Shown one piece after another: positions 1 through 64,000 of a stretch of DNA of 64,000 bases; position 1 is the first letter of the stretch; each line of letters begins with the position of its first letter. Position numbers and translations under genes: made by a program. This DNA is from Haloarcula sp. CBA1129 (lineage in GTDB: Archaea > Halobacteriota > Halobacteria > Halobacteriales > Haloarculaceae), in the NCBI RefSeq assembly GCF_008729015.1, contig NZ_RKSM01000001.1, positions 2,356,001-2,420,000 of the forward strand. Direction: 5' to 3'. The notes under the pieces were generated by a model. The model was given only the letters and a program-made list of their open reading frames with translations. It was not told where the DNA came from and did not search any database.

Positions 1-61
1 GATTATCGGCGTCGCACTCGTCGCCGCTCTGGCCATCGGCGGCTACTTCAGGTTCCGCTAA
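1..61 (+). CDS. 3' end of a membrane-anchored protein (partial)
   Basis: Only the last 19 codons are present. They read as one hydrophobic helix (IIGVALVAALAIGGYF) followed by a short basic tail and TAA. That is the form of a C-terminal membrane anchor on an extracellular protein. The stop lies three bases before the start of the RND transporter, so the two genes are very probably one transcript. In haloarchaea such transporters are often preceded by an exported S-layer-like partner; applying that here is inference, because the body of the protein lies outside the window. Confidence 0.6.
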   Translation, partial: IIGVALVAALAIGGYFRFR

Positions 62-64
62 CGC

Positions 65-2581
65 ATGGACTACCAGCGCTACATCGATTGGGCGGACGAC
101 CGCATCGTCCACGATTCACGGAAGGTGGTTCTCCTCTTCCTAGTCGTGACGGTGGTCTTCAGTGCCGGCCTCGGGGGCGTCTCGACCAACTCCGGGACGT
201 CGCAGTTTACGACCGGGCTTCCGGCCGAGGAGGCACTGCAGGAGGTCAACGACAAGTTCTCACCGACCTTCTCACCGGATACAGGGAGCACACAGCTCAT
301 CCAGCGGGAGAACAACGTGCTCTCGAAGCCGGCGCTGCTCCGGATGCTCAGGTCACAGCATCGGTTAGAACAGCACGGGACGCTCCGTGTGACATCGACG
401 TCAAGCGCCGCCAGCATCGTCGCCCAACAGCTAAACCCGGACGCGACGACGACTGAGCAGCAGATCTATGCGGTCGAATCCGCGACACCGGGCGAGATCG
501 ATGCCGCCGTTCGACGTGCGGCCGAACAGAACCCCCGGTTCGAGTCGCTGTTGAGCAAGGAGTTCAACCGCAAGGCAGCCTCGGCGTCGGCGACAATCGG
601 CGTCGTCACACACGAGGTCCCGGCCGGCATCTCGTCCGGGTCAGGGCAGGGTGGTTCGAGTCCGCTGACGAGCATCCAGAGGCAGGCCGGCTTCACTGTT
701 GCCAGTGCTGACCACGGCGGCATTACCCTGTTCGGCAGCGGTATCGTCGCCGACGAGTTCTCGAACGTCGTTGGCGACTCGCTCATTCTGACTGTCCCCG
801 CAGCAGTGCTGTTCATCCTGTTCTTCCTGACGATTGCCTACCGTGACCTCGCGGACATGGCGCTCGGCCTGCTCGCGCTGTTTATGGCCGTCGTCTGGAC
901 GTTCGGCTTCATGGGGCTTGCCGGCATCCCCTTCTCGCAGATGCTCATCGCCGTGCCGCCGCTGTTACTGGCAGTCGGTATCGACTTCGGGATTCACGCC
1001 GTCAACCGGTATCGCGAGGAACGCGAGACCGGGGCGTCCATCCAACAGTCGATGCGGGTCACGACTGACCAACTGCTTGTCGCCTTCTTCATCGTGACCG
1101 GCACGACAGTCATCGGGTTCGCCGCGAACCTCACCAGCGCGCTGCCGCCGATTCAGGACTTCGGGTACGTGGCCTCTATCGGTATCACGTTCACGTTCCT
1201 CATTTTCGGGGTGTTCCTCCCCGCCGCAAAGGTGGAACTGGACCGACTCAGACAGTCCTACCCCATCCCGACGTTCAGCGAGACGCCGCTGGGAGCAGAG
1301 GATTCGGCACTCAGTGGCGTGTTGCGCGGCGGCGTCGTCATCGCGAACCGCGCCCCGCTCATCTTCCTCGTGCTCATTCTCGTGTCGACGGTCGGTGCCA
1401 GCTACTACGCCACTGGCGTCTCGACGTCGTTCAGTCAGGAGGACTTCCTGCCGCCCGAGGAAAATCCCGACTTCGTCGAGGCCCTGCCGGAACCGTTTGC
1501 CCCGAGCGAGTACACCGTAACGGAGGTGACGAACTTCCTCGACGAGCGGTTCGACACGACACAGTCCAGTCAGGCGACGGTGTACGTAGAGGGGCCGATG
1601 CGCAACGATGCGGCGCTGGAACAGATGTACCGGGCGGGCAACGACCCGCCGGACTCGTTTGTCCGCGAGGACGGGCGCGCCGATTCGACGTCTATCGTGA
1701 CGGTCATTCAGGACCAAGCAGCACGCGACCCCGAGTTCCGCCGGCTGGTCGAGCGCAACGACCGGAACGACAACGGCGTCCCGGACGACAACCTCGAAGA
1801 GATATACGAGTCTCTGCTCGACTCCCCGGCCCGTAGTACGGCGCTAGAATACATTACTGAGGACTATCGGAGCGCACGCGTCGTCTACACGGTCGAGTCG
1901 GATGCGACCGACGCTGAGGTGACCACCGATACGAGGGACGTTGCGGATGACTTCCGATATGAGGCCACAGCGACCGGCTCGGTCGTCGTGTTCCAAGCTG
2001 TCTCAGACCTCATTCTAGAGTCAGCGATCCAGTCACTGGCGATTGCACTCGTCGGGTCGGCGTTGTTCCTCATCCTCATGTACAACATGCTTGAGGGGCG
2101 ACCGTCACTCGGCTTAGTGAACATCATCCCCGTTGTCGTCACGGTCGCGTGGCTCGGCGGGACGATGCGGCTGCTCAGCATCCCGTTCAACGCGCTCACA
2201 GCGACGATGCTAGCGATAACTATCGGACTTGGGGTCGACTATTCGGTCCACGTCACCCACCGATTCGCCGACGAGTTCGAGGAAAACGACCTCGAAACCG
2301 CACTGGATCGGACTGTTCGCGGGACCGGCGGGGCGCTGTTCGGGAGTATGCTCACCACGACGTTCGGCATCGGCGTGCTCGGACTGGCTGTGTTCCCTGC
2401 AATCGGCCAGTTCGGCATTCTGACAGCGTTGTCGATCGGATATGCCTTCCTCGCGTCCCTGCTGGTAATCCCCTCTGCACTCGTCATCTGGGACCGGGTG
2501 TTCAACGCCGACTGGACGGTTCGCGGCGTACTCGGGATCGGGCGGTCGCGTCCACCCGCGCCCGTCGACGGTGACGATTGA
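65..2581 (+). CDS. RND superfamily (MMPL/HAE3-type) transporter
   Basis: Polytopic membrane exporter of 838 residues. An N-terminal helix (about 20-40) leads into a large extracytoplasmic loop (about 45-235), then five or six helices (about 240-400). A second membrane helix, large loop and helix block follow, giving the usual two-fold RND repeat with about 12 helices. Equivalent charged motifs occur in both halves: GIDFGIHAVNRYREE in the first and GLGVDYSVHVTHRFADE in the second, with the buried Asp expected for proton coupling. The substrate cannot be read from sequence; lipids, hopanoid-like compounds or drugs are all possible. It follows the preceding membrane-anchored gene by three bases. 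Confidence 0.9.
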   Translation: MDYQRYIDWADDRIVHDSRKVVLLFLVVTVVFSAGLGGVSTNSGTSQFTTGLPAEEALQEVNDKFSPTFSPDTGSTQLIQRENNVLSKPALLRMLRSQHRLEQHGTLRVTSTSSAASIVAQQLNPDATTTEQQIYAVESATPGEIDAAVRRAAEQNPRFESLLSKEFNRKAASASATIGVVTHEVPAGISSGSGQGGSSPLTSIQRQAGFTVASADHGGITLFGSGIVADEFSNVVGDSLILTVPAAVLFILFFLTIAYRDLADMALGLLALFMAVVWTFGFMGLAGIPFSQMLIAVPPLLLAVGIDFGIHAVNRYREERETGASIQQSMRVTTDQLLVAFFIVTGTTVIGFAANLTSALPPIQDFGYVASIGITFTFLIFGVFLPAAKVELDRLRQSYPIPTFSETPLGAEDSALSGVLRGGVVIANRAPLIFLVLILVSTVGASYYATGVSTSFSQEDFLPPEENPDFVEALPEPFAPSEYTVTEVTNFLDERFDTTQSSQATVYVEGPMRNDAALEQMYRAGNDPPDSFVREDGRADSTSIVTVIQDQAARDPEFRRLVERNDRNDNGVPDDNLEEIYESLLDSPARSTALEYITEDYRSARVVYTVESDATDAEVTTDTRDVADDFRYEATATGSVVVFQAVSDLILESAIQSLAIALVGSALFLILMYNMLEGRPSLGLVNIIPVVVTVAWLGGTMRLLSIPFNALTATMLAITIGLGVDYSVHVTHRFADEFEENDLETALDRTVRGTGGALFGSMLTTTFGIGVLGLAVFPAIGQFGILTALSIGYAFLASLLVIPSALVIWDRVFNADWTVRGVLGIGRSRPPAPVDGDD

Positions 2582-2593
2582 TCTGCGACCCTC

Positions 2594-2620
2594 GGGCACG
2601 ACTCACCGCCGGTCGTGTCC
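2594..2620 (+). other. Short stem-loop between transporter and flavoprotein genes
   Basis: Bases 2594-2602 pair with 2612-2620 (nine pairs, one G-T wobble) around a nine-base loop, 13 bases after the transporter stop codon. No T-tract follows, so it is not a typical archaeal terminator. It may protect the 3' end of the upstream transcript. Confidence 0.3.
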
Positions 2621-2642
2621 GGGTGAAACACGCCACTGAAGC

Positions 2643-2650
2643 CTTTATTT
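2643..2650 (+). promoter_or_regulatory. TATA box of the dihydrolipoyl dehydrogenase-like gene
   Basis: CTTTATTT is centred 27 bases before the ATG at 2674, the spacing of a leaderless haloarchaeal transcript. The flanking DNA is much more GC-rich, so the element stands out. Confidence 0.6.
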
Positions 2651-2673
2651 GATGGCATCGCCCTAGCACAGGT

Positions 2674-4074
2674 ATGACTCACGTCGTCATCATCGGCGCA
2701 TATGGGAGTGCCGGAGCCGCGGTCGCCGGCGACCTTGTCGAAGAGGAGGATATCGAACTCACGCTCATCGACAACGGGGAGCCCGGCGGCGGACTATGCA
2801 TCCTCCGTGGCTGTATGCCGTCCAAAGAAGTACTCTCTGCAGGAGCCCATCGCTTTCAGGCGCGCCACGACGACCGTCTCGTCGGCGATGTGCCTGAAGT
2901 CGATCTGGAGGCCGTCGTCGAACGCAAGGACGACCATGTGCTCGGCTGGGCCGGCCACCGCCGGGACTCCATCCACGAGATGGCCGAGCGTGACGATGTG
3001 ACATTTATCCACGACACCGCTACGTTTGTCGACGAGCACACGGTCCGGGCCGGCGGCGAAGAACACGAGGCAGACTACGTCGTCATCGCGACCGGGTCCA
3101 GCGTGAACGTCCCGGACACGCCCGGCATCGACGAGGTCGATTTCATGACCAGCGACCAAGTGCTGGACGCCACGGAGTTCCCCGACTCCGGCATCGTGAT
3201 GGGCTTCGGCTATATCGGGATGGAGATGGTCCCGTATCTGGCGGAGGCCGGCGGCATGGAGCTCACCGTCATCGAGCACGACGACCGCCCCATTGACGAG
3301 GGCGACCCGGAGTTCGGCGACGAGGCGCTGGACATCTATGAGGACAACTGGGACGTGACCATCCCGACGAACTGCTACGAGCAGGAACTGGAGGAGACCG
3401 AGGACGGCGGCGTCCGCCTCACCGTCGAGTACGACGACGGCAGCGAGGAGACGTTCGAGGCCGACCAGCTATTCCTCTTTACCGGCCGCCGCCCGACTGT
3501 CGAAGGGCTGGGCCTAGAGAACACGTCTATCTCCGTCGAAGGCAACTGGGCGAAAGACACGATGCAGACCCGTGACGCCGACCACATCTACGCCGTCGGC
3601 GACGTCAACGGCAAGGAGCCGATTCTCCACGTCGCCAAGGAGCAGGGCTTCACCGCGGCCGAGAACATCGTCCGGCAGGAAGCCGGTGGCTCGCTCGAAG
3701 AATACCGGAACGTCCACCACCACGTCATCTTCTCTGGGCTGGGCGTCTATCCGTTCGCTCGCGTCGGCCACAACGAGGAGACGGCGACGGAGGCCGGCTA
3801 CGACGTCGTCACCGCGACGCGTCAGGCCAGCGACGACGGCGTGTTCAAATCGAAGAACGTGCCCGAAGGGCTGGCGAAGCTCGTCGTCGACGCCGACGAC
3901 GGGACGGTGCTCGGCTGGCAGGGGATGCACTACCACGCGGACAGCTTCGCCAAGGCGTTCCAGATTATCGTCGAACTGGGACTGGACGTGCGTGACCTCC
4001 CGGACCGGGCCTACCACCCGACGTTGCCGGAGAACGTCGACGGGCTCATCCGGGACTGCGTCGACCAGCTGTAG
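2674..4074 (+). CDS. Dihydrolipoyl dehydrogenase-like pyridine nucleotide-disulfide oxidoreductase
   Basis: Class I flavoprotein disulfide reductase of 466 residues. It has an N-terminal FAD fold, a redox-active Cys pair at 42 and 47 (CILRGCMPSK), a central NAD(P) fold (about 170-205), an FAD-contact motif near 305 (IYAVGDVNGKE) and the C-terminal His-Glu dyad (HPTLPE, His448 and Glu453). All catalytic parts are present, so it should be active. The first glycine-rich loop reads GAYGSAG rather than the standard GxGxxG. It is not next to E1/E2 genes, so an oxo-acid dehydrogenase role is unproven and another disulfide substrate is possible. Its stop codon directly abuts the stop codon of the convergent kinase gene. 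Confidence 0.85.
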   Translation: MTHVVIIGAYGSAGAAVAGDLVEEEDIELTLIDNGEPGGGLCILRGCMPSKEVLSAGAHRFQARHDDRLVGDVPEVDLEAVVERKDDHVLGWAGHRRDSIHEMAERDDVTFIHDTATFVDEHTVRAGGEEHEADYVVIATGSSVNVPDTPGIDEVDFMTSDQVLDATEFPDSGIVMGFGYIGMEMVPYLAEAGGMELTVIEHDDRPIDEGDPEFGDEALDIYEDNWDVTIPTNCYEQELEETEDGGVRLTVEYDDGSEETFEADQLFLFTGRRPTVEGLGLENTSISVEGNWAKDTMQTRDADHIYAVGDVNGKEPILHVAKEQGFTAAENIVRQEAGGSLEEYRNVHHHVIFSGLGVYPFARVGHNEETATEAGYDVVTATRQASDDGVFKSKNVPEGLAKLVVDADDGTVLGWQGMHYHADSFAKAFQIIVELGLDVRDLPDRAYHPTLPENVDGLIRDCVDQL

Positions 4075-5994
4075 TCACTCGACGTCGATACCGGTCACGT
4101 CGAAGCGCACCCCGCCGCCCTCGCTCTCCGCGACAGTTATCCGGCCACCGTGTGCGTCGACGATTTCTGAGACGATTGCCAGCCCGAACCCCGTCCCGTC
4201 GTCGCTCGTAGTGTAGCCGCGTTCGAACACGGTCTCGCGCTCGTCCTCGGGAATCCCGGGGCCGTCGTCCGCGACGTAGAACCCTCGTCCGTCCGAGAGC
4301 GTCCCGACGCGAACGGTCACGGCGTCGTCGCTGTGCTCCACGGCGTTGCGAAAGAGGTTCTCGAAGAGCTGCTGGAGCCGCGTCTGGTCGCCCGTGATTC
4401 GGGCGTCCGTGTCGACCCGTTCGAGCGTCGCGTTCGAACTCTCGACGGTGTCCCAAGCGGCCGTGATAATATCGTCTAACGAGGTTTCGGTCGCGTCGAT
4501 GACCTTGTGGCCGCCGCGGGCGAGCGCGAGGACGTCGTCGATGAGTTCGTCCATCCGTTCGAGCGACCGCCGGAGCGCCTCGACGTGCTCCTGATTCCCG
4601 TCGTAGGCCTCGTCAACGAGCGTGAGTCGCCCGAACGCGACGTTGAGCGGGTTTCGAAGGTCGTGGCTGACGACGCTGGCAAACTCCTCCAGCCGGTTTC
4701 GCTCGCGGGTGAGTTCCTGCTCACGGCGTTCGCGCTCCTGTTCGTAGCTGACCCAGTTCCCCATCAGCTCGACGAGCGTGACTTCCCACTCGGAGAAGGA
4801 ATCGCGGGGCTCCGTGCCGTAGAAGCAGAACGTGCCGTACACCGAGCCGTCGACGACAACAGGCGTTCCGAGGTAACAGGAAACGCCCATTTCGGTGTAG
4901 CCCACTCTCTCGGTCAGTTCTGGCCGGTCTTTGGCGATATCAGCGAGCACCAGCGTCTGCTCCTCGACGACGGCCCGCTCGCAGTTCGTCGCGTCTAGCG
5001 GGACCGCATCGCCCGCCTCGGTGGCCCCCGTCGGGTCGTGGACGATCTCGAAGACGTACCTGTCGCCATCAATTCGTGAGAGTGCGGCCGTCTCGGTCCC
5101 GAGAACGTTCTGCCCGATTTCGAGCAGGCGCTCGACTTTCGCTTCGAAGTCCAAGTCTTTGCGGGAGATGACCCGATAGATCTCTCTGAGCGCCCGTTCT
5201 CTGCCCCTGATCTCTTCCTCGTGCTTCTGGCGTTCGGTGATGTCACGGAAGTACACCGAAATCCCCGTCGACGACGGGTAGACGGACACTTCGAACCACG
5301 TCTGCAGCGGCTCGAAGTACGCCTCAAACGAGGTGGGCTCCTGCTGTGTCATCGCCTGCCGGTACTGCTTGCTGAACTCAGTTCCCTCCAACGACGGAAT
5401 CGTCTCCCAGATGTTCCGCCCCAGCAGGGCAGTGGTATCACCGTCCACCTCCATCGCACGGCCGATAACACGTCTGCCGCGCTCGTTGGCGTACGTGAAC
5501 TCCCAGTTCTCGTCCACCGCGAAGAACGCGTCGGTCATTCGGTCGAGGATATCCGCCTCCTCCTGATGGCGAGCAACAGCCGAGGCAATCCGCTGTCGGA
5601 GCAACTCCGTCTGCTCTGAAAGAGGCGTCTTCGTCATGTAGTCCGTGACGCCAGCCGAAATGGCATCGCTGGCCACGCTCTCGTCGCCGTGGTCAGTGAA
5701 AAGCAGAAACGGGAGGTCATGCGATTGGTCCCGAACGGCCCGCAACAGCTCGACTCCGTCTCGGTCCGGCAGTCGGTACTCGCTGACGATGCAGTCGTAG
5801 GACGCGTTGTCTAGGGTTTTGAGCGCGTCGGCAGCCGTGTCGCACACGGTCACTGTGAACTCGTCGGTGCTCCCTCCCAGCGCCTCCTTGACTGCCGTGA
5901 TGTCGTCACAGTCCTCATCGACATAGAGGACACACAGCTCACCGACAGCGCCATCGCCCCCGTGACGGTTCGACGCAGCCACGGGTGTATCCAT
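4075..5994 (-). CDS. Receiver-PAS-GAF sensor histidine kinase
   Basis: Soluble hybrid kinase of about 639 residues. Order: receiver-like domain (about 18-130), PAS (about 145-255), GAF (about 280-420), HisKA with H-box SHDLRNPL, and HATPase with N (LFRNAVEH), G1 (DDGPGIP) and G2 (GTGFGLA) boxes. No membrane helix is seen, so the signal is probably cytoplasmic. The receiver carries Glu72 (CIVSEYRLP) where the phospho-acceptor Asp is expected, so it may be a constitutive or non-phosphorylatable module. I chose the ATG at 5994 because the extra 19 upstream codons do not resemble a receiver start. No response regulator lies nearby, as is usual in haloarchaea. Confidence 0.88.
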   Translation of the reverse strand: MDTPVAASNRHGGDGAVGELCVLYVDEDCDDITAVKEALGGSTDEFTVTVCDTAADALKTLDNASYDCIVSEYRLPDRDGVELLRAVRDQSHDLPFLLFTDHGDESVASDAISAGVTDYMTKTPLSEQTELLRQRIASAVARHQEEADILDRMTDAFFAVDENWEFTYANERGRRVIGRAMEVDGDTTALLGRNIWETIPSLEGTEFSKQYRQAMTQQEPTSFEAYFEPLQTWFEVSVYPSSTGISVYFRDITERQKHEEEIRGRERALREIYRVISRKDLDFEAKVERLLEIGQNVLGTETAALSRIDGDRYVFEIVHDPTGATEAGDAVPLDATNCERAVVEEQTLVLADIAKDRPELTERVGYTEMGVSCYLGTPVVVDGSVYGTFCFYGTEPRDSFSEWEVTLVELMGNWVSYEQERERREQELTRERNRLEEFASVVSHDLRNPLNVAFGRLTLVDEAYDGNQEHVEALRRSLERMDELIDDVLALARGGHKVIDATETSLDDIITAAWDTVESSNATLERVDTDARITGDQTRLQQLFENLFRNAVEHSDDAVTVRVGTLSDGRGFYVADDGPGIPEDERETVFERGYTTSDDGTGFGLAIVSEIVDAHGGRITVAESEGGGVRFDVTGIDVE

Positions 5995-6081
5995 ACGGGT
6001 TCCAAGGCGTGTGGGGCTAAAGTTGTACCGCCGGTAAGCTTGGATTACCAAGGTTTGACCACAGCTACAACGGCTGAAATC

Positions 6082-6810
6082 TCAGTCAGGCCGACGTGCC
6101 GAAAGCACCGGTATGTCCTTAATACGGTCAGCCGAAAGCGCGTCCCAGTCGACGCCCGTCGGTGTCGCGTACGTGGTTTCTGTCTCGACAGTGCGCTCCG
6201 GCGTCACAACCCAGTCCATCGGCACGTCGTGGGCATCGACGGGCACGTCGGCGTCGACAACGCCACCGGGACCGCCGACGACCTGTAGCTCGTGGACCGT
6301 CGTCACGACCGGCGTTGTCTCATCGACCAGCCCCAGTTCCCGGAGGACGGCGTATTCGAGGTCGCTGTACCCCTCGCCCTTGCCGATTCGCGCGCCGTCC
6401 TCGGTGACCGCGACCGAACCCGACACGACGAGGTCGACGCTGCCGACGGCTTCTGGCCCGACCTGACGGGCGTGGTCAGCGACGTTCGAGATAGCCGGTG
6501 CCGCCTCGATGTCGTCGAGTTCGGCCGGGTCGAGTTCGTAGAAACACCGCTCGTCCCGGAGCAGGGGCACGGCCATGTACACCGTCTTGCCGGCCCGCAG
6601 CGCCGCCCGTCGGACCGGAAGCTGTGGCGAGTCCGGGTTCGCTTTGACCGTCTCCGCGGCGTCCCAGACCGCCGTCTCGGTCAGGCGCTCGGCCGCCTGT
6701 GTCGCACCGTCGAAGTTCGGAATCCGGTCGTGGGGCGGGAATGGGAAGCGGGCGATTCCGCGCTCTTCCAGCGCGTCCCAGACCGTCTCGCGGATAGTCT
6801 GTTTGTCCAT
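6082..6810 (-). CDS. 5-formyltetrahydrofolate cyclo-ligase-like protein
   Basis: Protein of 242 residues of the MTHFS/5-FCL fold, which in characterised members converts 5-formyl-THF to methenyl-THF using ATP. It begins with helical MDKQTIRETVWDALEERG and later has the family-like segment ARIGKGEGYSDLEYAVLRELG (about 165-185), the best diagnostic region. The ATG at 6810 is preferred over an in-frame codon upstream because that extension would run into btuF. It starts four bases after the btuF stop, so the genes are almost certainly co-transcribed. Haloarchaeal members are diverged, and the exact folate or pterin substrate is not certain. Confidence 0.75.
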   Translation of the reverse strand: MDKQTIRETVWDALEERGIARFPFPPHDRIPNFDGATQAAERLTETAVWDAAETVKANPDSPQLPVRRAALRAGKTVYMAVPLLRDERCFYELDPAELDDIEAAPAISNVADHARQVGPEAVGSVDLVVSGSVAVTEDGARIGKGEGYSDLEYAVLRELGLVDETTPVVTTVHELQVVGGPGGVVDADVPVDAHDVPMDWVVTPERTVETETTYATPTGVDWDALSADRIKDIPVLSARRPD

Positions 6811-6814
6811 GGCG

Positions 6815-7927
6815 CTACAGCCTCCGACGGGAGAGTGTGCCAATCAGCGCGAGCAATGCGACGAGCGTCGCAACGGCGGTGAATCCGGGGCCGCTGGCGT
6901 CGGTCGTGGGCTGGTCGCTGCTCGGCGTGTGGTCCGCGGGCGTCGGCTCGTCCGTCTGCGTCACGCCGCCCGCCGCCGTCTCGGTCGCCGTCACGGCCGA
7001 CCGGGGAACGTAGCTGTCGGCGTCGTAGCGGTCCGGATAGAGCTGTGCGGTGGCGTTGTGGGCAAACGAGACCACGCTTCGCGGGGCGGGCTGATTGATG
7101 TTCCGCACCTGTACGGAGACCGTCGCGTTCGTCTGGCCCGCGGTCGTGCTGGCGTAGGGCTCGGTCGTCGCGATAGTCGCCGTGTTCTCGGTGACAAAGA
7201 GCACGTCCGGGTCAAGCTGGAGGATGACTTCATCGCTGAGCTGTGGGTATTGCGTGTGGTTTCGGGCCGCGACGTTCTCCGCGCCCGCAAGCTCGATGAG
7301 CGACGTGACGAAGGTGTTTCCGGCTGCCACGTACCCCCCACCCAGCGGGTACAGCGCCGTCGGTCGGTCCTCGGCGTCCGCGGTGACCTGTCGAACGGCG
7401 TCGACGTTCGCGTCCATCCAAGCGTTGGCCCCGGCTGCGCCCCCGCAGTTACCGGTCAGGCGACCGATAGTCGCCGTCTTTGCCCGGATGTCCTCGATAG
7501 TTGTCGCGGCCGGGAGGTGATACACGGTGAGGCCGGCCTGCCGGAGCGGGGCCACGTCACCGGCGCTGGCGTTCGGGGCAACCACCAGATCCGGGTTCGT
7601 GCCGACGACGCGCTCGACGCTGACGCCGAAGCTCGCCGAGACGTTCGTCCGGCTCTCAGCGCCGTCCAGATAGCCCGCATACTGCGTGAGTCCGACGACC
7701 TGTGACCGGCCGCCGATCTCCCACATCGTCTGTGCGGCCGAGGGATTGGTCGTCGTGACTCGCTCCGGGCGCTCCTCGATAGTGACCTCGGTCCCGGTCG
7801 CGTCGGTCACCGTGACCGGAAACGAGCAGTCGTCGGCCTGCGTGGTGGCTGTCGCTGTGGCTGGCGCGACACCCGCGAGCGAGCCGACAAGCAAGACAAG
7901 AACGCAGACGAGAGAAAGTCGTCGCAT
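6815..7927 (-). CDS. btuF: Cobalamin-type ABC transporter substrate-binding protein with PGF-CTERM anchor
   Basis: Exported binding protein of 370 residues. A signal peptide (about 1-27) is followed by a BtuF/FecB-type two-lobed periplasmic-binding fold (about 38-300), beginning with the ITIEERPERVTTTNPSAA-like segment typical of corrinoid and siderophore binders. A Thr/Pro/Asp-rich stalk then leads to the PGF-CTERM signal: GPGF, a hydrophobic helix and a terminal RRR cluster. That tail is processed by archaeosortase ArtA in haloarchaea, giving a lipid-anchored surface protein. It is divergent from btuC-btuD. Ligand assignment to B12 rather than ferric siderophore rests on similarity to the Halobacterium btuCDF system and is likely, not certain. 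Confidence 0.82.
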   Translation of the reverse strand: MRRLSLVCVLVLLVGSLAGVAPATATATTQADDCSFPVTVTDATGTEVTIEERPERVTTTNPSAAQTMWEIGGRSQVVGLTQYAGYLDGAESRTNVSASFGVSVERVVGTNPDLVVAPNASAGDVAPLRQAGLTVYHLPAATTIEDIRAKTATIGRLTGNCGGAAGANAWMDANVDAVRQVTADAEDRPTALYPLGGGYVAAGNTFVTSLIELAGAENVAARNHTQYPQLSDEVILQLDPDVLFVTENTATIATTEPYASTTAGQTNATVSVQVRNINQPAPRSVVSFAHNATAQLYPDRYDADSYVPRSAVTATETAAGGVTQTDEPTPADHTPSSDQPTTDASGPGFTAVATLVALLALIGTLSRRRL

Positions 7928-7949
7928 GCCCTAGGCGGGTATCAGGAGC

Positions 7950-7962
7950 AATAAATACTTAT
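7950..7962. promoter_or_regulatory. Shared AT-rich core of the divergent btuF / btuC promoters
   Basis: Only 58 bases separate the two start codons. The single AT-rich block AATAAATACTTAT is about 24-30 bases from each start, so it can serve as TATA box in both directions for two leaderless transcripts. One bound factor could therefore control both arms of the uptake locus. No cobalamin-riboswitch-like structure fits in this space. Confidence 0.6.
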
Positions 7963-7985
7963 CTACTGCAACTGGGCTTTCATAC

Positions 7986-9056
7986 ATGCGTTTCGCGGGT
8001 CGGGCCGTCGGGTGGTCGGCGGGGCTGGTCGCCGTCCTCTGTGCCGTGGTGACGACGAGCGCCGGCATCGGCCCGGTGTGGATTCCGCCCGCAGTCGTCG
8101 GGAAAGTGCTGCTCAACGCCGTCGTTGTCCCGACGGGTATCTCGCTTTCCGGTCCCGCCGTCGACGTGACCACCGCCCACGTGTTCGCCTACGCTGTAAG
8201 CGACCTCCAGAGACAGATTGTGATGCAAGTCCGGCTCCCCCGGATACTGCTCGGCGCGGTCGTCGGCTTCTCGCTCGCCGCCGCGGGAACAGTCATGCAG
8301 GGAATCTTCCGGAACCCGATGGCCGACCCCTCTATCATCGGTGTCTCCTCCGGCGCGGCGGTCGGCGCGGTCGGTTTCATCGTCGCGCCGGTCGTGATCC
8401 CGTTCGGGCTCGGGCTCCGCGGCGCGGCCTTCGCGGGGGCGCTGGTCGCGGCCTTCGGCGTCTACCTCATCGCGACACGGAACGGCCACACGCCGGTCGC
8501 GACGCTGTTGCTGGCCGGCGTCGCGATACAGACGTTTCTCGGCGCAGTCGTCTCGTTCCTGTTGCTCCACAGCGGCGAGAGCATCCGCCGGGCGCTGTTC
8601 TGGCTGATGGGCCATCTCAAGGGCGCGTCGTGGCCCGAGGTGACCACCAGCGCCCTCCTCGTGGCCGTCCCGTTCGTCGTCCTGCTCGCCTACGCACGCG
8701 ACTTGAATGTCATGCTGCTGGGCGAGGAAGACGCACAGAGCCTCGGTATCGAGGTCGAACGGACCAAACGGGTCCTGCTCGCGCTGTCAGCAGTCATCAC
8801 GGCGGCGGGCGTCGCCGTCGCCGGCATCGTCGGCTTCGTCGGCCTCATCGTCCCCCACGTGATGCGACTGCTCGTCGGGCCAGACCACCGGATACTGCTC
8901 CCGACGGCGGCCCTCGCTGGCGCGTCGTTCCTCGTAGCCACGGACACGCTGGCACGCTCTGGCAGCGCCGAGGTCCCGGTCGGCATCGTCACCGCCGTCC
9001 TCGGCGCGCCCTTTTTCCTGTATCTGCTCCGGAAGCGGGAGGTACACGAGCTATGA
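7986..9056 (+). CDS. btuC: FecCD/BtuC-family ABC transporter permease
   Basis: Integral membrane permease of 356 residues with about ten helices. It shows the family's hallmarks: RLPRILLGAVVGFSLAAAG near residue 80, RNPMADPSIIGVSSGA near 110, and the cytoplasmic coupling segment GFVGLIVPHVMRL near 280 that contacts the ATPase. It imports corrinoid or iron-chelate cargo delivered by the divergently encoded binding protein. Its stop codon overlaps the start of btuD (ATGA), so the two are translationally coupled. Confidence 0.9.
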   Translation: MRFAGRAVGWSAGLVAVLCAVVTTSAGIGPVWIPPAVVGKVLLNAVVVPTGISLSGPAVDVTTAHVFAYAVSDLQRQIVMQVRLPRILLGAVVGFSLAAAGTVMQGIFRNPMADPSIIGVSSGAAVGAVGFIVAPVVIPFGLGLRGAAFAGALVAAFGVYLIATRNGHTPVATLLLAGVAIQTFLGAVVSFLLLHSGESIRRALFWLMGHLKGASWPEVTTSALLVAVPFVVLLAYARDLNVMLLGEEDAQSLGIEVERTKRVLLALSAVITAAGVAVAGIVGFVGLIVPHVMRLLVGPDHRILLPTAALAGASFLVATDTLARSGSAEVPVGIVTAVLGAPFFLYLLRKREVHEL

Positions 9057-10324
9057 ACGGCGTAGCTGAGTCCAACAGTGCCGATCCGGGACAGGACCAC
9101 TCTGGGCCGATGCTCGACGTTTCTGACCTCGCAGTGTCGTTCGGCGGCCAGTCGGTCGTCTCGGGCGTCGATTTTACCGTCGACCGTGGGTCGCTCGTCG
9201 GTCTCGTCGGTCCCAACGGCGCGGGCAAGACGACGGTCCTGCGGACGGTCAAGGGGACGCTGGACCCGGACCGCGGGACTGTCCGCGTCGACGGCGAACC
9301 GGTTTCGGACCGCTCGGCGAAGGCGGTGAGCCGACTGGTCGCGAGCACGCCCCAGAGCACCGACCTCTCCTTCGATTTCACTGTCAGACAGACCGTAGAG
9401 ATGGGGCGAACGCCGCATCTCGGCCGGTTCGACCGGATGGACGAGGCCGACCGGCGCGCCGTCGAACGGGCGATGGAGCGCGCGAGCGTCGCCCAGTTTG
9501 CCGACCGCCCGTTCACCTCGCTGTCCGGCGGCGAGCGCCAGCGCGTCCTCCTCGCTCGGGCACTCGCACAGGAGACGCCGGTCCTGCTGCTCGACGAACC
9601 GACGGCGAGCCTCGACATCAATCACGCCGTCCGGACGCTCGAACTCGTCCGTTCGCTCGTCGACAGTGGGAAGGCGGCAATCGCCGCGATACACGACCTC
9701 AATCTGGCTGCGCGGTACTGCGACGAACTGGTGTTGCTCGCGGGGGGCGAAGTCCGTGCAGCGGGCCGTCCAGTGGACGTCCTCACGAGCGACACGCTCC
9801 GGGACGCGTTCGACGCGGAGACACTGGTGACGACCCAGCCAGGAACCGATGCGCCGCTCGTGACGCCGCTGGCCGAACATGAGTCGGTTTCTCGTCGCGT
9901 CCACGTCGTCGGGACTGGCAAGCCAGCGGCCGCCGCCGTCTCGAAACTCGTCGGGGCTGGCTGTCGGGTGAGTGTCGGCGTCGTTCCGGCGGGCGACGCG
10001 GCCGCCGAGCGGGCGGCTGACCTCGACTGCGAGGCGGTCACGGTCCCGGCCTTCGCCGGCATCGACGACACGGCCCGTGAGCGCGCCGTCGACCTCGCCG
10101 CTGCCGCCGATGCAGTCGTGATTGCGGGCGAACCCGGTGACGGCAACAGCCCAGTTATTGAGGCAGGCAGCGCTCGTCTCACTGTCGAAACAGCGGAGGG
10201 TAGCCATGCCAGCAGCGGTCACGACACCGTACCGCTGGCTGCGCTCCCTGCGGCGGTGGGGTCCCTCCCGCCCGCAACGACGCGTGGCGCGACACCGCCG
10301 CTCAAGCAGTCCACCACTGACTGA
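9053..10324 (+). CDS. btuD: BtuD-like ABC transporter ATPase with C-terminal extra domain
   Basis: Protein of 423 residues. The ATPase core (about 20-265) has Walker A GPNGAGKTT (53-61), signature LSGGERQRV, Walker B LLLDEPTASLD and the switch His (AAIHDLN). It energises the BtuC permease. The start is the ATG overlapping the btuC stop. A further stretch of about 155 residues (about 270-423) is not found in ordinary BtuD or FecE ATPases. It begins RVHVVGTGKPAAAAVSKL and looks like a small alpha/beta (Rossmann-like) domain, ending in a Pro/Thr-rich tail. It could sense ligand or nucleotide; its function is unknown. Confidence 0.88.
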   Translation: MNGVAESNSADPGQDHSGPMLDVSDLAVSFGGQSVVSGVDFTVDRGSLVGLVGPNGAGKTTVLRTVKGTLDPDRGTVRVDGEPVSDRSAKAVSRLVASTPQSTDLSFDFTVRQTVEMGRTPHLGRFDRMDEADRRAVERAMERASVAQFADRPFTSLSGGERQRVLLARALAQETPVLLLDEPTASLDINHAVRTLELVRSLVDSGKAAIAAIHDLNLAARYCDELVLLAGGEVRAAGRPVDVLTSDTLRDAFDAETLVTTQPGTDAPLVTPLAEHESVSRRVHVVGTGKPAAAAVSKLVGAGCRVSVGVVPAGDAAAERAADLDCEAVTVPAFAGIDDTARERAVDLAAAADAVVIAGEPGDGNSPVIEAGSARLTVETAEGSHASSGHDTVPLAALPAAVGSLPPATTRGATPPLKQSTTD

Positions 10325-10395
10325 GGCCACCGCAGACTGCGCCTGCGGCGACGGGAAACAGCAACACCGATACTTTTCGCTCCCGTACCTCGCCC

Positions 10396-12813
10396 GTGGA
10401 CGACACGATTGCGTGGCTCCGGGACCGGCCGTACTACGAGGGACAGATCGTCGACCAGCGGACGGTGCCCGGCCGGGACGCGCGGACCGCGGACTGCGAC
10501 GTTGCGGACCGACTCACCGGCGTCCTCGAAGACCGGGGCATCACGGACCTCTACGCACACCAAGTGGACGCTATCGAGGCGGTCCGTGACGGTCGAAACG
10601 TCGTCCTCGCGACCGAAACGGCAAGCGGCAAGAGCCTCGCCTACACCGTTCCCGCCTTCGAGCGGGCACTGGACCGCCGGGCGACGACGCTGTACGTCGC
10701 ACCGCAAGTCGCGCTCATCAACGACCAGACCGAGACACTGTCGGAACTGGCACAGGGGCTTGGCTTCGCCTCCGGCGTCTCCGTCGCCCAGTACACCGGC
10801 CGACAATCGAAATCCGAGAAGGAAGCCATCAGGGAGCGCCAGCCGACCGTGTTGCTGACGACGCCGGACATGCTCCACTACGGCATCCTGCCCCACGCCC
10901 ACCGCCTGTGGGACTGGTTCTTCGGGCGGCTCGAAACCGTCGTCATCGACGAGGTGCACGGCTACCGCGGCGTGTTCGGCAGCCACGTCTCGCTGGTGAT
11001 GCGCCGCCTCCAGCGGGTCGCGGAGCGGTTCGACGCGGGCAGTGGCGCGGGGGACGATAGCGGTACCGCGGGCGGTCCGGAGTGGATCTGCTGCTCGGCG
11101 ACAATCGGGAATCCGGTCGAACACGCCGCTGCTGTCACCGGCCAGCCCGAGCCGTCGTTTGCGCTCGTCGACGAGGACGCAAGCGCCAGCGGGCCGCGTC
11201 ACTGGCTGCTGTGGAACCCCCCGGAGTACGAGGGTGGCGGCTGGGGGAGCGGCCGGCGGAAGTCCAATCACGTCGAGACGAAACAGCTGTTCGTCGACCT
11301 CGTCGAACGGGGCCTCCAGACGGTCGTCTTCGCCGGGTCACGCCAGACGGCCGAGCGGTACGCCAGCGACAGCGCGGACGAACTCCGGAGCCGCGGCGAG
11401 CACGACCTCGCCGATAGCGTCGGTGCGTATCAGGCCGCGTTGACCGACGACCGCCGGCGCGAACTGGAACAGGGCCTGCAGTCCGGGGACCTGCGGGGCG
11501 TCTGGTCGACCAGCGCGCTCGAACTGGGCGTCGACGTGGGCGGCCTCGACGCCGTATTGCTGGACGGGTATCCCGGCACGCGGATGCGAGCCTTCCAGCA
11601 GGCCGGGCGGGCCGGCCGCGGCACCGACCCTGCGCTGGTCGCCCTCGTCGGCGGCGAGGATCAACTGGACCAGTATGTCCTGCGCAACCCCGACGCGCTG
11701 TTCGAGACCGGGGCCGAGCAAGCCGTGACCAACCCCGAAAACGAGCAACTGCTTCCGAACCACGTCCACGCAGCCGCCTGCGAAAACTGGCTCTCACCGG
11801 CCGACGACCGCCACTTCGGCGAGACGTTCCCCGATGTCGTCGCCGACCTCGAATCGGCCGGGAAACTCGACCGTCGCCAGACCGATCAGGGGATGCGCTG
11901 GCTCGGCAACGGCAGCCCACACCACGAGATGAACCTGCGGACCGTCGACGACGGCGAGGTGAAACTGGTCGCGAAAGGCGACGTGATAGCGAAACTCTCC
12001 GTCGAGGACGCGTTGCGGGACGCTCACCCCGGCGCGGTTTATCATCATCAGGGCCGGCGCTACGAGGTGACTGACCTCGACCTCGATGCGGGCGTCGCCG
12101 AACTCGACCGGACGTGGGCCGACTACTTCACCCGCGTCCTGCACGACAAGACCATCACCGTCGAGGCGGACCTGACAGAGCGGCGCTTACCGACCCGCGA
12201 GGACGTGCCGGTCCGCTTCGCGTCGGTGACGATGCGCAAGCAGATTACCGGCTACGAGCGCCGCGACGGCTCATCCGGGGAGGTGCTCGGTCAGCGCTCG
12301 CTCGACCTGCCCGAGACGACGTTAGAGACCAAGGCGCTGTACCACACGGTGCCGTCGGACTTGGAGAGCGAGATACAACAAGGCGCGTACAGGGCCGGAA
12401 GCGGCTCCAAGGGAGGTGATGGGAGCCATCCCGGTGATGAGGCAACCGACCCCGGCGACTTCCCGGGAGCCATCCACGCCGCCGAACACGCCATGATTTC
12501 GATGTTTCCCTTCGAGTACCTCTGTGACCGCGGCGACATCGGCGGGCTGTCGACGCCGCGGCACCCACACACCGGCGAGCCGACGATCTTCATCTACGAC
12601 GGCTACCCCGGCGGCATCGGCCTGACGCGGGCCGGCTATCACGACATCGGGCCGCTGATGGACACCACGCTGTCGATGCTGCGCTCGTGTGACTGCGCCG
12701 ACGGGTGTCCGGCCTGCGTGCAGTCCCCCCACTGCGGAAACGCGAACGACCCGCTTGACAAACACGGCGCGATACACCTGCTGGACGGGCTGACGGACGG
12801 CGTAGCGGAGTGA
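10396..12813 (+). CDS. DEAD/DEAH-box helicase with C-terminal DUF1998 zinc module (Hrq1/MrfA-like)
   Basis: Superfamily 2 helicase of 805 residues. It has Walker A TETASGKS (73-80), a DEVH box (VIDEVHGYRG, about 183), motif III SAT, a second RecA lobe with the QQAGRAGRG motif VI (about 397-405), and a C-terminal DUF1998 domain with a Cys cluster (CDCADGCPAC then C, near 755-775) that should bind zinc. In characterised relatives (yeast Hrq1, bacterial MrfA) this family acts in crosslink or mitomycin damage repair. The start is GTG at 10396, about 24 bases after a TATA-like GATACTTTTC, so the transcript is probably leaderless. Confidence 0.88.
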   Translation: MDDTIAWLRDRPYYEGQIVDQRTVPGRDARTADCDVADRLTGVLEDRGITDLYAHQVDAIEAVRDGRNVVLATETASGKSLAYTVPAFERALDRRATTLYVAPQVALINDQTETLSELAQGLGFASGVSVAQYTGRQSKSEKEAIRERQPTVLLTTPDMLHYGILPHAHRLWDWFFGRLETVVIDEVHGYRGVFGSHVSLVMRRLQRVAERFDAGSGAGDDSGTAGGPEWICCSATIGNPVEHAAAVTGQPEPSFALVDEDASASGPRHWLLWNPPEYEGGGWGSGRRKSNHVETKQLFVDLVERGLQTVVFAGSRQTAERYASDSADELRSRGEHDLADSVGAYQAALTDDRRRELEQGLQSGDLRGVWSTSALELGVDVGGLDAVLLDGYPGTRMRAFQQAGRAGRGTDPALVALVGGEDQLDQYVLRNPDALFETGAEQAVTNPENEQLLPNHVHAAACENWLSPADDRHFGETFPDVVADLESAGKLDRRQTDQGMRWLGNGSPHHEMNLRTVDDGEVKLVAKGDVIAKLSVEDALRDAHPGAVYHHQGRRYEVTDLDLDAGVAELDRTWADYFTRVLHDKTITVEADLTERRLPTREDVPVRFASVTMRKQITGYERRDGSSGEVLGQRSLDLPETTLETKALYHTVPSDLESEIQQGAYRAGSGSKGGDGSHPGDEATDPGDFPGAIHAAEHAMISMFPFEYLCDRGDIGGLSTPRHPHTGEPTIFIYDGYPGGIGLTRAGYHDIGPLMDTTLSMLRSCDCADGCPACVQSPHCGNANDPLDKHGAIHLLDGLTDGVAE

Positions 12814-12850
12814 GAGAGCGGCACGGAGGACGCGGGCGTACCGAACGTCT

Positions 12851-13951
12851 CTACCGGAAGTCGTTGAGCCGCATCTGGTCCGGTGACAGGCTGTCCGGTT
12901 CGCTGGCACCGAGCAACCGTGGCAGCGCCGTGTTCGCGAACGTCAGTCCGACGACGAGCAGTATTGGGGCGAAAAAGAGCCCGTAGAACCCGAGCACGAC
13001 GGGGCCGAGCGTGTACGCGAGCATGAGGAGGCCGACGTGTGTGTTCTCACCGCTGAGCAGCGGCCGGAGCAGGAGGTCGGGAATCGTGTCGACGACGACC
13101 ACCGCGACGAGGAGGAACCCGAGCACGTACACGAGCAGCGAGGACTGTCCGTCGAGCACCACCGGTAGCGCGGCGATGCCGGTCAGCGGGAGATAGATAA
13201 TCTTCATCCCGACGACGGGAATCAGACTGGCGATACCGGTCAACGCGCCGGCAAGCGTCGGATACGGGACCTCGACAGCCGCCGGGGCGACCGCGTTGTA
13301 ACCGGTGAACGCAGCGATGGCGATGAGCGAGATCGCCAACACGTTCAGGAGATTACCGAACAGTACCGCCTCCAGTTCCTCGTCGACAGCTTCGAGGTAC
13401 TCCCGGATGATGGCTCCGTCATCGAACCGAAGCAGCCACTCCCGGATACGCCGCCCGTCCACCAGAAGATAGTACGTGACGATGGTCGTGATGAACAGAT
13501 TGAGAAGGAACTGGGAAGCGACCGAGGTAAGCACCATGGCGTTCTCGCTGAGAAAATCGACGAACGGCGAGAGCTGTCCCGACTGGTAGGCGCTGTACAG
13601 CCCCTCGGCAGTGAGGTCGGGGACCGACTCCGCGCCGTCGAGCCAACTGACGTGGGTCGCGGCCACGTCGACGAGCGCGTACTGGGTGACGAACTGCCGG
13701 GCTTCGACGATAAGCAAGACGCTCGCATAGCTGACGAGCAACAGGAGCGGGATCGCCAGCGAAGCCATCACCACGACCGCACGCACTCGCGCCGGAAGGC
13801 GGAGCCTGCGCAAGGAACTGTAGTACCGCCGCGTCGAATAATAGAGGAACACGGAGACAGTCAACGCCGCGATAAACTGATACGCGAGTACGCCGACCAC
13901 CACCGCGACAACGAGACCGAAGAGGGCAACGACGAAGCGCTTCTCGTCCAT
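12851..13951 (-). CDS. AI-2E family (PerM-type) transporter
   Basis: Membrane protein of 366 residues of the DUF20/AI-2E transporter family. It has two N-terminal helix pairs, a soluble segment (about 95-150), then the conserved C-terminal helix block with IPVVGMKIIYLP (about 240) and the PDLLLRPLLSGENTHVGLLML segment (about 287-307), the most conserved part of the family. Some bacterial members export the AI-2 signal and others act as sodium/proton antiporters, so the name does not fix its substrate. It is convergent with the helicase gene. Confidence 0.85.
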   Translation of the reverse strand: MDEKRFVVALFGLVVAVVVGVLAYQFIAALTVSVFLYYSTRRYYSSLRRLRLPARVRAVVVMASLAIPLLLLVSYASVLLIVEARQFVTQYALVDVAATHVSWLDGAESVPDLTAEGLYSAYQSGQLSPFVDFLSENAMVLTSVASQFLLNLFITTIVTYYLLVDGRRIREWLLRFDDGAIIREYLEAVDEELEAVLFGNLLNVLAISLIAIAAFTGYNAVAPAAVEVPYPTLAGALTGIASLIPVVGMKIIYLPLTGIAALPVVLDGQSSLLVYVLGFLLVAVVVVDTIPDLLLRPLLSGENTHVGLLMLAYTLGPVVLGFYGLFFAPILLVVGLTFANTALPRLLGASEPDSLSPDQMRLNDFR

Positions 13952-13970
13952 ATACGTACCATTTTAGGGA

Positions 13971-13980
13971 CAAATATAAA
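13971..13980 (-). promoter_or_regulatory. TATA box of the AI-2E family transporter gene
   Basis: On the minus strand TTTATATTTG lies about 24 bases before the start codon at 13951, fitting a leaderless transcript. It is the clearest AT-rich element in this gap. Confidence 0.6.
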
Positions 13981-14030
13981 CGTACGGTCGCTGGAGACGA
14001 GGCGGAGTCAGACGCCGGACGGAGCGGCCG

Positions 14031-14906
14031 TCACTCGGCTCGCTCGTCGGCCGCTCTAGGCCCGTCGTGGACGCCGATGTCGCCCGAGAGTTCGTGCTGG
14101 GTCGTGTTGCTGAGGTCGATGCCCTCGGCGCGACAGGCCTCGTGGACGCCACGGACGAACGCCGAGTGGACGCTGGGGAGTCTGTTCCGGCGGTTGTTCG
14201 GAATCCATATCCGCCCGGTCACTACCACGGCGGCGTCGGCGAGTCTGTCGACCCCGACCACCGGTTCCGGCTTCTCGGCGACGTGGTCGATGTCGCGGGC
14301 GACGTTCCTGATGATGGCCTCCACTTCGTCGAGGTCGGCGTCGTAGCCGACGCCGAAGTCATACGAGATGCCGATTGGCCCCGTCGAGGTCCGGTTGGTC
14401 ACCGCGCTCGTCGCCAGATCGGTGTTCGGCACGATTACTCGCTCATTGTCGGGCGTCCGGACGCGTGTGACCCGGAGATCGATGTCGACGACGACGCCGC
14501 GCTTGCCGTTCCACTCTATCGTGTCGCCGACGTTCAGGTCCGGGTCGGTGACGATGAACACGCCGGAGACGAAGTTGCCGAGCACGTCCTGTGCGGCCAG
14601 TCCGACGGCGACCGTCACGCCGGCCGCAACAAGCGTCGATCCGGCGAGTGTCCCTTGGAACCCGGCGACGCTCGCTGCGACGACCACCGCGAGGATGACG
14701 ACGAGAAGGTGACTGGCGCTTCCGAGCGCGCTCTCAAGCGTCTTATCGACTCTAGAGCGCTCCAGTCCCCAGCGGATAGCCGGGACGACGAGCAACCGGC
14801 CCAGAAAATAGAGGACCGCCCCGACGACGAGAAACTCCGCGCCGTCCTCCGCGAGTTGCGCGTACGTCGAGGCGAGGTCCCCTGAAAACGGGTCCGTGAC
14901 CTGCAT
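14031..14906 (-). CDS. Small-conductance mechanosensitive channel (MscS family)
   Basis: Protein of 291 residues from the ATG at 14906; an upstream in-frame ATG would add nine residues. Three transmembrane helices lead into the glycine/alanine-rich pore helix (about 90-125, AAGVTVAVGLAAQDVLGNFVSG). The MscS beta domain follows (FIVTDPDLNVGDTIEWNGKRGVVVDIDLRVTRVRTPDNE, about 125-160), then a C-terminal alpha/beta cage. It opens under membrane tension to release solutes during osmotic downshift, a basic need for a halophile. Confidence 0.9.
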   Translation of the reverse strand: MQVTDPFSGDLASTYAQLAEDGAEFLVVGAVLYFLGRLLVVPAIRWGLERSRVDKTLESALGSASHLLVVILAVVVAASVAGFQGTLAGSTLVAAGVTVAVGLAAQDVLGNFVSGVFIVTDPDLNVGDTIEWNGKRGVVVDIDLRVTRVRTPDNERVIVPNTDLATSAVTNRTSTGPIGISYDFGVGYDADLDEVEAIIRNVARDIDHVAEKPEPVVGVDRLADAAVVVTGRIWIPNNRRNRLPSVHSAFVRGVHEACRAEGIDLSNTTQHELSGDIGVHDGPRAADERAE

Positions 14907-15007
14907 ACCGCACCATTCCGGGGCGACGACCATGAATGTCAGCCACGCGGATCGACCGCGGCGACGCTTTGCACACGGCGGTCACGTCGCGCGGCTTCGG
15001 ACCGATT

Positions 15008-15044
15008 GCCCTACTCGTTCGTTCAGAATGAGCCTCGTTCGGTG
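15008..15044 (-). pseudogene. Remnant of the 3' end of a second Lrp-like gene
   Basis: Read on the minus strand, this stretch encodes RTRLILNERVG. This is almost the C-terminal peptide of the neighbouring Lrp gene (KTRLILNERVG), whose coding DNA lies about 85 bases away. The two copies share 14 identical bases (15016-15029 and 15101-15114). Most differences around them fall at synonymous codon positions (AGA/AGG, TTG/CTC, CGG/CGA, GTT/GTA). The fossil has CAA where the intact gene has its stop. It looks like the tail of a diverged paralogue, not a fresh duplication. Confidence 0.55.
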
Positions 15045-15090
15045 AATTGCAATTGCTCGCGGTCGGTTCGCGCGCGGCTAGCCGTGCGCA

Positions 15091-15504
15091 TCACCCAACC
15101 CGTTCGTTCAGAATCAATCTCGTCTTCGTGCCCACGACCTCCTCCAACTCACGCGCTTGCGTGATGAGGCCGTTGACCGCGTCGGTGTCGGCGGCGTCGA
15201 CGACGACGACGATGTCCTCCTCGCCGGAGACTTGCCACACGAAATCGACCTCCTGCCAATCAGCGATGCGATCCGAAACCGCGGCCGTGTCGACGTTCAC
15301 GTCGACCCGAACCTCTATCATCGCTTTCACGTTGCCGGTCCGAGTCGCGACAGTGAAACGTTCGATTACGCCGTCCTCGACCAGTCTATCGACGCGATTC
15401 CGTACGGTCCCTTCAGACGTGCCGACTCGGTCTGCGATTTCCGTATACGGGGTTCGGGCATCCCGTCGGAGTATCGAGAGTATCTCTCTGTCGAGGTCGT
15501 CCAT
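15091..15504 (-). CDS. Lrp/AsnC family transcriptional regulator
   Basis: Regulator of 137 residues. An N-terminal winged helix-turn-helix (about 1-55, DREILSILRRDARTPYTEIADRVGTSEGTVRNRVDRLVEDG) is followed by a RAM-type ligand-binding/oligomerisation domain (about 65-137) containing the GEEDIVVVVDAAD segment. Such proteins form octamers and respond to amino acids. It is divergent from carA with 102 bases between start codons. It is therefore the obvious candidate controller of carbamoyl-phosphate synthesis, and possibly autoregulated. A fossil of a second copy's 3' end lies just downstream. Confidence 0.9.
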   Translation of the reverse strand: MDDLDREILSILRRDARTPYTEIADRVGTSEGTVRNRVDRLVEDGVIERFTVATRTGNVKAMIEVRVDVNVDTAAVSDRIADWQEVDFVWQVSGEEDIVVVVDAADTDAVNGLITQARELEEVVGTKTRLILNERVG

Positions 15505-15547
15505 CGAGATGTGACAGTTCCACCGGTCGTGACTTGAGGATTGCGAA

Positions 15548-15568
15548 ATTCGAAACTCGTCTTCGAAA
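15548..15568 (+). promoter_or_regulatory. Candidate operator upstream of carA (ATTCGAAA-N5-CTTCGA)
   Basis: ATTCGAAA, five bases, then CTTCGAAA. The same element with identical spacing occurs upstream of carB at 24109-24127. Each half contains the palindrome-like core TTCGA(A). It lies directly upstream of the carA TATA region and inside the divergent Lrp promoter, a position where bound Lrp could affect both genes. Confidence 0.55.
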
Positions 15569-15574
15569 GCAACC

Positions 15575-15580
15575 CTTATG
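15575..15580 (+). promoter_or_regulatory. TATA box of carA
   Basis: CTTATG is centred about 29 bases before the carA ATG at 15607, implying a leaderless or near-leaderless transcript. It begins seven bases after the candidate operator ends. Confidence 0.5.
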
Positions 15581-15606
15581 GCCGACTATAGTATACGCAT
15601 CTCGTA

Positions 15607-16653
15607 ATGGCTGACGCTTACGTGGCAATCGAAGGCGACCGCGTCATCGAGGCGCGCGCTCGCGCTCCGGGGACGGCCCGCGGCGAACTGGTCTTTACAA
15701 CAGCGTACACCGGTTACGAGGAGAGTCTCACCGACCCCTCCTACGAAGAGCAGGTCCTGACGTTCTCCTATCCGCTCATCGGGAACTACGGCGTCCGAGA
15801 GGAACGCTTCGAGTCGGACCGCGTCCACCCGCGCGCGGCAGTGGCCCGCGAGATGACCGACGACGTGGCCGAGTGGCTCGAATCCGAGGGCGTCCCAGCC
15901 GTCGACCACCTCGACACGCGCGACATCGTCACCGAAATCCGTGACGAGGGGGCGATGAAATGCGGTATCGCTGCCGGCCCGGACGTGACCGAGCAGGACG
16001 CGCTCGACGAACTCCACGAGTGCAAGCACATGTCCGACCACACCGACATCGGCGCGCAGGTCTCCGTCGACGACGTAGAAGTCCACAACGAGGGCGGCGA
16101 CGGTGCGACGGTCGCGCTGGTCGACTGCGGTGCGAAGGGGTCCATCACCGAGTCGCTGGTCGAACGTGACGCCGAAGTTCACATCTTCCCCTACGACGCC
16201 AGTGAGGACGACGTGGCGGCTGTCGACCCGGACCTGCTGTTCATCTCAAACGGCCCCGGTGACCCTGAGAACTTCGAGCAGGCCGGCGAACTCGTCGAGA
16301 CCTACGTCGGCGACGTGCCGCTCGCGGGCATCTGTCTCGGTCAGCAGGTCGTCGCTAACGCACTCGGCGGCGAAACCGAAAAAATGGAGTTCGGCCACCG
16401 CGGCGTGAACCAGCCGGTCCGTGACCTGCGCTCCAACCAAGTCGTGATGACGACCCAGAACCACGGCTACACCGTCGCCAACCCCGGCGACAAACTCGAC
16501 GTGACCCAAGTCAACGTCAACGATGACACACCGGAGGGGCTGGAAAACGACGATCTGGACATCATCACGCGCCAGTACCACCCCGAGGCCAACCCCGGCC
16601 CGCACGATTCGCTCGGCTTCTTCGATGATGTGCTGGGGATGGCGGGGGAGTAG
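15607..16653 (+). CDS. carA: Carbamoyl-phosphate synthase small (glutaminase) subunit
   Basis: Protein of 348 residues. The N-terminal CarA domain (about 1-135) includes VFTTAYTGYEESLTDPSY and SYPLIGNYGV. The class I glutamine amidotransferase domain (about 160-345) has the nucleophile in GICLGQQ and the His/Glu pair in YHPEANPGPHDS. It supplies ammonia to CarB for carbamoyl phosphate, which feeds pyrimidine and arginine synthesis. Unusually for the genus of operons, carB is not adjacent: it lies 4.1 kb away on the other strand, with a PH-like protein and a kinase between them. Confidence 0.95.
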   Translation: MADAYVAIEGDRVIEARARAPGTARGELVFTTAYTGYEESLTDPSYEEQVLTFSYPLIGNYGVREERFESDRVHPRAAVAREMTDDVAEWLESEGVPAVDHLDTRDIVTEIRDEGAMKCGIAAGPDVTEQDALDELHECKHMSDHTDIGAQVSVDDVEVHNEGGDGATVALVDCGAKGSITESLVERDAEVHIFPYDASEDDVAAVDPDLLFISNGPGDPENFEQAGELVETYVGDVPLAGICLGQQVVANALGGETEKMEFGHRGVNQPVRDLRSNQVVMTTQNHGYTVANPGDKLDVTQVNVNDDTPEGLENDDLDIITRQYHPEANPGPHDSLGFFDDVLGMAGE

Positions 16654-16818
16654 GGAGAGCCCGACCGCAGGGAGGGGTCTCCAAATCCCGAACGGTGAGC
16701 GTCAGCGAACCGTGAGGAGTAACGAGAGGCGCGCGAAGCGCGGCCCTCGGAGTTGCGAACGGGGAACAACGTGACCCGCGAGCAGTAGCGCGGTTCGCAC
16801 TCGTATGAGCCACGTCTT
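16654..16818. repeat. Low-complexity GCGA/ACCG-rich spacer after carA
   Basis: This 165-base gap is built from short reiterated words (GAACGGTGAG, GAACCGTGAG, GCGCGAAGCGCGG, AGTAGCGCGGTTCGC) with small inverted repeats, for example ACGGT at 16692-16696 against ACCGT at 16709-16713. Such spacers are scattered in haloarchaeal genomes. It has no coding signal; a role in 3' end formation between carA and the convergent gene is possible. Confidence 0.45.
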
Positions 16819-17445
16819 TCAGTCGCTGTCGTCGTCGATTGGCTGCCCGCGATAGTACGTCGTCTGGTCGCTGTCTTCGGTTTTGGTCGTGGTATCCTGC
16901 GGCGCGACGGGGCGGCCGCGGTACATGATCCGGTTAGCGGTGTCGTCGCCGTCGATGGCGTCCGGACTGTCCTGCTGATGGTTCTCGATGAACTCGGCGG
17001 CCGCGTTGAGGGTTGTCTTGTCGGTCTTGCGGTGCACCCAGCAGTGGTACATCTTCCGGGGGGTTCGGAGTGCAAGACGGTGCGCGCGGAACCCGGACTT
17101 GGTGGTAACGTCGGCAACTGCCTCGTGTGGAATCTCGATGACTTCGTCGTCCTCGTCTTTCCCGATGAGACAGAGTGTCCGCCGACCGGTGACCAGAATG
17201 ACCGTCCGACGGTCCCCGACCGGTGAGTCGGTCTTGCGCTTCGTTCCGCGCCCGATGCCGCGTTTCCCGTTGGTCAAAAGATATGCCGGGGCTTCCGCGC
17301 CGTCGAGGTACGTCAACGGCGGGTTGTTCAGCGGCGGGACCTCCGCAAACCGGCTCTCATGGCCAGCGAGTACCGCCGTCGTCACCGAACCGCTGGGGGC
17401 CATCTCGGCGACTGTCTCCGCCCGCTCGGTGACGTTCTCTATCAT
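16819..17445 (-). CDS. Uncharacterised protein with PH-like core and YRGxP tail motifs
   Basis: Protein of 208 residues with no clear named family. The centre (about 40-130) alternates short beta strands and ends in an amphipathic helix (VILVTGRRTLCLIG, VIEIPHEAVADVTTKSGF, HRLALRTPRKMYHCWV, DKTTLNAAAEFIENHQ), the layout of bacterial PH (YokE-like) domains. Two copies of a short motif close the protein: MYRGRPVAP near 167 and YYRGQPIDD at the end, joined by an acidic Thr-rich linker. No signal peptide or membrane helix is seen, so it is probably cytoplasmic. It is convergent with carA. Confidence 0.65.
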   Translation of the reverse strand: MIENVTERAETVAEMAPSGSVTTAVLAGHESRFAEVPPLNNPPLTYLDGAEAPAYLLTNGKRGIGRGTKRKTDSPVGDRRTVILVTGRRTLCLIGKDEDDEVIEIPHEAVADVTTKSGFRAHRLALRTPRKMYHCWVHRKTDKTTLNAAAEFIENHQQDSPDAIDGDDTANRIMYRGRPVAPQDTTTKTEDSDQTTYYRGQPIDDDSD

Positions 17446-17673
17446 CTGGTTCTCGGAGCGGCGACAGCGATTGCAACGCGATTCATACCGCTAGTGCCAC
17501 AGCCGCAGAGATGAGTGTTACGAACGTGCCATTATTGACTCATGGAAAGACATCCACTCACCAATACGCACCTACAACCCACTAATAAGCAATATTTTCG
17601 AACAGGAGCTATGGTTTGTGATATTTTTAGAGAGCGGCAGGTGGCTGACGAACAGCCATCACAACAGAGCCTT

Positions 17674-20600
17674 TCAGGACGCCTGTCTGACGCCCCTGAA
17701 CTCGAACCGTGCGCCACCGGCCTCGCTCTCAGTCACGGACACCGACCAGTCGTGTGCCGTCGCGATCTCCTTGACGATAGCGAGGCCGAAGCCGGTGCCG
17801 CCGTCGGTTGTGGTGTACCCGCTTTCGAACACTGTCTCGTGTTTCTCCGGTGGGATACCGCCGCCATCATCGGCGACGTAAAATCCCGAATCGCCGAGAT
17901 CACCGACTTCAACGGTGACAGCCGAACCGCCGTGTGTCACGGCGTTGTTAATGAGGTTTTCGAGGAGTTGGCGAACGCGGCTCTCATCGGCGTAAATCGT
18001 GCTCTCAGTAGTGATGTCGAAAGTGGCATCAGACGTGTCAACGGCGTGCCAGCAGGACAGCGCAGTCGATTCGAGATCGAGCGGTTCCGTTTCGGATACC
18101 GTGTCCCCCTCACGAGCGAGGGTCAGAAGGTCTTCGATGAGTTCCTTCATGCGGTCGATTGCACGGTAGCAGCGGTCGAGCTGCTCGTCGTCGCCGGTGT
18201 CTCTGGCAAGGGTGAGTGACCCTTCGAGGACACTGAGCGGGTTCCGGAGGTCGTGGGAGACAATGCTTGCGAACTCTTCGAGTCGGTCGTTCTGTCGCTC
18301 CAACTCCTCTCGATACTCGATGCGGTCGGAGATATCCCGGGAGATGGCAACAAGCCGGGTTATCTCCCCGTCGGCGAAAATCGGTGTGATCTGGGTCTCC
18401 CAGACGCCGGTAGGGTGGAGGTCGCGTTCTTCGAACGTGACGGTGTCGCCGGCGGTAACGCACTGCTCGTAGTGGTTAGCGATTCGACGACCGATGTCCT
18501 GACCGGCAGCCTCGGTTGGGGTCTGTCCGGCCAGTGACTCGGTGTCGAGTCCAGTCTGCCGTTCGTAGGCCTCGTTCGTCCGAACGTATCGGAACGTCGG
18601 GTCGTCCGACGGGCCTTCAACAGCAACGAGTGCAATGGCATCGTTCGTGTTCTCGAACACCGCCTCGTACTCGTCGGTGAGTCGGGCCAGCTCCCGCTCG
18701 CGCCGCTTCTGCTCGGTGATATCGGTCGCAACGACACAGAGTGCGTACGGCTCGCCGTTCTCATCGAGAATCGGTGTCTTCCGCGTCAGTTGAATCCGGT
18801 CTGTCCCGTCGACGGGGATCACCGTCTCAAGTTCGACCGTCTCTCCGGTTTCAAGCGCACGCTGGTCGTCGGCGTGGGTCTGGTCCGCGATGTGCTCCGG
18901 GAGCAGGTCGTAATCGGTCATCCCGACGACGGACTCGTCAGCGTCGATCCCATAGAGGTCACGGGCCGCACTGTTGATGAAGAGAAAGCGGCTCTCGGTG
19001 TCTTTCATCAGGATGTACGTCGGCGCTGTGTCGAGAATTACCTGGAGTTTGCGGCTCGTGTCTTCGAGCGCCTGTTTCCGTTCTTTGTGGGTGGTCACGT
19101 CCTGATGGATCCCCACCGCGCGGAGCGGATCGCCGTTCTCGTCGCGTTCGAACACCTTGCCGATGTCGCGAATCCAGCGGTAGTCACCAGTGGCCGTCTC
19201 GAGTCGGTGATCGCATTCGTATATCTCCGTCTCACCGTCGAGGTGGGCGTTGAGCGCTTCGTAGGTGCGTTCGCGGTCTTCGGGATGAATCAGCTCATCC
19301 CACGTGTCGACCGACGGCTCCAGTTCGTCGAGCGAGTAGCCGAGCATCTCGGCCCAGCGCTCGTCAAAGGCGACTTCGTCTGTCTGGACATTCCAGTCCC
19401 AGACGCCGAGTTCGGCACCCTCAAGCGCGAGTTCGTGGCGCTCAGTGAGCGTTCTGAGTTCCTGCTGCCGGTCGAGTCGGGAAAGGGCCTCTTCGGTGTT
19501 GGCAGCGAGGGTTCGCATCAGCGAGACCGACGCGTCCTCGAAGGCGGCGGCGTCGGTCGATGCGGTGATCAGCACGCCGTGGTCGCCAAGTGGGAGCAGG
19601 ATTTCGCTGCTGATGTCGGTGTCAGGATTGTAGCGGTTAGGGTGCGTGGATACGTCGTCCAAGACGCGCTGTTCGCCGGATTCGAACACGTCCCAGACGA
19701 GGCCGTCGCCCTCGCTAAACGTCGGCTGGTCGTCGATGACCGCTTGTGCTTGGTCAGTCACTGCGGCCGGTCGGAGGCGACCATCCGACTCGTCGACGAG
19801 AAAGACAGCACTGAGTGGTAATCCGAGCAGGTCGCGTGCGGTTTCGACGACCAGTTCAGCGACGTCCTCGCGTGATTCGGCGTGCATCAGCTCCCGCGTT
19901 GTGTCGTGTAACGCCTCGATTCGCTGCTGTCGCCGCTGGCGCTCCGTAATCTCCTGAAACTGCGAGAAGATCGCGACAGTCTCTCCGTTCTCACGGATGA
20001 TGCGGTTGTGCCACTCACAGACGATCTCCTCGCCGTCGCCGGTCTCGATATCGAGTACTGTATTGTAGCCGCCGCTAGCTTCCTGAAGCGCCGTGATGGT
20101 CTTTTCGACCGTATCCAGCGCCGAATCTGGGACGAGTGTCTCGAACCCCTTACCGACGAGCTCCGCTTCCCCACGCCGCAGAATCTCCTCGCCTTTCTCG
20201 TTGACCTGAACCACCTCAAAGCTCTCGTCCCACTCGATAACGCCGAGCGGTGACTTGTCGATAAACAGCGAAAGGCGCTCTCGGCTCGCGTCCAGCGCTC
20301 GCTGTGACCGGTACTGCTCGACCGCGTTCGTGATGCGGTTGGCCAGAATCGTGTACTGGTCAGTGCCTTGCTGTTTCTGGAGGTAGTCAGTCACACCGGC
20401 CGAAATCGCCTCGCTGGCCACTTCCTCGGAGCCTTTGCCGGTAAAGAGGATGAACGGGAGGTCTTCATCGACGGCCCGGACAGATTCCAGAAACTCGATG
20501 CCATCCTGCTCGGGCATATCGAAATCGGAGACGACGCAGTCGATTGGGTCCTCGCTGAGCCGGGTGAGTCCCTCGTTTGCCGACGTTGCCGAGACCACGT

Positions 20601-20694
20601 CGAATCGGTCGTCAATGCGGCTGAGAAACGCCGCCGTCATCGACGCAAACTCGGGGTCGTCCTCAACGTGTAACACACGAACAACATCGGCCAT
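17674..20694 (-). CDS. Large receiver-PAS-GAF-multi-PAS sensor histidine kinase
   Basis: Soluble kinase of 1006 residues from the ATG at 20694, which gives the receiver start MADVVRVLHVEDD. Order: receiver (about 5-120) with intact phospho-acceptor Asp57 (VVSDFDMPEQDG), PAS (about 145-255), GAF (about 270-415), three further PAS/PAC units (about 430-550, 560-675, 685-800, each ending in a DVTT/DITE/DISD-type PAC segment), HisKA (SHDLRNPLSVLEG) and HATPase (LLENLINNAVTH, DDGGGIP, GTGFGLA). Multiple PAS domains suggest several small-molecule, light or redox inputs. It sits between carA and carB without obvious functional link. Confidence 0.9.
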   Translation of the reverse strand: MADVVRVLHVEDDPEFASMTAAFLSRIDDRFDVVSATSANEGLTRLSEDPIDCVVSDFDMPEQDGIEFLESVRAVDEDLPFILFTGKGSEEVASEAISAGVTDYLQKQQGTDQYTILANRITNAVEQYRSQRALDASRERLSLFIDKSPLGVIEWDESFEVVQVNEKGEEILRRGEAELVGKGFETLVPDSALDTVEKTITALQEASGGYNTVLDIETGDGEEIVCEWHNRIIRENGETVAIFSQFQEITERQRRQQRIEALHDTTRELMHAESREDVAELVVETARDLLGLPLSAVFLVDESDGRLRPAAVTDQAQAVIDDQPTFSEGDGLVWDVFESGEQRVLDDVSTHPNRYNPDTDISSEILLPLGDHGVLITASTDAAAFEDASVSLMRTLAANTEEALSRLDRQQELRTLTERHELALEGAELGVWDWNVQTDEVAFDERWAEMLGYSLDELEPSVDTWDELIHPEDRERTYEALNAHLDGETEIYECDHRLETATGDYRWIRDIGKVFERDENGDPLRAVGIHQDVTTHKERKQALEDTSRKLQVILDTAPTYILMKDTESRFLFINSAARDLYGIDADESVVGMTDYDLLPEHIADQTHADDQRALETGETVELETVIPVDGTDRIQLTRKTPILDENGEPYALCVVATDITEQKRRERELARLTDEYEAVFENTNDAIALVAVEGPSDDPTFRYVRTNEAYERQTGLDTESLAGQTPTEAAGQDIGRRIANHYEQCVTAGDTVTFEERDLHPTGVWETQITPIFADGEITRLVAISRDISDRIEYREELERQNDRLEEFASIVSHDLRNPLSVLEGSLTLARDTGDDEQLDRCYRAIDRMKELIEDLLTLAREGDTVSETEPLDLESTALSCWHAVDTSDATFDITTESTIYADESRVRQLLENLINNAVTHGGSAVTVEVGDLGDSGFYVADDGGGIPPEKHETVFESGYTTTDGGTGFGLAIVKEIATAHDWSVSVTESEAGGARFEFRGVRQAS

Positions 20695-20804
20695 GACACA
20701 TGTGTCGGCGTGTCTGATGAATAAGCGTTGCTGCCGATCTGTTCGAATGACATGAAATCGCACCGCGATAAATCGACGACTGGACCGCCGAGAGAGTCAG
20801 CGCG

Positions 20805-23800
20805 TTACTCAGCGCCCCACTCGCGCTGGGTCTTGGGCCGTTCGTCGATGGCCTGAACTGCGAGTGGCTGGTCGGCAGAGTTGATCGCTTCCAGCGCCGC
20901 CTCGGCGCTCTCGTGGGTCGAGAAGTAGGTCACGGTCTCCTCGACACAGGCTTCCAGTACGTCGCGGTCGCGGGAGAGAACGAGGTCGACCTCGCCGCTC
21001 TGGATGGCGTCGATGATGGCCTCCGTGTCCTCGTAGTCGTCAAAGTCCTGTACGTCGAAGTGCTCCTCGAAGCCCAGAATCGGCAGGTCGACGATAGCCG
21101 TTCCCTCGAGTGGGATTGCCTTGCCGACGGCCATCTGAGCCTTCTGGTAGGCCTTGCCGAAGGAGCCGGCGGTCCCCATGACCTCGCCGGTGGATTTCAT
21201 CTCCGGGCCGAGACGCGGGTCCGACCCCGGCAGGCGGTCGAAGGGCAGCACGACCTCTTTGACCGAGACCTGCTCGGGAATCTGCTCCTGCACATCGAGT
21301 TCGGACAGCGTCGCGCCGGACATCACCTTGGCGGCGATCTTCGCGATTGGCACGCCGGCCGTCTTGGAGATGAACGGGACGGTACGGGACGAGCGCGGGT
21401 TCGCTTCGAGGACGAACACCTCGCCGTCGCGGACAGCGAGCTGGACGTTCAGCAGGCCGACCGTATCGAGCGCGTCGGCGATGTCCTCGACGACTTCGCG
21501 GATGCGCGGCATCACGTCCTTGATTTCCTGAGACCGGGGCGGAATCATACAGGCGGAGTCGCCCGAGTGGATACCCGCTGTCTCGACGTGCTCCATCACG
21601 CCGCCGATGAGGATGTCGTCCTCGTCGGCCACAGCGTCGACGTCCAGTTCGACGGCGTCGGCGAGGAACTCGTCGACGAGGATGGGTTTGTCCGGGGAGA
21701 CGCGGACCGCTTCCTCGATGTACGTTTCGAGATCGTCGTCGTTGTACACCACGTCCATTGCACGGCCACCGAGCACGTAGCTCGGGCGCACGAGGACGGG
21801 GTAGCCGATGTCGTGAGCCAGATCAAGTGCCTCTTCCTTCGAGGTGGCGGAGCCGCCTTCGGCCTGTGAGATGCCGAGTTCGTCCATCAGCTTGTTGAAG
21901 CGGTCGCGGTCCTCGGCGAGGTCCATCGCGTCGACGGACGTTCCCATGATCTCACAGTCGAGGTCGCGGCGCTGCAGTTCCTGTTCGAGCGGGTGGCCGA
22001 TGTCGACGGAGGTCTGGCCGCCGAACTGGACCATCACACCGTCGGCGTCGGTCGCCTCGATCACGTCGGCGACCTCCTCGGCGGTGACCGGCTCGAAGAA
22101 CAGGCCGTCGGAGGTGTCGTAGTCGGTCGACACCGTCTCGGGGTTGTTGTTGACGACGTGGGCGTCGATGCCCAGTTCCTCCAGCGCGCGGACCGCGTGG
22201 ACCGAACAGTAGTCGAACTCCACGCCCTGTCCGATACGGATGGGCCCGCCACCGACGACCACGACGCTTTCGAGGTCGGGGTCAATCTGGAGTTCGTTGC
22301 GGTCGATACCCGACAACGGGTCCCGCGTCGAGTAGTAGTACGGCGTCGTCGCCTCGAACTCGCCGGCACAGGTGTCGACCAGCTTGAAGTCGCGGTCGGT
22401 GGTGTCCGTCTCGACAGTGTCAACTGTGACACCAGAGCCGTCGGTCGCGGCTTCGACTTCGGGCTCGTCGCCGCCGTCCTCGTCGAGGTCCGCTGGGAGC
22501 CACGAGACGTGTGTGTCGTTGAACTCGCCGCCGGCGAGCGCGGTAATCTCCTGATCGGTGAAACCGGCCTGTGCGGCGGTCTCGTAGTCGCCCTCGCGGG
22601 CGGCGTCGGCGGCATCGGCGACCTCCTTGAACCGCTCGACGTACCACTCCTTGATGTCAGTGATGTCGACGACTTCCTCGACAGTGTAGCCGCGGCAGAA
22701 CGCCTCGAACATCGCGTACGGGCGGTCGGGCGTCGGCTTTTCGAGATACTCCGTTTCGAGTTCCACGTCGTCGATCTCGTTGAAGTCAGCAGCCGGGTTG
22801 TACTCCGAGGAGCGAAGCGCCTTCAGCAGGCTCTCGGGGAAGGTCCGGCCGATGGACATCGCCTCGCCGGTGGACTTCATCGCCGTCGAGAGTTCGAACT
22901 CCGTGTCGCGGAACTTGTCGATGGGCCAGCGCGGGACCTTCGTCACGACGTAGTCGATAGCCGGCTCGAAGGCGGCGGTCGTCTCCCCGGTGATTTCGTT
23001 GTCGATTTCGTGGAGGCGCTTGCCGAGCGCGACCTTGGCGGTGACGCGGGCAATCGGGTAGCCGGTCGCTTTCGAGGCCAGCGCCGAGGAGCGGGAGACG
23101 CGCGGGTTCACTTCGACGACGCGGTACTCGCCGCCGGGTGTACCGTCGTCGTGCCAAGCGAACTGGATGTTACAGCCGCCCTGAATCCCCAAGTCACGGA
23201 TGACCTTCAGCGCGGAGTCACGCATCTCCTGATGGCCCTCGTCGGGGATGACCTGCGAGGGGGTGACGACGGTCGACTCCCCGGTGTGGATACCCATCGG
23301 GTCGATGTTCTCCATGTTGCAGATGATGATACAGGAGTCGTCGGCGTCGCGCATCACCTCGTATTCGAGTTCGACCCAGCCGGAGATGGATTCGGTGATG
23401 AGGACCTCGTTGTTGCGCGAGAGGCGCAGGCCCTTGCGGACGCGTTCGATGAGTTCGTCCATCTCGTCGACGACGCCGGAGCCGGAGCCACCGAGCGTGT
23501 ACGTCGTGCGTGCGATGACCGGGAGTCCGCCGACCTCGTCGACGGCTGCTTCGACACGGTCCACGAGCGATTCTTCGTCCAGATCGGTGACCGACTCGCC
23601 CTCGTCGAGCGTGATGGTCGTCGAGCGCGGCACCGGTTCGCCGATGTCTTCCATCCGCTGTTTGAACAGGTCGCGGTCCTCCGTCGCGTAGATGGTGTCC
23701 AGTGGCGTCCCCATCACGTCCACGTCGTACTCGTCGAGGACGCCCTCCTCGGCGAGTTCAGCCGTGACGTTGAGGCCGGTCTGGCCGCCGAGGCCAGCGA

Positions 23801-24056
23801 TGACGCCGTCGGGCTCTTCTTTCCGGATGATCTCAGAGATAGCTTCGGTGTTGATGGGTTCGAGATACACCTTGTCCGCCATCTCCGGGTCAGTCATAAT
23901 CGTCGCCGGGTTCGAGTTCACGAGCACGACGCGGGCACCCTCTTCCTGAAGGGCACGACACGCCTGTGCACCGGAGTAGTCGAACTCGGCCGCCTGTCCG
24001 ATCTTGATCGGGCCACTGCCGATGAGCAGGATTGTACGGTCCTCGTCCGCTGTCAT
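20805..24056 (-). CDS. carB: Carbamoyl-phosphate synthase large subunit
   Basis: Enzyme of 1083 residues with the duplicated CarB plan. The first half has a pre-ATP-grasp domain (GSGPIKIGQAAEFDYSGAQA, about 12) and ATP-grasp (GGSGSGVV, HTGESTVV, NPRVSRSSALASKATGYP). The second half repeats this (GGGPIRIGQGVEFDYCSVHA, SYVLGGRAM, NPRSSRTVPFISKTAGVP). A C-terminal MGS-like allosteric domain (about 945-1070) follows. It makes carbamoyl phosphate from bicarbonate, ATP and CarA-derived ammonia. An acidic low-complexity linker (about 535-565) joins the halves, as often in halophiles. The promoter carries the element shared with carA. Confidence 0.96.
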   Translation of the reverse strand: MTADEDRTILLIGSGPIKIGQAAEFDYSGAQACRALQEEGARVVLVNSNPATIMTDPEMADKVYLEPINTEAISEIIRKEEPDGVIAGLGGQTGLNVTAELAEEGVLDEYDVDVMGTPLDTIYATEDRDLFKQRMEDIGEPVPRSTTITLDEGESVTDLDEESLVDRVEAAVDEVGGLPVIARTTYTLGGSGSGVVDEMDELIERVRKGLRLSRNNEVLITESISGWVELEYEVMRDADDSCIIICNMENIDPMGIHTGESTVVTPSQVIPDEGHQEMRDSALKVIRDLGIQGGCNIQFAWHDDGTPGGEYRVVEVNPRVSRSSALASKATGYPIARVTAKVALGKRLHEIDNEITGETTAAFEPAIDYVVTKVPRWPIDKFRDTEFELSTAMKSTGEAMSIGRTFPESLLKALRSSEYNPAADFNEIDDVELETEYLEKPTPDRPYAMFEAFCRGYTVEEVVDITDIKEWYVERFKEVADAADAAREGDYETAAQAGFTDQEITALAGGEFNDTHVSWLPADLDEDGGDEPEVEAATDGSGVTVDTVETDTTDRDFKLVDTCAGEFEATTPYYYSTRDPLSGIDRNELQIDPDLESVVVVGGGPIRIGQGVEFDYCSVHAVRALEELGIDAHVVNNNPETVSTDYDTSDGLFFEPVTAEEVADVIEATDADGVMVQFGGQTSVDIGHPLEQELQRRDLDCEIMGTSVDAMDLAEDRDRFNKLMDELGISQAEGGSATSKEEALDLAHDIGYPVLVRPSYVLGGRAMDVVYNDDDLETYIEEAVRVSPDKPILVDEFLADAVELDVDAVADEDDILIGGVMEHVETAGIHSGDSACMIPPRSQEIKDVMPRIREVVEDIADALDTVGLLNVQLAVRDGEVFVLEANPRSSRTVPFISKTAGVPIAKIAAKVMSGATLSELDVQEQIPEQVSVKEVVLPFDRLPGSDPRLGPEMKSTGEVMGTAGSFGKAYQKAQMAVGKAIPLEGTAIVDLPILGFEEHFDVQDFDDYEDTEAIIDAIQSGEVDLVLSRDRDVLEACVEETVTYFSTHESAEAALEAINSADQPLAVQAIDERPKTQREWGAE

Positions 24057-24080
24057 TGTACGAGCGGAGTCTACACATCG

Positions 24081-24088
24081 TAATAAGC
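24081..24088 (-). promoter_or_regulatory. TATA box of carB
   Basis: GCTTATTA on the minus strand is centred about 28 bases before the carB start codon, as expected for a leaderless transcript. Confidence 0.6.
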
Positions 24089-24108
24089 CCGGCGAAAGGA
24101 TGCGAAGC

Positions 24109-24127
24109 TCGAAGCCTAATTTCGAAT
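24109..24127 (-). promoter_or_regulatory. Candidate operator upstream of carB (ATTCGAAA-N5-CTTCGA)
   Basis: On the minus strand this reads ATTCGAAA, five bases, CTTCGA, matching the element upstream of carA in both halves and in spacing. It is about 20 bases upstream of the carB TATA box, against about seven in carA. Confidence 0.55.
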
Positions 24128-24211
24128 ATCGTAATGCGTGAGCGTCATATGATTGGCTGTCTCATATAGGGGCGCAGGATAGAATTCGGACGGCAGCGGT
24201 GCCAAGAGCTG

Positions 24212-24442
24212 TCAGTTGTCGCGGTCGGGAACGCGATACCGGTAGGGCTGGCCCTGAATGACTTCGACCTCGCCGGACTGAGCACGCCGACCCAGAACTG
24301 TCGCAACACGGTGGGCGCTCCCGAACGCCTCGTCGTGTTCTTCCAGCAGGTCACAGATTTCGCGGGCCGTCAGTGTGCCGTCGGCGTCGGCTTCTTCGAG
24401 CACTGTCAGAATGCGCTCGAACTCTCCCTCACGCATAGCCAT
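24212..24442 (-). CDS. Small winged-helix-like conserved protein
   Basis: Protein of 76 residues; a second ATG two codons later is equally possible. Helices (EFERILTVLEEADADGTLTAREICDLLEEH, then SAHRVATVLGRRAQSGEVEVIQ) are followed by a short beta hairpin (GQPYRYRVP). This is the layout of a winged helix that tests a TaREI-type helix-turn-helix. It may bind DNA or act as an adaptor. It is monocistronic, in a short gap after carB. No named family is certain. Confidence 0.6.
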   Translation of the reverse strand: MAMREGEFERILTVLEEADADGTLTAREICDLLEEHDEAFGSAHRVATVLGRRAQSGEVEVIQGQPYRYRVPDRDN

Positions 24443-24511
24443 ACACGATTACAACACCGCATTCACCATATAACACCGTCAGACAACAGTCAGACGGCTG
24501 ATTTCGGGAAA

Positions 24512-25291
24512 TCAGCCGACGGCGTCGCGTCGGTGGCTGTCGGACAGTGCGGGGTCGCTGTCTGTCGCGTTCGCCCAGTGTTGTCGGACCCATGCCGGTC
24601 GGGAGACATCCGTGTCGTCGATTGCAGAGTATCGGATTTCGTAGTCGACCAGAGCGTTTCTGGAGCGGTCCCAGTACGAGACGGTGAGCGACTGGACGAG
24701 TCCATCCGGTCGGACCGCTGCCCGAACGCTGTAATTGTCGGCCGGTTCGAACGCCGCCGGCGGCTCCGTGGCCGTGAGTATCACGGGGCAGGTATCACAG
24801 CCGTCCCTCGGCCGGTCGACGCTGCTGTTCGTCGCGAGATATGCCTCGACCAGTCGAGCAGGGTCCGGGTCGAGGAGATCGCTGACCGGTGTGGGTCGCC
24901 TCGTCGCAGTCCAAGCTCCCTGCGCTCGCTCGTCGTAGATGTAGCGACGGGCTCCGTCGGTGTACACTCGCTTCGTGTAGTTCTTGTCGACAATTTCGGT
25001 CCGATATTCGTAGTGATAGCTGTCTTCGACAACAAGCGAAACGATCTGCGTCCCCCATTCCAGCGATAGCCGCATTCCCAGAACGTACGAGCGGTTCCGA
25101 GTTGCCCGGCGATGTGCCGCCGCGAGTCGCCTAGCGTCGACGCCGTCCGCAGTGATGACCGCTTCGACCGAGTCGTCCTGAGACTGCTCGGGAACCGGAA
25201 CTGGAGTCACCGTCTGTTGCTCCGCTCCACTGAATGCGCCACAGCCCGCAACAAGCAAGAGTACGAGCAGGACCGCGACGCGACCCGCCAT
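24512..25291 (-). CDS. Exported lipoprotein of unknown function
   Basis: Protein of 259 residues from the ATG at 25291, which places a lipoprotein signal at the N-terminus: MAGRVAVLLVLLLVAGCGAF, with Cys17 as lipid-attachment residue. The rest is a soluble extracytoplasmic domain rich in beta strands and Tyr/Arg (NRSYVLGMRLSLEW, YHYEYRTEIVDKNYTKRVYTDG, NYSVRAAVRPDGLVQSLTVSYWD). It resembles families of LolA/outer-membrane-lipoprotein-sorting fold that occur widely in haloarchaea, but this is a weak inference. The gene stands alone with its own promoter region. Confidence 0.65.
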   Translation of the reverse strand: MAGRVAVLLVLLLVAGCGAFSGAEQQTVTPVPVPEQSQDDSVEAVITADGVDARRLAAAHRRATRNRSYVLGMRLSLEWGTQIVSLVVEDSYHYEYRTEIVDKNYTKRVYTDGARRYIYDERAQGAWTATRRPTPVSDLLDPDPARLVEAYLATNSSVDRPRDGCDTCPVILTATEPPAAFEPADNYSVRAAVRPDGLVQSLTVSYWDRSRNALVDYEIRYSAIDDTDVSRPAWVRQHWANATDSDPALSDSHRRDAVG

Positions 25292-25339
25292 ACCACATGT
25301 GTGAGCCGACCCCACTAAGTACTCAGGTCGTTATCGGTC

Positions 25340-25873
25340 TCAGATCGCGGTATCCGAGCGGCCGTCGAAGTTCCGTTCGTCACGGTACTGCTCGACAAAC
25401 GCGTCAACGTCGAACTGGAGCATCTGTTCTTCGAACTCCGCCATCACGTCGTCGTCCTCTGCGTGGCTGATGGCGTGTTCCATCAGTTCCACGAGCAGTT
25501 CGACGACGATTTCGTGGAGGCGGCGGGAGTCGAAGCCGCTCACCCACGCCAGCGAGAACCCAACCGACCCGTCCTCACTGGTGTCGGCGGCGACGACCTT
25601 CTCCGGAAACTCCTCCATGACGACGCCCATCAGGTGGACGGTGGTGAACTCGTCGTAGTCGTCGTTGGTCTCGATAGTCGCATGTAGCACCTCAGTGAGA
25701 AACTCCGGCACGAACCGTGCCAGCGGGTGCGGGTCAAGCACGACAGCGTGTGTCTTCCCGCAGTCGCACGCGAACTCCCGCATGCCCAGATGGAGGTCAT
25801 GCGTGTCGACGCGTTCGCCACAGGGTAGTTCGAGTTCGGACTCACGTCCGCCGGGCACGCGCGGTTCAGCCAT
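25340..25873 (-). CDS. Conserved haloarchaeal protein (DUF5815-like)
   Basis: Acidic soluble protein of 177 residues. Near residues 18-50 it has a small Cys/His patch: ELPCGERVDTHD, then FACDCGKTHAVV. This could bind one metal through the Cys-x-Cys and flanking Cys/His. The remainder is helical, with FVPEFLTEVLHATIETNDD and LHEIVVELLVELMEHAISHAEDDDV. I believe it belongs to the halobacterial DUF5815 family, from memory of its N-terminal pattern. Function unknown. Confidence 0.65.
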   Translation of the reverse strand: MAEPRVPGGRESELELPCGERVDTHDLHLGMREFACDCGKTHAVVLDPHPLARFVPEFLTEVLHATIETNDDYDEFTTVHLMGVVMEEFPEKVVAADTSEDGSVGFSLAWVSGFDSRRLHEIVVELLVELMEHAISHAEDDDVMAEFEEQMLQFDVDAFVEQYRDERNFDGRSDTAI

Positions 25874-25927
25874 TACCCGCGATTGGTCGCTCGCGTGGTT
25901 AAAGGCCGCGATACGAACTACAGTGGA

Positions 25928-26701
25928 TTAGAGCCCGCCGATGGACTCTGTTTCCTGTGTGTAGCCGGACTCCGTTGCTTGGAGGTACGCGACGGTCGTC
26001 ACAGCGATCGAGAACACGCCGACGACACTAGAGAGGACCGTCGAGACCGTCGTCAGGACCATCGGCGGTAGCGATATCGGGAGGAGGCTGAAAGCCCCGC
26101 CGAGAACGATTCCGAGCACCGCAAGCACAATAGCCAGAACAAACGTGGCGAGGAGGTTGTCGGTGACGATACCGACACTGTTGCTGATTGATTCGATGAT
26201 TCCGCTGTCGTTCAGCGCAATCTCCTGTCGGACAAAGAAAAACAGGAGTGCAAACACCAGTCCGGGGATGATAAGCAGAACGAGGCCGATGCCCACTGCG
26301 ATGGTCGTGAAAATGCCGGCTACAATCGCGACTGCAACAGTTTTTCCCAGTCGCCGGCCCACATTGTCCGGAATCGGTGCACGGTCATCGCTGGCAAAGG
26401 CACGGATCGCGACGATGTTCAGCGCCTCGTTGACCACAAACAGCACGAGCGCGCCGACGGCGGCAACTGCAATCGGCAAGTCAAGTGCCAGTGGCGTCCC
26501 ACCAGCCATTGCCGCCTGATTTACCTGTGCATCGCTCGGCAGTTGTCCCAGAAACAGCTCTGTGAACGCCTTCGAAAGCGACGCCCAGACGACAGAGCTG
26601 AGTAATCCATAGACGATGAATACGCCGGCAAACACCGCCCCGCGCTCACTGAGTAGTTCGTCGATACCGTCTTGGAAGGCACGGCCGATTTGGAGGGCCA
26701 T
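25928..26701 (-). CDS. Polytopic membrane protein, first of a paralogous pair
   Basis: Protein of 257 residues from the ATG at 26701, with about six membrane helices (near 25-45, 75-100, 115-150, 160-185, 190-215, 220-240). The N-terminus MALQIGRAFQDGIDELLSERG matches that of the next gene (MALHTGDALRRGIDDVTSESG) in pattern, and the helix layout is the same, so the two are paralogues. The start at 26701 lies about 29 bases after a minus-strand TATA (CTTTATAG at 26727-26734). Similar proteins are known only as haloarchaeal domain-of-unknown-function families. Confidence 0.7.
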   Translation of the reverse strand: MALQIGRAFQDGIDELLSERGAVFAGVFIVYGLLSSVVWASLSKAFTELFLGQLPSDAQVNQAAMAGGTPLALDLPIAVAAVGALVLFVVNEALNIVAIRAFASDDRAPIPDNVGRRLGKTVAVAIVAGIFTTIAVGIGLVLLIIPGLVFALLFFFVRQEIALNDSGIIESISNSVGIVTDNLLATFVLAIVLAVLGIVLGGAFSLLPISLPPMVLTTVSTVLSSVVGVFSIAVTTVAYLQATESGYTQETESIGGL

Positions 26702-26783
26702 ACACACCACCCGTAACCGGGAACTATAAAGCTGAATGAATATTTCGGAGTGACGGAAGACAGTGCGCAATCAAGCCCACTTC

Positions 26784-27623
26784 TCAGAACGCGTCATCGT
26801 TTTGATCAGCTCGAACCTGAATGTAGGCGTCCGTAATTACGGCGAGGCTGAACGCCTGCACTGGCGCGTTTAGCACCATCGACGCGACCTGTAGAACAGA
26901 CTGGGACGGCAGGTCGAACGTGCCGGGCAGGACCATCGAGATGACGGACGCCGTCGCAGGAATGCCCGGAACGATACCGAGAAGCGCCAGAATGAACAGC
27001 AGGACGATTATTTGGGCCGGAGCGTCCATGAATCGCGCGACAGCGTGTTTGAGCGTCTCGACGTACCCGCCGTCGTACAGGGCAATCGCCTGCAGCAGGT
27101 AGACGAGTGCAAGGCCGACGACCAGAGAGGCGAGCACGCTACCGAGCGACGCGACGAGACTTAGTATAACCTGTCCGTTGAGTTGGAAAAACGTCGAGCT
27201 CATCGAGATTGCGAACATCACGATTGCGATGCCGCCACCGAGGACAGCCGTCATCACGGCACGCTCCGACGCGTTGTCGCTCCTGATTTCGCTCTGGTCT
27301 GCGAACAGCCGGATACCCCAGAACTTGACAAGCTGTCCGAGCACGAGGAACACCAGCAGCAACACCACGGCGACTGGAGCCGCCAGATCAAGGCTGAACG
27401 GCCCGACGAAATCTGTCATCGAAAACCCCGGGCCGCCCGCCCCGGCAGAGCCGCTGGGGCTGCCCTGCGGCATCAACTCGTCGAACAGCAATCCCATTAC
27501 CGACGAACTTGCGACAGTGTTTCCGAGGCTGTACAGGAGAAAAACGCCCATGACCAGAAGGCCGCTTTCGCTGGTTACATCGTCGATACCGCGCCGTAAC
27601 GCGTCGCCGGTATGGAGGGCCAT
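26784..27623 (-). CDS. Polytopic membrane protein, second of a paralogous pair
   Basis: Protein of 279 residues with about six membrane helices and a Gly/Ser/Pro-rich external loop (about 52-70, GSPSGSAGAGGPGFSM) that its neighbour lacks. It shares the N-terminal amphipathic segment and the overall helix order with the downstream gene. TTTATATTTT (27644-27653, minus strand) lies about 25 bases before the start, so it has its own leaderless promoter, separate from its paralogue's. No catalytic motif is visible. Function unknown. Confidence 0.7.
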   Translation of the reverse strand: MALHTGDALRRGIDDVTSESGLLVMGVFLLYSLGNTVASSSVMGLLFDELMPQGSPSGSAGAGGPGFSMTDFVGPFSLDLAAPVAVVLLLVFLVLGQLVKFWGIRLFADQSEIRSDNASERAVMTAVLGGGIAIVMFAISMSSTFFQLNGQVILSLVASLGSVLASLVVGLALVYLLQAIALYDGGYVETLKHAVARFMDAPAQIIVLLFILALLGIVPGIPATASVISMVLPGTFDLPSQSVLQVASMVLNAPVQAFSLAVITDAYIQVRADQNDDAF

Positions 27624-27695
27624 ATCTTCAGTCGCTCTCCGGGAAAATATAAAACTAGTCGAAGCGAAGGCCCCGACAGCAGTGGGGGTGTATCG

Positions 27696-28112
27696 CTACG
27701 GCCAGTCGTCGCGCTCCTCGTCTTCGTCGGTTGTCGCGTCCGGCGTCTCCGGTTCGCCGAGGTCCCAGTCGGCCGCCTCCGCGGCCTGCGTGACGGGGAG
27801 GTACTCCCAGCCCGCCGTCTCAGCGAGGGCGGCGTCGTCGTCGTTAGCGCCGACGAAGACGTGCCGGTCAGTGTCGAACTGCTCTTTGACGTTTTCGAGG
27901 CTCTCCTCACGACCGCGCGGGCCGGAGAAGAAGTCTTGCCGGATACGGTGTTTCCGGGTGAAGTTCGTCACGACGTAGGTGGGCTGTTCGGAGATGACGC
28001 CGACGTACTCGGACCACTGGCGCGCGTCGTTGAACACGCTGTCCGGATAGGCCAGTTGCTTGAGAGCGTCGAGGTCGAACGCGAGGGTCATATCGCCGCT
28101 GCCGCCATCCAT
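27696..28112 (-). CDS. Conserved haloarchaeal protein of unknown function
   Basis: Protein of 138 residues; an internal ATG at 28091 is the alternative start. The folded part runs from MTLAFDLDALKQLAYPDSVF to about residue 110, with alternating strands and helices (YVGVISEQPTYVVTNFTRKHRIRQDFFSGPRG, HVFVGANDDDAALAETAGWEYLPV), suggesting a small alpha/beta domain. The last 25 residues are acidic and low in complexity. No known catalytic motif is seen. It is followed closely by the membrane protein pair but not obviously in an operon. Confidence 0.6.
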   Translation of the reverse strand: MDGGSGDMTLAFDLDALKQLAYPDSVFNDARQWSEYVGVISEQPTYVVTNFTRKHRIRQDFFSGPRGREESLENVKEQFDTDRHVFVGANDDDAALAETAGWEYLPVTQAAEAADWDLGEPETPDATTDEDEERDDWP

Positions 28113-28135
28113 ACGCGACTCTCCGCTTTAGGGCG

Positions 28136-28141
28136 AAAAAA
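28136..28141 (-). terminator. T-tract terminator downstream of the 65-70 residue gene
   Basis: Six A on the plus strand give a T6 run for minus-strand transcripts, 24 bases after the stop codon at 28165. Archaeal termination relies on such T-runs. Confidence 0.45.
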
Positions 28142-28164
28142 GAGCGTCGTTCTCCCGCTGGCAG

Positions 28165-28386
28165 TTACTCGCGGTGCTGGTCCTGTTCGGCGAGGCGCTC
28201 GGCTTCCGCCTGTATCTCATCCATCTCGCTGGCCGCCTGCGCGTCGCTCTGACCGTGGCTGTAGTTGACTGACGAGTCGAGCAGCGACCCGGCAAAGACG
28301 CTGTCGTCCGACGGGTCGGCCTCGTCCGGGTTGCCGGATCCGCTTCCGGTGAGCCAAGCGACCAGCCGGTGGAGGGCATCACGCAT
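28165..28386 (-). CDS. Small acidic conserved protein
   Basis: Protein of 73 residues from the ATG at 28386; a GTG at 28404 would add six. A short amphipathic N-terminal helix (MRDALHRLVAWLTG) precedes an acidic flexible segment, then a helix DAQAASEMDEIQAEAERLAEQ. No Cys or catalytic pattern is present. It lies 48 bases downstream of the flavoprotein gene on the same strand and may share its transcript. Function unknown. Confidence 0.5.
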   Translation of the reverse strand: MRDALHRLVAWLTGSGSGNPDEADPSDDSVFAGSLLDSSVNYSHGQSDAQAASEMDEIQAEAERLAEQDQHRE

Positions 28387-28434
28387 ATGCGTCGCTACGT
28401 CCACAACGCGTAAAAATATCGGTGTCGGCGAGCC

Positions 28435-29685
28435 TTATTCGGCCGGCGCGGGTGTCTGTGCCTTCACTTCTTCGAGGTCCACTTCCTTCTCCAGTAGCAG
28501 TTCCTTCTGCTCTGCAACTTGGCGCTCCTCGCGGATGAGCTGTTTGAACGCCGACTGCTGTGAGAGGTCGCCGATCAGCACGCCGCCGATGAGCTGGCCG
28601 TTCTCGAAGGCGAGACGCCGCCACTCGCTGTCGGAGTACTTCCGTTCGGCCTCGTCGTCGCCACGAGTCGGGTGCCCGAACGAGAGGAACGGGAAGTCAA
28701 AGTGCGTGATGGAGTACGAGGAAACCCAGCGGAACTCCTTCTCTTCGGCGTCGGCGACCATGTTCGTTCCGGCGACCGATCCCTGCTCCTTGGCCGAGCC
28801 CCACGCGCCGTTTTGCGCCTGTGAGTTCAGGATAGTGTCGTAGAACTGCGTGAGGTCGCCCGCAGCGTAGATGTCCTCGATGTTGGTCTGCATATATTCG
28901 TCGACGACAACGCCGTCATCGAGTTCGAGCCCCGTCCCGTTGAGGAACTCGGTGTTGAAGTCCAGACCGATGGCGACGCCGGCCCACTCGCCGTCGTAGT
29001 GGTTGCCGTCGGGGTCGACCGCGCCCGTGACGTGGCCGTCGTCGTCGACTTCGAAGTGGTCGACGCCGGACTCGAAGACGGGTTCGACGCCGTTCTCTTC
29101 GAGCGCCTCGTGGATGATCTCCGCACCGTCCTCCGAGAGCGCGTAGCGCCACCAGCGGTTGCCACGCATCAGGTACTTCGCGTCGATTTCCTGTGCGGCA
29201 CAGACCGCCGCGAGATCGATACCGAGCAGACCCGCCCCGACGATGATGCCTTGGTCGGACTCGTCGGCGTGCTCGCGGATGCCACGGGCGTCTTGGAACG
29301 TCCAGAAGTGGTGGATGCCGTCGGCGTCGCTGTTCTCGACCGGCAGCTGTGCCGGCGTCCCGCCCGCTGCCACCAGCAGCTTGTCGTACTCGTAGGTGTC
29401 GCCCTCATGAGTCTCGATCTCGTGGGCGTCAGGGTCGATGTCCGTCACGTGGGTGTTCAGCTGGAGATCGATGTCGCGCTCGTCGTACCACTCCGGCTCG
29501 TGGATGGAAATCGGCGCTTCCGGCAGCTTCCCCTTGGCGAACTCCTTGATCAGAATCCGGTTGTACAGTGCCTCCCCCTCGTCGGTCAGGACTGTGACCG
29601 ACGCGTCCGGGTCCGCTTCCCGGATTGTCTCGGCTGCGGACGCACCCGCAATGCCGTCACCGATGATTACGTGCGACGTGCTCAT
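28435..29685 (-). CDS. FAD-dependent NAD(P)H oxidoreductase (rubredoxin/nitrite-reductase-type)
   Basis: Flavoprotein of 416 residues of the pyridine nucleotide-disulfide reductase fold without a redox Cys pair. It has the FAD motif GDGIAGASAAETI (9-21), LYNRILIKEFAKGK near 41 as in NirB/rubredoxin reductase N-termini, an NAD(P) motif GAGLLGIDLAAV (about 152), and the second FAD motif DIYAAGDLTQF (about 270). The last 45 residues form a charged helix (EERQVAEQKELLLEKEVDLEEVKAQ), an unusual possible coiled-coil tail. The electron acceptor is unknown; no ferredoxin or rubredoxin gene is adjacent. Confidence 0.82.
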   Translation of the reverse strand: MSTSHVIIGDGIAGASAAETIREADPDASVTVLTDEGEALYNRILIKEFAKGKLPEAPISIHEPEWYDERDIDLQLNTHVTDIDPDAHEIETHEGDTYEYDKLLVAAGGTPAQLPVENSDADGIHHFWTFQDARGIREHADESDQGIIVGAGLLGIDLAAVCAAQEIDAKYLMRGNRWWRYALSEDGAEIIHEALEENGVEPVFESGVDHFEVDDDGHVTGAVDPDGNHYDGEWAGVAIGLDFNTEFLNGTGLELDDGVVVDEYMQTNIEDIYAAGDLTQFYDTILNSQAQNGAWGSAKEQGSVAGTNMVADAEEKEFRWVSSYSITHFDFPFLSFGHPTRGDDEAERKYSDSEWRRLAFENGQLIGGVLIGDLSQQSAFKQLIREERQVAEQKELLLEKEVDLEEVKAQTPAPAE

Positions 29686-29816
29686 GTACGGCCGATACGA
29701 AATCGGGCCTAATGTGGATTGCTATCTGCGTATCGTTTGCGATAGCGAGATAGACACAGCTGAAGACGCCGATAGTCGAGGATTTGAAGGCGCTGGGGCC
29801 CGTATTCGCAATCGAA

Positions 29817-30425
29817 ATGAAAATCTACCAGAACCCGCGCCACTGGGCGAGCAAGAAGGCGCTGACCACACCCGGCGTCCGGTCGGTGGCCAACTACGGG
29901 CTGGTGAAACTCCACACCAAGATCTTCCTCGGGAAGGCCGACGAGGCCCACCGAGAGGAGCGCCGCGACCACCTCGATGACTTCTTCGACGCCACGATGG
30001 ACACGTACGTGGCTGCGCTGCAGGCAGACTACTCCGAGGCTGAGGCCCGAGAGATAACCCACATTCAGGCGAATTTCGACTTCTACAACCACGGCTGGAC
30101 GGAGATGATGGAGTTCCCGGCCGACGAACTCGAAGCCCACCACGAGCGGTACGCGGACTTCTTCGACACGCACGGCATCACCATCTCGGACCCGCTGGGG
30201 ACGTTCCGACCGGCCGGCGGTATCGCCGACGCGCCGTCGACGCCGGAGAAGCTTGACGAGCCGGAACACCCCCACGCCGTCGGTGGCTTCGCCGACGACG
30301 TCTACGTCGAAACCGAGGACGGCGAGATGATCGTCGGCGGCGGCCGCGAGGAGCCGGAGGACGTGAGTCCGGCCGACGCGCCGGTCCTTGACGAGGACGA
30401 CGTGGAAAACGCGGCCGGCGACTGA
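29817..30425 (+). CDS. Conserved haloarchaeal protein (DUF6149-like)
   Basis: Protein of 202 residues; I chose the ATG at 29817 because MKIYQNPRHWASKKALTTPG matches my memory of the family's N-terminus, and an upstream TTG would add 11 residues. The helical N-terminal two thirds include HIQANFDFYNHGWTEMMEFP, with conserved-looking His, Asn and Trp. The C-terminal third is acidic and Pro-rich, typical of halophile tails. No signal peptide. It is convergent with the PPOX-like gene. Function unknown. Confidence 0.65.
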   Translation: MKIYQNPRHWASKKALTTPGVRSVANYGLVKLHTKIFLGKADEAHREERRDHLDDFFDATMDTYVAALQADYSEAEAREITHIQANFDFYNHGWTEMMEFPADELEAHHERYADFFDTHGITISDPLGTFRPAGGIADAPSTPEKLDEPEHPHAVGGFADDVYVETEDGEMIVGGGREEPEDVSPADAPVLDEDDVENAAGD

Positions 30426-30530
30426 GTCGAGCGGCGGTCGGAAGTGTGTCTTTGCCGGTATCAGCAGCAATCACTGGAATCGGCCGACGGGTGGCCGGTC
30501 CGGAGAATATCGCTTCGAGAAACAGAACGC

Positions 30531-31889
30531 TCAGCGGCGGGCTTCGGAGAGCGGTGACTCGGAGCCTGTCGCCGCTGTGGGGCCGCGTGCGATCCGGTCG
30601 GCGCACTCGAACCCCGCGACGATGCCGCCGTTGAGCGAGCGCTCCGGGTACTGGGCCCGCGAGGCCATCCCGGCGTAGTAGAGGCCGTCCGCGACGGCGT
30701 CACCCAGATCGTACGGGATGACCATGTCCAGATAGCCGCGCTCGTAGACCGGCGCTGTCCGGGGGTTGCGACCCGTCCGGATCCAGTTGACTGCGTCGCG
30801 GTCGAACTCGGGGAAGAGCGATTCGATGCCCCCCAGCCACGTCTCGGCGACCTCGTCGTCGCTCTGTTGCCAGACGGCTTCGGACTCGTCCTGAATGTAT
30901 CGCGCGACGTACAGGAGATGTTCGCCGCCGTACCGCTCGGCAGAGACGAAGTTCGTGTGTTCGATGAGCGCGCCGAAGGGGGCCTCGTCGGCGATGTTCA
31001 GCCAGTACGTATCCAGCAGTGACTCCTCCATGCTGATGACCGAACACACCGTCCCTTGGAAGTCGATATCGCAGGTGTAACCCGTCAGCTCTTCTAGAAC
31101 GTTCGGCATCGTCGCGACGACGATGCCGTCGACTTCGTGGACCGCCGTCCCGGTTCCGTCGGTGGCCGTCAGCGACGAGACGGCCCCGCCGTTCGTATCG
31201 AGGTCAGTTACGCGCGTGCCCGTCGCGATGTTGTCACGGCCGACGGCGTCGGCCAGCGCGTCGAGCAATCTTCCGAACCCACCGTCGAAGTAGCCCAGAA
31301 TCTCACCGTTCAGGATGTCTCGCTCGCCGCGGAACTTGACCCGCCCGAGTAGCCACGCGGCGCTCACGTCGTCTTTCCGGTCGCCGAACTTCGCGTCCAG
31401 CAGCGGCTCGAAGAAATTCTCGTAGACGCCCCGCGTCGTGTGTTCGACGACGAACTCCTCGATGGGCACGTCCTCGAAGTCCTCCAGTCGCTCGTAGGTG
31501 TCGAAAGATGGGACGCCGCCGCGAACGTCGATGTCGAGGACGAGCATCCCCAACCGGAACGTGTCGTACAGCGAGAGATGGGGATACGAGAGAATCTCCC
31601 AAGGCTTGTCCATCGGGTGGACCACGCCGTCGACGTAGTAGGCGTTCTCCCCGATGTGCCACTCGACCGCGTCACCGAGGCCCAGTTCCTCGGCGAGTTC
31701 GACGATGGTTTCCTCGGATTTCGAGAGGTGATGATAGAACTTCTCGATGGGGTCACCAGCCGTCTCGTAGGTCGCTGCCAAGCCACCGAGGTCTTCACTG
31801 GCCTCGAACACACGAACCTCGTGACCACGTTGTTGGAGCCGGTACGCTGCCGAGAGGCCGGCGATACCGCCACCGACGACGCCAATCAT
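30531..31889 (-). CDS. NAD(P)/FAD-dependent oxidoreductase, protoporphyrinogen-oxidase-like
   Basis: Flavin amine oxidase-fold protein of 452 residues. The N-terminal dinucleotide motif is GGGIAGLSAAYRLQQRGHEVRVFEAS (about 6-31), followed by GGLAATY. A C-terminal motif NGGIVAGFECADR (about 422-434) contacts FAD. The middle is substrate domain, with GFGRLLDALADAVG. Relatives include UDP-galactopyranose mutases, PPOX and carotenoid desaturases, so the substrate is open. It starts 11 bases after the stop of the 7TM kinase gene on the same strand, indicating one operon. That pairing suggests, but does not show, sensor-controlled flavin chemistry. Confidence 0.8.
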   Translation of the reverse strand: MIGVVGGGIAGLSAAYRLQQRGHEVRVFEASEDLGGLAATYETAGDPIEKFYHHLSKSEETIVELAEELGLGDAVEWHIGENAYYVDGVVHPMDKPWEILSYPHLSLYDTFRLGMLVLDIDVRGGVPSFDTYERLEDFEDVPIEEFVVEHTTRGVYENFFEPLLDAKFGDRKDDVSAAWLLGRVKFRGERDILNGEILGYFDGGFGRLLDALADAVGRDNIATGTRVTDLDTNGGAVSSLTATDGTGTAVHEVDGIVVATMPNVLEELTGYTCDIDFQGTVCSVISMEESLLDTYWLNIADEAPFGALIEHTNFVSAERYGGEHLLYVARYIQDESEAVWQQSDDEVAETWLGGIESLFPEFDRDAVNWIRTGRNPRTAPVYERGYLDMVIPYDLGDAVADGLYYAGMASRAQYPERSLNGGIVAGFECADRIARGPTAATGSESPLSEARR

Positions 31890-31900
31890 ACCCCGACGTA

Positions 31901-34129
31901 TCAGTGGTTGTGGGATTTAGTTTGCGCTTCGGTCGCCACCGTCTCTGTTTCGTCGGGCTGATTATCGGCTTCCGCCTCATCGGCTGTCACCGCCTGCTGG
32001 AATTCGAGGACGGCGACCGTCCCAGTCGGGTGGTTGTCTTCGAACCAGAGCGTCCCGCTGTACAGCTCCATCATGACCGAGACGAAGTAGAGGCCGAAGC
32101 CGCCGGCGGTCTGGTCGGGTGAGAGCCCGCGTTCGAACACCGTCGTCTTCAGTTCGTCGCTCATTCCGGGGCCGTCGTCGGCGATGCGGACCTGCAGCCA
32201 GTCGCTGGCCTGCTGGACCGAGACCGTCACTTGCGGGATGTCGGCGTCGTTGTGGTCGACCGCGTTCCGGAGGATGCTCAGGAGGACCTCTTCGAGCAGT
32301 TCGTTCGCCTGCACGCTGTAGTTCCTGTCCAGCTCACAGGAAACCGACACCGAGTCGTACTCGGCCCGGAGCGACTCAGTTGCGCGACGGAGCGTGGCAT
32401 TGAGGTCGACGGCGTCTAACCGCTCAGCTTCACTCGCCGTCACCGTGTTGTTGATGTCGCGTATCGTTTCGCTCATCTCCGTGAGCTTCCCACACCAGTC
32501 GCTGATGCTGTCGAGATGCCGCCGTTTCGACCGCGGCACGTCGTTTCTGATGTGCTCCGCGCGGCCGCGGATGACGACCATCGCGTTGTGCAGCGAGTGT
32601 CTGAGGACGCCGTTGAAGAACTCGATCTGCTCGCGGCGTCGCTGGACCGAGCTACGGCTCTGGCGGAGTTCGCGCTCGCGCTCGACCTGATCGAGGGCCA
32701 CCTGTGTCGTCTGTGCGAGAATCGCGGCGTATCGCCTGTCTTCCGTGGCGAAGGTGTCGTCGTACGACGTAACGGCCATCACGCCATGGGAGCCAAGCGG
32801 CAGCATAAGCGCATTGTCAAGCGGGCCGAGCCCATCTCGGTCCAGCGAGACGGATTGTACCTCGCCGGTTTCGTAGGTCCGCCAGAGCTTGCTCTCGGGC
32901 TCGTCCGTCGGCGTGCCGTACAACAGTTGTTCCTCGACGTTATTTGCAATCGTCTCGCTGATGACGGTCGGTTCAAGAACCCTCTCGTCTTCGAGGAACA
33001 CGCCCGCCGCGTTCTGGTCGAGAACAGCCGTCGCGAACTCGACAGCCATCTCCGCGACTGCCTCGGCGGTCTCGGCCTCGATGAACTGCTGGGTCGCGGC
33101 CTGCAGCGATTCGAGTCGGTCCTGCCGTCGCTGCTGGCCGGTCACATCCCTGAGAACGACGAGCCGACCGCGTTCCGTCCCGGACTGGTCGGTGAGGCTC
33201 GTCGTCTGTGGGTTGTAGTACGTGAACGAATCACCGAACGAGAACACCTCGCCACGCTCGATGTGGTTCAAAAGTCCCGGAGCGAGGGTATCGAGTGACT
33301 CCCCGTCCGGGTCTGGATGCTCCAGTGCGCTAGCCGCCGCGGCGTTGTAATCGATGATGACACAGTCGTCGTTGAGAGCGATGACCGGGTCGGGAAGGTT
33401 GTCGACGAGGATGTCCCCCGACAGCGTCGTCACGGACAGCGACTCGTCCTTGAACAGTACCCAGCCGACGAACAGCACGTTCATCGAGAACGCCATCGGC
33501 GTGAAGTCGACGGCCGGGTGCGGCGTGTACCCGAAATCGTACAGCATGGCGATAAGCATCGGAAGGAGGGTTCCAATGATGATTGCCGAAGTCTGCCGCC
33601 GATAGATGTTCTGTGACCGAAACAGGAACTCGATCAGGAGCACATATCCGAGCAGTAACGGGACATAAGAGACTGCAAGAGTTGTTGTGTAGGCTGCTCC
33701 ACGCTGAACGGCGAACAGCGTCGCGCCGTTTTGAGTGATGGGGACGGCCGTTGCCGCAACGAAGCGTCCCTGGCCGACGAGCAGGAGCAACACGTCCGCG
33801 TTCGCCGCAAGCAAAAGCGGAGCGAGACGCGACGGACGGAGCCACGAGCGTCGACCGGTATAGACAAGCACGAAAACGGTCCAGAGGGCGACCAGCTGGG
33901 CCGATGTGGTCCGTGCCAGCACGTACACCGTTTCTGCAACGGACGGGTTGGTGGCGATGACCTGCCCGAGAGAGACAGCACACCAACACCCCCCGGCAAG
34001 CGCGAGCCAGCCGTACTGGCGTGCGCCGGGAGCATCTTGGTGTCGAGTGGCGATAACCGCAACTGCGAAGCTGATGAGTGCCCCACCCGCGTTCCCGAGG
34101 ATGGCGACCGTGGCGATGTCGACATCCAT
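31901..34129 (-). CDS. Membrane histidine kinase with 7TM sensor, PAS and GAF domains
   Basis: Kinase of 742 residues from the ATG at 34129; the longer open frame upstream overlaps thrB and is not real coding. Seven membrane helices (about 5-220, histidine-kinase 7TM type) are followed by PAS (about 240-330), a GAF-like domain (about 350-490), HisKA with FFNGVLRHSLHNAMVVI (about 530), and HATPase with LLSILRNAVDHND, DDGPGMS and GGFGLYF. The 7TM unit likely senses a membrane or extracellular signal. It is divergent from thrB and leads an apparent operon with the PPOX-like gene. Confidence 0.88.
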   Translation of the reverse strand: MDVDIATVAILGNAGGALISFAVAVIATRHQDAPGARQYGWLALAGGCWCAVSLGQVIATNPSVAETVYVLARTTSAQLVALWTVFVLVYTGRRSWLRPSRLAPLLLAANADVLLLLVGQGRFVAATAVPITQNGATLFAVQRGAAYTTTLAVSYVPLLLGYVLLIEFLFRSQNIYRRQTSAIIIGTLLPMLIAMLYDFGYTPHPAVDFTPMAFSMNVLFVGWVLFKDESLSVTTLSGDILVDNLPDPVIALNDDCVIIDYNAAAASALEHPDPDGESLDTLAPGLLNHIERGEVFSFGDSFTYYNPQTTSLTDQSGTERGRLVVLRDVTGQQRRQDRLESLQAATQQFIEAETAEAVAEMAVEFATAVLDQNAAGVFLEDERVLEPTVISETIANNVEEQLLYGTPTDEPESKLWRTYETGEVQSVSLDRDGLGPLDNALMLPLGSHGVMAVTSYDDTFATEDRRYAAILAQTTQVALDQVERERELRQSRSSVQRRREQIEFFNGVLRHSLHNAMVVIRGRAEHIRNDVPRSKRRHLDSISDWCGKLTEMSETIRDINNTVTASEAERLDAVDLNATLRRATESLRAEYDSVSVSCELDRNYSVQANELLEEVLLSILRNAVDHNDADIPQVTVSVQQASDWLQVRIADDGPGMSDELKTTVFERGLSPDQTAGGFGLYFVSVMMELYSGTLWFEDNHPTGTVAVLEFQQAVTADEAEADNQPDETETVATEAQTKSHNH

Positions 34130-34252
34130 ATCGATACCTATCCCAACGTCAAGTTTCCCAGTATTATGCCTTTGGGCCGCGTTCTCAGTACTGCGAAACG
34201 GCCACAGTGTCGGTTCGCTACCTTTTTGCCTACACTGCTGAAATTCCCGGGC

Positions 34253-35128
34253 ATGCTGACAGTCCGGGCGCCGGCTACCAGTGCGAACCTCGGGAGCGGC
34301 TTCGACGTGTTCGGCGTCGCACTGGAGCGTCCGGCCGACGTCGTCCGTCTGGAGAAAGCCGACCGGGTCACCATCGAGGTGACTGGCGCTGGCAGCCAGT
34401 ACATCCCAGAAGACCCCGACAAGAACACCGTCGGTGCTGTCGCTGACGCGCTCGATGCGCCGGCCCACATCCAGATCGACAAGGGCGTCCGTCCCGCGTC
34501 TGGGCTTGGCTCCTCCGCGGCCAGCGCCGCCGCGGCGGCCGTCGGGCTGAACGAACTGTACGACCGGGGCTACTCCCGCGAGGAACTGGTTCCCATCGCC
34601 GCCAAGGGCGAGGCCGTCGTTTCTGGCGACGCCCACGACGACAACGTCGCCCCCTCGATCATGGGCGGATTCACCATCGCGACCGAAAAGGGCGTCACGC
34701 AGGTCGACGCCGACATCCCGCTTGTCGCGTGTCTGCCCGATATCGTCGTGTCCACGCGGGACGCGCGCAACGTCGTCCCCGAAACCGCCCGCGTCGACCA
34801 GATGGTAGAGACAGTGGGTAACGCCGCGTCGCTGACGACGGGGATGCACCGCGACGACCCCGAACTCGTCGGTCGAGGGATGCACGACACTGTCGTGACG
34901 CCGGCCCGCGCGAAACTCATCGACGGCTACGAACAGGTCCGAGAGGCCGCCCTAGCGGCCGGTGCGACTGGCGTCACTATCTCCGGGGCCGGCCCGACCG
35001 TCATCGCCGCCTGCGCCGAGGCGGACCGCCGGCAGATTGCGAGCACGATGCTCGACGCCTTCGGCGAGCGCGGCGTCGACGCCCGCGTGTACCAGACTCG
35101 GATCGGCGGCGGAGCGGAAGTGTTCTAG
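34253..35128 (+). CDS. thrB: Homoserine kinase
   Basis: GHMP-family kinase of 291 residues. It starts MLTVRAPATSANLGSGFDVFG, the classic ThrB N-terminus. The ATP-binding motif 2 is PASGLGSSAASAAAAAVGL (about 82-100), and the C-terminal motif 3 is TGVTISGAGPTVIAACA (about 238-254). It phosphorylates homoserine for threonine synthesis in the cytoplasm. No thrC or hom neighbour is present. It is divergent from the 7TM kinase, with 123 bases between start codons. Confidence 0.93.
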   Translation: MLTVRAPATSANLGSGFDVFGVALERPADVVRLEKADRVTIEVTGAGSQYIPEDPDKNTVGAVADALDAPAHIQIDKGVRPASGLGSSAASAAAAAVGLNELYDRGYSREELVPIAAKGEAVVSGDAHDDNVAPSIMGGFTIATEKGVTQVDADIPLVACLPDIVVSTRDARNVVPETARVDQMVETVGNAASLTTGMHRDDPELVGRGMHDTVVTPARAKLIDGYEQVREAALAAGATGVTISGAGPTVIAACAEADRRQIASTMLDAFGERGVDARVYQTRIGGGAEVF

Positions 35129-35261
35129 AGCGGGCGTTCGGTACGTCGCCGTCGTACTGTTTCGAACAGCCAGCAAGCCCTGTGGGTATCGACTGGCAAC
35201 TCAGTTACCGAGCGGGACCTGCTGGCTCTTTGCGTCCGCTACAACAACACGAAGGACAGCA

Positions 35262-35705
35262 CTATCCACCCTGAACGTACTCGTTGCGCACGTCGCGCAA
35301 CACCTCCTCGGCGTGGCCTTTCGGGTCCGGCTCGTAGACTGACGTGACTTCGCCGTCGGCCAGTACGAACGTCCGACGGGCCGTCCGGCCGCCACTGGTG
35401 TCCACGCCAAACGCGTCGGCGACGGACCCATCGGGGTCGGCGAGCAGGTCGTACAGCAGGCCCTCCGCCTCGGCGAACTCGTCGTGGGTCGCCACGTCGT
35501 CCATCGAGACACCGTAGACGGTGATGCCTCCCTCACGGAACTGCGGGAGGTGGTCTTGGAACTCGCGGGCCTCGATGGTACAGCCGCTGGTGAAGTCCTC
35601 GGGATAGAAAAACAGCACCGTCGGTTCCTCAAAGTCGGGCGAGACGGGTTCGCCGAACTGGTTCTGTGCGCTGATGTCGGGCGCGGGTGCTCCGGGTTCG
35701 AGCAT
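35262..35705 (-). CDS. Peroxiredoxin (BCP/PrxQ family, 1-Cys type)
   Basis: Thiol peroxidase of 147 residues. The active-site segment [15 protein letters not shown] places the peroxidatic Cys at 42. In two-Cys PrxQ/BCP proteins a resolving Cys follows five residues later; here that position is Arg, and no other Cys exists in the protein. It must therefore be reduced by an external thiol. It removes hydrogen or organic peroxides in the cytosol. It is convergent with thrB and divergent from adk. Confidence 0.9.
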
Positions 35706-35810
35706 TACCCGACATCAGACCGGAGCACCTACACGCCTTTGGGTGGCGGCAGCACGTCCCGACGGCAGGATTTGGACAACCATTTAACCGACCCCTTAGA
35801 AACCCTGCCC

Positions 35811-36461
35811 ATGTCGAATCCGCGAATCCTGATTCTCGGGCCGCCGGGAGCCGGCAAAGGAACCCAGAGCGCCAACCTCGCCGACGAGTACGGCGTCGAA
35901 CACGTCACGACCGGCGACGCGCTCCGGGCGAACAAGGACATGGACATCAGCGACATCGACACCGAGTACGACACGCCTCGGGAGTACATGGAAGCGGGCG
36001 ACCTCGTGCCGGACGCGGTGGTCAACGCCATTGTCGAGGAGGCGCTCTCCCAAGCCGACGGGTTCGTGCTCGACGGGTATCCGCGTAACCTCGAACAGGC
36101 CGAGGAACTGGAAGGGATGACCGACCTCGACGTGATCCTCTCGCTCGACGTCTCCCGCGAGGAACTGGTCGACCGACTGACGGGCCGGCGGGTCTGTGAC
36201 GACTGCGGCGCGAACTACCACGTCGAGTTCAATCAGCCCGAAGAGGACGGAGTCTGTGACGACTGTGGCGGCGACCTCATCCAGCGCGACGACGACAACG
36301 AGGAGTCTGTCCGCAACCGACTGGACGTGTTCGACGACAACACCGCACCGGTCATCGACCACTACGGGGACCACGATGGCTTCGTCGCCGTCGATGGCGA
36401 GCAGACCCCCGACGAAGTCTGGAGCGAGATTCAGGACGCCGTCGACGCACACACGGCCTGA
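35811..36461 (+). CDS. adk: Adenylate kinase with zinc-binding LID
   Basis: Enzyme of 216 residues catalysing AMP + ATP to 2 ADP. It has P-loop GPPGAGKGT (10-18), the AMP-binding [16 protein letters not shown] segment (about 84-99), and a long-type LID carrying four Cys ([10 protein letters not shown], then CDDCGG) that should bind zinc as in Gram-positive enzymes. The start is the ATG at 35811, since upstream codons belong to the intergenic region. It begins the adk - EMC3-like - cmk - truB cluster, which in many archaea follows secY in the ribosomal superoperon; here secY is not adjacent. Confidence 0.95.
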
Positions 36462-36548
36462 AACGCGACGGAACCACCGTTCGAGGCCGATATCGTCGAG
36501 ACAGTCAGAGTAAAACGTTGATATGCCGTCGCACCTCAAGCACACACA

Positions 36549-37439
36549 ATGGCACGTACCGCGCCGAAGGTAGAACGACTCGCCGAAGACGGCGAGGCAA
36601 TGACTGATGCGCTCTCGACGGTGCTCGCTGCGGCCGAAGAGAACGGGACCGTCACTTGGAGCGACGTGAGTGACGATCTCACGAGCGGCGAGTGGGGGCG
36701 GCTCATCGAGTCTGGCCTGCTCATCGACGCTGACGGCGAAGGGTTTGTTATCGACGACCCGGATGGCGTCCGTGAGGCGCTCGAAGAGTCCGACGCGGCC
36801 CCGAGCGACGATGACGACGACAGCGGCTGGTCGAAGTGGGACAAGCTCGCCGGGCTCGGAACGCTCGGCCTGTTTGCCGGCTACTCGATGACCTCCGTCC
36901 GGGACGTTATCGCGGGCGGGGTCATCGATATTGTCCTCGGGCCACTCAACGACATGCTGCCGTTTTACGTCGTTATCTTGGTGCTCGCGATCATCACCGG
37001 AACTACCTCGACGATTCTGCAGGACAACCTCATGGACATGTCGGGGATGGGTGACCATCAAGAGAAGATGGAGGACCTGAAAGAGCGCCGCAAAGCCGCG
37101 AAAGAACGCGATGATCAGGAGGCGCTGGATCGGCTCGAAGAGGAGCAGATGGAGCTGATGACCGATCAGATGGGGATGTTCAAACAGCAGTTCCGCCCGA
37201 TGGTGTGGATCATGCTGGTCAACATCCCACTGTTCCTCTGGCTCTACTGGATTGTCTTCGGAGCCGGCGTCGACGCGAGCCCAGTCATCACGCTCCCCAT
37301 CTTCGGCGAAGTCGAGGCGTGGAGCAACAGCGTCGCTGGCCCGATTCAGGCGTGGATCGTCTGGTACTTCCTGTGCTCGCTGTCCTTTACCCAGATCATC
37401 CGGAAGGCGCTCAACGTCGAGACGACGCCGACCGGATAG
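36549..37439 (+). CDS. DUF106 membrane protein, EMC3/TMCO1-type (Oxa1 superfamily) insertase
   Basis: Protein of 296 residues. An N-terminal soluble winged-helix-like part (about 1-75, DDLTSGEWGRLIESGLLIDADGEGF) is followed by an acidic linker. The DUF106 membrane core has a helix near 138-160, a charged cytoplasmic coiled coil (about 170-215, MEDLKERRKAAKERDDQEALDRL) and two more helices (about 219-238 and 262-285). Homologues are ancestral to eukaryotic EMC3 and TMCO1, which insert membrane proteins. Its conserved place between adk and cmk supports the identification. The N-terminal extension is not part of the usual core. Confidence 0.85.
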   Translation: MARTAPKVERLAEDGEAMTDALSTVLAAAEENGTVTWSDVSDDLTSGEWGRLIESGLLIDADGEGFVIDDPDGVREALEESDAAPSDDDDDSGWSKWDKLAGLGTLGLFAGYSMTSVRDVIAGGVIDIVLGPLNDMLPFYVVILVLAIITGTTSTILQDNLMDMSGMGDHQEKMEDLKERRKAAKERDDQEALDRLEEEQMELMTDQMGMFKQQFRPMVWIMLVNIPLFLWLYWIVFGAGVDASPVITLPIFGEVEAWSNSVAGPIQAWIVWYFLCSLSFTQIIRKALNVETTPTG

Positions 37440-37484
37440 GCGCGAAGAGACAGCCCTTTCTATCGGGGCGTCCCGAACATCTCT

Positions 37485-38063
37485 ATGTTGATTACCGTCT
37501 CCGGCCCGGCCGGCAGCGGCAAGAGCACGCTTGCCAAGAGTCTGGCCGACGCCCTGAACTACGAGCACGTCAGCGGCGGCGATATCTTCCGCTCGCTGGC
37601 CGAGGAACGCGGGATGACACCGCTCGAACTGAACAAAGCCGCCGAGGAGGACGCCCAGATTGATCGCGATCTGGACCGCCGACTCCGGGACATCGCCGCC
37701 GAGCGTGACGACCTCGTGCTCGAATCGCGCCTCGCCGGCTGGATGGCGGGCGAGTACGCCGATATGAAGCTGTGGCTGACCGCACCGCTGGACGTACGCG
37801 CCGACCGCATCGCGACGCGGGAGAACAAGCCCTTCGAGCAGGCCAAGACTGAAACGCGGGAACGCGGCGAGAGCGAGGCCCAACGCTACAGCGACTACTA
37901 CGACATCGACTTCGATGATCTCTCTATCTACGATCTGTCGGTCAACACCGCCCGCTGGGACCCACAGGGCGTTCTGAGCGTGACCTTGCACGCCGTCGAA
38001 TCGTACAGTCCCGACGGCGACGAAGGGAAGGCACCGGTCGAGAACATCCGGTACGAGTTCTGA
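37485..38063 (+). CDS. cmk: Cytidylate kinase (archaeal type)
   Basis: Nucleoside monophosphate kinase of 192 residues making CDP from CMP. It has P-loop GPAGSGKST (7-15), [17 protein letters not shown] with the substrate-contact [14 protein letters not shown] and the LID-like [21 protein letters not shown]. The family is the compact archaeal Cmk2 form. It follows the EMC3-like gene by 45 bases and precedes truB by four, so cmk and truB are surely co-transcribed. Confidence 0.93.
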
Positions 38064-38067
38064 GCCG

Positions 38068-38958
38068 ATGACGCTCCGTGCCCCGCCCGACGAACGGGAC
38101 CTCGATTCGCTTCGCTCTTTCGGTGTCATCAACCTCGACAAGCCCCCGGGCCCGTCGGCCCATCAGGTCGCGGCTTGGATTCGAGACGCCACCGGACAGG
38201 ATCGGGTCGCCCACGGCGGGACGCTCGATCCGAAGGTGACCGGCTGTCTGCCCGTGTTGCTCGGCGACGCCGCCCGGATGGCGCAGGTGTTCGACGACGC
38301 CATCAAGGAGTACGTCACCGTGCTCGAACTTCACGACCAAGCCCCGGCAGACATCACGGATATCGTCGCCGAGTTCGAGACCGAGGTCTACCAGAAGCCG
38401 CCCCGAAAGAGCGCAGTGAAGCGTCAGCTACGCGCTCGCCGGATTCACTCGCTGGATATCCTCGAACAGGGCGAGCGCCGGTTGCTCCTGCGAGTCCGGT
38501 GTGCTTCGGGCACGTACATCCGGAAACTGTGTCACGACATCGGGCTGGCGGCGGGGACCGGCGCGCACATGGGCGACCTCCGCCGGACGGCGACCGGGAG
38601 CTTCGACGACGGGTCGCTGTCGACGATGCACGACCTCGTGGACGCGCTGGCCTTTGCTGAAGACGGCGACGAAGCACAACTGCGCGGAATCATCCAGCCG
38701 GCCGAGCGCGCGTTGGTCCACCTGCCACGGGTCACGATTGCGCCGAGTGCGGCGCGTGAAGTCGCCGAGGGCGCGCCGGTGTACGCGCCGGGCGTCATCA
38801 AAGCCGGGCCGGCCGAAGTGGGCGAAGCGACGCCCGAGAGAGGGTCTCAGGTCGTCTCTGTCACGCCCGACGGGGCTGCGGTCTGTCTGGGGACGCTCGT
38901 CGGCGACCCGGATGCCAACAGCGGCCTCGTCGTCGAAATCGACCGCGTACTGGTATAA
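38068..38958 (+). CDS. truB: tRNA pseudouridine(55) synthase TruB/Cbf5-like
   Basis: Pseudouridine synthase of 296 residues. The catalytic motif is HGGTLDPKVTGCLPV with the nucleophilic Asp. KPPGPSAHQVAAWIR at about 28-42 and KPPRKSAVKRQLRAR near 110 are family signatures, and the C-terminal 75 residues form a PUA domain (VTIAPSAAREVAEGAPVYAPGV). In archaea this protein (Cbf5) is also the catalytic subunit of H/ACA guide RNPs on rRNA. It ends the adk-cmk cluster. Confidence 0.93.
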   Translation: MTLRAPPDERDLDSLRSFGVINLDKPPGPSAHQVAAWIRDATGQDRVAHGGTLDPKVTGCLPVLLGDAARMAQVFDDAIKEYVTVLELHDQAPADITDIVAEFETEVYQKPPRKSAVKRQLRARRIHSLDILEQGERRLLLRVRCASGTYIRKLCHDIGLAAGTGAHMGDLRRTATGSFDDGSLSTMHDLVDALAFAEDGDEAQLRGIIQPAERALVHLPRVTIAPSAAREVAEGAPVYAPGVIKAGPAEVGEATPERGSQVVSVTPDGAAVCLGTLVGDPDANSGLVVEIDRVLV

Positions 38959-39048
38959 GTCGTCGTTCTGGAGGTAGCGTTGATTATTCCGGGTCGGATA
39001 TGCATGAGGCGCGCGAAAAGCTAAGGCCGTCTCTCACGTATTGTTACC

Positions 39049-39669
39049 ATGGATAAATGGGTCGATCCCGACGAGGCCGACCCGGCGCAGTGGCGTGGCA
39101 CGGGGCCGTACGATGACCTGCGCCGGGGCGCAGAGACGGTCTCGGTGCTCGAACGTGCGTGCCAGACGCCGCTGCCGTATCAACACGAGATAGACGTCCA
39201 CCACACCGACGGCGTCGCCGAGCAGTTCCAGTCCAACGAGTACGAACACGCCCGCGTCGTCTACAACAGCGGTGTAGACACCAAGGGACGTATCAAACTC
39301 CTCACCCGCGGGGTGCTGTGGGGTGGCGACGAAACACACCAGCGGTTCCAAGCGCAGTACCGTCGACCGCCGCCGCCCACTGAAACCGTGCCGTTCGGTG
39401 AATACACTGTCTGGAGCCGGTACCAGTACGGGACCATCGAGCGAACCGACGACGGACTAACGTTCACCGCAAGCGAGCAGGGCCCGGATGAATCGCTCCA
39501 AGAACTCGACTGGGCGACCCTTTTCGATCCGGTCCGGGAGCGCCTCGCGGAACTGGAACTAGTTCGGAACCCGTCCTTTAGCAAATACCGTCTGGAAGAA
39601 CTCGACGAGTGGGCGGCCTATCGCACACGATTCCAGTACGACCCGGGCGCGTTCGCCGTCGGTCCCTGA
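39049..39669 (+). CDS. Conserved haloarchaeal protein of unknown function
   Basis: Soluble protein of 206 residues. It is rich in aromatic residues and Arg, with WVDPDEADPAQWRGTGPYDDLRRGAE at the N-terminus, central beta-like segments (ARVVYNSGVDTKGRIKLLTRGVLWGG, VWSRYQYGTIERTDDGLTFTAS), and a C-terminal helix (DPVRERLAELELVRN). No Cys pair, P-loop or membrane helix is present. The codon use is typical for this genome. No family is recognised. Confidence 0.65.
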   Translation: MDKWVDPDEADPAQWRGTGPYDDLRRGAETVSVLERACQTPLPYQHEIDVHHTDGVAEQFQSNEYEHARVVYNSGVDTKGRIKLLTRGVLWGGDETHQRFQAQYRRPPPPTETVPFGEYTVWSRYQYGTIERTDDGLTFTASEQGPDESLQELDWATLFDPVRERLAELELVRNPSFSKYRLEELDEWAAYRTRFQYDPGAFAVGP

Positions 39670-39714
39670 TTAGGGGACACATACTAAACCGGGACTAGTG
39701 TGTTGTAGAGAACC

Positions 39715-39906
39715 ATGAACCACCTACTGACGGCGGTCCCGCTCCAGCCCGGCGGTGGGTTCCTCGAACTGGCGCTGCTGTTCCTCGTCCTCGCCGTCGT
39801 CGCCGGACTGGCCGGACTGGGGGGTGTTGCGGGGCTTAGCATGCGAATCGCGAAGATACTCGTCGTCGTGTTCCTCGTCCTGATGGTCGTTAGCTTCCTC
39901 CTGTGA
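39715..39906 (+). CDS. Small DUF1328-type membrane protein
   Basis: Protein of 63 residues with two hydrophobic helices (about 18-36 and 44-63) separated by a Gly-rich turn (AGLGGVAGLSMRIAKI). This matches the UPF0391/DUF1328 pattern of a short glycine-rich hairpin ending in FLVLMVVSFLL. Members are small stress-linked inner-membrane proteins in bacteria, without known mechanism. It lies 68 bases before grpE. Confidence 0.75.
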   Translation: MNHLLTAVPLQPGGGFLELALLFLVLAVVAGLAGLGGVAGLSMRIAKILVVVFLVLMVVSFLL

Positions 39907-39944
39907 CACCGGCGTCGGTAGTGTCGCCACACCGTTTCTGAATC

Positions 39945-39952
39945 CTTTTATC
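39945..39952 (+). promoter_or_regulatory. TATA box of grpE
   Basis: CTTTTATC is centred about 26 bases before the grpE ATG at 39975, giving a leaderless transcript. Confidence 0.6.
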
Positions 39953-39974
39953 CATGTGACGACTTCTATCGGAT

Positions 39975-40661
39975 ATGACCGAGCAGGACGCAGCCGACGA
40001 CACGGCCGCGACGGCGGAGTCGACCGCGAGCGAGGCGCAAGCGGACGACGATGTCGACGCAGATTTCGAGGACGTGCCCGAGGATGTCACCGCGGATGAG
40101 GTCGACCTCGGCGAGTTCGACGTCGACAACGACCTGATCGACCGAGTCGCCGAATCTGCCCCCGAAGACATCGCTCGGGAACTCGCTGCGCTACGGACGC
40201 GTGCCGACAGTCTCGAATCGCAGGTCAAACAGCAAGACGACGAAATCGAGGAACTGGAATCGAAGCTCAAGCGCAAGCAGGCGGAGTTCCAGAACTACAA
40301 GAAGCGGATGGACAAACGCCGCGAACAGGAACAGAAGCGCGCCACCGAGGACCTCGTGACGCGCCTGCTGGACGTTCGGGACAATCTGGAGCGCGCGCTC
40401 GAACAGGACGAAGACACGGACATCAGAGGCGGGGTCGAGTCCACGCTCCGCCAGCTCGACGACGTGCTCGACGCCGAGAACGTCGAAGTGATCGACCCCG
40501 AACCGGGTGGAGACGTCGACCCGACACAGCATCAGGTGCTCGCCCGCGTCGACAGCGACCAGCCGGACGGGGCAATCGCAGATGTCCACCGGCCCGGCTA
40601 CGAGATGGCCGACAAAGTGCTGCGCGAGGCGCAGGTGACCGTCAGCGAGAGCGAGGAGTAG
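39975..40661 (+). CDS. grpE: GrpE nucleotide exchange factor
   Basis: Protein of 228 residues. A strongly acidic N-terminal 55 residues is followed by a long coiled-coil dimerisation helix (about 70-125, ALRTRADSLESQVKQQDDEIEELESKLKRKQAEFQNYKKRM). The C-terminal beta domain has PTQHQVLARVDSDQPDGAIADVHRPGYEMADKVLREAQVTV, the family signature. It releases ADP from DnaK. The acidic tail is an adaptation to high salt. dnaK lies 165 bases downstream with its own promoter. Confidence 0.95.
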   Translation: MTEQDAADDTAATAESTASEAQADDDVDADFEDVPEDVTADEVDLGEFDVDNDLIDRVAESAPEDIARELAALRTRADSLESQVKQQDDEIEELESKLKRKQAEFQNYKKRMDKRREQEQKRATEDLVTRLLDVRDNLERALEQDEDTDIRGGVESTLRQLDDVLDAENVEVIDPEPGGDVDPTQHQVLARVDSDQPDGAIADVHRPGYEMADKVLREAQVTVSESEE

Positions 40662-40791
40662 CGGGCAACTCCGGCGGTGTAGCGGTCGTATTGCGGTACG
40701 GTAAATAATCACCGGTCAGGCAACGCCGTTGAGTATAAAACCGCCCGGAGGAGTGGTCGTTGACCGTTTTTCCAATCAGTACATCTAGCAA

Positions 40792-40799
40792 CTTTTAAC
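40792..40799 (+). promoter_or_regulatory. TATA box of dnaK
   Basis: CTTTTAAC is centred about 31 bases before the dnaK ATG. A tiny inverted repeat (CCGC-TATGA-GCGG) lies between it and the start. dnaK thus has its own promoter apart from grpE. Confidence 0.55.
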
Positions 40800-40826
40800 C
40801 GGCGCAATCCGCTATGAGCGGGTAAG

Positions 40827-42731
40827 ATGGCGAGCAACAAGATTCTGGGTATCGACCTTGGGACCACGAACAGCGCGTTCGCGGTCATGGAAGGTGGCGA
40901 TCCCGAAATCATTGTCAACGGTGAAGGCGAGCGCACGACACCCTCTGTCGTCGCGTTCGACGACGGCGAGCGACTCGTCGGGAAACCGGCGAAGAACCAA
41001 GCGATAAAGAACCCCGACCAGACCATCCAGTCGATCAAGCGCCACATGGGCGAAGACGACTACACGGTCGAACTGGACGGGGAGGAGTACACGCCCGAGC
41101 AGGTCTCGGCGATGATCCTCCAGAAGATCAAACACGACGCCGAAGAGTACCTCGGCGACGAGATCGAGAAGGCAGTCATCACGGTCCCGGCGTACTTCAA
41201 CGACCGACAGCGCCAAGCGACCAAGGACGCCGGCGAGATCGCCGGCTTCGAGGTCGAGCGCATCGTCAACGAGCCGACGGCGGCCGCGATGGCCTACGGC
41301 CTCGACGACGAGTCCGATCAGACTGTCCTCGTGTACGACCTCGGTGGCGGGACCTTCGACGTGTCCATCCTCGATCTGGGTGGCGGCGTCTACGAGGTCG
41401 TCGCGACCAACGGGGACAACGACCTCGGTGGCGACGACTGGGACCACGCGATCATCGACTACCTCGCAGACGAGTTCGAGGCCGAACACGGCATCGACCT
41501 CCGCGACGACCGGCAGGCGCTCCAGCGCTTGACCGAGGCCGCCGAGGAAGCCAAGATCGAACTCTCCTCACGCAAGGAGACCCGCATCAACCTCCCGTTC
41601 ATCGCGACTACGGACGACGGGCCGCTGGACCTCGAACAGAAGATCACGCGCGCGAAGTTCGAATCACTCACCGAGGACCTCATCGAGCGCACCGTCGGTC
41701 CGACGGAGCAGGCCCTGTCCGATGCCGACTACGACAAGGGCGACATCGACGAGGTCATCCTCGTCGGTGGTTCGACGCGGATGCCGCAGGTTCAGGACAA
41801 GGTCGGGGAGATGACCGATCAGGAGCCGAAAAAGAACGTCAACCCCGACGAGGCCGTCGCACTGGGCGCGGCCATTCAGGCTGGCGTCCTCTCGGGCGAC
41901 GTGGACGACATCGTCCTGCTCGACGTGACGCCGCTGTCCCTCGGTGTCGAGGTCAAGGGCGGTCTGTTCGAGCGACTCATCGACAAGAACACCACGATCC
42001 CGACCGAGGAGTCGAAGATTTTCACCACCGCGCAGGCTAACCAGACGCAGGTCCAGATCCGCGTCTTCCAAGGTGAACGTGAAATCGCCGAGGAGAACGA
42101 ACTGCTCGGTGCGTTCGCGCTTTCGGGCATCCCGCCGGCCCCCGCGGGCACGCCCCAGATCGAGGTGTCGTTCAACATCGACGAGAACGGCATCGTCAAC
42201 GTCGAAGCCGAGGACAAGGGCTCGGGCAACAAGGAGGACATCACCATCGAAGGCGGTGCTGGCCTCTCTGACGACCAGATCGAGGAGATGCAACAGGAAG
42301 CCGAACAGCACGCCGAGGAGGACGAGCAGCGCCGCGAGCGCATCGAAGCCCGCAACGAGGCCGAGGCATCCGTCCGCCGTGCTGAGACGCTTCTCGACGA
42401 GAACGAGGAGGAGATCGACGACGACCTCCGCTCCGACATCGAGGCGAAAATCGAGGACGTCGAGGAAGTCCTCGAAGACGAGGACGCCGAGAAGGAAGAC
42501 TACGAAGAGGTCACCGAGACCCTGAGCGAGGAACTACAGGAAATCGGGAAGCAAATGTATCAGGAGCAGGCCCAGCAGGCCGCCGGCGGAGCCGCGGGCG
42601 CTGGTCCGGGTGGCGCAGCCGGCCCCGGCGGGGCTGCCGGTCCCGGCGGCGCAGCAGGCGGCGCGGCCGAGCAGGGCGAGGAGTACGTCGACGCTGACTT
42701 CGAAGACGTCGACGAAGACGACGAAGAGTAG
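40827..42731 (+). CDS. dnaK: Chaperone DnaK (Hsp70)
   Basis: Hsp70 chaperone of 634 residues. The ATPase domain (about 1-365) begins with [20 protein letters not shown] and has [14 protein letters not shown] and [13 protein letters not shown]. The interdomain linker is [14 protein letters not shown], then the substrate-binding beta domain and helical lid. The tail is Gly/Ala/Pro-rich and ends [17 protein letters not shown], close to the bacterial C-terminal EEVxD signature region. It works with GrpE and DnaJ. dnaJ is not adjacent but 3.2 kb downstream. Confidence 0.97.
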
Positions 42732-42792
42732 ATCGTCTCTATCAGCCCGTCAGACGTAGTCTAACGGCGTTCCGAAAAGCAAGCGGCGCGGA

Positions 42793-42798
42793 TTTTTT
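42793..42798 (+). terminator. T-tract terminator after dnaK
   Basis: A T6 run in GATTTTTTATTC lies 62 bases after the dnaK stop codon, just after a GC-rich stretch (AAGCGGCGCG). It is the strongest T-run in this gap and the likely end of the dnaK transcript. Confidence 0.55.
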
Positions 42799-43082
42799 AT
42801 TCGCTCGGAGGACTGAAACCGAGTGAACACGTCTACGGGGTGTTATCGGATTTGTGAAGCAGTTGGACTGGGTTAGAAGAGTTACCGATGGGAGTCAGTA
42901 GCAGAATACTATCACTTTGCGGTGGCAGTAACGGGTAGTGCCGCCACCGTAGGTCCACCGTTTCACACCGATATTCGGGACATCTGTGGTCGTAGCTCCG
43001 GATTAGTCACTCTGATAATCAAAACTGTTAGAGTGGTTAAAATAGTGCATATCTATCAGGTAGTCAGACATACACCCGTACA
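42799..43082. other. Gene-free stretch with inverted repeats before the winged-helix gene
   Basis: No coding signal. A seven-pair hairpin with a three-base bulge occurs at 42921-42948. A perfect inverted repeat CACTCT (43008-43013) and AGAGTG (43030-43035) flanks 16 bases immediately upstream of a TATA-like GGTTAAAATAG (43035-43045). That location suits a regulator site for the next gene. Confidence 0.4.
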
Positions 43083-43400
43083 ATGAACAATCAGAACCAG
43101 ATGCAGCCACATCGTCTGAGCACGCAACTCGACGCGGTGCGACATGAAGACCGCCGCCAGATACTATTCGCGTTACGTGACGTAGAGCGGTGGCGGCCAT
43201 CCGTTTCGGCGTTTGATGACGATCGGACGCCAGTTGGAGAGCCGCCGATCCCGGCGGAGCTCTATCACTGCCAGCTCCCGAAACTGGCAGAGATGGGGCT
43301 CATCGAATGGGATCGGGAGACTCACTGGGTAACACGCGGCTCGGAGTACGAGCGGGTCCGGCCGCTACTTGCGTTTCTCGCCGAGCAGTACAACGAGTGA
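43083..43400 (+). CDS. Small winged-helix regulator (DUF7344-like)
   Basis: Protein of 105 residues. A helix-turn-helix region (about 12-80) reads LSTQLDAVRHEDRRQILFALRDVERW, then ELYHCQLPKLAEMGLIEWDRETHWVTRGSEYERVRPLLAFL. The form is a winged helix ending in a wing and a C-terminal helix, typical of the many haloarchaeal ArsR/DUF7344-type regulators. It is followed by the convergent trmB-like gene. Target unknown; the inverted repeat upstream of its own promoter suggests autoregulation. Confidence 0.7.
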   Translation: MNNQNQMQPHRLSTQLDAVRHEDRRQILFALRDVERWRPSVSAFDDDRTPVGEPPIPAELYHCQLPKLAEMGLIEWDRETHWVTRGSEYERVRPLLAFLAEQYNE

Positions 43401-43434
43401 GAGAACGGGTGATAATCCCGAGCCGCGTCGCTCG

Positions 43435-44244
43435 CTAATCCTGTTCTAGCGGTGTCATTTCCACGACGCCCTGCGAGAGGAGCCGGCGTGCGATGACGAT
43501 GAGCCCGTTTCTGAGTCCGGTCGCGAAGATGGCCTGTTCGTCGCTAGTCTGGGGGTCGATTGAGCTGACGAGCAGCGTCGACCGGTCGACGAGCAGGAGT
43601 CGTCCGACAGCAGCGTCCTCCGCAGGAGTCAGTTCACCGTGGAGCCACCCCAACTCCGACAGAAACGCGGTGGCGCGTGGGATTTGCTGTTCCACGCGGT
43701 CACGGATCGAGGCGGACCCGCTCCCGACGATGAGTTCGATGTCCGGGTCGAGCGAATTGAGTTCCTCGATCAGCGACTCTGAGAGGACCGCTTCAGTGCC
43801 GATGACGAGCACTACTTCCTCGGTCGCGTCCTCGATGATCGCCGCGGCCCGGTTCTCGATAGCATCGGACCCGGAAAGCGACCAGACTTCCTGTAGCTCG
43901 GCCTCTTCGTCTTCGGACTCGATGCTCCCCATCTCGCGCAGTGTGGACTGGAGGCGCTCGACGCGGTCCTCGTACTGAGTGCGAAGCGTTTCGGTGGCCT
44001 CAGAGAGCGGGACAGCCCGGAACTGCTGTGGGCTCGAGTGCTGTACCTCGACCAGCCCCTTCGCTTCGAGGATTCGGACGGCATCGTAGACGCGCGTCCT
44101 CGGAACCTCCGTCACCTCGCTCAGCCCCTTTGCTGTGCCGCTGGACATCCGAGAAAGTCCGACAAAACATTTCGCCTCATACTCTTTCAATCCCAACTCC
44201 TGAAGTAAACTGACCGCCTCTTCGTGTGTTGCATCAGATGTCAT
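43435..44244 (-). CDS. TrmB-family transcriptional regulator
   Basis: Regulator of 269 residues from the ATG at 44244; a TTG nine bases upstream is less likely. The N-terminal winged helix (about 8-75) reads AVSLLQELGLKEYEAKCFVGLSRMSSGTAKGLSEVTEVPRTRVYDAVRILEAKGLVEV, the classic TrmB domain. A coiled helix (about 85-110) and a C-terminal alpha/beta domain follow (about 120-265; EEVVLVIGTEAVLSESLIEELNSL, GRLLLVDRSTLLVSSID). The C-terminal domain is of the phospholipase-D-like type, not the longer sugar-binding one. Its start codon overlaps a 13-base sequence repeated in a hairpin 275 bases upstream. Confidence 0.85.
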   Translation of the reverse strand: MTSDATHEEAVSLLQELGLKEYEAKCFVGLSRMSSGTAKGLSEVTEVPRTRVYDAVRILEAKGLVEVQHSSPQQFRAVPLSEATETLRTQYEDRVERLQSTLREMGSIESEDEEAELQEVWSLSGSDAIENRAAAIIEDATEEVVLVIGTEAVLSESLIEELNSLDPDIELIVGSGSASIRDRVEQQIPRATAFLSELGWLHGELTPAEDAAVGRLLLVDRSTLLVSSIDPQTSDEQAIFATGLRNGLIVIARRLLSQGVVEMTPLEQD

Positions 44245-44255
44245 GTGTCCCAACC
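44243..44255 (+). repeat. 13-base direct repeat, copy 1, at the trmB start codon
   Basis: ATGTGTCCCAACC, identical to 44518-44530. Copy 1 covers the trmB start codon. Weak similarity continues after both copies (TTCATCT and ACATCT). Confidence 0.55.
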
Positions 44256-44499
44256 TTCATCTCGGTCAAACCCGAGGATATATAGAGAGATGACGCCCAC
44301 AGGTAAAAGACGTTGTTACTGTAACACTGCCGGCTCTTGTCTCGGTGATCGTTGGCCGACAGACGGTCCATAGCGTGTTGTGACGGAACGGGCTTCTAGC
44401 CGTTGTAATCGACGATCTATGGCTATATTGTTTCGGCACTACACTTTTGTTTACTCAATTAATCACACAACTGTTATACATGGGTGCTGAGTATGAGTA

Positions 44500-44549
44500 A
44501 GTGGCACGCAGCACTCTATGTGTCCCAACCACATCTGCTGCGTGCTACT
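44500..44549. other. Long hairpin with a 14-pair stem and an inner stem
   Basis: Bases 44500-44513 pair with 44536-44549 over 14 positions with one G-T wobble. Inside, ATGTG (44518-44522) pairs with CACAT (44530-44534) around the loop TCCCAAC. The inner arm contains copy 2 of the 13-base repeat found at the trmB start. It could be a small RNA, an IS200/IS605-type hairpin end, or a regulator site. Confidence 0.55.
44518..44530 (+). repeat. 13-base direct repeat, copy 2, in the hairpin loop
   Basis: ATGTGTCCCAACC, identical to the copy at the trmB start codon and in the same orientation. Confidence 0.55.
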
Positions 44550-44878
44550 TTCACGAAACGACACTGACAGGCTTCGAGCGACGCGTCCGGAACGTGATTC
44601 TACCGAGGACCGTTGCTGTCAGAGACACCACAGCGGTCATCCCACTGCCCGTGTTTCGGCCATAACTTCACCGCTCGGCGGAAACAGTTTGCTTGGAAAA
44701 GCAAGTTCATCGGATAGCTATTGTATCAGTCTACAGTTATAAAATGTAATTAGCACTGGTACGGTCACAAACGCTTCACCGGTGTTTACTCGAGTAGTAG
44801 ACAGCCGTTTCATACATCATATTTTCAACTAATAAATTGACAGTAGAATTAAGATGATAGATGAACATATATCTAGTA

Positions 44879-45187
44879 ATGAGTGGGTCCGACAGGCGGC
44901 CCGACCGGACATCCGACAACCCGGACACCCTCCACGCGGAGTTCGACTGGGGCGCTGTCTCACCATCAGTCGCGGTGATACAAACGGTCGCAATCGCGGC
45001 TGACCGAGAGGCCATAGAGTTAGCTCCCCTCATTGAAACACTCGATCCGGACGCGCTTGACGAACTCTTTACCCATTCATCAGGCCCGGACAGTGCCGTC
45101 TCGCTCTCGTTTCAGTTGGGGCAGTACGCAGTGACCGTGACCGGAACCGGGGACGTGTATGTCCGTACTCAGCCCGTCCGCTCGTGA
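44879..45187 (+). CDS. HalOD1-domain protein
   Basis: Small protein of 102 residues; an ATG at 44861 would add six and better fits a leaderless transcript from the TATA at 44831-44838. The C-terminal two thirds match the halobacterial output domain 1: AIAADREAIELAPLIETLDPDALDELF, then VSLSFQLGQYAVTVTGTGDVYV. HalOD1 modules are found alone or fused to receivers in haloarchaea and are assumed to act in signalling; their biochemical role is unknown. The surrounding DNA is AT-rich. Confidence 0.7.
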   Translation: MSGSDRRPDRTSDNPDTLHAEFDWGAVSPSVAVIQTVAIAADREAIELAPLIETLDPDALDELFTHSSGPDSAVSLSFQLGQYAVTVTGTGDVYVRTQPVRS

Positions 45188-45261
45188 CCGCTCGCAGGAC
45201 AGGGGCGTCGCTATCGATTGCCGGAGACGCTGCCCGGACGACTCCCTGTGAGACGTATCAG

Positions 45262-45780
45262 TCAGCCAGTCTCGTTACCGAGCGTTACTGTGCCGAGCGT
45301 CGTCGTCCGCTCGCCCGGCGCACCGAGTGGGCGGCCGGTCCAGCGAACCACGACGGTATCGCTGCTGTCGAAGAAGAAGCCGACTGAGACATCGCCGTCG
45401 AGGTAGTTCCCGTCACCGTCGGAATCCACGCGCGGATCGTCAACGACGACTGTATCGCCGGACGCAACGGGCAACTGGTCCGCCCCGGCCCATGTCAACG
45501 TGGTCGAATGGTTCCGGTCGGCGTCGGTGACGACAAGTTCGAGCGTGTGCGTGCTGGTGTCCGTGAGCCGGTCCCCGCCGGCATGGGTGAGCGTGACTGT
45601 CCCCGCCTCGGCGTCGAACTGGCCGTCGATGGTGACCGATGGGGACGCCGTCCGCAAGTCCGCGCCGGGGCCGGCGACGAGTGCGACCAGCCCGACGACG
45701 GCCAGCGCCGCGAGCCCCCAGACTGCGACTCGCTCGACCGTGACGAGACCCCGGTGACCACGCGACGACTCAGGACTCAT
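45262..45780 (-). CDS. Type IV pilin-like exported protein
   Basis: Protein of 172 residues from the ATG at 45780. The N-terminus (RGHRGLVTVERVAVWG, then a hydrophobic helix LAALAVVGLVALVAGP, about 20-38) has the layout of an archaeal type IV pilin: basic leader, cleavage region and helix. The extracellular domain is beta-rich (VTIDGQFDAEAGTVTLTHAGGDRL) and includes SDGDGNYLDGDVSVGFFFDSSDTVVVRW, as in DUF1628-type pilins. The usual GxSPVIG signature after the cleavage site is not present, so processing by the prepilin peptidase is uncertain. Confidence 0.65.
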   Translation of the reverse strand: MSPESSRGHRGLVTVERVAVWGLAALAVVGLVALVAGPGADLRTASPSVTIDGQFDAEAGTVTLTHAGGDRLTDTSTHTLELVVTDADRNHSTTLTWAGADQLPVASGDTVVVDDPRVDSDGDGNYLDGDVSVGFFFDSSDTVVVRWTGRPLGAPGERTTTLGTVTLGNETG

Positions 45781-45891
45781 TGCCCAAACCCTCCCCCGGC
45801 ACGAAAATAAGCGCCCCGGTACGGGTCGAACACGACTAGTCGGCAACCCGTTCTTTTGAAGTAGCTCAATCGTCTAAGCCTTGTACAACGA

Positions 45892-47046
45892 ATGAGTCAG
45901 GATTTCTACGAGATACTGGGTGTCTCTCGGGACGCCTCCGAAGACGATATCAAGGAGGCCTATCGGGAGAAAGCCCGGGAATACCACCCGGACGTGAGCG
46001 ACGACCCCGACGCCGAGGAGAAGTTCAAGCAGGCCAAGAAGGCCAAAGAGGTCCTCACCGACGAGGAGAAGCGCCAGATGTACGACCAGATGGGCCACGA
46101 GCGCTTCGAGCAGGCCGAGAAGCGCGGCGGCGCTGGCGGTGGCGGCGGCCGCGGTGGGATGGGCGGAGACCCCTTTGGCGGCGGTGCCGGCGGCTTCGAT
46201 ATGCAGGACATCTTCGACCAGTTCTTCGGTGGTGGCGGTGGCGGCGGCCGCGGTGGCAGCCGTCGGCGACAGGGGCAAGACCTCCAGACGCGACTTGAGA
46301 TCGACCTCGAGGAGGCGTACAACGGTGCGACGAAGCAACTGAACGTCACCCGGCCGGAAGCCTGCGACGACTGCGACGGGGCCGGGCATCCGCCGGGGGC
46401 CGACTCGGAGACCTGTCCGGAGTGTAACGGACAGGGCCAGACAACACAGGTCCAGCAGACGCCGATGGGACGGGTCCAGCAGACCACGACCTGCCGCCGG
46501 TGTGAGGGCGAGGGGACGCTGTACGACGAGACGTGTTCGACCTGCCGCGGCAACGGCGTCGTCCAGAACGACGCGAGCCTCGAAATCGAGGTTCCGGCCG
46601 GCATCGCCAGCGGGCAGACCCTCCGGATGGGACGCGAGGGCGCGCCCGGCGAGAACGGCGGCCCGAACGGTGATCTGCTCATCGAGGTGAGTGTGCGCGA
46701 CCACCCGGACTTCGAGCGCGACGGCGACGACCTGCAACACCAGCAGGCCATCTCGTTCCCGCAGGCCGTCTTCGGCGACACCATCACCGTTCCGACGCTA
46801 GACGGCGAGGTGGAGGTCGACGTGCCCAGCGGCACCCAGAGCGGCGAGGTGTTCCGTCTAGAGGGGAAAGGTATGCCGCGCCTCCGCCGTCGGGGCCGTG
46901 GCGACCTCTACGTACAGGTGCAGGTCGTCACGCCCGACAGCCTCAACACCGAACAGAAGGAGGCCCTCGAACAGTTCGCGGAGGCCGGCGGCGAGGAAGT
47001 CGACGTCGAGGAAGGCTTCTTCGAGAAGCTGAAGAACTCGCTGTAG
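45892..47046 (+). CDS. dnaJ: Chaperone DnaJ (Hsp40)
   Basis: Type I J-protein of 384 residues. The J domain (about 1-65) has the HPD motif in YHPDVSD. A Gly/Phe-rich segment (about 80-120) follows. The zinc domain holds four CxxCxGxG repeats (CDDCDGAG, CPECNGQG, CRRCEGEG, CSTCRGNG, about 158-220). The C-terminal substrate-binding domains have GEVFRLEGKGMPRLRRRGRGDL. It stimulates DnaK ATPase and delivers clients. Its stop abuts the stop of the convergent MazG-like gene with no base between. Confidence 0.97.
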   Translation: MSQDFYEILGVSRDASEDDIKEAYREKAREYHPDVSDDPDAEEKFKQAKKAKEVLTDEEKRQMYDQMGHERFEQAEKRGGAGGGGGRGGMGGDPFGGGAGGFDMQDIFDQFFGGGGGGGRGGSRRRQGQDLQTRLEIDLEEAYNGATKQLNVTRPEACDDCDGAGHPPGADSETCPECNGQGQTTQVQQTPMGRVQQTTTCRRCEGEGTLYDETCSTCRGNGVVQNDASLEIEVPAGIASGQTLRMGREGAPGENGGPNGDLLIEVSVRDHPDFERDGDDLQHQQAISFPQAVFGDTITVPTLDGEVEVDVPSGTQSGEVFRLEGKGMPRLRRRGRGDLYVQVQVVTPDSLNTEQKEALEQFAEAGGEEVDVEEGFFEKLKNSL

Positions 47047-47352
47047 TCAGTCACCGCTCGCTGCCGTCCCGTTTGTCCCGGACTGTCCCTCGTATTTCGC
47101 AATCGCTGCCGAGAGTGCGGCGTCGGCGTCAACGTCAAGCTGTTCACATAGCGCAAGCAACGCGAACAGAGCGTCACCGAGGTCCTCCTCCCGTATCGAC
47201 AGCGCCGCCGAGTCGGTGCCGTAGCCGGTCGTTTCGTTGACTTCGGCCGCGATATCACCGAGTTCGGCCACCACGTCGAGCAATCGATAGGCGGGTGGCG
47301 TATCGATGTCGCTGTGTCTGAGTACGTCGGCAACTTGTTCCTGTCGTTTCAT
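47047..47352 (-). CDS. MazG-like nucleotide pyrophosphohydrolase
   Basis: Helical protein of 101 residues from the ATG at 47352. The four-helix MazG/all-alpha NTPase core shows paired acidic motifs: LLDVVAELGDIAAEV (about 24-38) and REEDLGDALFALLALCEQL (about 54-72), which should bind magnesium and the triphosphate. The second motif reads EDLGD, where EELGD is more common. It probably removes non-canonical NTPs. The C-terminus is short and Gly/Ser/Thr-rich. Confidence 0.75.
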   Translation of the reverse strand: MKRQEQVADVLRHSDIDTPPAYRLLDVVAELGDIAAEVNETTGYGTDSAALSIREEDLGDALFALLALCEQLDVDADAALSAAIAKYEGQSGTNGTAASGD

Positions 47353-47430
47353 TTCTAGAGCGGCGGGTGGGCCACTTACATCGGCTTTGTGGCCGCGCTG
47401 TTTTTCATCGGCGGGGCCAAAGGACGACGC

Positions 47431-48180
47431 ATGCAGGTACTCGGTGACCTCGTCGCACAGGCGCGCGACCGCGACGGCGTCCTCTTTCGTTCGCCGGAGC
47501 GGTCGACACCGTACAGTTACTCCGACTTCGCCACGAACGCATGGAAAGGCGGGAATCTGCTGCGTCACTACGGTGTCCGGCACGGGACGCGGGTCGCCGT
47601 CGTCGTCGGGCCGAAAGAGCCGACCGAGGATGACCAGCCGGGCTACCTCCGCGACGCGCCCGACGCGCTGCTCGCGTTCCTCGCGGCCGCGCTCGACGGC
47701 GCGGTCGTGGACATGGACCCGCCGAACGCGGTTGACGCGACAGCGCTCGTCGCACCGGCGGCGTGGCTCGACCGCTACACGCAGGGACCGGGGACGAAGG
47801 GGCTGGCCTACGGCGGCCCGGTCGACGACCCGACTATCGCCCAGTTCGAGCGAGAACTGTGGAGCGAGAACCCGCTGCAGCCGCCGGGTGAGGTCGCGCC
47901 CGACGACGACGTGCTGGCGGCCGACAGAACATACACGCACGGCGAGCTCATGGCCGAGAGCGGCCGTGTCGTCGCAGATTACGACGTTGACGAGGAGACG
48001 ACGGTCGCGCTTCGAGCACCGATGACCACAGCGGGAGCGGTCGTCGCCGGACTGCTCGCACCGATGCGGGCCGGCGCGACGGTCGTGTTCGGCGGTGACG
48101 AGACTGCGGATATCGCTGTTGCCGAGGGAGATGTGCCAGAAGAAACCGTCGTTCGACCGGACGACGCGACGCCGTCGTAG
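47431..48180 (+). CDS. Truncated ANL (acyl-CoA synthetase)-like protein with tandem N-terminal halves
   Basis: Protein of 249 residues. It resembles AMP-binding enzymes only in the N-terminal subdomain, and that pattern appears twice. Copy one: YSYSDFATNAWKGGNLLRHYGV then HGTRVAVVVG then LLAFLAAALDGAVVDMDPP (about 28-97). Copy two: YTHGELMAESGRVVADYDV then TTVALRAP then GAVVAGLLAPMRAGATVVFGG (about 169-225). The adenylation P-loop (TSGTTGxPK) and the catalytic C-terminal domain are absent, so it cannot be an ordinary synthetase. It may bind CoA or nucleotide, or be regulatory. It diverges from the MazG-like gene. Confidence 0.65.
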   Translation: MQVLGDLVAQARDRDGVLFRSPERSTPYSYSDFATNAWKGGNLLRHYGVRHGTRVAVVVGPKEPTEDDQPGYLRDAPDALLAFLAAALDGAVVDMDPPNAVDATALVAPAAWLDRYTQGPGTKGLAYGGPVDDPTIAQFERELWSENPLQPPGEVAPDDDVLAADRTYTHGELMAESGRVVADYDVDEETTVALRAPMTTAGAVVAGLLAPMRAGATVVFGGDETADIAVAEGDVPEETVVRPDDATPS

Positions 48181-48209
48181 GTCCTTTTAATCGTCCGCTA
48201 CGGGGCCGT

Positions 48210-48392
48210 TTAGCGAGTGGCGCGGTACTCGCCGTGTTTGACGCCGAGGGCTAGAATTAGCGCGAAGACGACTATCTGTCCGACACTGACGGGGAGTGCG
48301 ATACTCGAAGGCATTCCCATGAACGAGCCACTCACCATTACGCCGACAAGGACGAGAAAGGCAACTGCAGTCTTTGTCGTATCGAATTCCAT
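48210..48392 (-). CDS. Small two-helix membrane protein
   Basis: Protein of 60 residues. Two hydrophobic helices (about 8-28, TAVAFLVLVGVMVSGSFMGM, and 33-50, LPVSVGQIVVFALILALGV) are joined by a short Pro/Ser turn. It ends with a polar tail (KHGEYRATR). Similar short proteins are widespread in haloarchaea (DUF7333-like, from memory). It has no catalytic features and lies between two convergent or co-directional genes on short gaps. Confidence 0.6.
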   Translation of the reverse strand: MEFDTTKTAVAFLVLVGVMVSGSFMGMPSSIALPVSVGQIVVFALILALGVKHGEYRATR

Positions 48393-48439
48393 AACAGCCG
48401 ATCATTGGAGCCGAGGTCGTCTAAACGTTGGCTTTGCGG

Positions 48440-49189
48440 TCACTCTGTCGGACGGACGAAGTCCGCAAGCGTCACCAGCACGCCGAGCAGCCATCCCAGC
48501 GGGATGGAGATGCCGAGCCAGATGATGACGTAGGCGATGCCTTCCCGGTCGAAGTTCTGGATGAAGAACTCCGCAGCACCGACGGAAGCCAGCACCTCGT
48601 AGAGGAACCACCGGGACAGCGAGTCACTTGCGGGAATGACGACCGAGGCGACCGTCGTCGAGTACAGCGCTGCGACGACCGGCGGCAGGAAGAAAGCCGT
48701 CATGGCGAACGGGTACGCCAGTGCGACTGTCGTCCCGCGACCGCCGACCCGTCGGAAGGTAACGGCGAGCGCCGCCGACAGCGTCGCAACCCCGCCGGCG
48801 ACAGCGACGGCGGTGAACCCGCCCGACACAAGGTCGATGCTCCCCGGCTCGAACCGGGCGAGGGCCGCGAGGCCGCCCCAGACGAGCACAGAGAGGAAAA
48901 CGACACCGACAACACCCAGACGCGTCGCCGTGCCGTCGATACGGCGGGTCTGATACCGCAGGACGACGCCACACAGCACCAGCGGGTAGACCAGCGCGAT
49001 GACTGGGACCCCAAGCGCAGACCAGAGGCGGTAGAGGGCCATCCCAAGCGACGAATCCGGTGTCCACGTCCCGAGAACGGTGTTGTCAGTGTTTCGCTGG
49101 CGTGGATACACGAGTTCCATCCACGTTTCGTGTAATCTATTGAGGTCGATACGGATCCCGCCAACGACCCCGTGGCTTCCGGTAGACAT
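48440..49189 (-). CDS. Polytopic membrane protein of unknown function
   Basis: Protein of 249 residues. The first 50 residues are soluble (HETWMELVYPRQRNTDNTVLGTWTPDS). Six membrane helices follow (near 55-75, 90-108, 120-142, 150-175, 185-205 and 218-240). The helices are rich in Gly, Ala and Val, with few charged residues, and no transporter signature is recognised. The 5' region is 128 bases from the divergent halocyanin gene. Confidence 0.65.
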   Translation of the reverse strand: MSTGSHGVVGGIRIDLNRLHETWMELVYPRQRNTDNTVLGTWTPDSSLGMALYRLWSALGVPVIALVYPLVLCGVVLRYQTRRIDGTATRLGVVGVVFLSVLVWGGLAALARFEPGSIDLVSGGFTAVAVAGGVATLSAALAVTFRRVGGRGTTVALAYPFAMTAFFLPPVVAALYSTTVASVVIPASDSLSRWFLYEVLASVGAAEFFIQNFDREGIAYVIIWLGISIPLGWLLGVLVTLADFVRPTE

Positions 49190-49317
49190 ACCGGTGGTTT
49201 CGTTCTACCGGCGTTAAATGTTTCACGGCACTCGTGGCTGTTGTGATATCGCTGTGAAGAGTACTGCTCCGATTCGAAACCGACATATTCAGGACGGGGA
49301 GTCACAAACGGTCAGGT

Positions 49318-49980
49318 ATGACAGACGGTAGAGCGGACGTGTCCCGTCGGGGCTTCCTGCGGACGGCGGCAGGGGCCACGGCTGCGTCGGCCGCAGCAGG
49401 CACTGCAACCGCACAAGAAAGCACCGAAGGCGGCGGTGGCGGCGGTGGCCCGCCGGATTTCGGCGGATTCCTCGATCAGGTCGGGAACTTTGACGGCTCT
49501 GTCGCCGATGCGACCGGGCAGGACTCGGCGACGGTGGAAGTCGGTGTCCAAGCCAACGGCGGGGCCTTCGGCTTCGGCCCACCGGCGATTCACGTCGACA
49601 ACGGCGCGACCGTCCAGTTCGAGTGGACGGGCAACGGCGGCGGCCACAACGTCGTCTCGGACGGCGAGGGCCCGCTGGACTCCGGGAGCGCCGTCTCGAG
49701 CGCTGGCGTCAACTACGAGCACACCTTCGAGGAGGACGGCATCTACCCCTACGTCTGTGTCCCCCACGAGGGACTCGGAATGAAAGGGGCCGTCGTCGTC
49801 GGGACGGACTACCCGACGAAGTCCTCAGGCGGCGGCGGTGGTGGCGAGAGTGCCGGCCCACCGGAAGTGCCAAACAGCGCGAAAACGCTCGGCGTCGCAA
49901 CCTCGTTCGTGATGGTCGCGACGCTCGGACTCGCGTACTTCTTCATCCGGTACGGCGGCGACTACGAGACGCCCGAGTAA
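49318..49980 (+). CDS. Halocyanin (Tat-exported blue copper protein) with C-terminal membrane anchor
   Basis: Electron carrier of 220 residues. A twin-arginine signal (SRRGFLRTAAGATAASAAAG, about 9-28) is followed by a Gly-rich linker, a cupredoxin domain (about 75-160) and a C-terminal membrane helix (about 190-212). Type 1 copper ligands are the His in GGGHNVV, then Cys, His and Met in YVCVPHEGLGMKG. It carries electrons outside the membrane, probably from a bc-type complex to a terminal oxidase. Two poly-Gly segments (about 41-47 and 167-172) flank the copper domain as flexible spacers. Confidence 0.92.
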   Translation: MTDGRADVSRRGFLRTAAGATAASAAAGTATAQESTEGGGGGGGPPDFGGFLDQVGNFDGSVADATGQDSATVEVGVQANGGAFGFGPPAIHVDNGATVQFEWTGNGGGHNVVSDGEGPLDSGSAVSSAGVNYEHTFEEDGIYPYVCVPHEGLGMKGAVVVGTDYPTKSSGGGGGGESAGPPEVPNSAKTLGVATSFVMVATLGLAYFFIRYGGDYETPE

Positions 49981-49995
49981 CGCTCTGTCGTCGCG

Positions 49996-50526
49996 TTACA
50001 CCGAATCCGGACCGGCGTGAATCTCTAGATCGACGTCCCGTTCCTGCCCTTCAAGATCCTCGACAACGCGTTCGACGATTTTGGTCGCTTCCTTTCGGAT
50101 GAGCGGCTTGACTTTCTCGATAACCCAGTCCATCGAAACGAGTCGGGGGAGGTCGACGGCATTGTCCGAGGCCGACCCCGGGTCGAATGCGACGTGAAAC
50201 CGCACTCGTGACGCCGTTTCCACGTCCGCTGGAACGCTCTCTGGATCGGGTTCGACCGCCCAGTATCCTTCTGCGTCGATGTCTTTGACGATGCGCCAGT
50301 CGATTCGCGTCGGCGGCGACACGTCGGTCACTTCCGACCGAGCAGTGTACGAGAGCTTCCACCACGAGAACACGAGGTCGTAGTTCGTTCCCGGCGAGCC
50401 GTCGCCGTCCTGTACCACGCGGTCGAGATACTCCGAATATCGTGCGTAGCCCGGAAAGTCCAGTAAAAACTCGTAGACCTCTTCGGGTGGGACGTACACG
50501 ACCGTGCTGACCTCGACTTCGTCCAC
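49996..50526 (-). CDS. SRPBCC-family (coenzyme Q-binding / polyketide cyclase-like) protein
   Basis: Protein of 176 residues of the START/Bet v1 fold. It starts VDEVEVSTVVYVPPEEVYEFLLDFPGYARYSEYL, the usual first strand and helix of the family, and later has the conserved-looking long C-terminal helix (LVSMDWVIEKVKPLIRKEATKIVERV). I chose the GTG at 50526 because the extra 30 residues from the ATG at 50616 are low in quality and would narrow the divergent promoter. It may bind a hydrophobic ligand such as a quinone or lipid. It diverges from the winged-helix gene upstream of cetZ. Confidence 0.7.
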   Translation of the reverse strand: MDEVEVSTVVYVPPEEVYEFLLDFPGYARYSEYLDRVVQDGDGSPGTNYDLVFSWWKLSYTARSEVTDVSPPTRIDWRIVKDIDAEGYWAVEPDPESVPADVETASRVRFHVAFDPGSASDNAVDLPRLVSMDWVIEKVKPLIRKEATKIVERVVEDLEGQERDVDLEIHAGPDSV

Positions 50527-50629
50527 GTCTGTGACACCGGATGTACCGAAGGTAAACTTTCGGGCATGGAGCCCGGCCGTAGCCACGTCTTTTGCCGAAA
50601 CATTTCTACAGGGCATAATTGTGAACAGA

Positions 50630-50637
50630 AAATATTA
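50630..50637 (+). promoter_or_regulatory. TATA box of the winged-helix gene before cetZ
   Basis: AAATATTA lies 31-38 bases before the ATG at 50668, in an AT-rich block (50617-50648). Confidence 0.55.
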
Positions 50638-50642
50638 TTACT

Positions 50643-50657
50643 CTGTATTGGATACAG
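50643..50657. promoter_or_regulatory. Candidate operator of the winged-helix gene (CTGTAT-N3-ATACAG)
   Basis: A perfect six-base inverted repeat with a three-base spacer, lying between the TATA box and the start codon. That is the usual place for autorepression by a dimeric winged-helix protein. Confidence 0.5.
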
Positions 50658-50667
50658 TGAAAGTACC

Positions 50668-50943
50668 ATGAGTGCATCCGACATCCAGTCCGCTGAGACT
50701 GACAGTGAGCACGAGACCAGCGGGTGGGACGCCGTCCGCGACCTCCCGCCGAGCGCGAAACTCGTCGCGAAAGTTCTGGAGTACAACGACACCCTGACTC
50801 AAAGTCAGCTCGCCGAGGAGACGCTGCTGCCACCGCGGACAGTCCGATACGCTCTCTCCCGCCTCGAAGATGTCGGCGTCATCGATTCCCGGTTTTCGTT
50901 CGCCGACGCGCGTAAACGGATCTACACGCTCCGGGTCGAGTAA
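50668..50943 (+). CDS. Small winged-helix transcriptional regulator
   Basis: Protein of 91 residues from the ATG at 50668. After an acidic N-terminal 25 residues, a MarR/TrmB-type winged helix covers the rest: SAKLVAKVLEYNDTLTQSQLAEETLLPPRTVRYALSRLEDVGVIDSRF, then the wing DARKRIYTLRVE. Such short regulators are common in haloarchaea. Upstream is a perfect inverted repeat in the autorepressor position. cetZ follows on the same strand after 100 bases, so it may also control cetZ. Confidence 0.8.
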   Translation: MSASDIQSAETDSEHETSGWDAVRDLPPSAKLVAKVLEYNDTLTQSQLAEETLLPPRTVRYALSRLEDVGVIDSRFSFADARKRIYTLRVE

Positions 50944-50994
50944 CCACACTCTGCACTCCGCGCCAAGAGCCGTTTCGTCCTCCTTGTCGCCCGT

Positions 50995-51005
50995 TCACAG
51001 TGTGA
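50995..51005. promoter_or_regulatory. Palindrome TCACAGTGTGA upstream of cetZ
   Basis: An 11-base palindrome with five-base arms, 38 bases before the cetZ start. GTTCACA at its left edge also occurs, inverted, at 50620-50626 in the winged-helix promoter. A site for that regulator is possible but weakly supported. Confidence 0.3.
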
Positions 51006-51043
51006 GGACAACGTTGATTAGTCACCCTCACGAGACATTTGAT

Positions 51044-52117
51044 ATGAAAGTCGTCCTGATTGGTGTCGGGCAGGCTGGCGGGAAAGTAACCCAGTCACTT
51101 GCCCAATTCGATTATGACATGGGGTTCGACGCTGTCCGGGGGGCCCTCGCCGTCAACACGGCACGAGCAGACCTCCAGAGCCTCGATATCGACACGGCCC
51201 TCATCGGACAGGACCGCGTGAAAGGTCACGGCGTCGGCGGTGACAACGAGCTCGGGGCCCAGATTATGCAGGAGAACGCCACCGAGGTGCTCGACGAGCT
51301 CGACGGCCGTATCACGACCGAGGCCGAAGCCATCGTCGTCGTCGCCGGACTTGGCGGTGGGACCGGCTCCGGGGGCGCACCAATGCTCGCCCGCGAACTC
51401 AAGCGCATCTACGAGAAGCCGGTGTACGTCCTCGGCATCCTCCCCGGCCGAGACGAGGGCGGCCTCTATCAGGCCAACGCCGGTCGCTCGCTCAAAACCG
51501 CCGCCCGTGAGGCGGACTCCCTCCTGCTCGTCGACAACGACGCCTATCGCGGTAGCGGCGACAGCGTCGCCGCCGGCTTCGAACGCGTCAACGACGCCAT
51601 CTCACAGCGTGTCGGGCTGCTGTTTGCCTCCGGCGAGGCAGTCGAAGGGGTCGGCGAGAGTGTCGTCGACTCCTCGGAGATCATCAACACGCTCAGGGGC
51701 GGCGGCATCGCCTCTATCGGCTACGCCAGTGCCGAGGCCAGCGAGGACGCCGGCGAGAACGTCAACACCATCACTAGTGTCACCCGGAAAGCACTCCTTA
51801 CGAGTATGAGCCTGCCCAATGCGGTCAAAGCCGACTCTGCCCTCCTCGTCGTCGCGGGCGACCCCGAACGGCTCTCGCGGAAAGGCGTCGAACGGGCGCG
51901 CCGCTGGGTTGAGGACCAGACTGGAAGCATGGAGGTCCGGGGTGGGGACTTCCCGCTCGGCTCCGATAAAATCGCGTCGCTCATCGTCCTGTCGGGCGTC
52001 GAACGGTCCGAGCGGGTCGACGAGTTCATGAAGCGCGCCCGCGAGGCAGCCGACTCCCAAGGCGGGACGACGGACCCGGACGAGTTCACGAACGACAAGC
52101 TAGACGGACTGTTTTAG
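51044..52117 (+). CDS. cetZ: CetZ-family tubulin-like cytoskeletal GTPase
   Basis: Protein of 357 residues of the tubulin/FtsZ superfamily. It starts MKVVLIGVGQAGGKVTQSL, with the GTP-binding signature GLGGGTGSGGAPMLAREL (about 103-120), a nucleotide-contact NTARADLQSLD (about 38-48) and a tubulin-like C-terminal domain (about 210-350). It differs from FtsZ1/FtsZ2 and fits CetZ, whose members control cell shape and motility in Haloferax. A small winged-helix gene precedes it, and an alkaline-phosphatase-fold gene is convergent. Confidence 0.9.
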   Translation: MKVVLIGVGQAGGKVTQSLAQFDYDMGFDAVRGALAVNTARADLQSLDIDTALIGQDRVKGHGVGGDNELGAQIMQENATEVLDELDGRITTEAEAIVVVAGLGGGTGSGGAPMLARELKRIYEKPVYVLGILPGRDEGGLYQANAGRSLKTAAREADSLLLVDNDAYRGSGDSVAAGFERVNDAISQRVGLLFASGEAVEGVGESVVDSSEIINTLRGGGIASIGYASAEASEDAGENVNTITSVTRKALLTSMSLPNAVKADSALLVVAGDPERLSRKGVERARRWVEDQTGSMEVRGGDFPLGSDKIASLIVLSGVERSERVDEFMKRAREAADSQGGTTDPDEFTNDKLDGLF

Positions 52118-52165
52118 CGCTGGTTCCGGGACGAATATCGGACCTCCCCCAACCAGACGGGCGCC

Positions 52166-53509
52166 TCAGGCGAGGCTGCTGCCGTCGAACTTCGCGCGGT
52201 CGAAGTCGTGGTCGAGGAGGTCGAGAATCGTCGGTGCGATGTCGTAGAGGTCGGCGTCCTCGATGCGGACATCCGGGTCATCGACCAGAAGCGTCGCGTT
52301 GTCGAAGCTGTGCATGCCGTTGCGCGGTCCGACGCCGAACACGTCCTCAGAGCCCTTGAAGCCGGCCTTCAGATCGAAACCGTGGTTCGGGACGACAGTG
52401 AGGTCCGGCGCGATGTCGTCGTGGTCGCCGCGGAAGGCGTCCTCCTTGGTGACCACGCGGTCGGCGACCTTCTTGCCGTCCGGGCCTTCGAGCGATTCGA
52501 GTTTCTCTTTGAGGTCCGCGCGGACGGACTCGTACTCGGATTCGGGAACGCTACCGTTCGGTTCCCGTCCCTCTAGGTTGACGTAGAACCGACCGGGGAT
52601 GAGCGAGTACGCCTTGGTGTCTTCGCTGATATCGCCGAGTTCGGAGTGGTCATCAGTCTCGTAGTCGAGCCACCCTTCCTGCTGGAGCCACTCGTTGAAG
52701 TGGACCTCGTAGTCAAGCGAGGTGAAGCCGTGGTCCGAGGCGACGACCATCGTCACGTCGTCGGGGAGTCGGTCACGCAGATCTCCGAGGTAGGCGTCGA
52801 CCTGCTTGTAGAACTCGAGGAACGCGTCCTGATTCTCGCCGTCGCGCTCGTAGTCTTTGAACAGGAAGTGGTTGACCCGGTCCGTCGTCATGAACACGCC
52901 GAAAAACAGGTCCCAGTCGTCCTGTTCGACGTAGTGTTTGAACGCCTCGTAGCGCTTTTCTAGCGTCTTGTGGGCGTCCTCGACGAAGTCGCTCTTATCG
53001 TCGTCGTGGCCGAGCTTGGCGTTGACGTCGATGCGGTAGTCGCTGTCCTGAAGATGGTCACGGAGTTCATCCGGGTAGGCGGCCTTGTCCACGCCCGGTG
53101 AGAGGAAGCCCGACACCATCCGCTGGACGTTCCGCTGAGGCGGGAAGGTGACCGGCACGTTCAGCACCGTCGCGTTGCGGCCCTCGTCGGTGACGCGGTC
53201 CCAGAGCCGCGTCGCCTGCACATCACGCCCCATCGGGACGTAGGTGTCATAGGAGCCGACCTCACGGTCCTGAAAGCCGTAGACCCCCGTCTGTCCCGGG
53301 TTAACGCCAGTCGTCAGTGCCGGCCAGCAGGCGCTAGACTCGGGGGGAACGATGCTGTCGATGGGTCCAGCGCTTCCGTCCGACGCCATCTCCGTGAGGT
53401 TCGGGAACACGTCAGGATGTTCGTCGATAAGGCTGAACGGTACGCCGTCAATGCCGAAGAAGGCAACACGCGGTGCGTCGTCGCCCTTCAATCGGTCGAA
53501 TAATCCCAT
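52166..53509 (-). CDS. Alkaline-phosphatase-superfamily phosphodiesterase/nucleotide pyrophosphatase
   Basis: Enzyme of 447 residues. The metal-binding start VAFFGIDGVPFSLIDEHP (about 15-32), nucleophile segment IVPPESSACWPALTTGVNPGQTGVYGF (about 58-84), VVASDHGF (about 257-264) and the late His (FGVGPRNGMHSFDNATLLV, about 392-410) define a type I phosphodiesterase core that binds two metals. No signal peptide is present, so it acts in the cytoplasm. The substrate is unknown; related haloarchaeal proteins are often linked to sugar-phosphate or cyclic-nucleotide chemistry, but this is guesswork. Confidence 0.85.
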   Translation of the reverse strand: MGLFDRLKGDDAPRVAFFGIDGVPFSLIDEHPDVFPNLTEMASDGSAGPIDSIVPPESSACWPALTTGVNPGQTGVYGFQDREVGSYDTYVPMGRDVQATRLWDRVTDEGRNATVLNVPVTFPPQRNVQRMVSGFLSPGVDKAAYPDELRDHLQDSDYRIDVNAKLGHDDDKSDFVEDAHKTLEKRYEAFKHYVEQDDWDLFFGVFMTTDRVNHFLFKDYERDGENQDAFLEFYKQVDAYLGDLRDRLPDDVTMVVASDHGFTSLDYEVHFNEWLQQEGWLDYETDDHSELGDISEDTKAYSLIPGRFYVNLEGREPNGSVPESEYESVRADLKEKLESLEGPDGKKVADRVVTKEDAFRGDHDDIAPDLTVVPNHGFDLKAGFKGSEDVFGVGPRNGMHSFDNATLLVDDPDVRIEDADLYDIAPTILDLLDHDFDRAKFDGSSLA

Positions 53510-53853
53510 ACACTCCGTTAGTCAGGTCAGGAACAAGAAACTTCTTTTCGGAGCCGCGTCACCGAAAGCGGCAATATCATCGACACAACCGAACTGTCAA
53601 CGCGACTGATCCGCATTCTCCGGAACCACGGTTAGATGGGCGATTCCGGGTGTCGACTGCCGCTCGACTCGCGGAGTGACAGTCGTGTGGTCCAGTGCCG
53701 CGTCGGTGTCATCAGTAGCCATACACGTACCGATAGCGGTTACACGGACAAAAGATTACCCATGCTCATACATAATCGGACACACCTGCCGGTATTACTT
53801 CTGGAAATGCGCCGGCAGCGGAACAAAAACCGCGAAAGGTGGTTTCGGGAGCG
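53510..53853. other. Gap between phosphodiesterase and pyrophosphatase genes
   Basis: The 344-base gap contains one short minus-strand candidate gene (53597-53722), described separately. Elsewhere no structure stands out beyond AT-rich patches near 53530-53545 and 53740-53790. Confidence 0.4.
53597..53722 (-). CDS. Candidate small protein of 41 residues
   Basis: ATG to TGA frame encoding a 41-residue polar, acidic peptide starting MATDDTDAALDHTTV and ending VVPENADQSR. The composition (many Asp, Thr, Ala) is like that of haloarchaeal genes, and an AT-rich element (about 53747-53758) lies about 30 bases upstream, fitting a leaderless start. It has no recognisable domain, and may be a real small protein or a truncated gene. 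Co-directional with the flanking genes. Confidence 0.35.
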   Translation of the reverse strand: MATDDTDAALDHTTVTPRVERQSTPGIAHLTVVPENADQSR

Positions 53854-54387
53854 TCAGTTGAACTCTTCGTCGTACAGTTCCTGTGCGTGGACGATAGCGT
53901 CCTTTGCGGCTTCTTTGTCTTCCCAGCCCAGCGTTTCGACTTCTTTGCCCTCTTCGAGGTTCTTGTAGGTCGAAAAGAACTCGTCGATTTCGTCGAGGGT
54001 CTGCTGTGGGATGTCGTCGAGGTCTTCGATGTGATCGTAGCGGGGGTCCTCGATGGGGACGGCGATGACCTTGTCGTCTTGCTCGCCGTCGTCGTCCATC
54101 TTCATCAGGGCAACGGGGCGGGCCTCGATGACACAGCCGGGGAACGTTTGATCTTCCACGAGGACTAGCACGTCGAACGGGTCCTCGTCGTCGTAGTACG
54201 ACTGTGGAATGAAACCGTAATCAGACGGGTAATGCACGTTCGAGTGAAGGACACGGTCGAGGACGACGCCGGGAATGTCCTTCTCGTATTCGTACTTGTT
54301 ACGCTCGCCTTTCAGGCACTCGACGACAGCGTAGATCTCTTCGGGGGGGTTCGGTCCAGTTTCGAGGTCTTCCCAGAGGTTCGTCAT
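53854..54387 (-). CDS. ppa: Inorganic pyrophosphatase (class I)
   Basis: Soluble enzyme of 177 residues hydrolysing pyrophosphate. It has ERNKYEYEKDIPGVVLDRVL with the catalytic Glu/Lys/Tyr, HYPSDYGFIPQSYYDDEDPFDVLVL with the DxDPxD metal site (about 51-75), and the later DDKVIAVPIEDPRYDHI (about 100-116). I chose the ATG at 54387 because MTNLWEDLETGPNPPEEIYAVVE is the family N-terminus. An upstream GTG at 54435 would add 16 residues and lies close to the TATA, so a longer form is possible. Confidence 0.95.
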   Translation of the reverse strand: MTNLWEDLETGPNPPEEIYAVVECLKGERNKYEYEKDIPGVVLDRVLHSNVHYPSDYGFIPQSYYDDEDPFDVLVLVEDQTFPGCVIEARPVALMKMDDDGEQDDKVIAVPIEDPRYDHIEDLDDIPQQTLDEIDEFFSTYKNLEEGKEVETLGWEDKEAAKDAIVHAQELYDEEFN

Positions 54388-54454
54388 CACCGGCGACTGC
54401 GCGACGCCGTCAAAAAATCCTTTCGTAATAGCCACAGCTATTCGGTATTATGCG

Positions 54455-54464
54455 CTATATAACC
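54455..54464 (-). promoter_or_regulatory. TATA box of the pyrophosphatase gene
   Basis: GGTTATATAG on the minus strand. Transcription should begin near 54432, which gives either a leader of about 45 bases to the ATG at 54387 or a leaderless GTG start at 54435. Confidence 0.55.
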
Positions 54465-54580
54465 CAATAATATCTAAACATAGATATATTCTTAGATAAC
54501 ACTTACTACCTGTAAACGACAATCTGAAAGCAGATTAATCGGAAACGTAGTTCAACTATGCCAGCATAATATAACTTTCC

Positions 54581-54594
54581 CTACACTAGTGTAG
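54581..54594. promoter_or_regulatory. 14-base palindrome CTACACTAGTGTAG in the padR upstream region
   Basis: A perfect, spacer-free palindrome about 90 bases before padR, in AT-rich DNA and next to TAATATAAC (54567-54575). Candidate protein site. Confidence 0.4.
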
Positions 54595-54645
54595 CTGCTA
54601 GTTGTGTGGTGGTTAATGCCCCACAGCAGGCGTTGTGCACCAGAG

Positions 54646-54659
54646 TTAACAAGTGTTAA
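54646..54659. promoter_or_regulatory. Candidate PadR operator overlapping the padR TATA box
   Basis: TTAACA, AG, TGTTAA: perfect six-base arms. The right arm overlaps the TATA-like GTTAAATA (54655-54662), which is about 26 bases before the padR start. A bound PadR dimer would block promoter recognition. Confidence 0.5.
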
Positions 54660-54684
54660 ATAGCTTGCTGACATTTACTCAACT

Positions 54685-55044
54685 ATGTCAGAGGCACAAA
54701 CAGTTACTGACAGTCCGGGCATCGCAAAAGAACTTACCGCTTTTCAGCAGAATATCCTAGTAATACTCGCTGAAGAGCCGCGGTATGGTCTCGCTATCAA
54801 GCGCGAACTAGAAGAGTACTACAACGACGAAGTCAACCACGGTCGCCTGTACCCGAACCTCGACGACCTCGTCGAGATGGGTCTCGTCGAGAAGAGCGAA
54901 CTCGACAAGCGAACGAACCAGTACTCCCTAACAGAGTCGGGCAAGGACGCAGTCCTCGACCAGCTCGGATGGGTGTTCGGAAAGTTCACCTCCGAGGACG
55001 GTCGAGCCGACGAACTCCGTGATCTGATCGCGGCACAGCAGTAG
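54685..55044 (+). CDS. PadR-family transcriptional regulator
   Basis: Regulator of 119 residues. The PadR winged helix (about 15-95) reads TAFQQNILVILAEEPRYGLAIKRELEEYYNDEVNHGRLYPNLDDLVEMGLVEKSELDKRTNQYSLTESGKDAV, with the typical YG turn and GRLYPNL recognition region. A short C-terminal helix follows. PadR proteins are usually dimeric repressors of neighbouring genes or themselves. The upstream region is AT-rich with two inverted repeats, one over the TATA box. Confidence 0.9.
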   Translation: MSEAQTVTDSPGIAKELTAFQQNILVILAEEPRYGLAIKRELEEYYNDEVNHGRLYPNLDDLVEMGLVEKSELDKRTNQYSLTESGKDAVLDQLGWVFGKFTSEDGRADELRDLIAAQQ

Positions 55045-55128
55045 ACTCGCATCTGGGCACCTGCGAACTACTGTTAATCACTCCTTAACGCGAAACAACA
55101 CTGATTACCGACGGGTGTACGCGAACAG

Positions 55129-55683
55129 TTACGCGTCGGGAACGCGGCCACCGGCTTCTTCGACAGTCAGACGGATCGACTGGTCAAGGACCGACTGTTG
55201 TTCTGCAGTTGGCCACGTATTTCGTCGGACGTAGTCGTCCCGAAACTCCTCGATTTCCTCCGGCGTCGCCTCCGAAATCGGTTTCGCGTAGTGGTTGCCC
55301 ATGAAGTCGGCGAGAAGCTCCGCGTTGGCTCCGTGTATCTCACCGTGTGCGTCGGTAACAGCCTCGACAACGGCTCGGTTTTCAGCGTCGATCTCCGCCC
55401 ACTCGTCCGGGTCGCCGGGACCCGAAAGCCGTATCTCGACGCCACGATCGGTGTCGTCAACCCGCTCCGGACGGATAACACCATCATCGACCCATTCGGC
55501 GGGATGGCAGACGAGCACGTCGCCAGTCTCGTCGTTCCTGATACGGGCAGTGTAGTCGTACTCGGCGAGGGTTTCATCGCGTTCGGTCCTGTAGGCATCG
55601 GCCTCGGCATCGTCGACCGCCTCACGAGCAAGTCTTGTCAGCCGTTCGGCCTGTTCAGTCACGTCTGTCGGCAGGTCAGTCAT
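55129..55683 (-). CDS. RNase H operon protein (DUF7108-like), unknown function
   Basis: Protein of 184 residues. Its first eight bases overlap the end of the rnhA gene, so it is translationally coupled to it. The N-terminal part is helical (TEQAERLTRLAREAVDDAEADAYRTERDETLAEYDYTARIR), followed by beta strands (DVLVCHPAEWVDDGVIRPERVDD) and a C-terminal helical part (LLADFMGNHYAKPISEATPEEIEEFRDDYVRRN). In haloarchaea it is known only as the rnhA operon protein. No nuclease motif is seen. Confidence 0.75.
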   Translation of the reverse strand: MTDLPTDVTEQAERLTRLAREAVDDAEADAYRTERDETLAEYDYTARIRNDETGDVLVCHPAEWVDDGVIRPERVDDTDRGVEIRLSGPGDPDEWAEIDAENRAVVEAVTDAHGEIHGANAELLADFMGNHYAKPISEATPEEIEEFRDDYVRRNTWPTAEQQSVLDQSIRLTVEEAGGRVPDA

Positions 55684-56272
55684 CGTCGAGTGCGTCGTTA
55701 GCTAATTCGTCCGCACGGTCGTTTATTTCCCGCGGAACGTGCTCGATCTGCCAGTCGTCAAAGCCTGTCAGCAGTTCGCGCACGCGGACACGGTTTTCGC
55801 GCAGTTCTGGGTCGTTCGTATCCCACTCACCGCGGACCTGTTTGACGATAAGCTCTGAGTCACCCCGGATGTGAACGTCGTCGAAGCCGTAATCGCGTGC
55901 GACTTCGACCGCACGGATGAGTGCTCTGTACTCCGCCTGATTGTTCGTCGCTGTTCCGATCGTCTCCCCACCCTCCGTGACGATTCCGCTGTCATCGACC
56001 AGCACGTAGCCGACCGAGGCTGGCCCCGGATTGCCCCGCGATGCGCCATCAAAATATGCATGCACGCGACCGCCGTCATTGCCGCGTAACAGTGCCTCAA
56101 GTTGTGCGGTCCCCTCTCCCTGCACGACGACCTTTCCCTCGTAGGCGACCGCCGTCGCACCGCCGTATTCGACGCGCCAACGCTCGTGATCGGTGTTTCC
56201 CTGTTGAATGTCGAGTCCAGCGTCCACCAGACGCTCGCGAGCCGTCGCCTCATCACATTCGATAACCGGCAT
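55676..56272 (-). CDS. rnhA: Ribonuclease HI (archaeal type)
   Basis: Enzyme of 198 residues that degrades the RNA strand of RNA-DNA hybrids. An N-terminal domain of about 65 residues precedes the RNase H fold. The catalytic acidic residues are in YFDGASRGNPGPASVGYV (Asp near 74), NNQAEYRALIRAVEVA (Glu near 112), HIRGDSELIVKQVRG (Asp near 137) and INDRADELANDAL (Asp near 188). Related archaeal type I RNases H also cleave RNA primers. It leads the two-gene operon with the DUF7108-like gene. Confidence 0.92.
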   Translation of the reverse strand: MPVIECDEATARERLVDAGLDIQQGNTDHERWRVEYGGATAVAYEGKVVVQGEGTAQLEALLRGNDGGRVHAYFDGASRGNPGPASVGYVLVDDSGIVTEGGETIGTATNNQAEYRALIRAVEVARDYGFDDVHIRGDSELIVKQVRGEWDTNDPELRENRVRVRELLTGFDDWQIEHVPREINDRADELANDALDDD

Positions 56273-56319
56273 TGTCCGAGGGTGGCTGACCCGCCGATAT
56301 AGAGGTTGTGGTCGGCCCG

Positions 56320-56715
56320 TCAGTTCCCGATGTTTCCGCTGATCCGCTCGGCACCGGTCTGTCGACCCTCTTCACCGCCCAGTACCCGACCCAAGACACC
56401 GACCAGTCCACCGAGGGCGATAACGGCCCCGGTGGCGAACATTATCGACAGAATGGGATCGACAGGCTCGATGAGGATGGGCGAGAGAAACAGGACGACG
56501 CCGGACAGGATGGCTATCGCCCCTGCGACGGGGCTTACCTGTTTCCCCGACGAGACGCGGTACGTGGAGTGGGCGAGCGTGAGGGTCGCGATCTCCCCGA
56601 CAAGAAGATTGACGAGCGCCTGCTGATACGCGACCGGGATGACTGCTGAAACGAATATCACAACCATGCTGACCAGCGTTGCGCCGAGCAGGAACCACTT
56701 CGTTGTATTTGCCAT
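56320..56715 (-). CDS. Small four-helix membrane protein
   Basis: Protein of 131 residues with four hydrophobic helices (about 7-27, 30-50, 60-80 and 84-108) and a short charged C-terminal tail (RVLGGEEGRQTGAERISGNIGN). It has the Gly/Val/Ile-rich helices of small integral proteins and no catalytic motif. It diverges from nreA, about 100 bases away. Function unknown. Confidence 0.65.
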   Translation of the reverse strand: MANTTKWFLLGATLVSMVVIFVSAVIPVAYQQALVNLLVGEIATLTLAHSTYRVSSGKQVSPVAGAIAILSGVVLFLSPILIEPVDPILSIMFATGAVIALGGLVGVLGRVLGGEEGRQTGAERISGNIGN

Positions 56716-56815
56716 GATTTATATCACCTGTTGTTACTCAATCCAACCCTGTAAGAGTTGCTCTCCCATGGGCTGCCGGAAAGGTTCTTATCGGGGAGGG
56801 ACGAAAGCGTGACAG

Positions 56816-58105
56816 ATGCAACTCGACGAGTTCATCGAGGGGTTTGAGGAGGACGAGGCCGCACAGCGGCGTCGCCTCGCGGCGGAGAAATCCTACGCTA
56901 TCACGAATCACCTCGAAGACGTCGAGCAGCAGTTCGAAGCAGCGGTACAGGGCGATTCGCTGTTCGGGTCGACGGCACCAGAAATATTCGTCGGCCGCTC
57001 GGGGTATCCCAACGTCTCGACGGGCCTGCTCTCGCCGGTCGACACCGACGCCGCGGCTGCCGGGTTCGCGACCAGCGGCGACTGGTATCAGGAGGGGCTT
57101 GGCATCGAGGACGTCCTCCAGCGCCGGACCGGCATGGTAAACTCGACGCAGACGACATCAGTCGATTCCGTCAGCGCCGGTGGCGGGCGCGGCAACGGCG
57201 GGGTCCACGACGTCTGGAACGGCTTCGTCGGCGTCCAGCGGGAAGTCGCTATCGCGGACCACCCCGTCGATGTGGAGGTCGGTCTCGATGGCACCCCTGA
57301 AATGGATGTGAGCTTCGACGACGTGGGGACGCCGACGGGACCGCGGGCGCACGCGACGGGTGCCGACCTAGCGGAGAACCCCCACGTGCCCCGACCCGTA
57401 GAAAAGACGCTGTCGGACGACGATTGGCGCGCGGAGGGCGCGATGGCGTACCTGTACCGACGTGGGTTCGACGTGTACGACATCAACACCATCCTCTCCG
57501 CGGGCGCGTTGGGACAGGCCAGCGAGCGGTCACTGGTGCCGACACGGTGGTCGATCACCGCCGTCGACGACACGGTCGGGCAGTACGTCCGTGGCACGCT
57601 GCGCAACGCCAACACCATCGACAAGCCGGAACTGTGGTACAACGAGTACATGGGGAACCGCTACTGGGTCGTTCTCGCACCCGGTCGCTGGGAGTTTGAA
57701 CTCGTCGAGATGAAAGCCCCACAGAGCGTCTGGAACCCGCGGCCGGAGACGGGCTACTATATGTCTAGCGCTCACGAAGGGTACGAAGGACGGACGGCCT
57801 ACGTCGAGGAGACAGCCGGGGCGTACTACGCGGCACGACTGGGCGTCCTCGAACACCTCCAAGAGCGCGACAAACAGGCGAAGTGTCTGGTGTTGCGGGA
57901 AATCACCGATGAGTACTGGGCACCTGTCGGCGTCTGGCAGGTCCGAGAGGGGGTCCGCAATGCGTTCGACGGCGAACCCGGGACCGCCCAGTCCTTCCGG
58001 GAGACGCTGACGGCCATCGCCGACCAACTCCCTGTCAGTCTCGGACAGTTACGGCGCAAGTCCGAACTCGTCGCCGGGCTTCAGTCGCAGTTGAGCGATT
58101 TCTGA
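56816..58105 (+). CDS. nreA: DNA repair protein NreA
   Basis: Protein of 429 residues of the archaeal Nre family. The N-terminal part includes EIFVGRSGYPNVSTGLLSPV (about 56-75), the central part DVYDINTILSAGALGQASERSLVPTRWSITAVDD (about 222-255), and the C-terminal part VWNPRPETGYYMSSAHEGYEGR. The last residues QSQLSDF fit the PCNA-interacting consensus Qxx(L/I/M)xxF, and Haloferax NreA has a PIP motif at the same place. The family acts in repair of mitomycin-type damage. The N-terminal zinc finger seen in some archaeal Nre proteins is absent. Confidence 0.92.
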   Translation: MQLDEFIEGFEEDEAAQRRRLAAEKSYAITNHLEDVEQQFEAAVQGDSLFGSTAPEIFVGRSGYPNVSTGLLSPVDTDAAAAGFATSGDWYQEGLGIEDVLQRRTGMVNSTQTTSVDSVSAGGGRGNGGVHDVWNGFVGVQREVAIADHPVDVEVGLDGTPEMDVSFDDVGTPTGPRAHATGADLAENPHVPRPVEKTLSDDDWRAEGAMAYLYRRGFDVYDINTILSAGALGQASERSLVPTRWSITAVDDTVGQYVRGTLRNANTIDKPELWYNEYMGNRYWVVLAPGRWEFELVEMKAPQSVWNPRPETGYYMSSAHEGYEGRTAYVEETAGAYYAARLGVLEHLQERDKQAKCLVLREITDEYWAPVGVWQVREGVRNAFDGEPGTAQSFRETLTAIADQLPVSLGQLRRKSELVAGLQSQLSDF

Positions 58106-58134
58106 CGGCGCGTCGCGTTGTCCAGTAGCCGCGA

Positions 58135-58998
58135 TCAGCGTCGCCCGCTGTCACCGTCATCCGCGTCGTCCCAAGCTGAAGTGCCGAATCTGTCGGTATC
58201 GGTGTCGTCGCTCCGACTCGATTCGTCAGTATAGCCGTCTCCACTCGGTCCATCCTCGCTCGAAGGGGCCCCTGTCGTAGCTGGTCCGGACCTGCGTGTC
58301 CCGCCGACCGCAGTCGTGGAGGCAAGCGGCGGTTCGCCGTACTCTTCCTCGTATGCGTCCGCGAAGCCACGCCCCCAGATGTACATCATCGCTGACTGGC
58401 CGACGAACGCGAGGAACGGAACCGCAAGGTAGCCGATAATGGTGAATCCCAGAACGGTCGCTCCAACGGAGACGATGATGTTGACCGCAAACGCCAGTAC
58501 CACGGCCATCAGCATTGTTCGGTTCGTCCCAACAGACGAGAGCACATCACGGTCAAAGCCCGCAGCAATACTGTCCGCCCGGACGAAGTTCCCCGTCGCA
58601 ACGGGCAGTATCACTGCCATTGCGAGGAGTCCAATAAAGTAGAGCAAAGCAGCGACGAGTAGGCCGGCGAGTAGCAACCCCTCCGAGCCACCGAGTCCAC
58701 CGCTGATTATCAGCAGGCCCGGGATAGCAAGCGTGAGGCCGAGCAGCAAAGCGTACCCCAGAACGACGACCGTCTGTCGGACTCCGTCAACGGTTATGTC
58801 GACCAGATCCAGTTCGTTCCAGACCGGTGGCGTGTCAGTCTCGCCTCTGAGGACCCGGCGCATCACTTCGAGCATGTATCCCTGAAACGTGAACAGCGGA
58901 ACGATGAAAAAGCCGAAAAACAGTACAACGCCACCGATTGCGACGCGTTTGACCCAGTCATCGCCTTGTGTCTGGTAGCGAAGCGCGTCCTCTATCAT
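58135..58998 (-). CDS. DUF4013 family membrane protein
   Basis: Protein of 287 residues with about six helices and the DUF4013 start (ALRYQTQGDDWVKRVAIGGVVLFFGFFIVPLF, about 5-36) and GYMLEVMRRVLRGETDTPPVWNELDLVDITVDGVR segment (about 41-75). The last 65 residues form a cytoplasmic tail rich in Ser, Asp and Thr. Its N-terminal layout resembles the two paralogous membrane genes near 26 kb only in general style. Function unknown. Confidence 0.85.
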   Translation of the reverse strand: MIEDALRYQTQGDDWVKRVAIGGVVLFFGFFIVPLFTFQGYMLEVMRRVLRGETDTPPVWNELDLVDITVDGVRQTVVVLGYALLLGLTLAIPGLLIISGGLGGSEGLLLAGLLVAALLYFIGLLAMAVILPVATGNFVRADSIAAGFDRDVLSSVGTNRTMLMAVVLAFAVNIIVSVGATVLGFTIIGYLAVPFLAFVGQSAMMYIWGRGFADAYEEEYGEPPLASTTAVGGTRRSGPATTGAPSSEDGPSGDGYTDESSRSDDTDTDRFGTSAWDDADDGDSGRR

Positions 58999-59021
58999 GT
59001 GCAGTCAGTCTTAAGATAGAT

Positions 59022-59029
59022 TCAAATAA
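59022..59029 (-). promoter_or_regulatory. TATA box of the DUF4013 gene
   Basis: On the minus strand CTTATTTG is centred about 26 bases before the start codon at 58998, giving a leaderless transcript. Confidence 0.55.
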
Positions 59030-59103
59030 GTTGTGTAATCATTGAAAGCTGCGTTCCAGACATCGAAGCTCTCAGACCAATGCAGGACGGGCAACGGCGT
59101 GGC

Positions 59104-59265
59104 TCAGGTACGGTCGGTACTGTGCGGCGAGAGCTCGACAAACGCCGGGGTATCGACCGTCTCGGCACAGACTGGGCATCCAGCAACCAACAGGCGCTCC
59201 CGAACGCCACCGTCGACCGTTGCACACGCATCACAGTTCGGGCACGTGAAGCGGTACTCTGGCAT
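59104..59265 (-). CDS. Small zinc-ribbon protein (DUF7560-like)
   Basis: Protein of 53 residues from the ATG at 59265. Four zinc-ligand positions are clear: YRFTCPNC near residues 5-11, then AGCPVCAETV near 30-35. Between them is a basic linker (GGVRERLLV). A third Cys (DACATV, residue 14) may be spare. The ligand spacing is that of a rubredoxin-like or DUF7560-type zinc ribbon. Probably protein or nucleic-acid contact; no enzyme motif. Confidence 0.7.
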   Translation of the reverse strand: MPEYRFTCPNCDACATVDGGVRERLLVAGCPVCAETVDTPAFVELSPHSTDRT

Positions 59266-59456
59266 GTACTCAGGCACGGACTGGGATAGCCGAAGGAACT
59301 GCCCCCTCAATCTGGAGGGACTATACGTACGTGAGGGCGTTCCGGTCGCAGGTCGGGTCGCCGGCCACTGGTGTCGTAGTGTGAGAAGTCCTGCATATAT
59401 AGCCCTCAATAGTGGTCTTAGGAAGGGTTATTCCACTCGCTCGGAACTATTACGCC

Positions 59457-59885
59457 ATGACTGATACGCCGCTGAAGTTCGGATTCGTCTGCGTCCAGAA
59501 CGCCGGCCGGAGCCAGATGTCCGCGGCGTTTGCCGAGCGCGAACGGGCCCGTCGTGGCCTCGAAGATGAGGTCGAAATCCTGACGGGCGGCACGGACCCC
59601 GCGGACGAAGTGCACCCGGAAGTCGTCGAGGCGATGGCCGAACTCGACATCGACCTCTCCGACCGGGTCCCGAAAGCGGTTTCGGACGATGAACTCAACA
59701 GTTGTACCGTCGTTGCGACGATGGGCTGTTCGACGCTCGAACTCGACGCCGACGTCGCAGTGCGTGACTGGGCGCTAGATGACCCACACGGACAGTCAGC
59801 TGAGCGGGTGCGGGAAATCCGCAACGAGATCGAGAAGCGTGTCACCGACCTGTTCGACGAATTCACTGACAACAGTACCAATTGA
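59457..59885 (+). CDS. Low-molecular-weight phosphatase / ArsC-like protein
   Basis: Protein of 142 residues from the ATG at 59457. The catalytic loop is CVQNAGRS (Cys12 to Arg18, CX5R). The general acid is in RDWALDDPHGQ (about 102-112). This fits the low-molecular-weight tyrosine phosphatase fold shared with thioredoxin-linked arsenate reductases. Arsenate reductases of this type have a second and third Cys spaced about seven apart near residue 82-89; here SCTVVATMGCS provides two Cys nine apart, so arsenate reduction is possible but not shown. Confidence 0.8.
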   Translation: MTDTPLKFGFVCVQNAGRSQMSAAFAERERARRGLEDEVEILTGGTDPADEVHPEVVEAMAELDIDLSDRVPKAVSDDELNSCTVVATMGCSTLELDADVAVRDWALDDPHGQSAERVREIRNEIEKRVTDLFDEFTDNSTN

Positions 59886-60029
59886 AACGACTGGCACACT
59901 GAGCGCACTGCTCCCGTGCGATCTGGTGTCCACTGAATTTGTGTGGCTACTGTAACCCGACACCTGCTGTAGACGCTGAACTCAGGCGCTCCAACGCACC
60001 GGCCGAATAGCCTCAGCCTTGACCGCTGA

Positions 60030-60887
60030 CTACCACTCGACGTAGGTGAGATACTCGTCCTGTTCGTACGCCAGAAGCCACGTCCCGTAGCTATCTGTGA
60101 CCTCGATCCCTTCGTGCTCCCGAATGCGGTCAGTGACTGACCGGAAGGCCTCGTCATCCTGAAAGTAGCCGCCGTCAATCGCTTCTTCAACGACCTCTCG
60201 CTCGGCTTCGGAAAGGCCCGTAAGGGTGAAGCGGTACTGGTCTCGGATCTGGTCAGCAAACGAGTCGACACCCGATGCAACTTCCGTCGCTTCGTACCGG
60301 TATTTCGTCTCTGTTGTCGTTCGTGTACTGACCGTCACTCGGTAGCGGTTGCCGTCGTGGACGATAATATCGTACTGGCGCTCCGGAACGAACACCGACC
60401 CGTCACCCACTTCGGCGGCGGTTCCGTACCCGATACCTACGTCGTATCCGTCCCCGCTGGGCGGGTTGTCGTCTGAAATAATCGGATCAAGGCGCTGGCG
60501 GTCCACTGCCGGGAGCTCCTCGTAGGCGATTTCACCGATTTCGGCCGTCGAATCAGCCGGGTCGAAATCGATTCGTACCTCATACACCGTCACTTCGTTG
60601 CTCTCGAGTGGCGTCTCCGAAACTTCGTAGAAGGAGTCGTCAATCCGGACGGTATCGATCTGGTCGAACAGTTCGTTTCGACCCCGGCGCGTCGCAGTGC
60701 CGTTTTCGATGGCCTCCGAGACGACGGTGTATTCCGCCGACCCGGGCTCGGGCGACATCGAAACTTCGCTGGCGATGTCGGCCGCTGTCGCGTCGCTCAT
60801 ATCCAGCACGACGGCGGGATGACCGCAGCCGGCGACAGCGACAGAGAGGAGGACTGTTCCGCTCGCGAGGAACTGGCGGCGTCGCAT
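60030..60887 (-). CDS. Tat-exported lipoprotein of unknown function
   Basis: Protein of 285 residues. The N-terminus MRRRQFLASGTVLLSVAVAGCGH combines a twin-arginine signal with a lipobox, with Cys21 for lipid attachment. The mature part is acidic and beta-rich, without Cys or metal motifs. It contains RYRVTVSTRTTTETKYRYEATEV and a C-terminal helical segment (LSEAEREVVEEAIDGGYFQDDEAFRSVTDRIREHEG). It ends with a Trp/Tyr-rich strand (YGTWLLAYEQDEYLTYVEW). It stands alone and is convergent with the phosphatase gene. Confidence 0.75.
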   Translation of the reverse strand: MRRRQFLASGTVLLSVAVAGCGHPAVVLDMSDATAADIASEVSMSPEPGSAEYTVVSEAIENGTATRRGRNELFDQIDTVRIDDSFYEVSETPLESNEVTVYEVRIDFDPADSTAEIGEIAYEELPAVDRQRLDPIISDDNPPSGDGYDVGIGYGTAAEVGDGSVFVPERQYDIIVHDGNRYRVTVSTRTTTETKYRYEATEVASGVDSFADQIRDQYRFTLTGLSEAEREVVEEAIDGGYFQDDEAFRSVTDRIREHEGIEVTDSYGTWLLAYEQDEYLTYVEW

Positions 60888-61074
60888 GCTACTGCTGACA
60901 GGCAGTCGAAAGGAAAGTTTTTGGGTGCGCTCTGGCCGTTGTGTGTGGAGACGTGCGCGTCCCTATTGTACCACAGACAGAGTCACAGGTGATTCTGTGA
61001 GAGTAGCAATAGGCTCGGAAGGAACAGAGAGCACAGACCGATCTTTCTGTTCCTCGTTATGTAGCGCAGAATAG

Positions 61075-61148
61075 TGGGCCAACGCGGATTTGAACCGCGA
61101 ACCTCCCGGTTATCAGCCGAGCGCTCAACCTGATTGAGCTATTGGCCC
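61075..61148 (-). tRNA. tRNA-Ile (GAU)
   Basis: Seventy-four bases fold into a full cloverleaf on the minus strand. Acceptor stem GGGCCAA pairs with TTGGCCC and the discriminator is A. D arm GCTC...GAGC. Anticodon arm CTCGG-CTGATAA-CCGGG gives anticodon GAT. T arm CGCGG-TTCAAAT-CCGCG. The 3' CCA is not encoded. No intron is present. A TATA-like CTTTTCAAT lies about 30 bases upstream (near 61175-61183). Confidence 0.97.
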
Positions 61149-61229
61149 AACGCATTCACTTGTACCCGAGGGGTATTGAAAAGGGTAACGTTTCGCGGTC
61201 GGTTGGGGATGTGAAACCGCGTCAGGGCT

Positions 61230-61796
61230 TCAGTTTTCGTCGTTGTCTTCGAAGTCGACATCGGTGGCTTCGGTGGGGTCAAAGGAGGTGCCGGAGCTGG
61301 ACCCAGCGCTCGAATCGGGGCCGCCGTCTGGCCCGGTCGGCCCAGACCCGGTGGGGCCGCCTTCGTCGTCGGGGAAGCCGCCGACGTACACTTGTCCGCT
61401 GGCGAAGCCGCCGGTTTTGGCGTCGACGTAGGGCTGGACGACCCAGCGACGGGTGGCGGCGCGGACGGGGTAGCGGGTGAACGGTACCGCGAGTAGGAGG
61501 CCGACGAAGTCCGTCACCAGACCGGGGGTGAGGAAGAACGCGCCGGCGGCGATGAGGAGGCTGCCGTCGATGAGTTCATCGGTTGGGAGTTCCCCGGCTG
61601 CGAGCCGCTGTTGGATCTTCCGGAGCGTCGCACGGCCTTCAGCGCGGACGAGCAGCATGCCGACTAGCGCCGTCAGGACGACGAGCGCGATGAGAACAAG
61701 CGGCGGAACAGGAAACAGGACTCCTGTCGCAAGTGCCACCAGCAACACGATGTCGAACAGCGGGATGAGCAGCAACAGCCCGATAACCCGGAGCAT
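61230..61796 (-). CDS. fxsA: FxsA family membrane protein
   Basis: Protein of 188 residues from the ATG at 61796. The FxsA core has helices LRVIGLLLLIPLFDIVLLVAL (about 2-22), VLIALVVLTALVGMLLVRAEG (about 33-53), the conserved polar segment IQQRLAAGELPTDELIDGSLLIAAGAFFLTPGLVTDFVGLLLAVP (about 61-105), and the cytoplasmic end TRYPVRAATRRW. The tail (about 130-188) is Gly/Pro/Asp/Ser-rich and disordered. FxsA suppresses phage-T7 exclusion in E. coli; its normal function is unknown. Confidence 0.85.
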   Translation of the reverse strand: MLRVIGLLLLIPLFDIVLLVALATGVLFPVPPLVLIALVVLTALVGMLLVRAEGRATLRKIQQRLAAGELPTDELIDGSLLIAAGAFFLTPGLVTDFVGLLLAVPFTRYPVRAATRRWVVQPYVDAKTGGFASGQVYVGGFPDDEGGPTGSGPTGPDGGPDSSAGSSSGTSFDPTEATDVDFEDNDEN

Positions 61797-61870
61797 ACCA
61801 TCGCTTGCAGGCCCGCCCCCAAACGCCTTTCGAGAGCGGGACCGGGCTGTCGGCCACCCAGGGTAGCAGG

Positions 61871-63247
61871 TCACCGCTCCCGCAGTCGGACCTCGATAGG
61901 CGCTGTGGGACTCAGCGTGATCTGCATCGCCAGAGAAAGCGGCGGTTCGGTGACCGCTTCGACAGCGTACTGCTGGGCGATGGTTGCCAGTGCGAGTTTG
62001 GCCTCCATCCGGGCGAAGCGCATCCCGATACAGTGGCGCGGACCGCCGCCAAAGGGATAGTAGGCGTAGTCCGGGAGCGACGCTTCGAGGTCGTCGTTCC
62101 ACCGCTCGGGGCGGAACGCGTCGGGTGCGTCATACCACCGTTCGTCCCTGTGGACGAGCCACTGCGGGAGGGTGAGCTGTGCGTCGGGAGAAATATCGTA
62201 CCCGCCGAGCGTCACCGGCTCCGTCGGCTGTCGAAACACCGTGAATGCGGGCGGGTACAGCCGCAGGACCTCGTTCAGCACGCGGTCCAGATACGGCAGC
62301 TCGAACAGGTCCTCGGGCGTCGGCCGGCTGTTTTCCAGCGTCGCATCGAGTTCCTCGTGCAGGCGCTGCTGTCGCTCCGGGTTGTTCGCCAGCAGGAACA
62401 AGGCGTAGGTCAGCGTCAGTGCCGTCGTGTCGTGGCCGGCAACGAGAAAGGTAAGGAGCTGGTGGCCCAGTCGCTCGCGATCCATCGTCTCGTCGTCGAG
62501 CGACAGCAGCAGGGAGAGCACGTCGTCACGCTCCTCGCGGGCGCTCGGGTCCTCGCGTTCGCGAGCGGCGATAACATCGTCGAGCGTCGACTGGAACTCA
62601 GCCAGCGAATTAGTGACAGCGCGATTCGTTCCTGTCGGCACCCACAGCGGGAGGTACGCGGACAGCGACCGCGGGTCAAGGCGTTTTCGCAGCGCGTCAA
62701 GGAGCGGTTCCAGCGCGTCAGCGGTCGTCTCAATGTCGACATCCAGCAGCGTCTTCCCGAGAATGTTCAGCGTCAGCGACTGCATATGTGGGAGTACGTC
62801 GATGCGCTGCCCGTCGGCCCAGCCCGTCGCCGTTCGGTCGGCGAACTCGGTCATCGTGTCGCCGTAGGTGGCGATTCGCTCGCGGTAGAACGCCGGCTGG
62901 AGCGCCGTCCGCTGTCGCTGCCACTCCTCGCCCTCCAGCAAGAATAGCCCCTCGCCGATGAACTGCCCGAGCGTGTCCTGAAGGAGCTGCCCCTTCTCGT
63001 AGGCGTCGGCGTCTGTTACCAGCACCTGCTCGACAAGGTCGGGGTGGCAGACGAAACAGCCCGTCGTCCCGGCGACGCTGTACCCCACCACGTCGGCCTC
63101 GTGAGCGCCGGCGCGGTCGTAGAACCCGAGCGGATCACGCAGCATCGCGGCGGTGTTGTCGACGAACGGGACGCGACCAAGACGGGGCGGCCGGTCGCCC
63201 GGCGTAACCGGTTCCGGGGCGTCGGTAATCGCCTGCTGGGAATCCAT
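61871..63247 (-). CDS. Cytochrome P450
   Basis: Soluble monooxygenase of 458 residues of the CYP102/CYP4-like bacterial-type fold. It has the I-helix AGHDTTALTLTYALFLL (about 268-284, oxygen-activation Thr), the K-helix ExxR motif EVLRLYPPAFTVFRQP (about 330), PERW in the meander and the heme loop FGGGPRHCIGMRFARMEAKLALA with the Cys thiolate (about 398-405). No membrane anchor or fused reductase is present, so separate redox partners are needed; none is adjacent. Substrate unknown, perhaps a terpenoid or fatty acid. Confidence 0.93.
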   Translation of the reverse strand: MDSQQAITDAPEPVTPGDRPPRLGRVPFVDNTAAMLRDPLGFYDRAGAHEADVVGYSVAGTTGCFVCHPDLVEQVLVTDADAYEKGQLLQDTLGQFIGEGLFLLEGEEWQRQRTALQPAFYRERIATYGDTMTEFADRTATGWADGQRIDVLPHMQSLTLNILGKTLLDVDIETTADALEPLLDALRKRLDPRSLSAYLPLWVPTGTNRAVTNSLAEFQSTLDDVIAAREREDPSAREERDDVLSLLLSLDDETMDRERLGHQLLTFLVAGHDTTALTLTYALFLLANNPERQQRLHEELDATLENSRPTPEDLFELPYLDRVLNEVLRLYPPAFTVFRQPTEPVTLGGYDISPDAQLTLPQWLVHRDERWYDAPDAFRPERWNDDLEASLPDYAYYPFGGGPRHCIGMRFARMEAKLALATIAQQYAVEAVTEPPLSLAMQITLSPTAPIEVRLRER

Positions 63248-63328
63248 CGCCGATGCTTAGGCCGCCCTGCCAATCGGTCTTTCGCCGGGAGTGAGAGGGC
63301 CTTTGTACGCCCACCGCCCAGACCCGGT

Positions 63329-64000
63329 ATGGACGAATACGCACGCGACACGAAGGTCGAGTGGCGCGAATGGGGGACAGCCCCATTCGAGGAGGCCGCC
63401 GAGTCGGGGAAGCCGGTACTGCTGGCGCTGACGGTCCCGTGGAGCGACGAGTGCCGGGCGATGGACCGTGGCACGTACGGCGAGCCGCGCATCGCGGCCA
63501 ACATCAACGACGGGTTCGTCCCGGTCCGCGTCGACGCCGACCGGAACCCACGCGTCCGGGAGCGGTACACGATGGGCGGGTTCCCGTCTACGGTGTTTCT
63601 CACTCCGGATGGCGAGGTTATCACCGGGGCGACGTTCCTCGGGCCGGACGGGTTCCGCGGCATTCTAGACTCCGTTCGAGAGTCATGGGACGCACAGGGC
63701 GCGGCGGCGGGCTCGGTCCCCCGACAGCTACAGGACGAATCGCCGCCGGCCGGCGAGCTCCAACCGCGCATCGAGGAGCACATGGTCGAGCAGTTGCTGG
63801 GTGCGTTCGACGACGAGTTCGGCGGCTGGGGAACCGACGTGAAGTTCCCGCTCCCACGAACGGTCGAGTTCGCCCTCGTCCGTGCGCGGGATCAGGCGAC
63901 CCGGACGCTCGAAGCGATCCGCACGCACCTGCTCGACACCTACGACGGCGGCTTCTTCCGGTACTCCACGGAGCGCAACTGGGGGAACCCCCGGCGCGAG
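63329..64000 (+). CDS. YyaL/DUF255-type thioredoxin-domain protein (partial, continues past the window)
   Basis: The first 224 codons are present. A thioredoxin-like N-terminal domain (about 1-125) is followed by the start of the glycosyl-hydrolase-like (alpha/alpha6) barrel, including EEHMVEQLLGAFDDEFGGWGTDVKFPLPRTVEFAL (about 150-184) and DTYDGGFFRYSTERNWGNPRRE, typical of YyaL/spermatogenesis-associated protein 20. Most family members have a CxxC (CHWC) at the thioredoxin site; here the equivalent segment is VPWSDECRAMD, with a single Cys. It diverges from the P450 gene. The rest of the gene lies outside. Confidence 0.85.
   Translation, partial: MDEYARDTKVEWREWGTAPFEEAAESGKPVLLALTVPWSDECRAMDRGTYGEPRIAANINDGFVPVRVDADRNPRVRERYTMGGFPSTVFLTPDGEVITGATFLGPDGFRGILDSVRESWDAQGAAAGSVPRQLQDESPPAGELQPRIEEHMVEQLLGAFDDEFGGWGTDVKFPLPRTVEFALVRARDQATRTLEAIRTHLLDTYDGGFFRYSTERNWGNPRRE

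Follow-up and report, generated by a model that had tools for sequence, protein, structure and literature searches.

We have identified a hairpin at 44500-44549 on the + strand of the window (the whole 64,000-nucleotide stretch of Haloarcula sp. CBA1129 DNA that was analyzed) as a predicted small RNA, and it is likely that this RNA would act as a dedicated antisense regulator, pairing via its loop with the start of the mRNA of a neighboring TrmB-family gene (trmB; 43435-44244, - strand) and blocking its translation. The hairpin RNA would then probably set how much of the regulator is made. That the RNA is transcribed, that it pairs in the cell, and that it represses rather than activates trmB are steps that we infer from the sequences. 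In the predicted fold, an outer stem of 14 pairs (44500-44513 with 44536-44549), one of which is a G-T pair at 44503/44546, surrounds an inner stem of five pairs (44518-44522 with 44530-44534; ATGTG/CACAT) that encloses the seven-base loop TCCCAAC. The folding energy of the hairpin was -33.2 kcal/mol (z -2.91; 44480-44570), and 3 of 200 shuffles were equally low. At 44518-44530 (+), the hairpin loop contains ATGTGTCCCAACC, an exact 13-nt repeat of 44243-44255 with no other exact copy in the whole 64-kb window, and this segment would be antisense to the trmB start region. The ATG of trmB is at 44244-44242; read on the - strand, the copy at the start codon is GGTTGGGACACAT and extends into this ATG. 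The coordinates and the description of the hairpin with the trmB start-codon word in its loop, as given in a first-pass annotation of this DNA, were confirmed by both the sequence and the fold. No ORF of at least 60 aa within 44256-44860 was taken as a gene, while one 74-aa ORF is listed at 44518-44742.

On the trmB mRNA, the putative target site is GGUUGGGACACAU (44243-44255, - strand), which reaches into the start codon and is recognized from the sequence, the Haloarcula alignment, and the homologues described below. In the sequence and the fold, the trmB leader has a short stem-loop directly upstream of the target (CTCGG/CCGAG; 44261-44276, - strand), which was also seen by eye in relatives. 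The exact target sequence GGTTGGGACACATG was found once in the own genome. One further near-target, GGTTGGGACACACG, was noticed at G000:C1:2195309-2195322 (L154) with one mismatch and no start codon at the site; the nearest listed ORF on the same strand begins about 230 nt downstream, and this copy is possibly a second target or a chance occurrence.

The protein encoded by trmB has 269 aa and contains the PF01978 DNA-binding domain (E 3.3e-19), with a score of 68.9 bits against a gathering cut-off of 25.6. Also, a profile built from 20 relatives matched the TrmBL2/TrmB structures over about 170 positions. The protein is not an equivalog of the named TrmB, TrmBL1, or TrmBL2, as the best NCBIfam score was 65.9 against a cut-off of 650. 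OxsR (HVO_2970), another member of the TrmB family, has the PF01978 winged helix in common with the protein in the window; in the part of the source consulted, however, OxsR is a single-domain protein of 123 aa (PMC9426492), and its identity with the 269-aa protein was ruled out by size.

The first-pass annotation had judged the repeat very unlikely to arise by chance, and this was borne out within the genus Haloarcula. By DNA search, the intergenic region was matched in 12 of 32 genus genomes, providing 13 orthologous loci, and the other 20 genomes gave no match at that search level. In the alignment of these 13 loci, where the mean column identity was 71%, the start-codon copy was invariant at 12 of its 13 bases and the loop copy at all 13. 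Outside the coding end, the most strongly conserved stretches were the start-codon copy, AAAGACGTTRTTACT (probably a part of the trmB promoter), the block TTTACYCARTTAATCACAMAASKGTTAT (44450-44477), and the hairpin; all of them are retained even in the most diverged locus, that of G021, of which TrmB is 65% identical.

Beyond the genus, we examined 11 TrmB homologues with 44-61% identity (L030-L040). In all 11, GGTTGGGAC or its one-base variant was found just 5' of the start codon, and in eight, a hairpin whose loop contains GTCCCAAC was located about 215-320 nt upstream of TrmB. The hairpin or its loop is partly decayed in L031-L033. A covariance model built from six of the eight hairpin loci (called R2) matched 51 of 146 genomes and 13 of 22 genera within the family, and 93 of 392 genomes and 36 of 95 genera among genomes drawn from the order. 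A second model built from 60 matches (R3) matched 122 of 391 genomes (42 of 86 genera) drawn from the class and 26 of 392 genomes drawn from the phylum; every listed genome matched by R3 in these two samples belongs to the order of the window, and the majority of the sampled genomes had no match at the model threshold. R3 nonetheless matched two of the three genomes with decayed hairpins (G005 and G004), and it matched the hairpin in the window on the + strand at E 6.4e-7, with none of the 13 Haloarcula loci in its training set. When R3 was applied to 80 of the stretches (at least 120) that a 14-base scan of viral contigs brought in, it gave two matches, both confined to the interior and lacking the stem. 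In Rfam, the 64-kb window gave one tRNA elsewhere and nothing at the hairpin, 44300-44900 gave no match up to E 5, and three relatives gave one weak match to a CRISPR repeat away from the hairpin. Five genomes (G313, G310, G357, G430, and G295) were observed to have two to four hairpin matches each, some of which have near-identical loops.

The first-pass annotation had offered three alternatives for the hairpin: an RNA pairing with the trmB transcript, a site for a regulator protein, and an end of a mobile element. The first is the one that the comparative evidence strongly supports as a prediction, and the second is weakly placed. As to the third, an isolated imperfect palindrome in intergenic DNA would be in line with a remnant of an IS200/IS605-type or REP-like element, but a search of the own genome by BLAST and with R3 returned this single copy of the hairpin, and the promoter-like block and the TrmB neighborhood are kept across the order, where the hairpin recurs beside the same gene family; we consider such an origin extremely improbable. 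The lack of other genomic copies bears on mobility only, since a dedicated RNA gene is itself expected to be single-copy.

The complementarity between the loop and the start region was then evaluated in 105 loci from 90 genomes, which are the R2 matches of the family and order samples except for reverse-strand duplicates, 20 weaker rows of the order sample (30.4 bits or less), and Haloarcula loci already covered (clade 1 except G021, and G011). For every locus, we took the start codon at which the match to the loop was longest. In 93 loci, the opposite strand has an ORF at whose start lies an exact complement of the loop, 10-15 nt long; this complement reached at least 12 nt in 71 loci and at least 13 nt in 30. 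In the 94 loci with at least 9 nt, the distance between hairpin and target was 138-462 nt (median 282), and the target ORFs were 184-291 aa long, some being cut by the end of the locus; 93 and not 94 loci are counted because the 9-nt match in L114 is fortuitous and falls at an incorrect start. The hairpin is mostly upstream of trmB and divergent from it. In terms of base-pairing sRNAs as a class, conserved complementarity to the start region of a target is found here. Among the 12 loci without a match of at least 10 nt, L051 can form a 13-nt pairing only when G-U is allowed, L078, L080, and L084 are the rearranged loci described below, and L087, L114, and L119 have a copy of 11-12 nt at the usual distance with no open frame found there. 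A 12-nt copy is 917 nt away in L140, a 9-nt copy is 843 nt away in L134, and L096 has an 8-nt copy; L095 has no convincing target, and the core is altered in L081. Mismatches between loop and target comprised 26 G-U and 37 other cases, which is not evidence for RNA pairing because the scoring itself favors G-U.

Since the covariance model favors this loop, the test was repeated on loci picked by the TrmB protein alone; 80 loci were fetched, one of which had too little upstream DNA, leaving 79. A copy of at least 9 nt between arms of at least 6 bp was found in 54 of the 79 loci, as compared with 23 of 1580 shuffled upstream regions, although in L213, one of these 54, a sequence other than the core is copied. 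Several of the 25 loci failing this test have a degraded loop or mismatches: one mismatch in L228, for example, and two non-Watson-Crick positions in the Haloferax loci L192, L193, and L211. L223 is the rearranged Natronomonas locus described below, and no hairpin was recognized in L177, L207, L209, and L237. Also among the 25, the Halohasta loci L214, L229, and L235 were seen to have lost the cores of both the start region and the loop while keeping the promoter block, and L180 (Halorubrum sodomense) was seen to have an R2 match (424-479) on the opposite strand about 1.5 kb upstream of the TrmB gene, which is possibly another separated pair of hairpin and TrmB. A repeat arising by chance was rejected from the exactness of the repeat, its conservation in Haloarcula, and the TrmB-selected loci in comparison with the shuffles.

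Beside the fixed core, furthermore, the loop and the target have matching variants (ACAC/GTGT, ACCC/GGGT, and ACCA/TGGT). In 70 distinct loop/target combinations from 89 loci, the first flank position was Watson-Crick in 70 (mean of 35.2 with shuffled partners), the second in 64 (44.1), and the third in 46 (36.9), and the remaining five positions had no excess over the shuffles; these figures are inflated by the relatedness of the loci. Indeed, in a tree of TrmB with 89 rows, each site changed twice at the first flank position, so that independent changes are few, and tests with independent pairs were never contrary at the first two positions but were too few to reach significance. In ten genomes with at least two usable modules, a start region was matched better by its own RNA than by that of another module in 16 of 24 comparisons; the two were equal in four, and the own RNA was the poorer match in four. 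Here, modules without a 9-nt match were omitted and the three rearranged modules were added by hand. In the rearranged genomes G117 (Natronomonas gomsonensis), G131, and G116, the order on one strand is the hairpin, TrmB2, a HalOD1-like gene, a DUF7344-like gene, and TrmB1, and a 12-nt match to the TrmB1 target is retained at a distance of 2.2 kb. This persistence favors a diffusible factor and weighs against a divergent neighborhood being needed. In the rearranged loci L365, L366, and L367, ORFs of about 400-430 aa that by eye resemble those of TnpB-type transposons were noticed within a few kb of the hairpins.

The stem also bears on whether the conserved element works as RNA. The nine outer pairs were formed in 97.6% of 540 cells (60 ungapped sequences), and pairing fell to 15-60% in slid registers. 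Cells changed on both sides numbered 68 as compared with 17.7 in shuffles, and none of 500 shuffles was as high; pairs showing a double change were not unusually numerous (seven of nine vs 5.7 in shuffles, with 95 of 500 as high). A G-U pair on one strand is an A-C mismatch on the other, and deviations from Watson-Crick pairing can thus discriminate between the strands. On the strand that diverges from trmB, 67 distinct stems had 43 G-U, 7 A-C, and 15 other non-pairs, 33 TrmB-selected stems had 21, 7, and 22, and nine Haloarcula stems had 7, 2, and 1; the three sets overlap, and the first two are biased to G-U by the model having been built on the divergent strand. From these wobbles and the position of the promoter, we infer that the + strand, opposite to trmB, would be the transcribed one. 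It could instead be supposed that the shared 9-13 bases are two sites for a protein (TrmB or another regulator) on DNA or RNA, given that the core GTCCCAACC hardly varies and lies partly over the trmB start, which would provide two identical sites near divergent promoters. Such sites, however, would explain neither the covarying stem nor the strand-specific excess of G-U over A-C, and would give no reason for the match to be kept at 2.2 kb in the rearranged loci; the repeat as a regulator site, as raised in the earlier annotation, is conceivable but fits poorly, and we regard it as quite unlikely.

Upstream of the hairpin, a promoter-like block at 44450-44479 (+) consists of an operator-like TTTACTCAATTAATCACA followed by a BRE/TATA-like CACAACTGTTATA and is conserved in the 13 Haloarcula loci; the exact sequence ACYCRNTTAATCACA was found once in the own genome. 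Across the order, the block TYACYCRNNTAATCACAA and then a TATA-like element precede the stem at a near-constant spacing: AAT[CT]ACA was found in 86 of the 105 upstream regions and, in 81 of those 86, 41-43 nt before the stem arm. Given this spacing and the usual distance between TATA and transcription start in archaea, the RNA is predicted to start at around 44500-44504, the base of the stem.

As for the genomic context, trmB in the window is flanked by a DUF7344 gene on its far side (43083-43400, +; PF24035, E 1.1e-6) and, downstream of the hairpin, by a HalOD1-domain gene (44861-45187, +; PF18545, E 7.6e-20 for 44885-45184). From the translations, the module was seen by eye to lie between dnaK-like (40827-42731) and dnaJ-like (45892-47046) genes. 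In other loci, a second TrmB (trmB2) was recognized by a motif in 62 of 105, a minimum given that the motif missed some (probably including L098 and L113), at a median of 45 nt beyond the hairpin. In at least 62 of the 105 loci, the hairpin would therefore sit in the leader of trmB2. The main role of the hairpin may then lie in the 5' leader of the divergent gene, and the pairing would couple the mRNAs of both regulators or control trmB2 instead of trmB1. A further stem often intervening between the hairpin and trmB2 would be in line with this: a second short stem of at least 6 bp follows the hairpin in 93 of 105 loci, some ending in a terminator-like TTTT, although only longer ones are meaningful because shuffles give 43%. 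The remaining 43 loci, however, have no recognized second TrmB (an AsnC/Lrp-like gene in five, a HalOD1-like gene in three, and neither in 35), and the hairpin in the window is kept although its next gene, HalOD1, starts 311 nt on. The window has neither trmB2 nor a second stem after the hairpin, and the lack of the stem that follows in many other loci counts against the antisense reading. A leader function is a real possibility, if somewhat short of probable, and overlaps with the antisense function without excluding it. HalOD1-like and DUF7344-like genes recur around the module (by eye outside the window), from which the window would represent a module that has lost trmB2.

In the antisense mechanism that we prefer, a gene for a small RNA, located on the + strand and oriented away from trmB, would produce a transcript beginning near the base of the stem and presenting UGUGUCCCAACC in its loop. 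Pairing of 12-14 nt of the loop with the start-codon region of the trmB mRNA, GGUUGGGACACAU(G), would capture this region while it is free; the ribosome would be kept off, initiation would be blocked, and the level of the TrmB regulator would be set or shut off. In predicted folds, the loop core was mostly open, with a mean unpaired probability of 0.72 in 90 loci and of 0.85 in the window; the corresponding values for the target core were 0.38 and 0.43, as compared with 0.49 for control leader windows. The duplex energies carry no weight here, as they include stem pairing. As the target core is partly paired, the pairing might open the trmB leader instead of closing it, and the RNA would then activate trmB. 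Other leader windows are indeed predicted to be less paired than the target core, but the pairing with the RNA extends to the start codon, which would favor blocking, and we thus consider activation unlikely. More speculatively, the antisense and leader functions might be combined as a cross-wired switch of two regulators across haloarchaea: translation of trmB1 would be shut off by an antisense loop located in the trmB2 leader RNA or, where trmB2 has been lost as in the window, on a free hairpin, and modules in one cell, each with its own matched loop and target, would work partly in parallel. We put this forward tentatively, with rather more doubt than confidence.

In its mode of action, the hairpin RNA would resemble IstR-type divergent antisense RNAs as well as the Methanosarcina sRNA162. 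In the type I pairs IstR-1/tisB, OhsC/shoB, and Orz/zor, as described in the part of PMC4147584 consulted, the antitoxin RNA gene adjoins its target divergently rather than lying opposite to it, and IstR-1 has a complementary stretch of 21 nt. Our predicted RNA gene likewise adjoins and diverges from its target and has short complementarity to it in 93 of 105 loci, but is archaeal, and its loop pairing would reach the start codon, whereas the IstR-1 class in the same text does not overlap the initiation site. Moreover, type I toxins are small, toxic, and usually hydrophobic proteins; the target here is a TrmB regulator of about 270 aa (269 aa in the window), and the hairpin RNA is therefore not a type I antitoxin. 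According to the excerpts consulted, sRNA162 of Methanosarcina mazei pairs via a single-stranded linker and targets MM2441, an ArsR-family regulator in a bicistronic operon; in our case, the hairpin loop would be used and would serve the adjacent gene. Haloarchaeal small RNAs are likewise represented by SHOxi and other sRNAs of Haloferax volcanii; SHOxi acts on an mRNA, destabilizing that of malic enzyme (PMC9426492, in part). No TrmB-dedicated hairpin appears in the portions of the Haloferax volcanii sRNA literature consulted (PMC12482152 and PMC5892119). Among the titles and abstract openings of papers open to full-text search, neither the RNA nor its pairing was described; the RNA may still be listed without a name in published material beyond this scope, such as subscription papers or supplementary tables of sRNA screens.

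To our knowledge, targets have been established for few archaeal small RNAs. Here, the predicted target is readable from the sequence in dozens of genera, including Haloarcula and Haloferax, and some of these genera are amenable to laboratory manipulation; translation control by base pairing in haloarchaea would hence be directly testable. If true, our proposal would add an RNA layer to TrmB regulators as well as a new RNA family for annotation.

We also noticed that the trmB promoter segments themselves may contain an operator-like copy of the promoter block of the hairpin RNA in the same orientation. Such a copy with a score of at least 8 was present in 20 of 94 distinct segments, that of the window not being among them, as compared with 0.27% of shuffles; the loci include L048, L049, L052, L053, L056, L061-L063, and L067. 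As a lead only, the promoter of the RNA might itself be controlled by TrmB.
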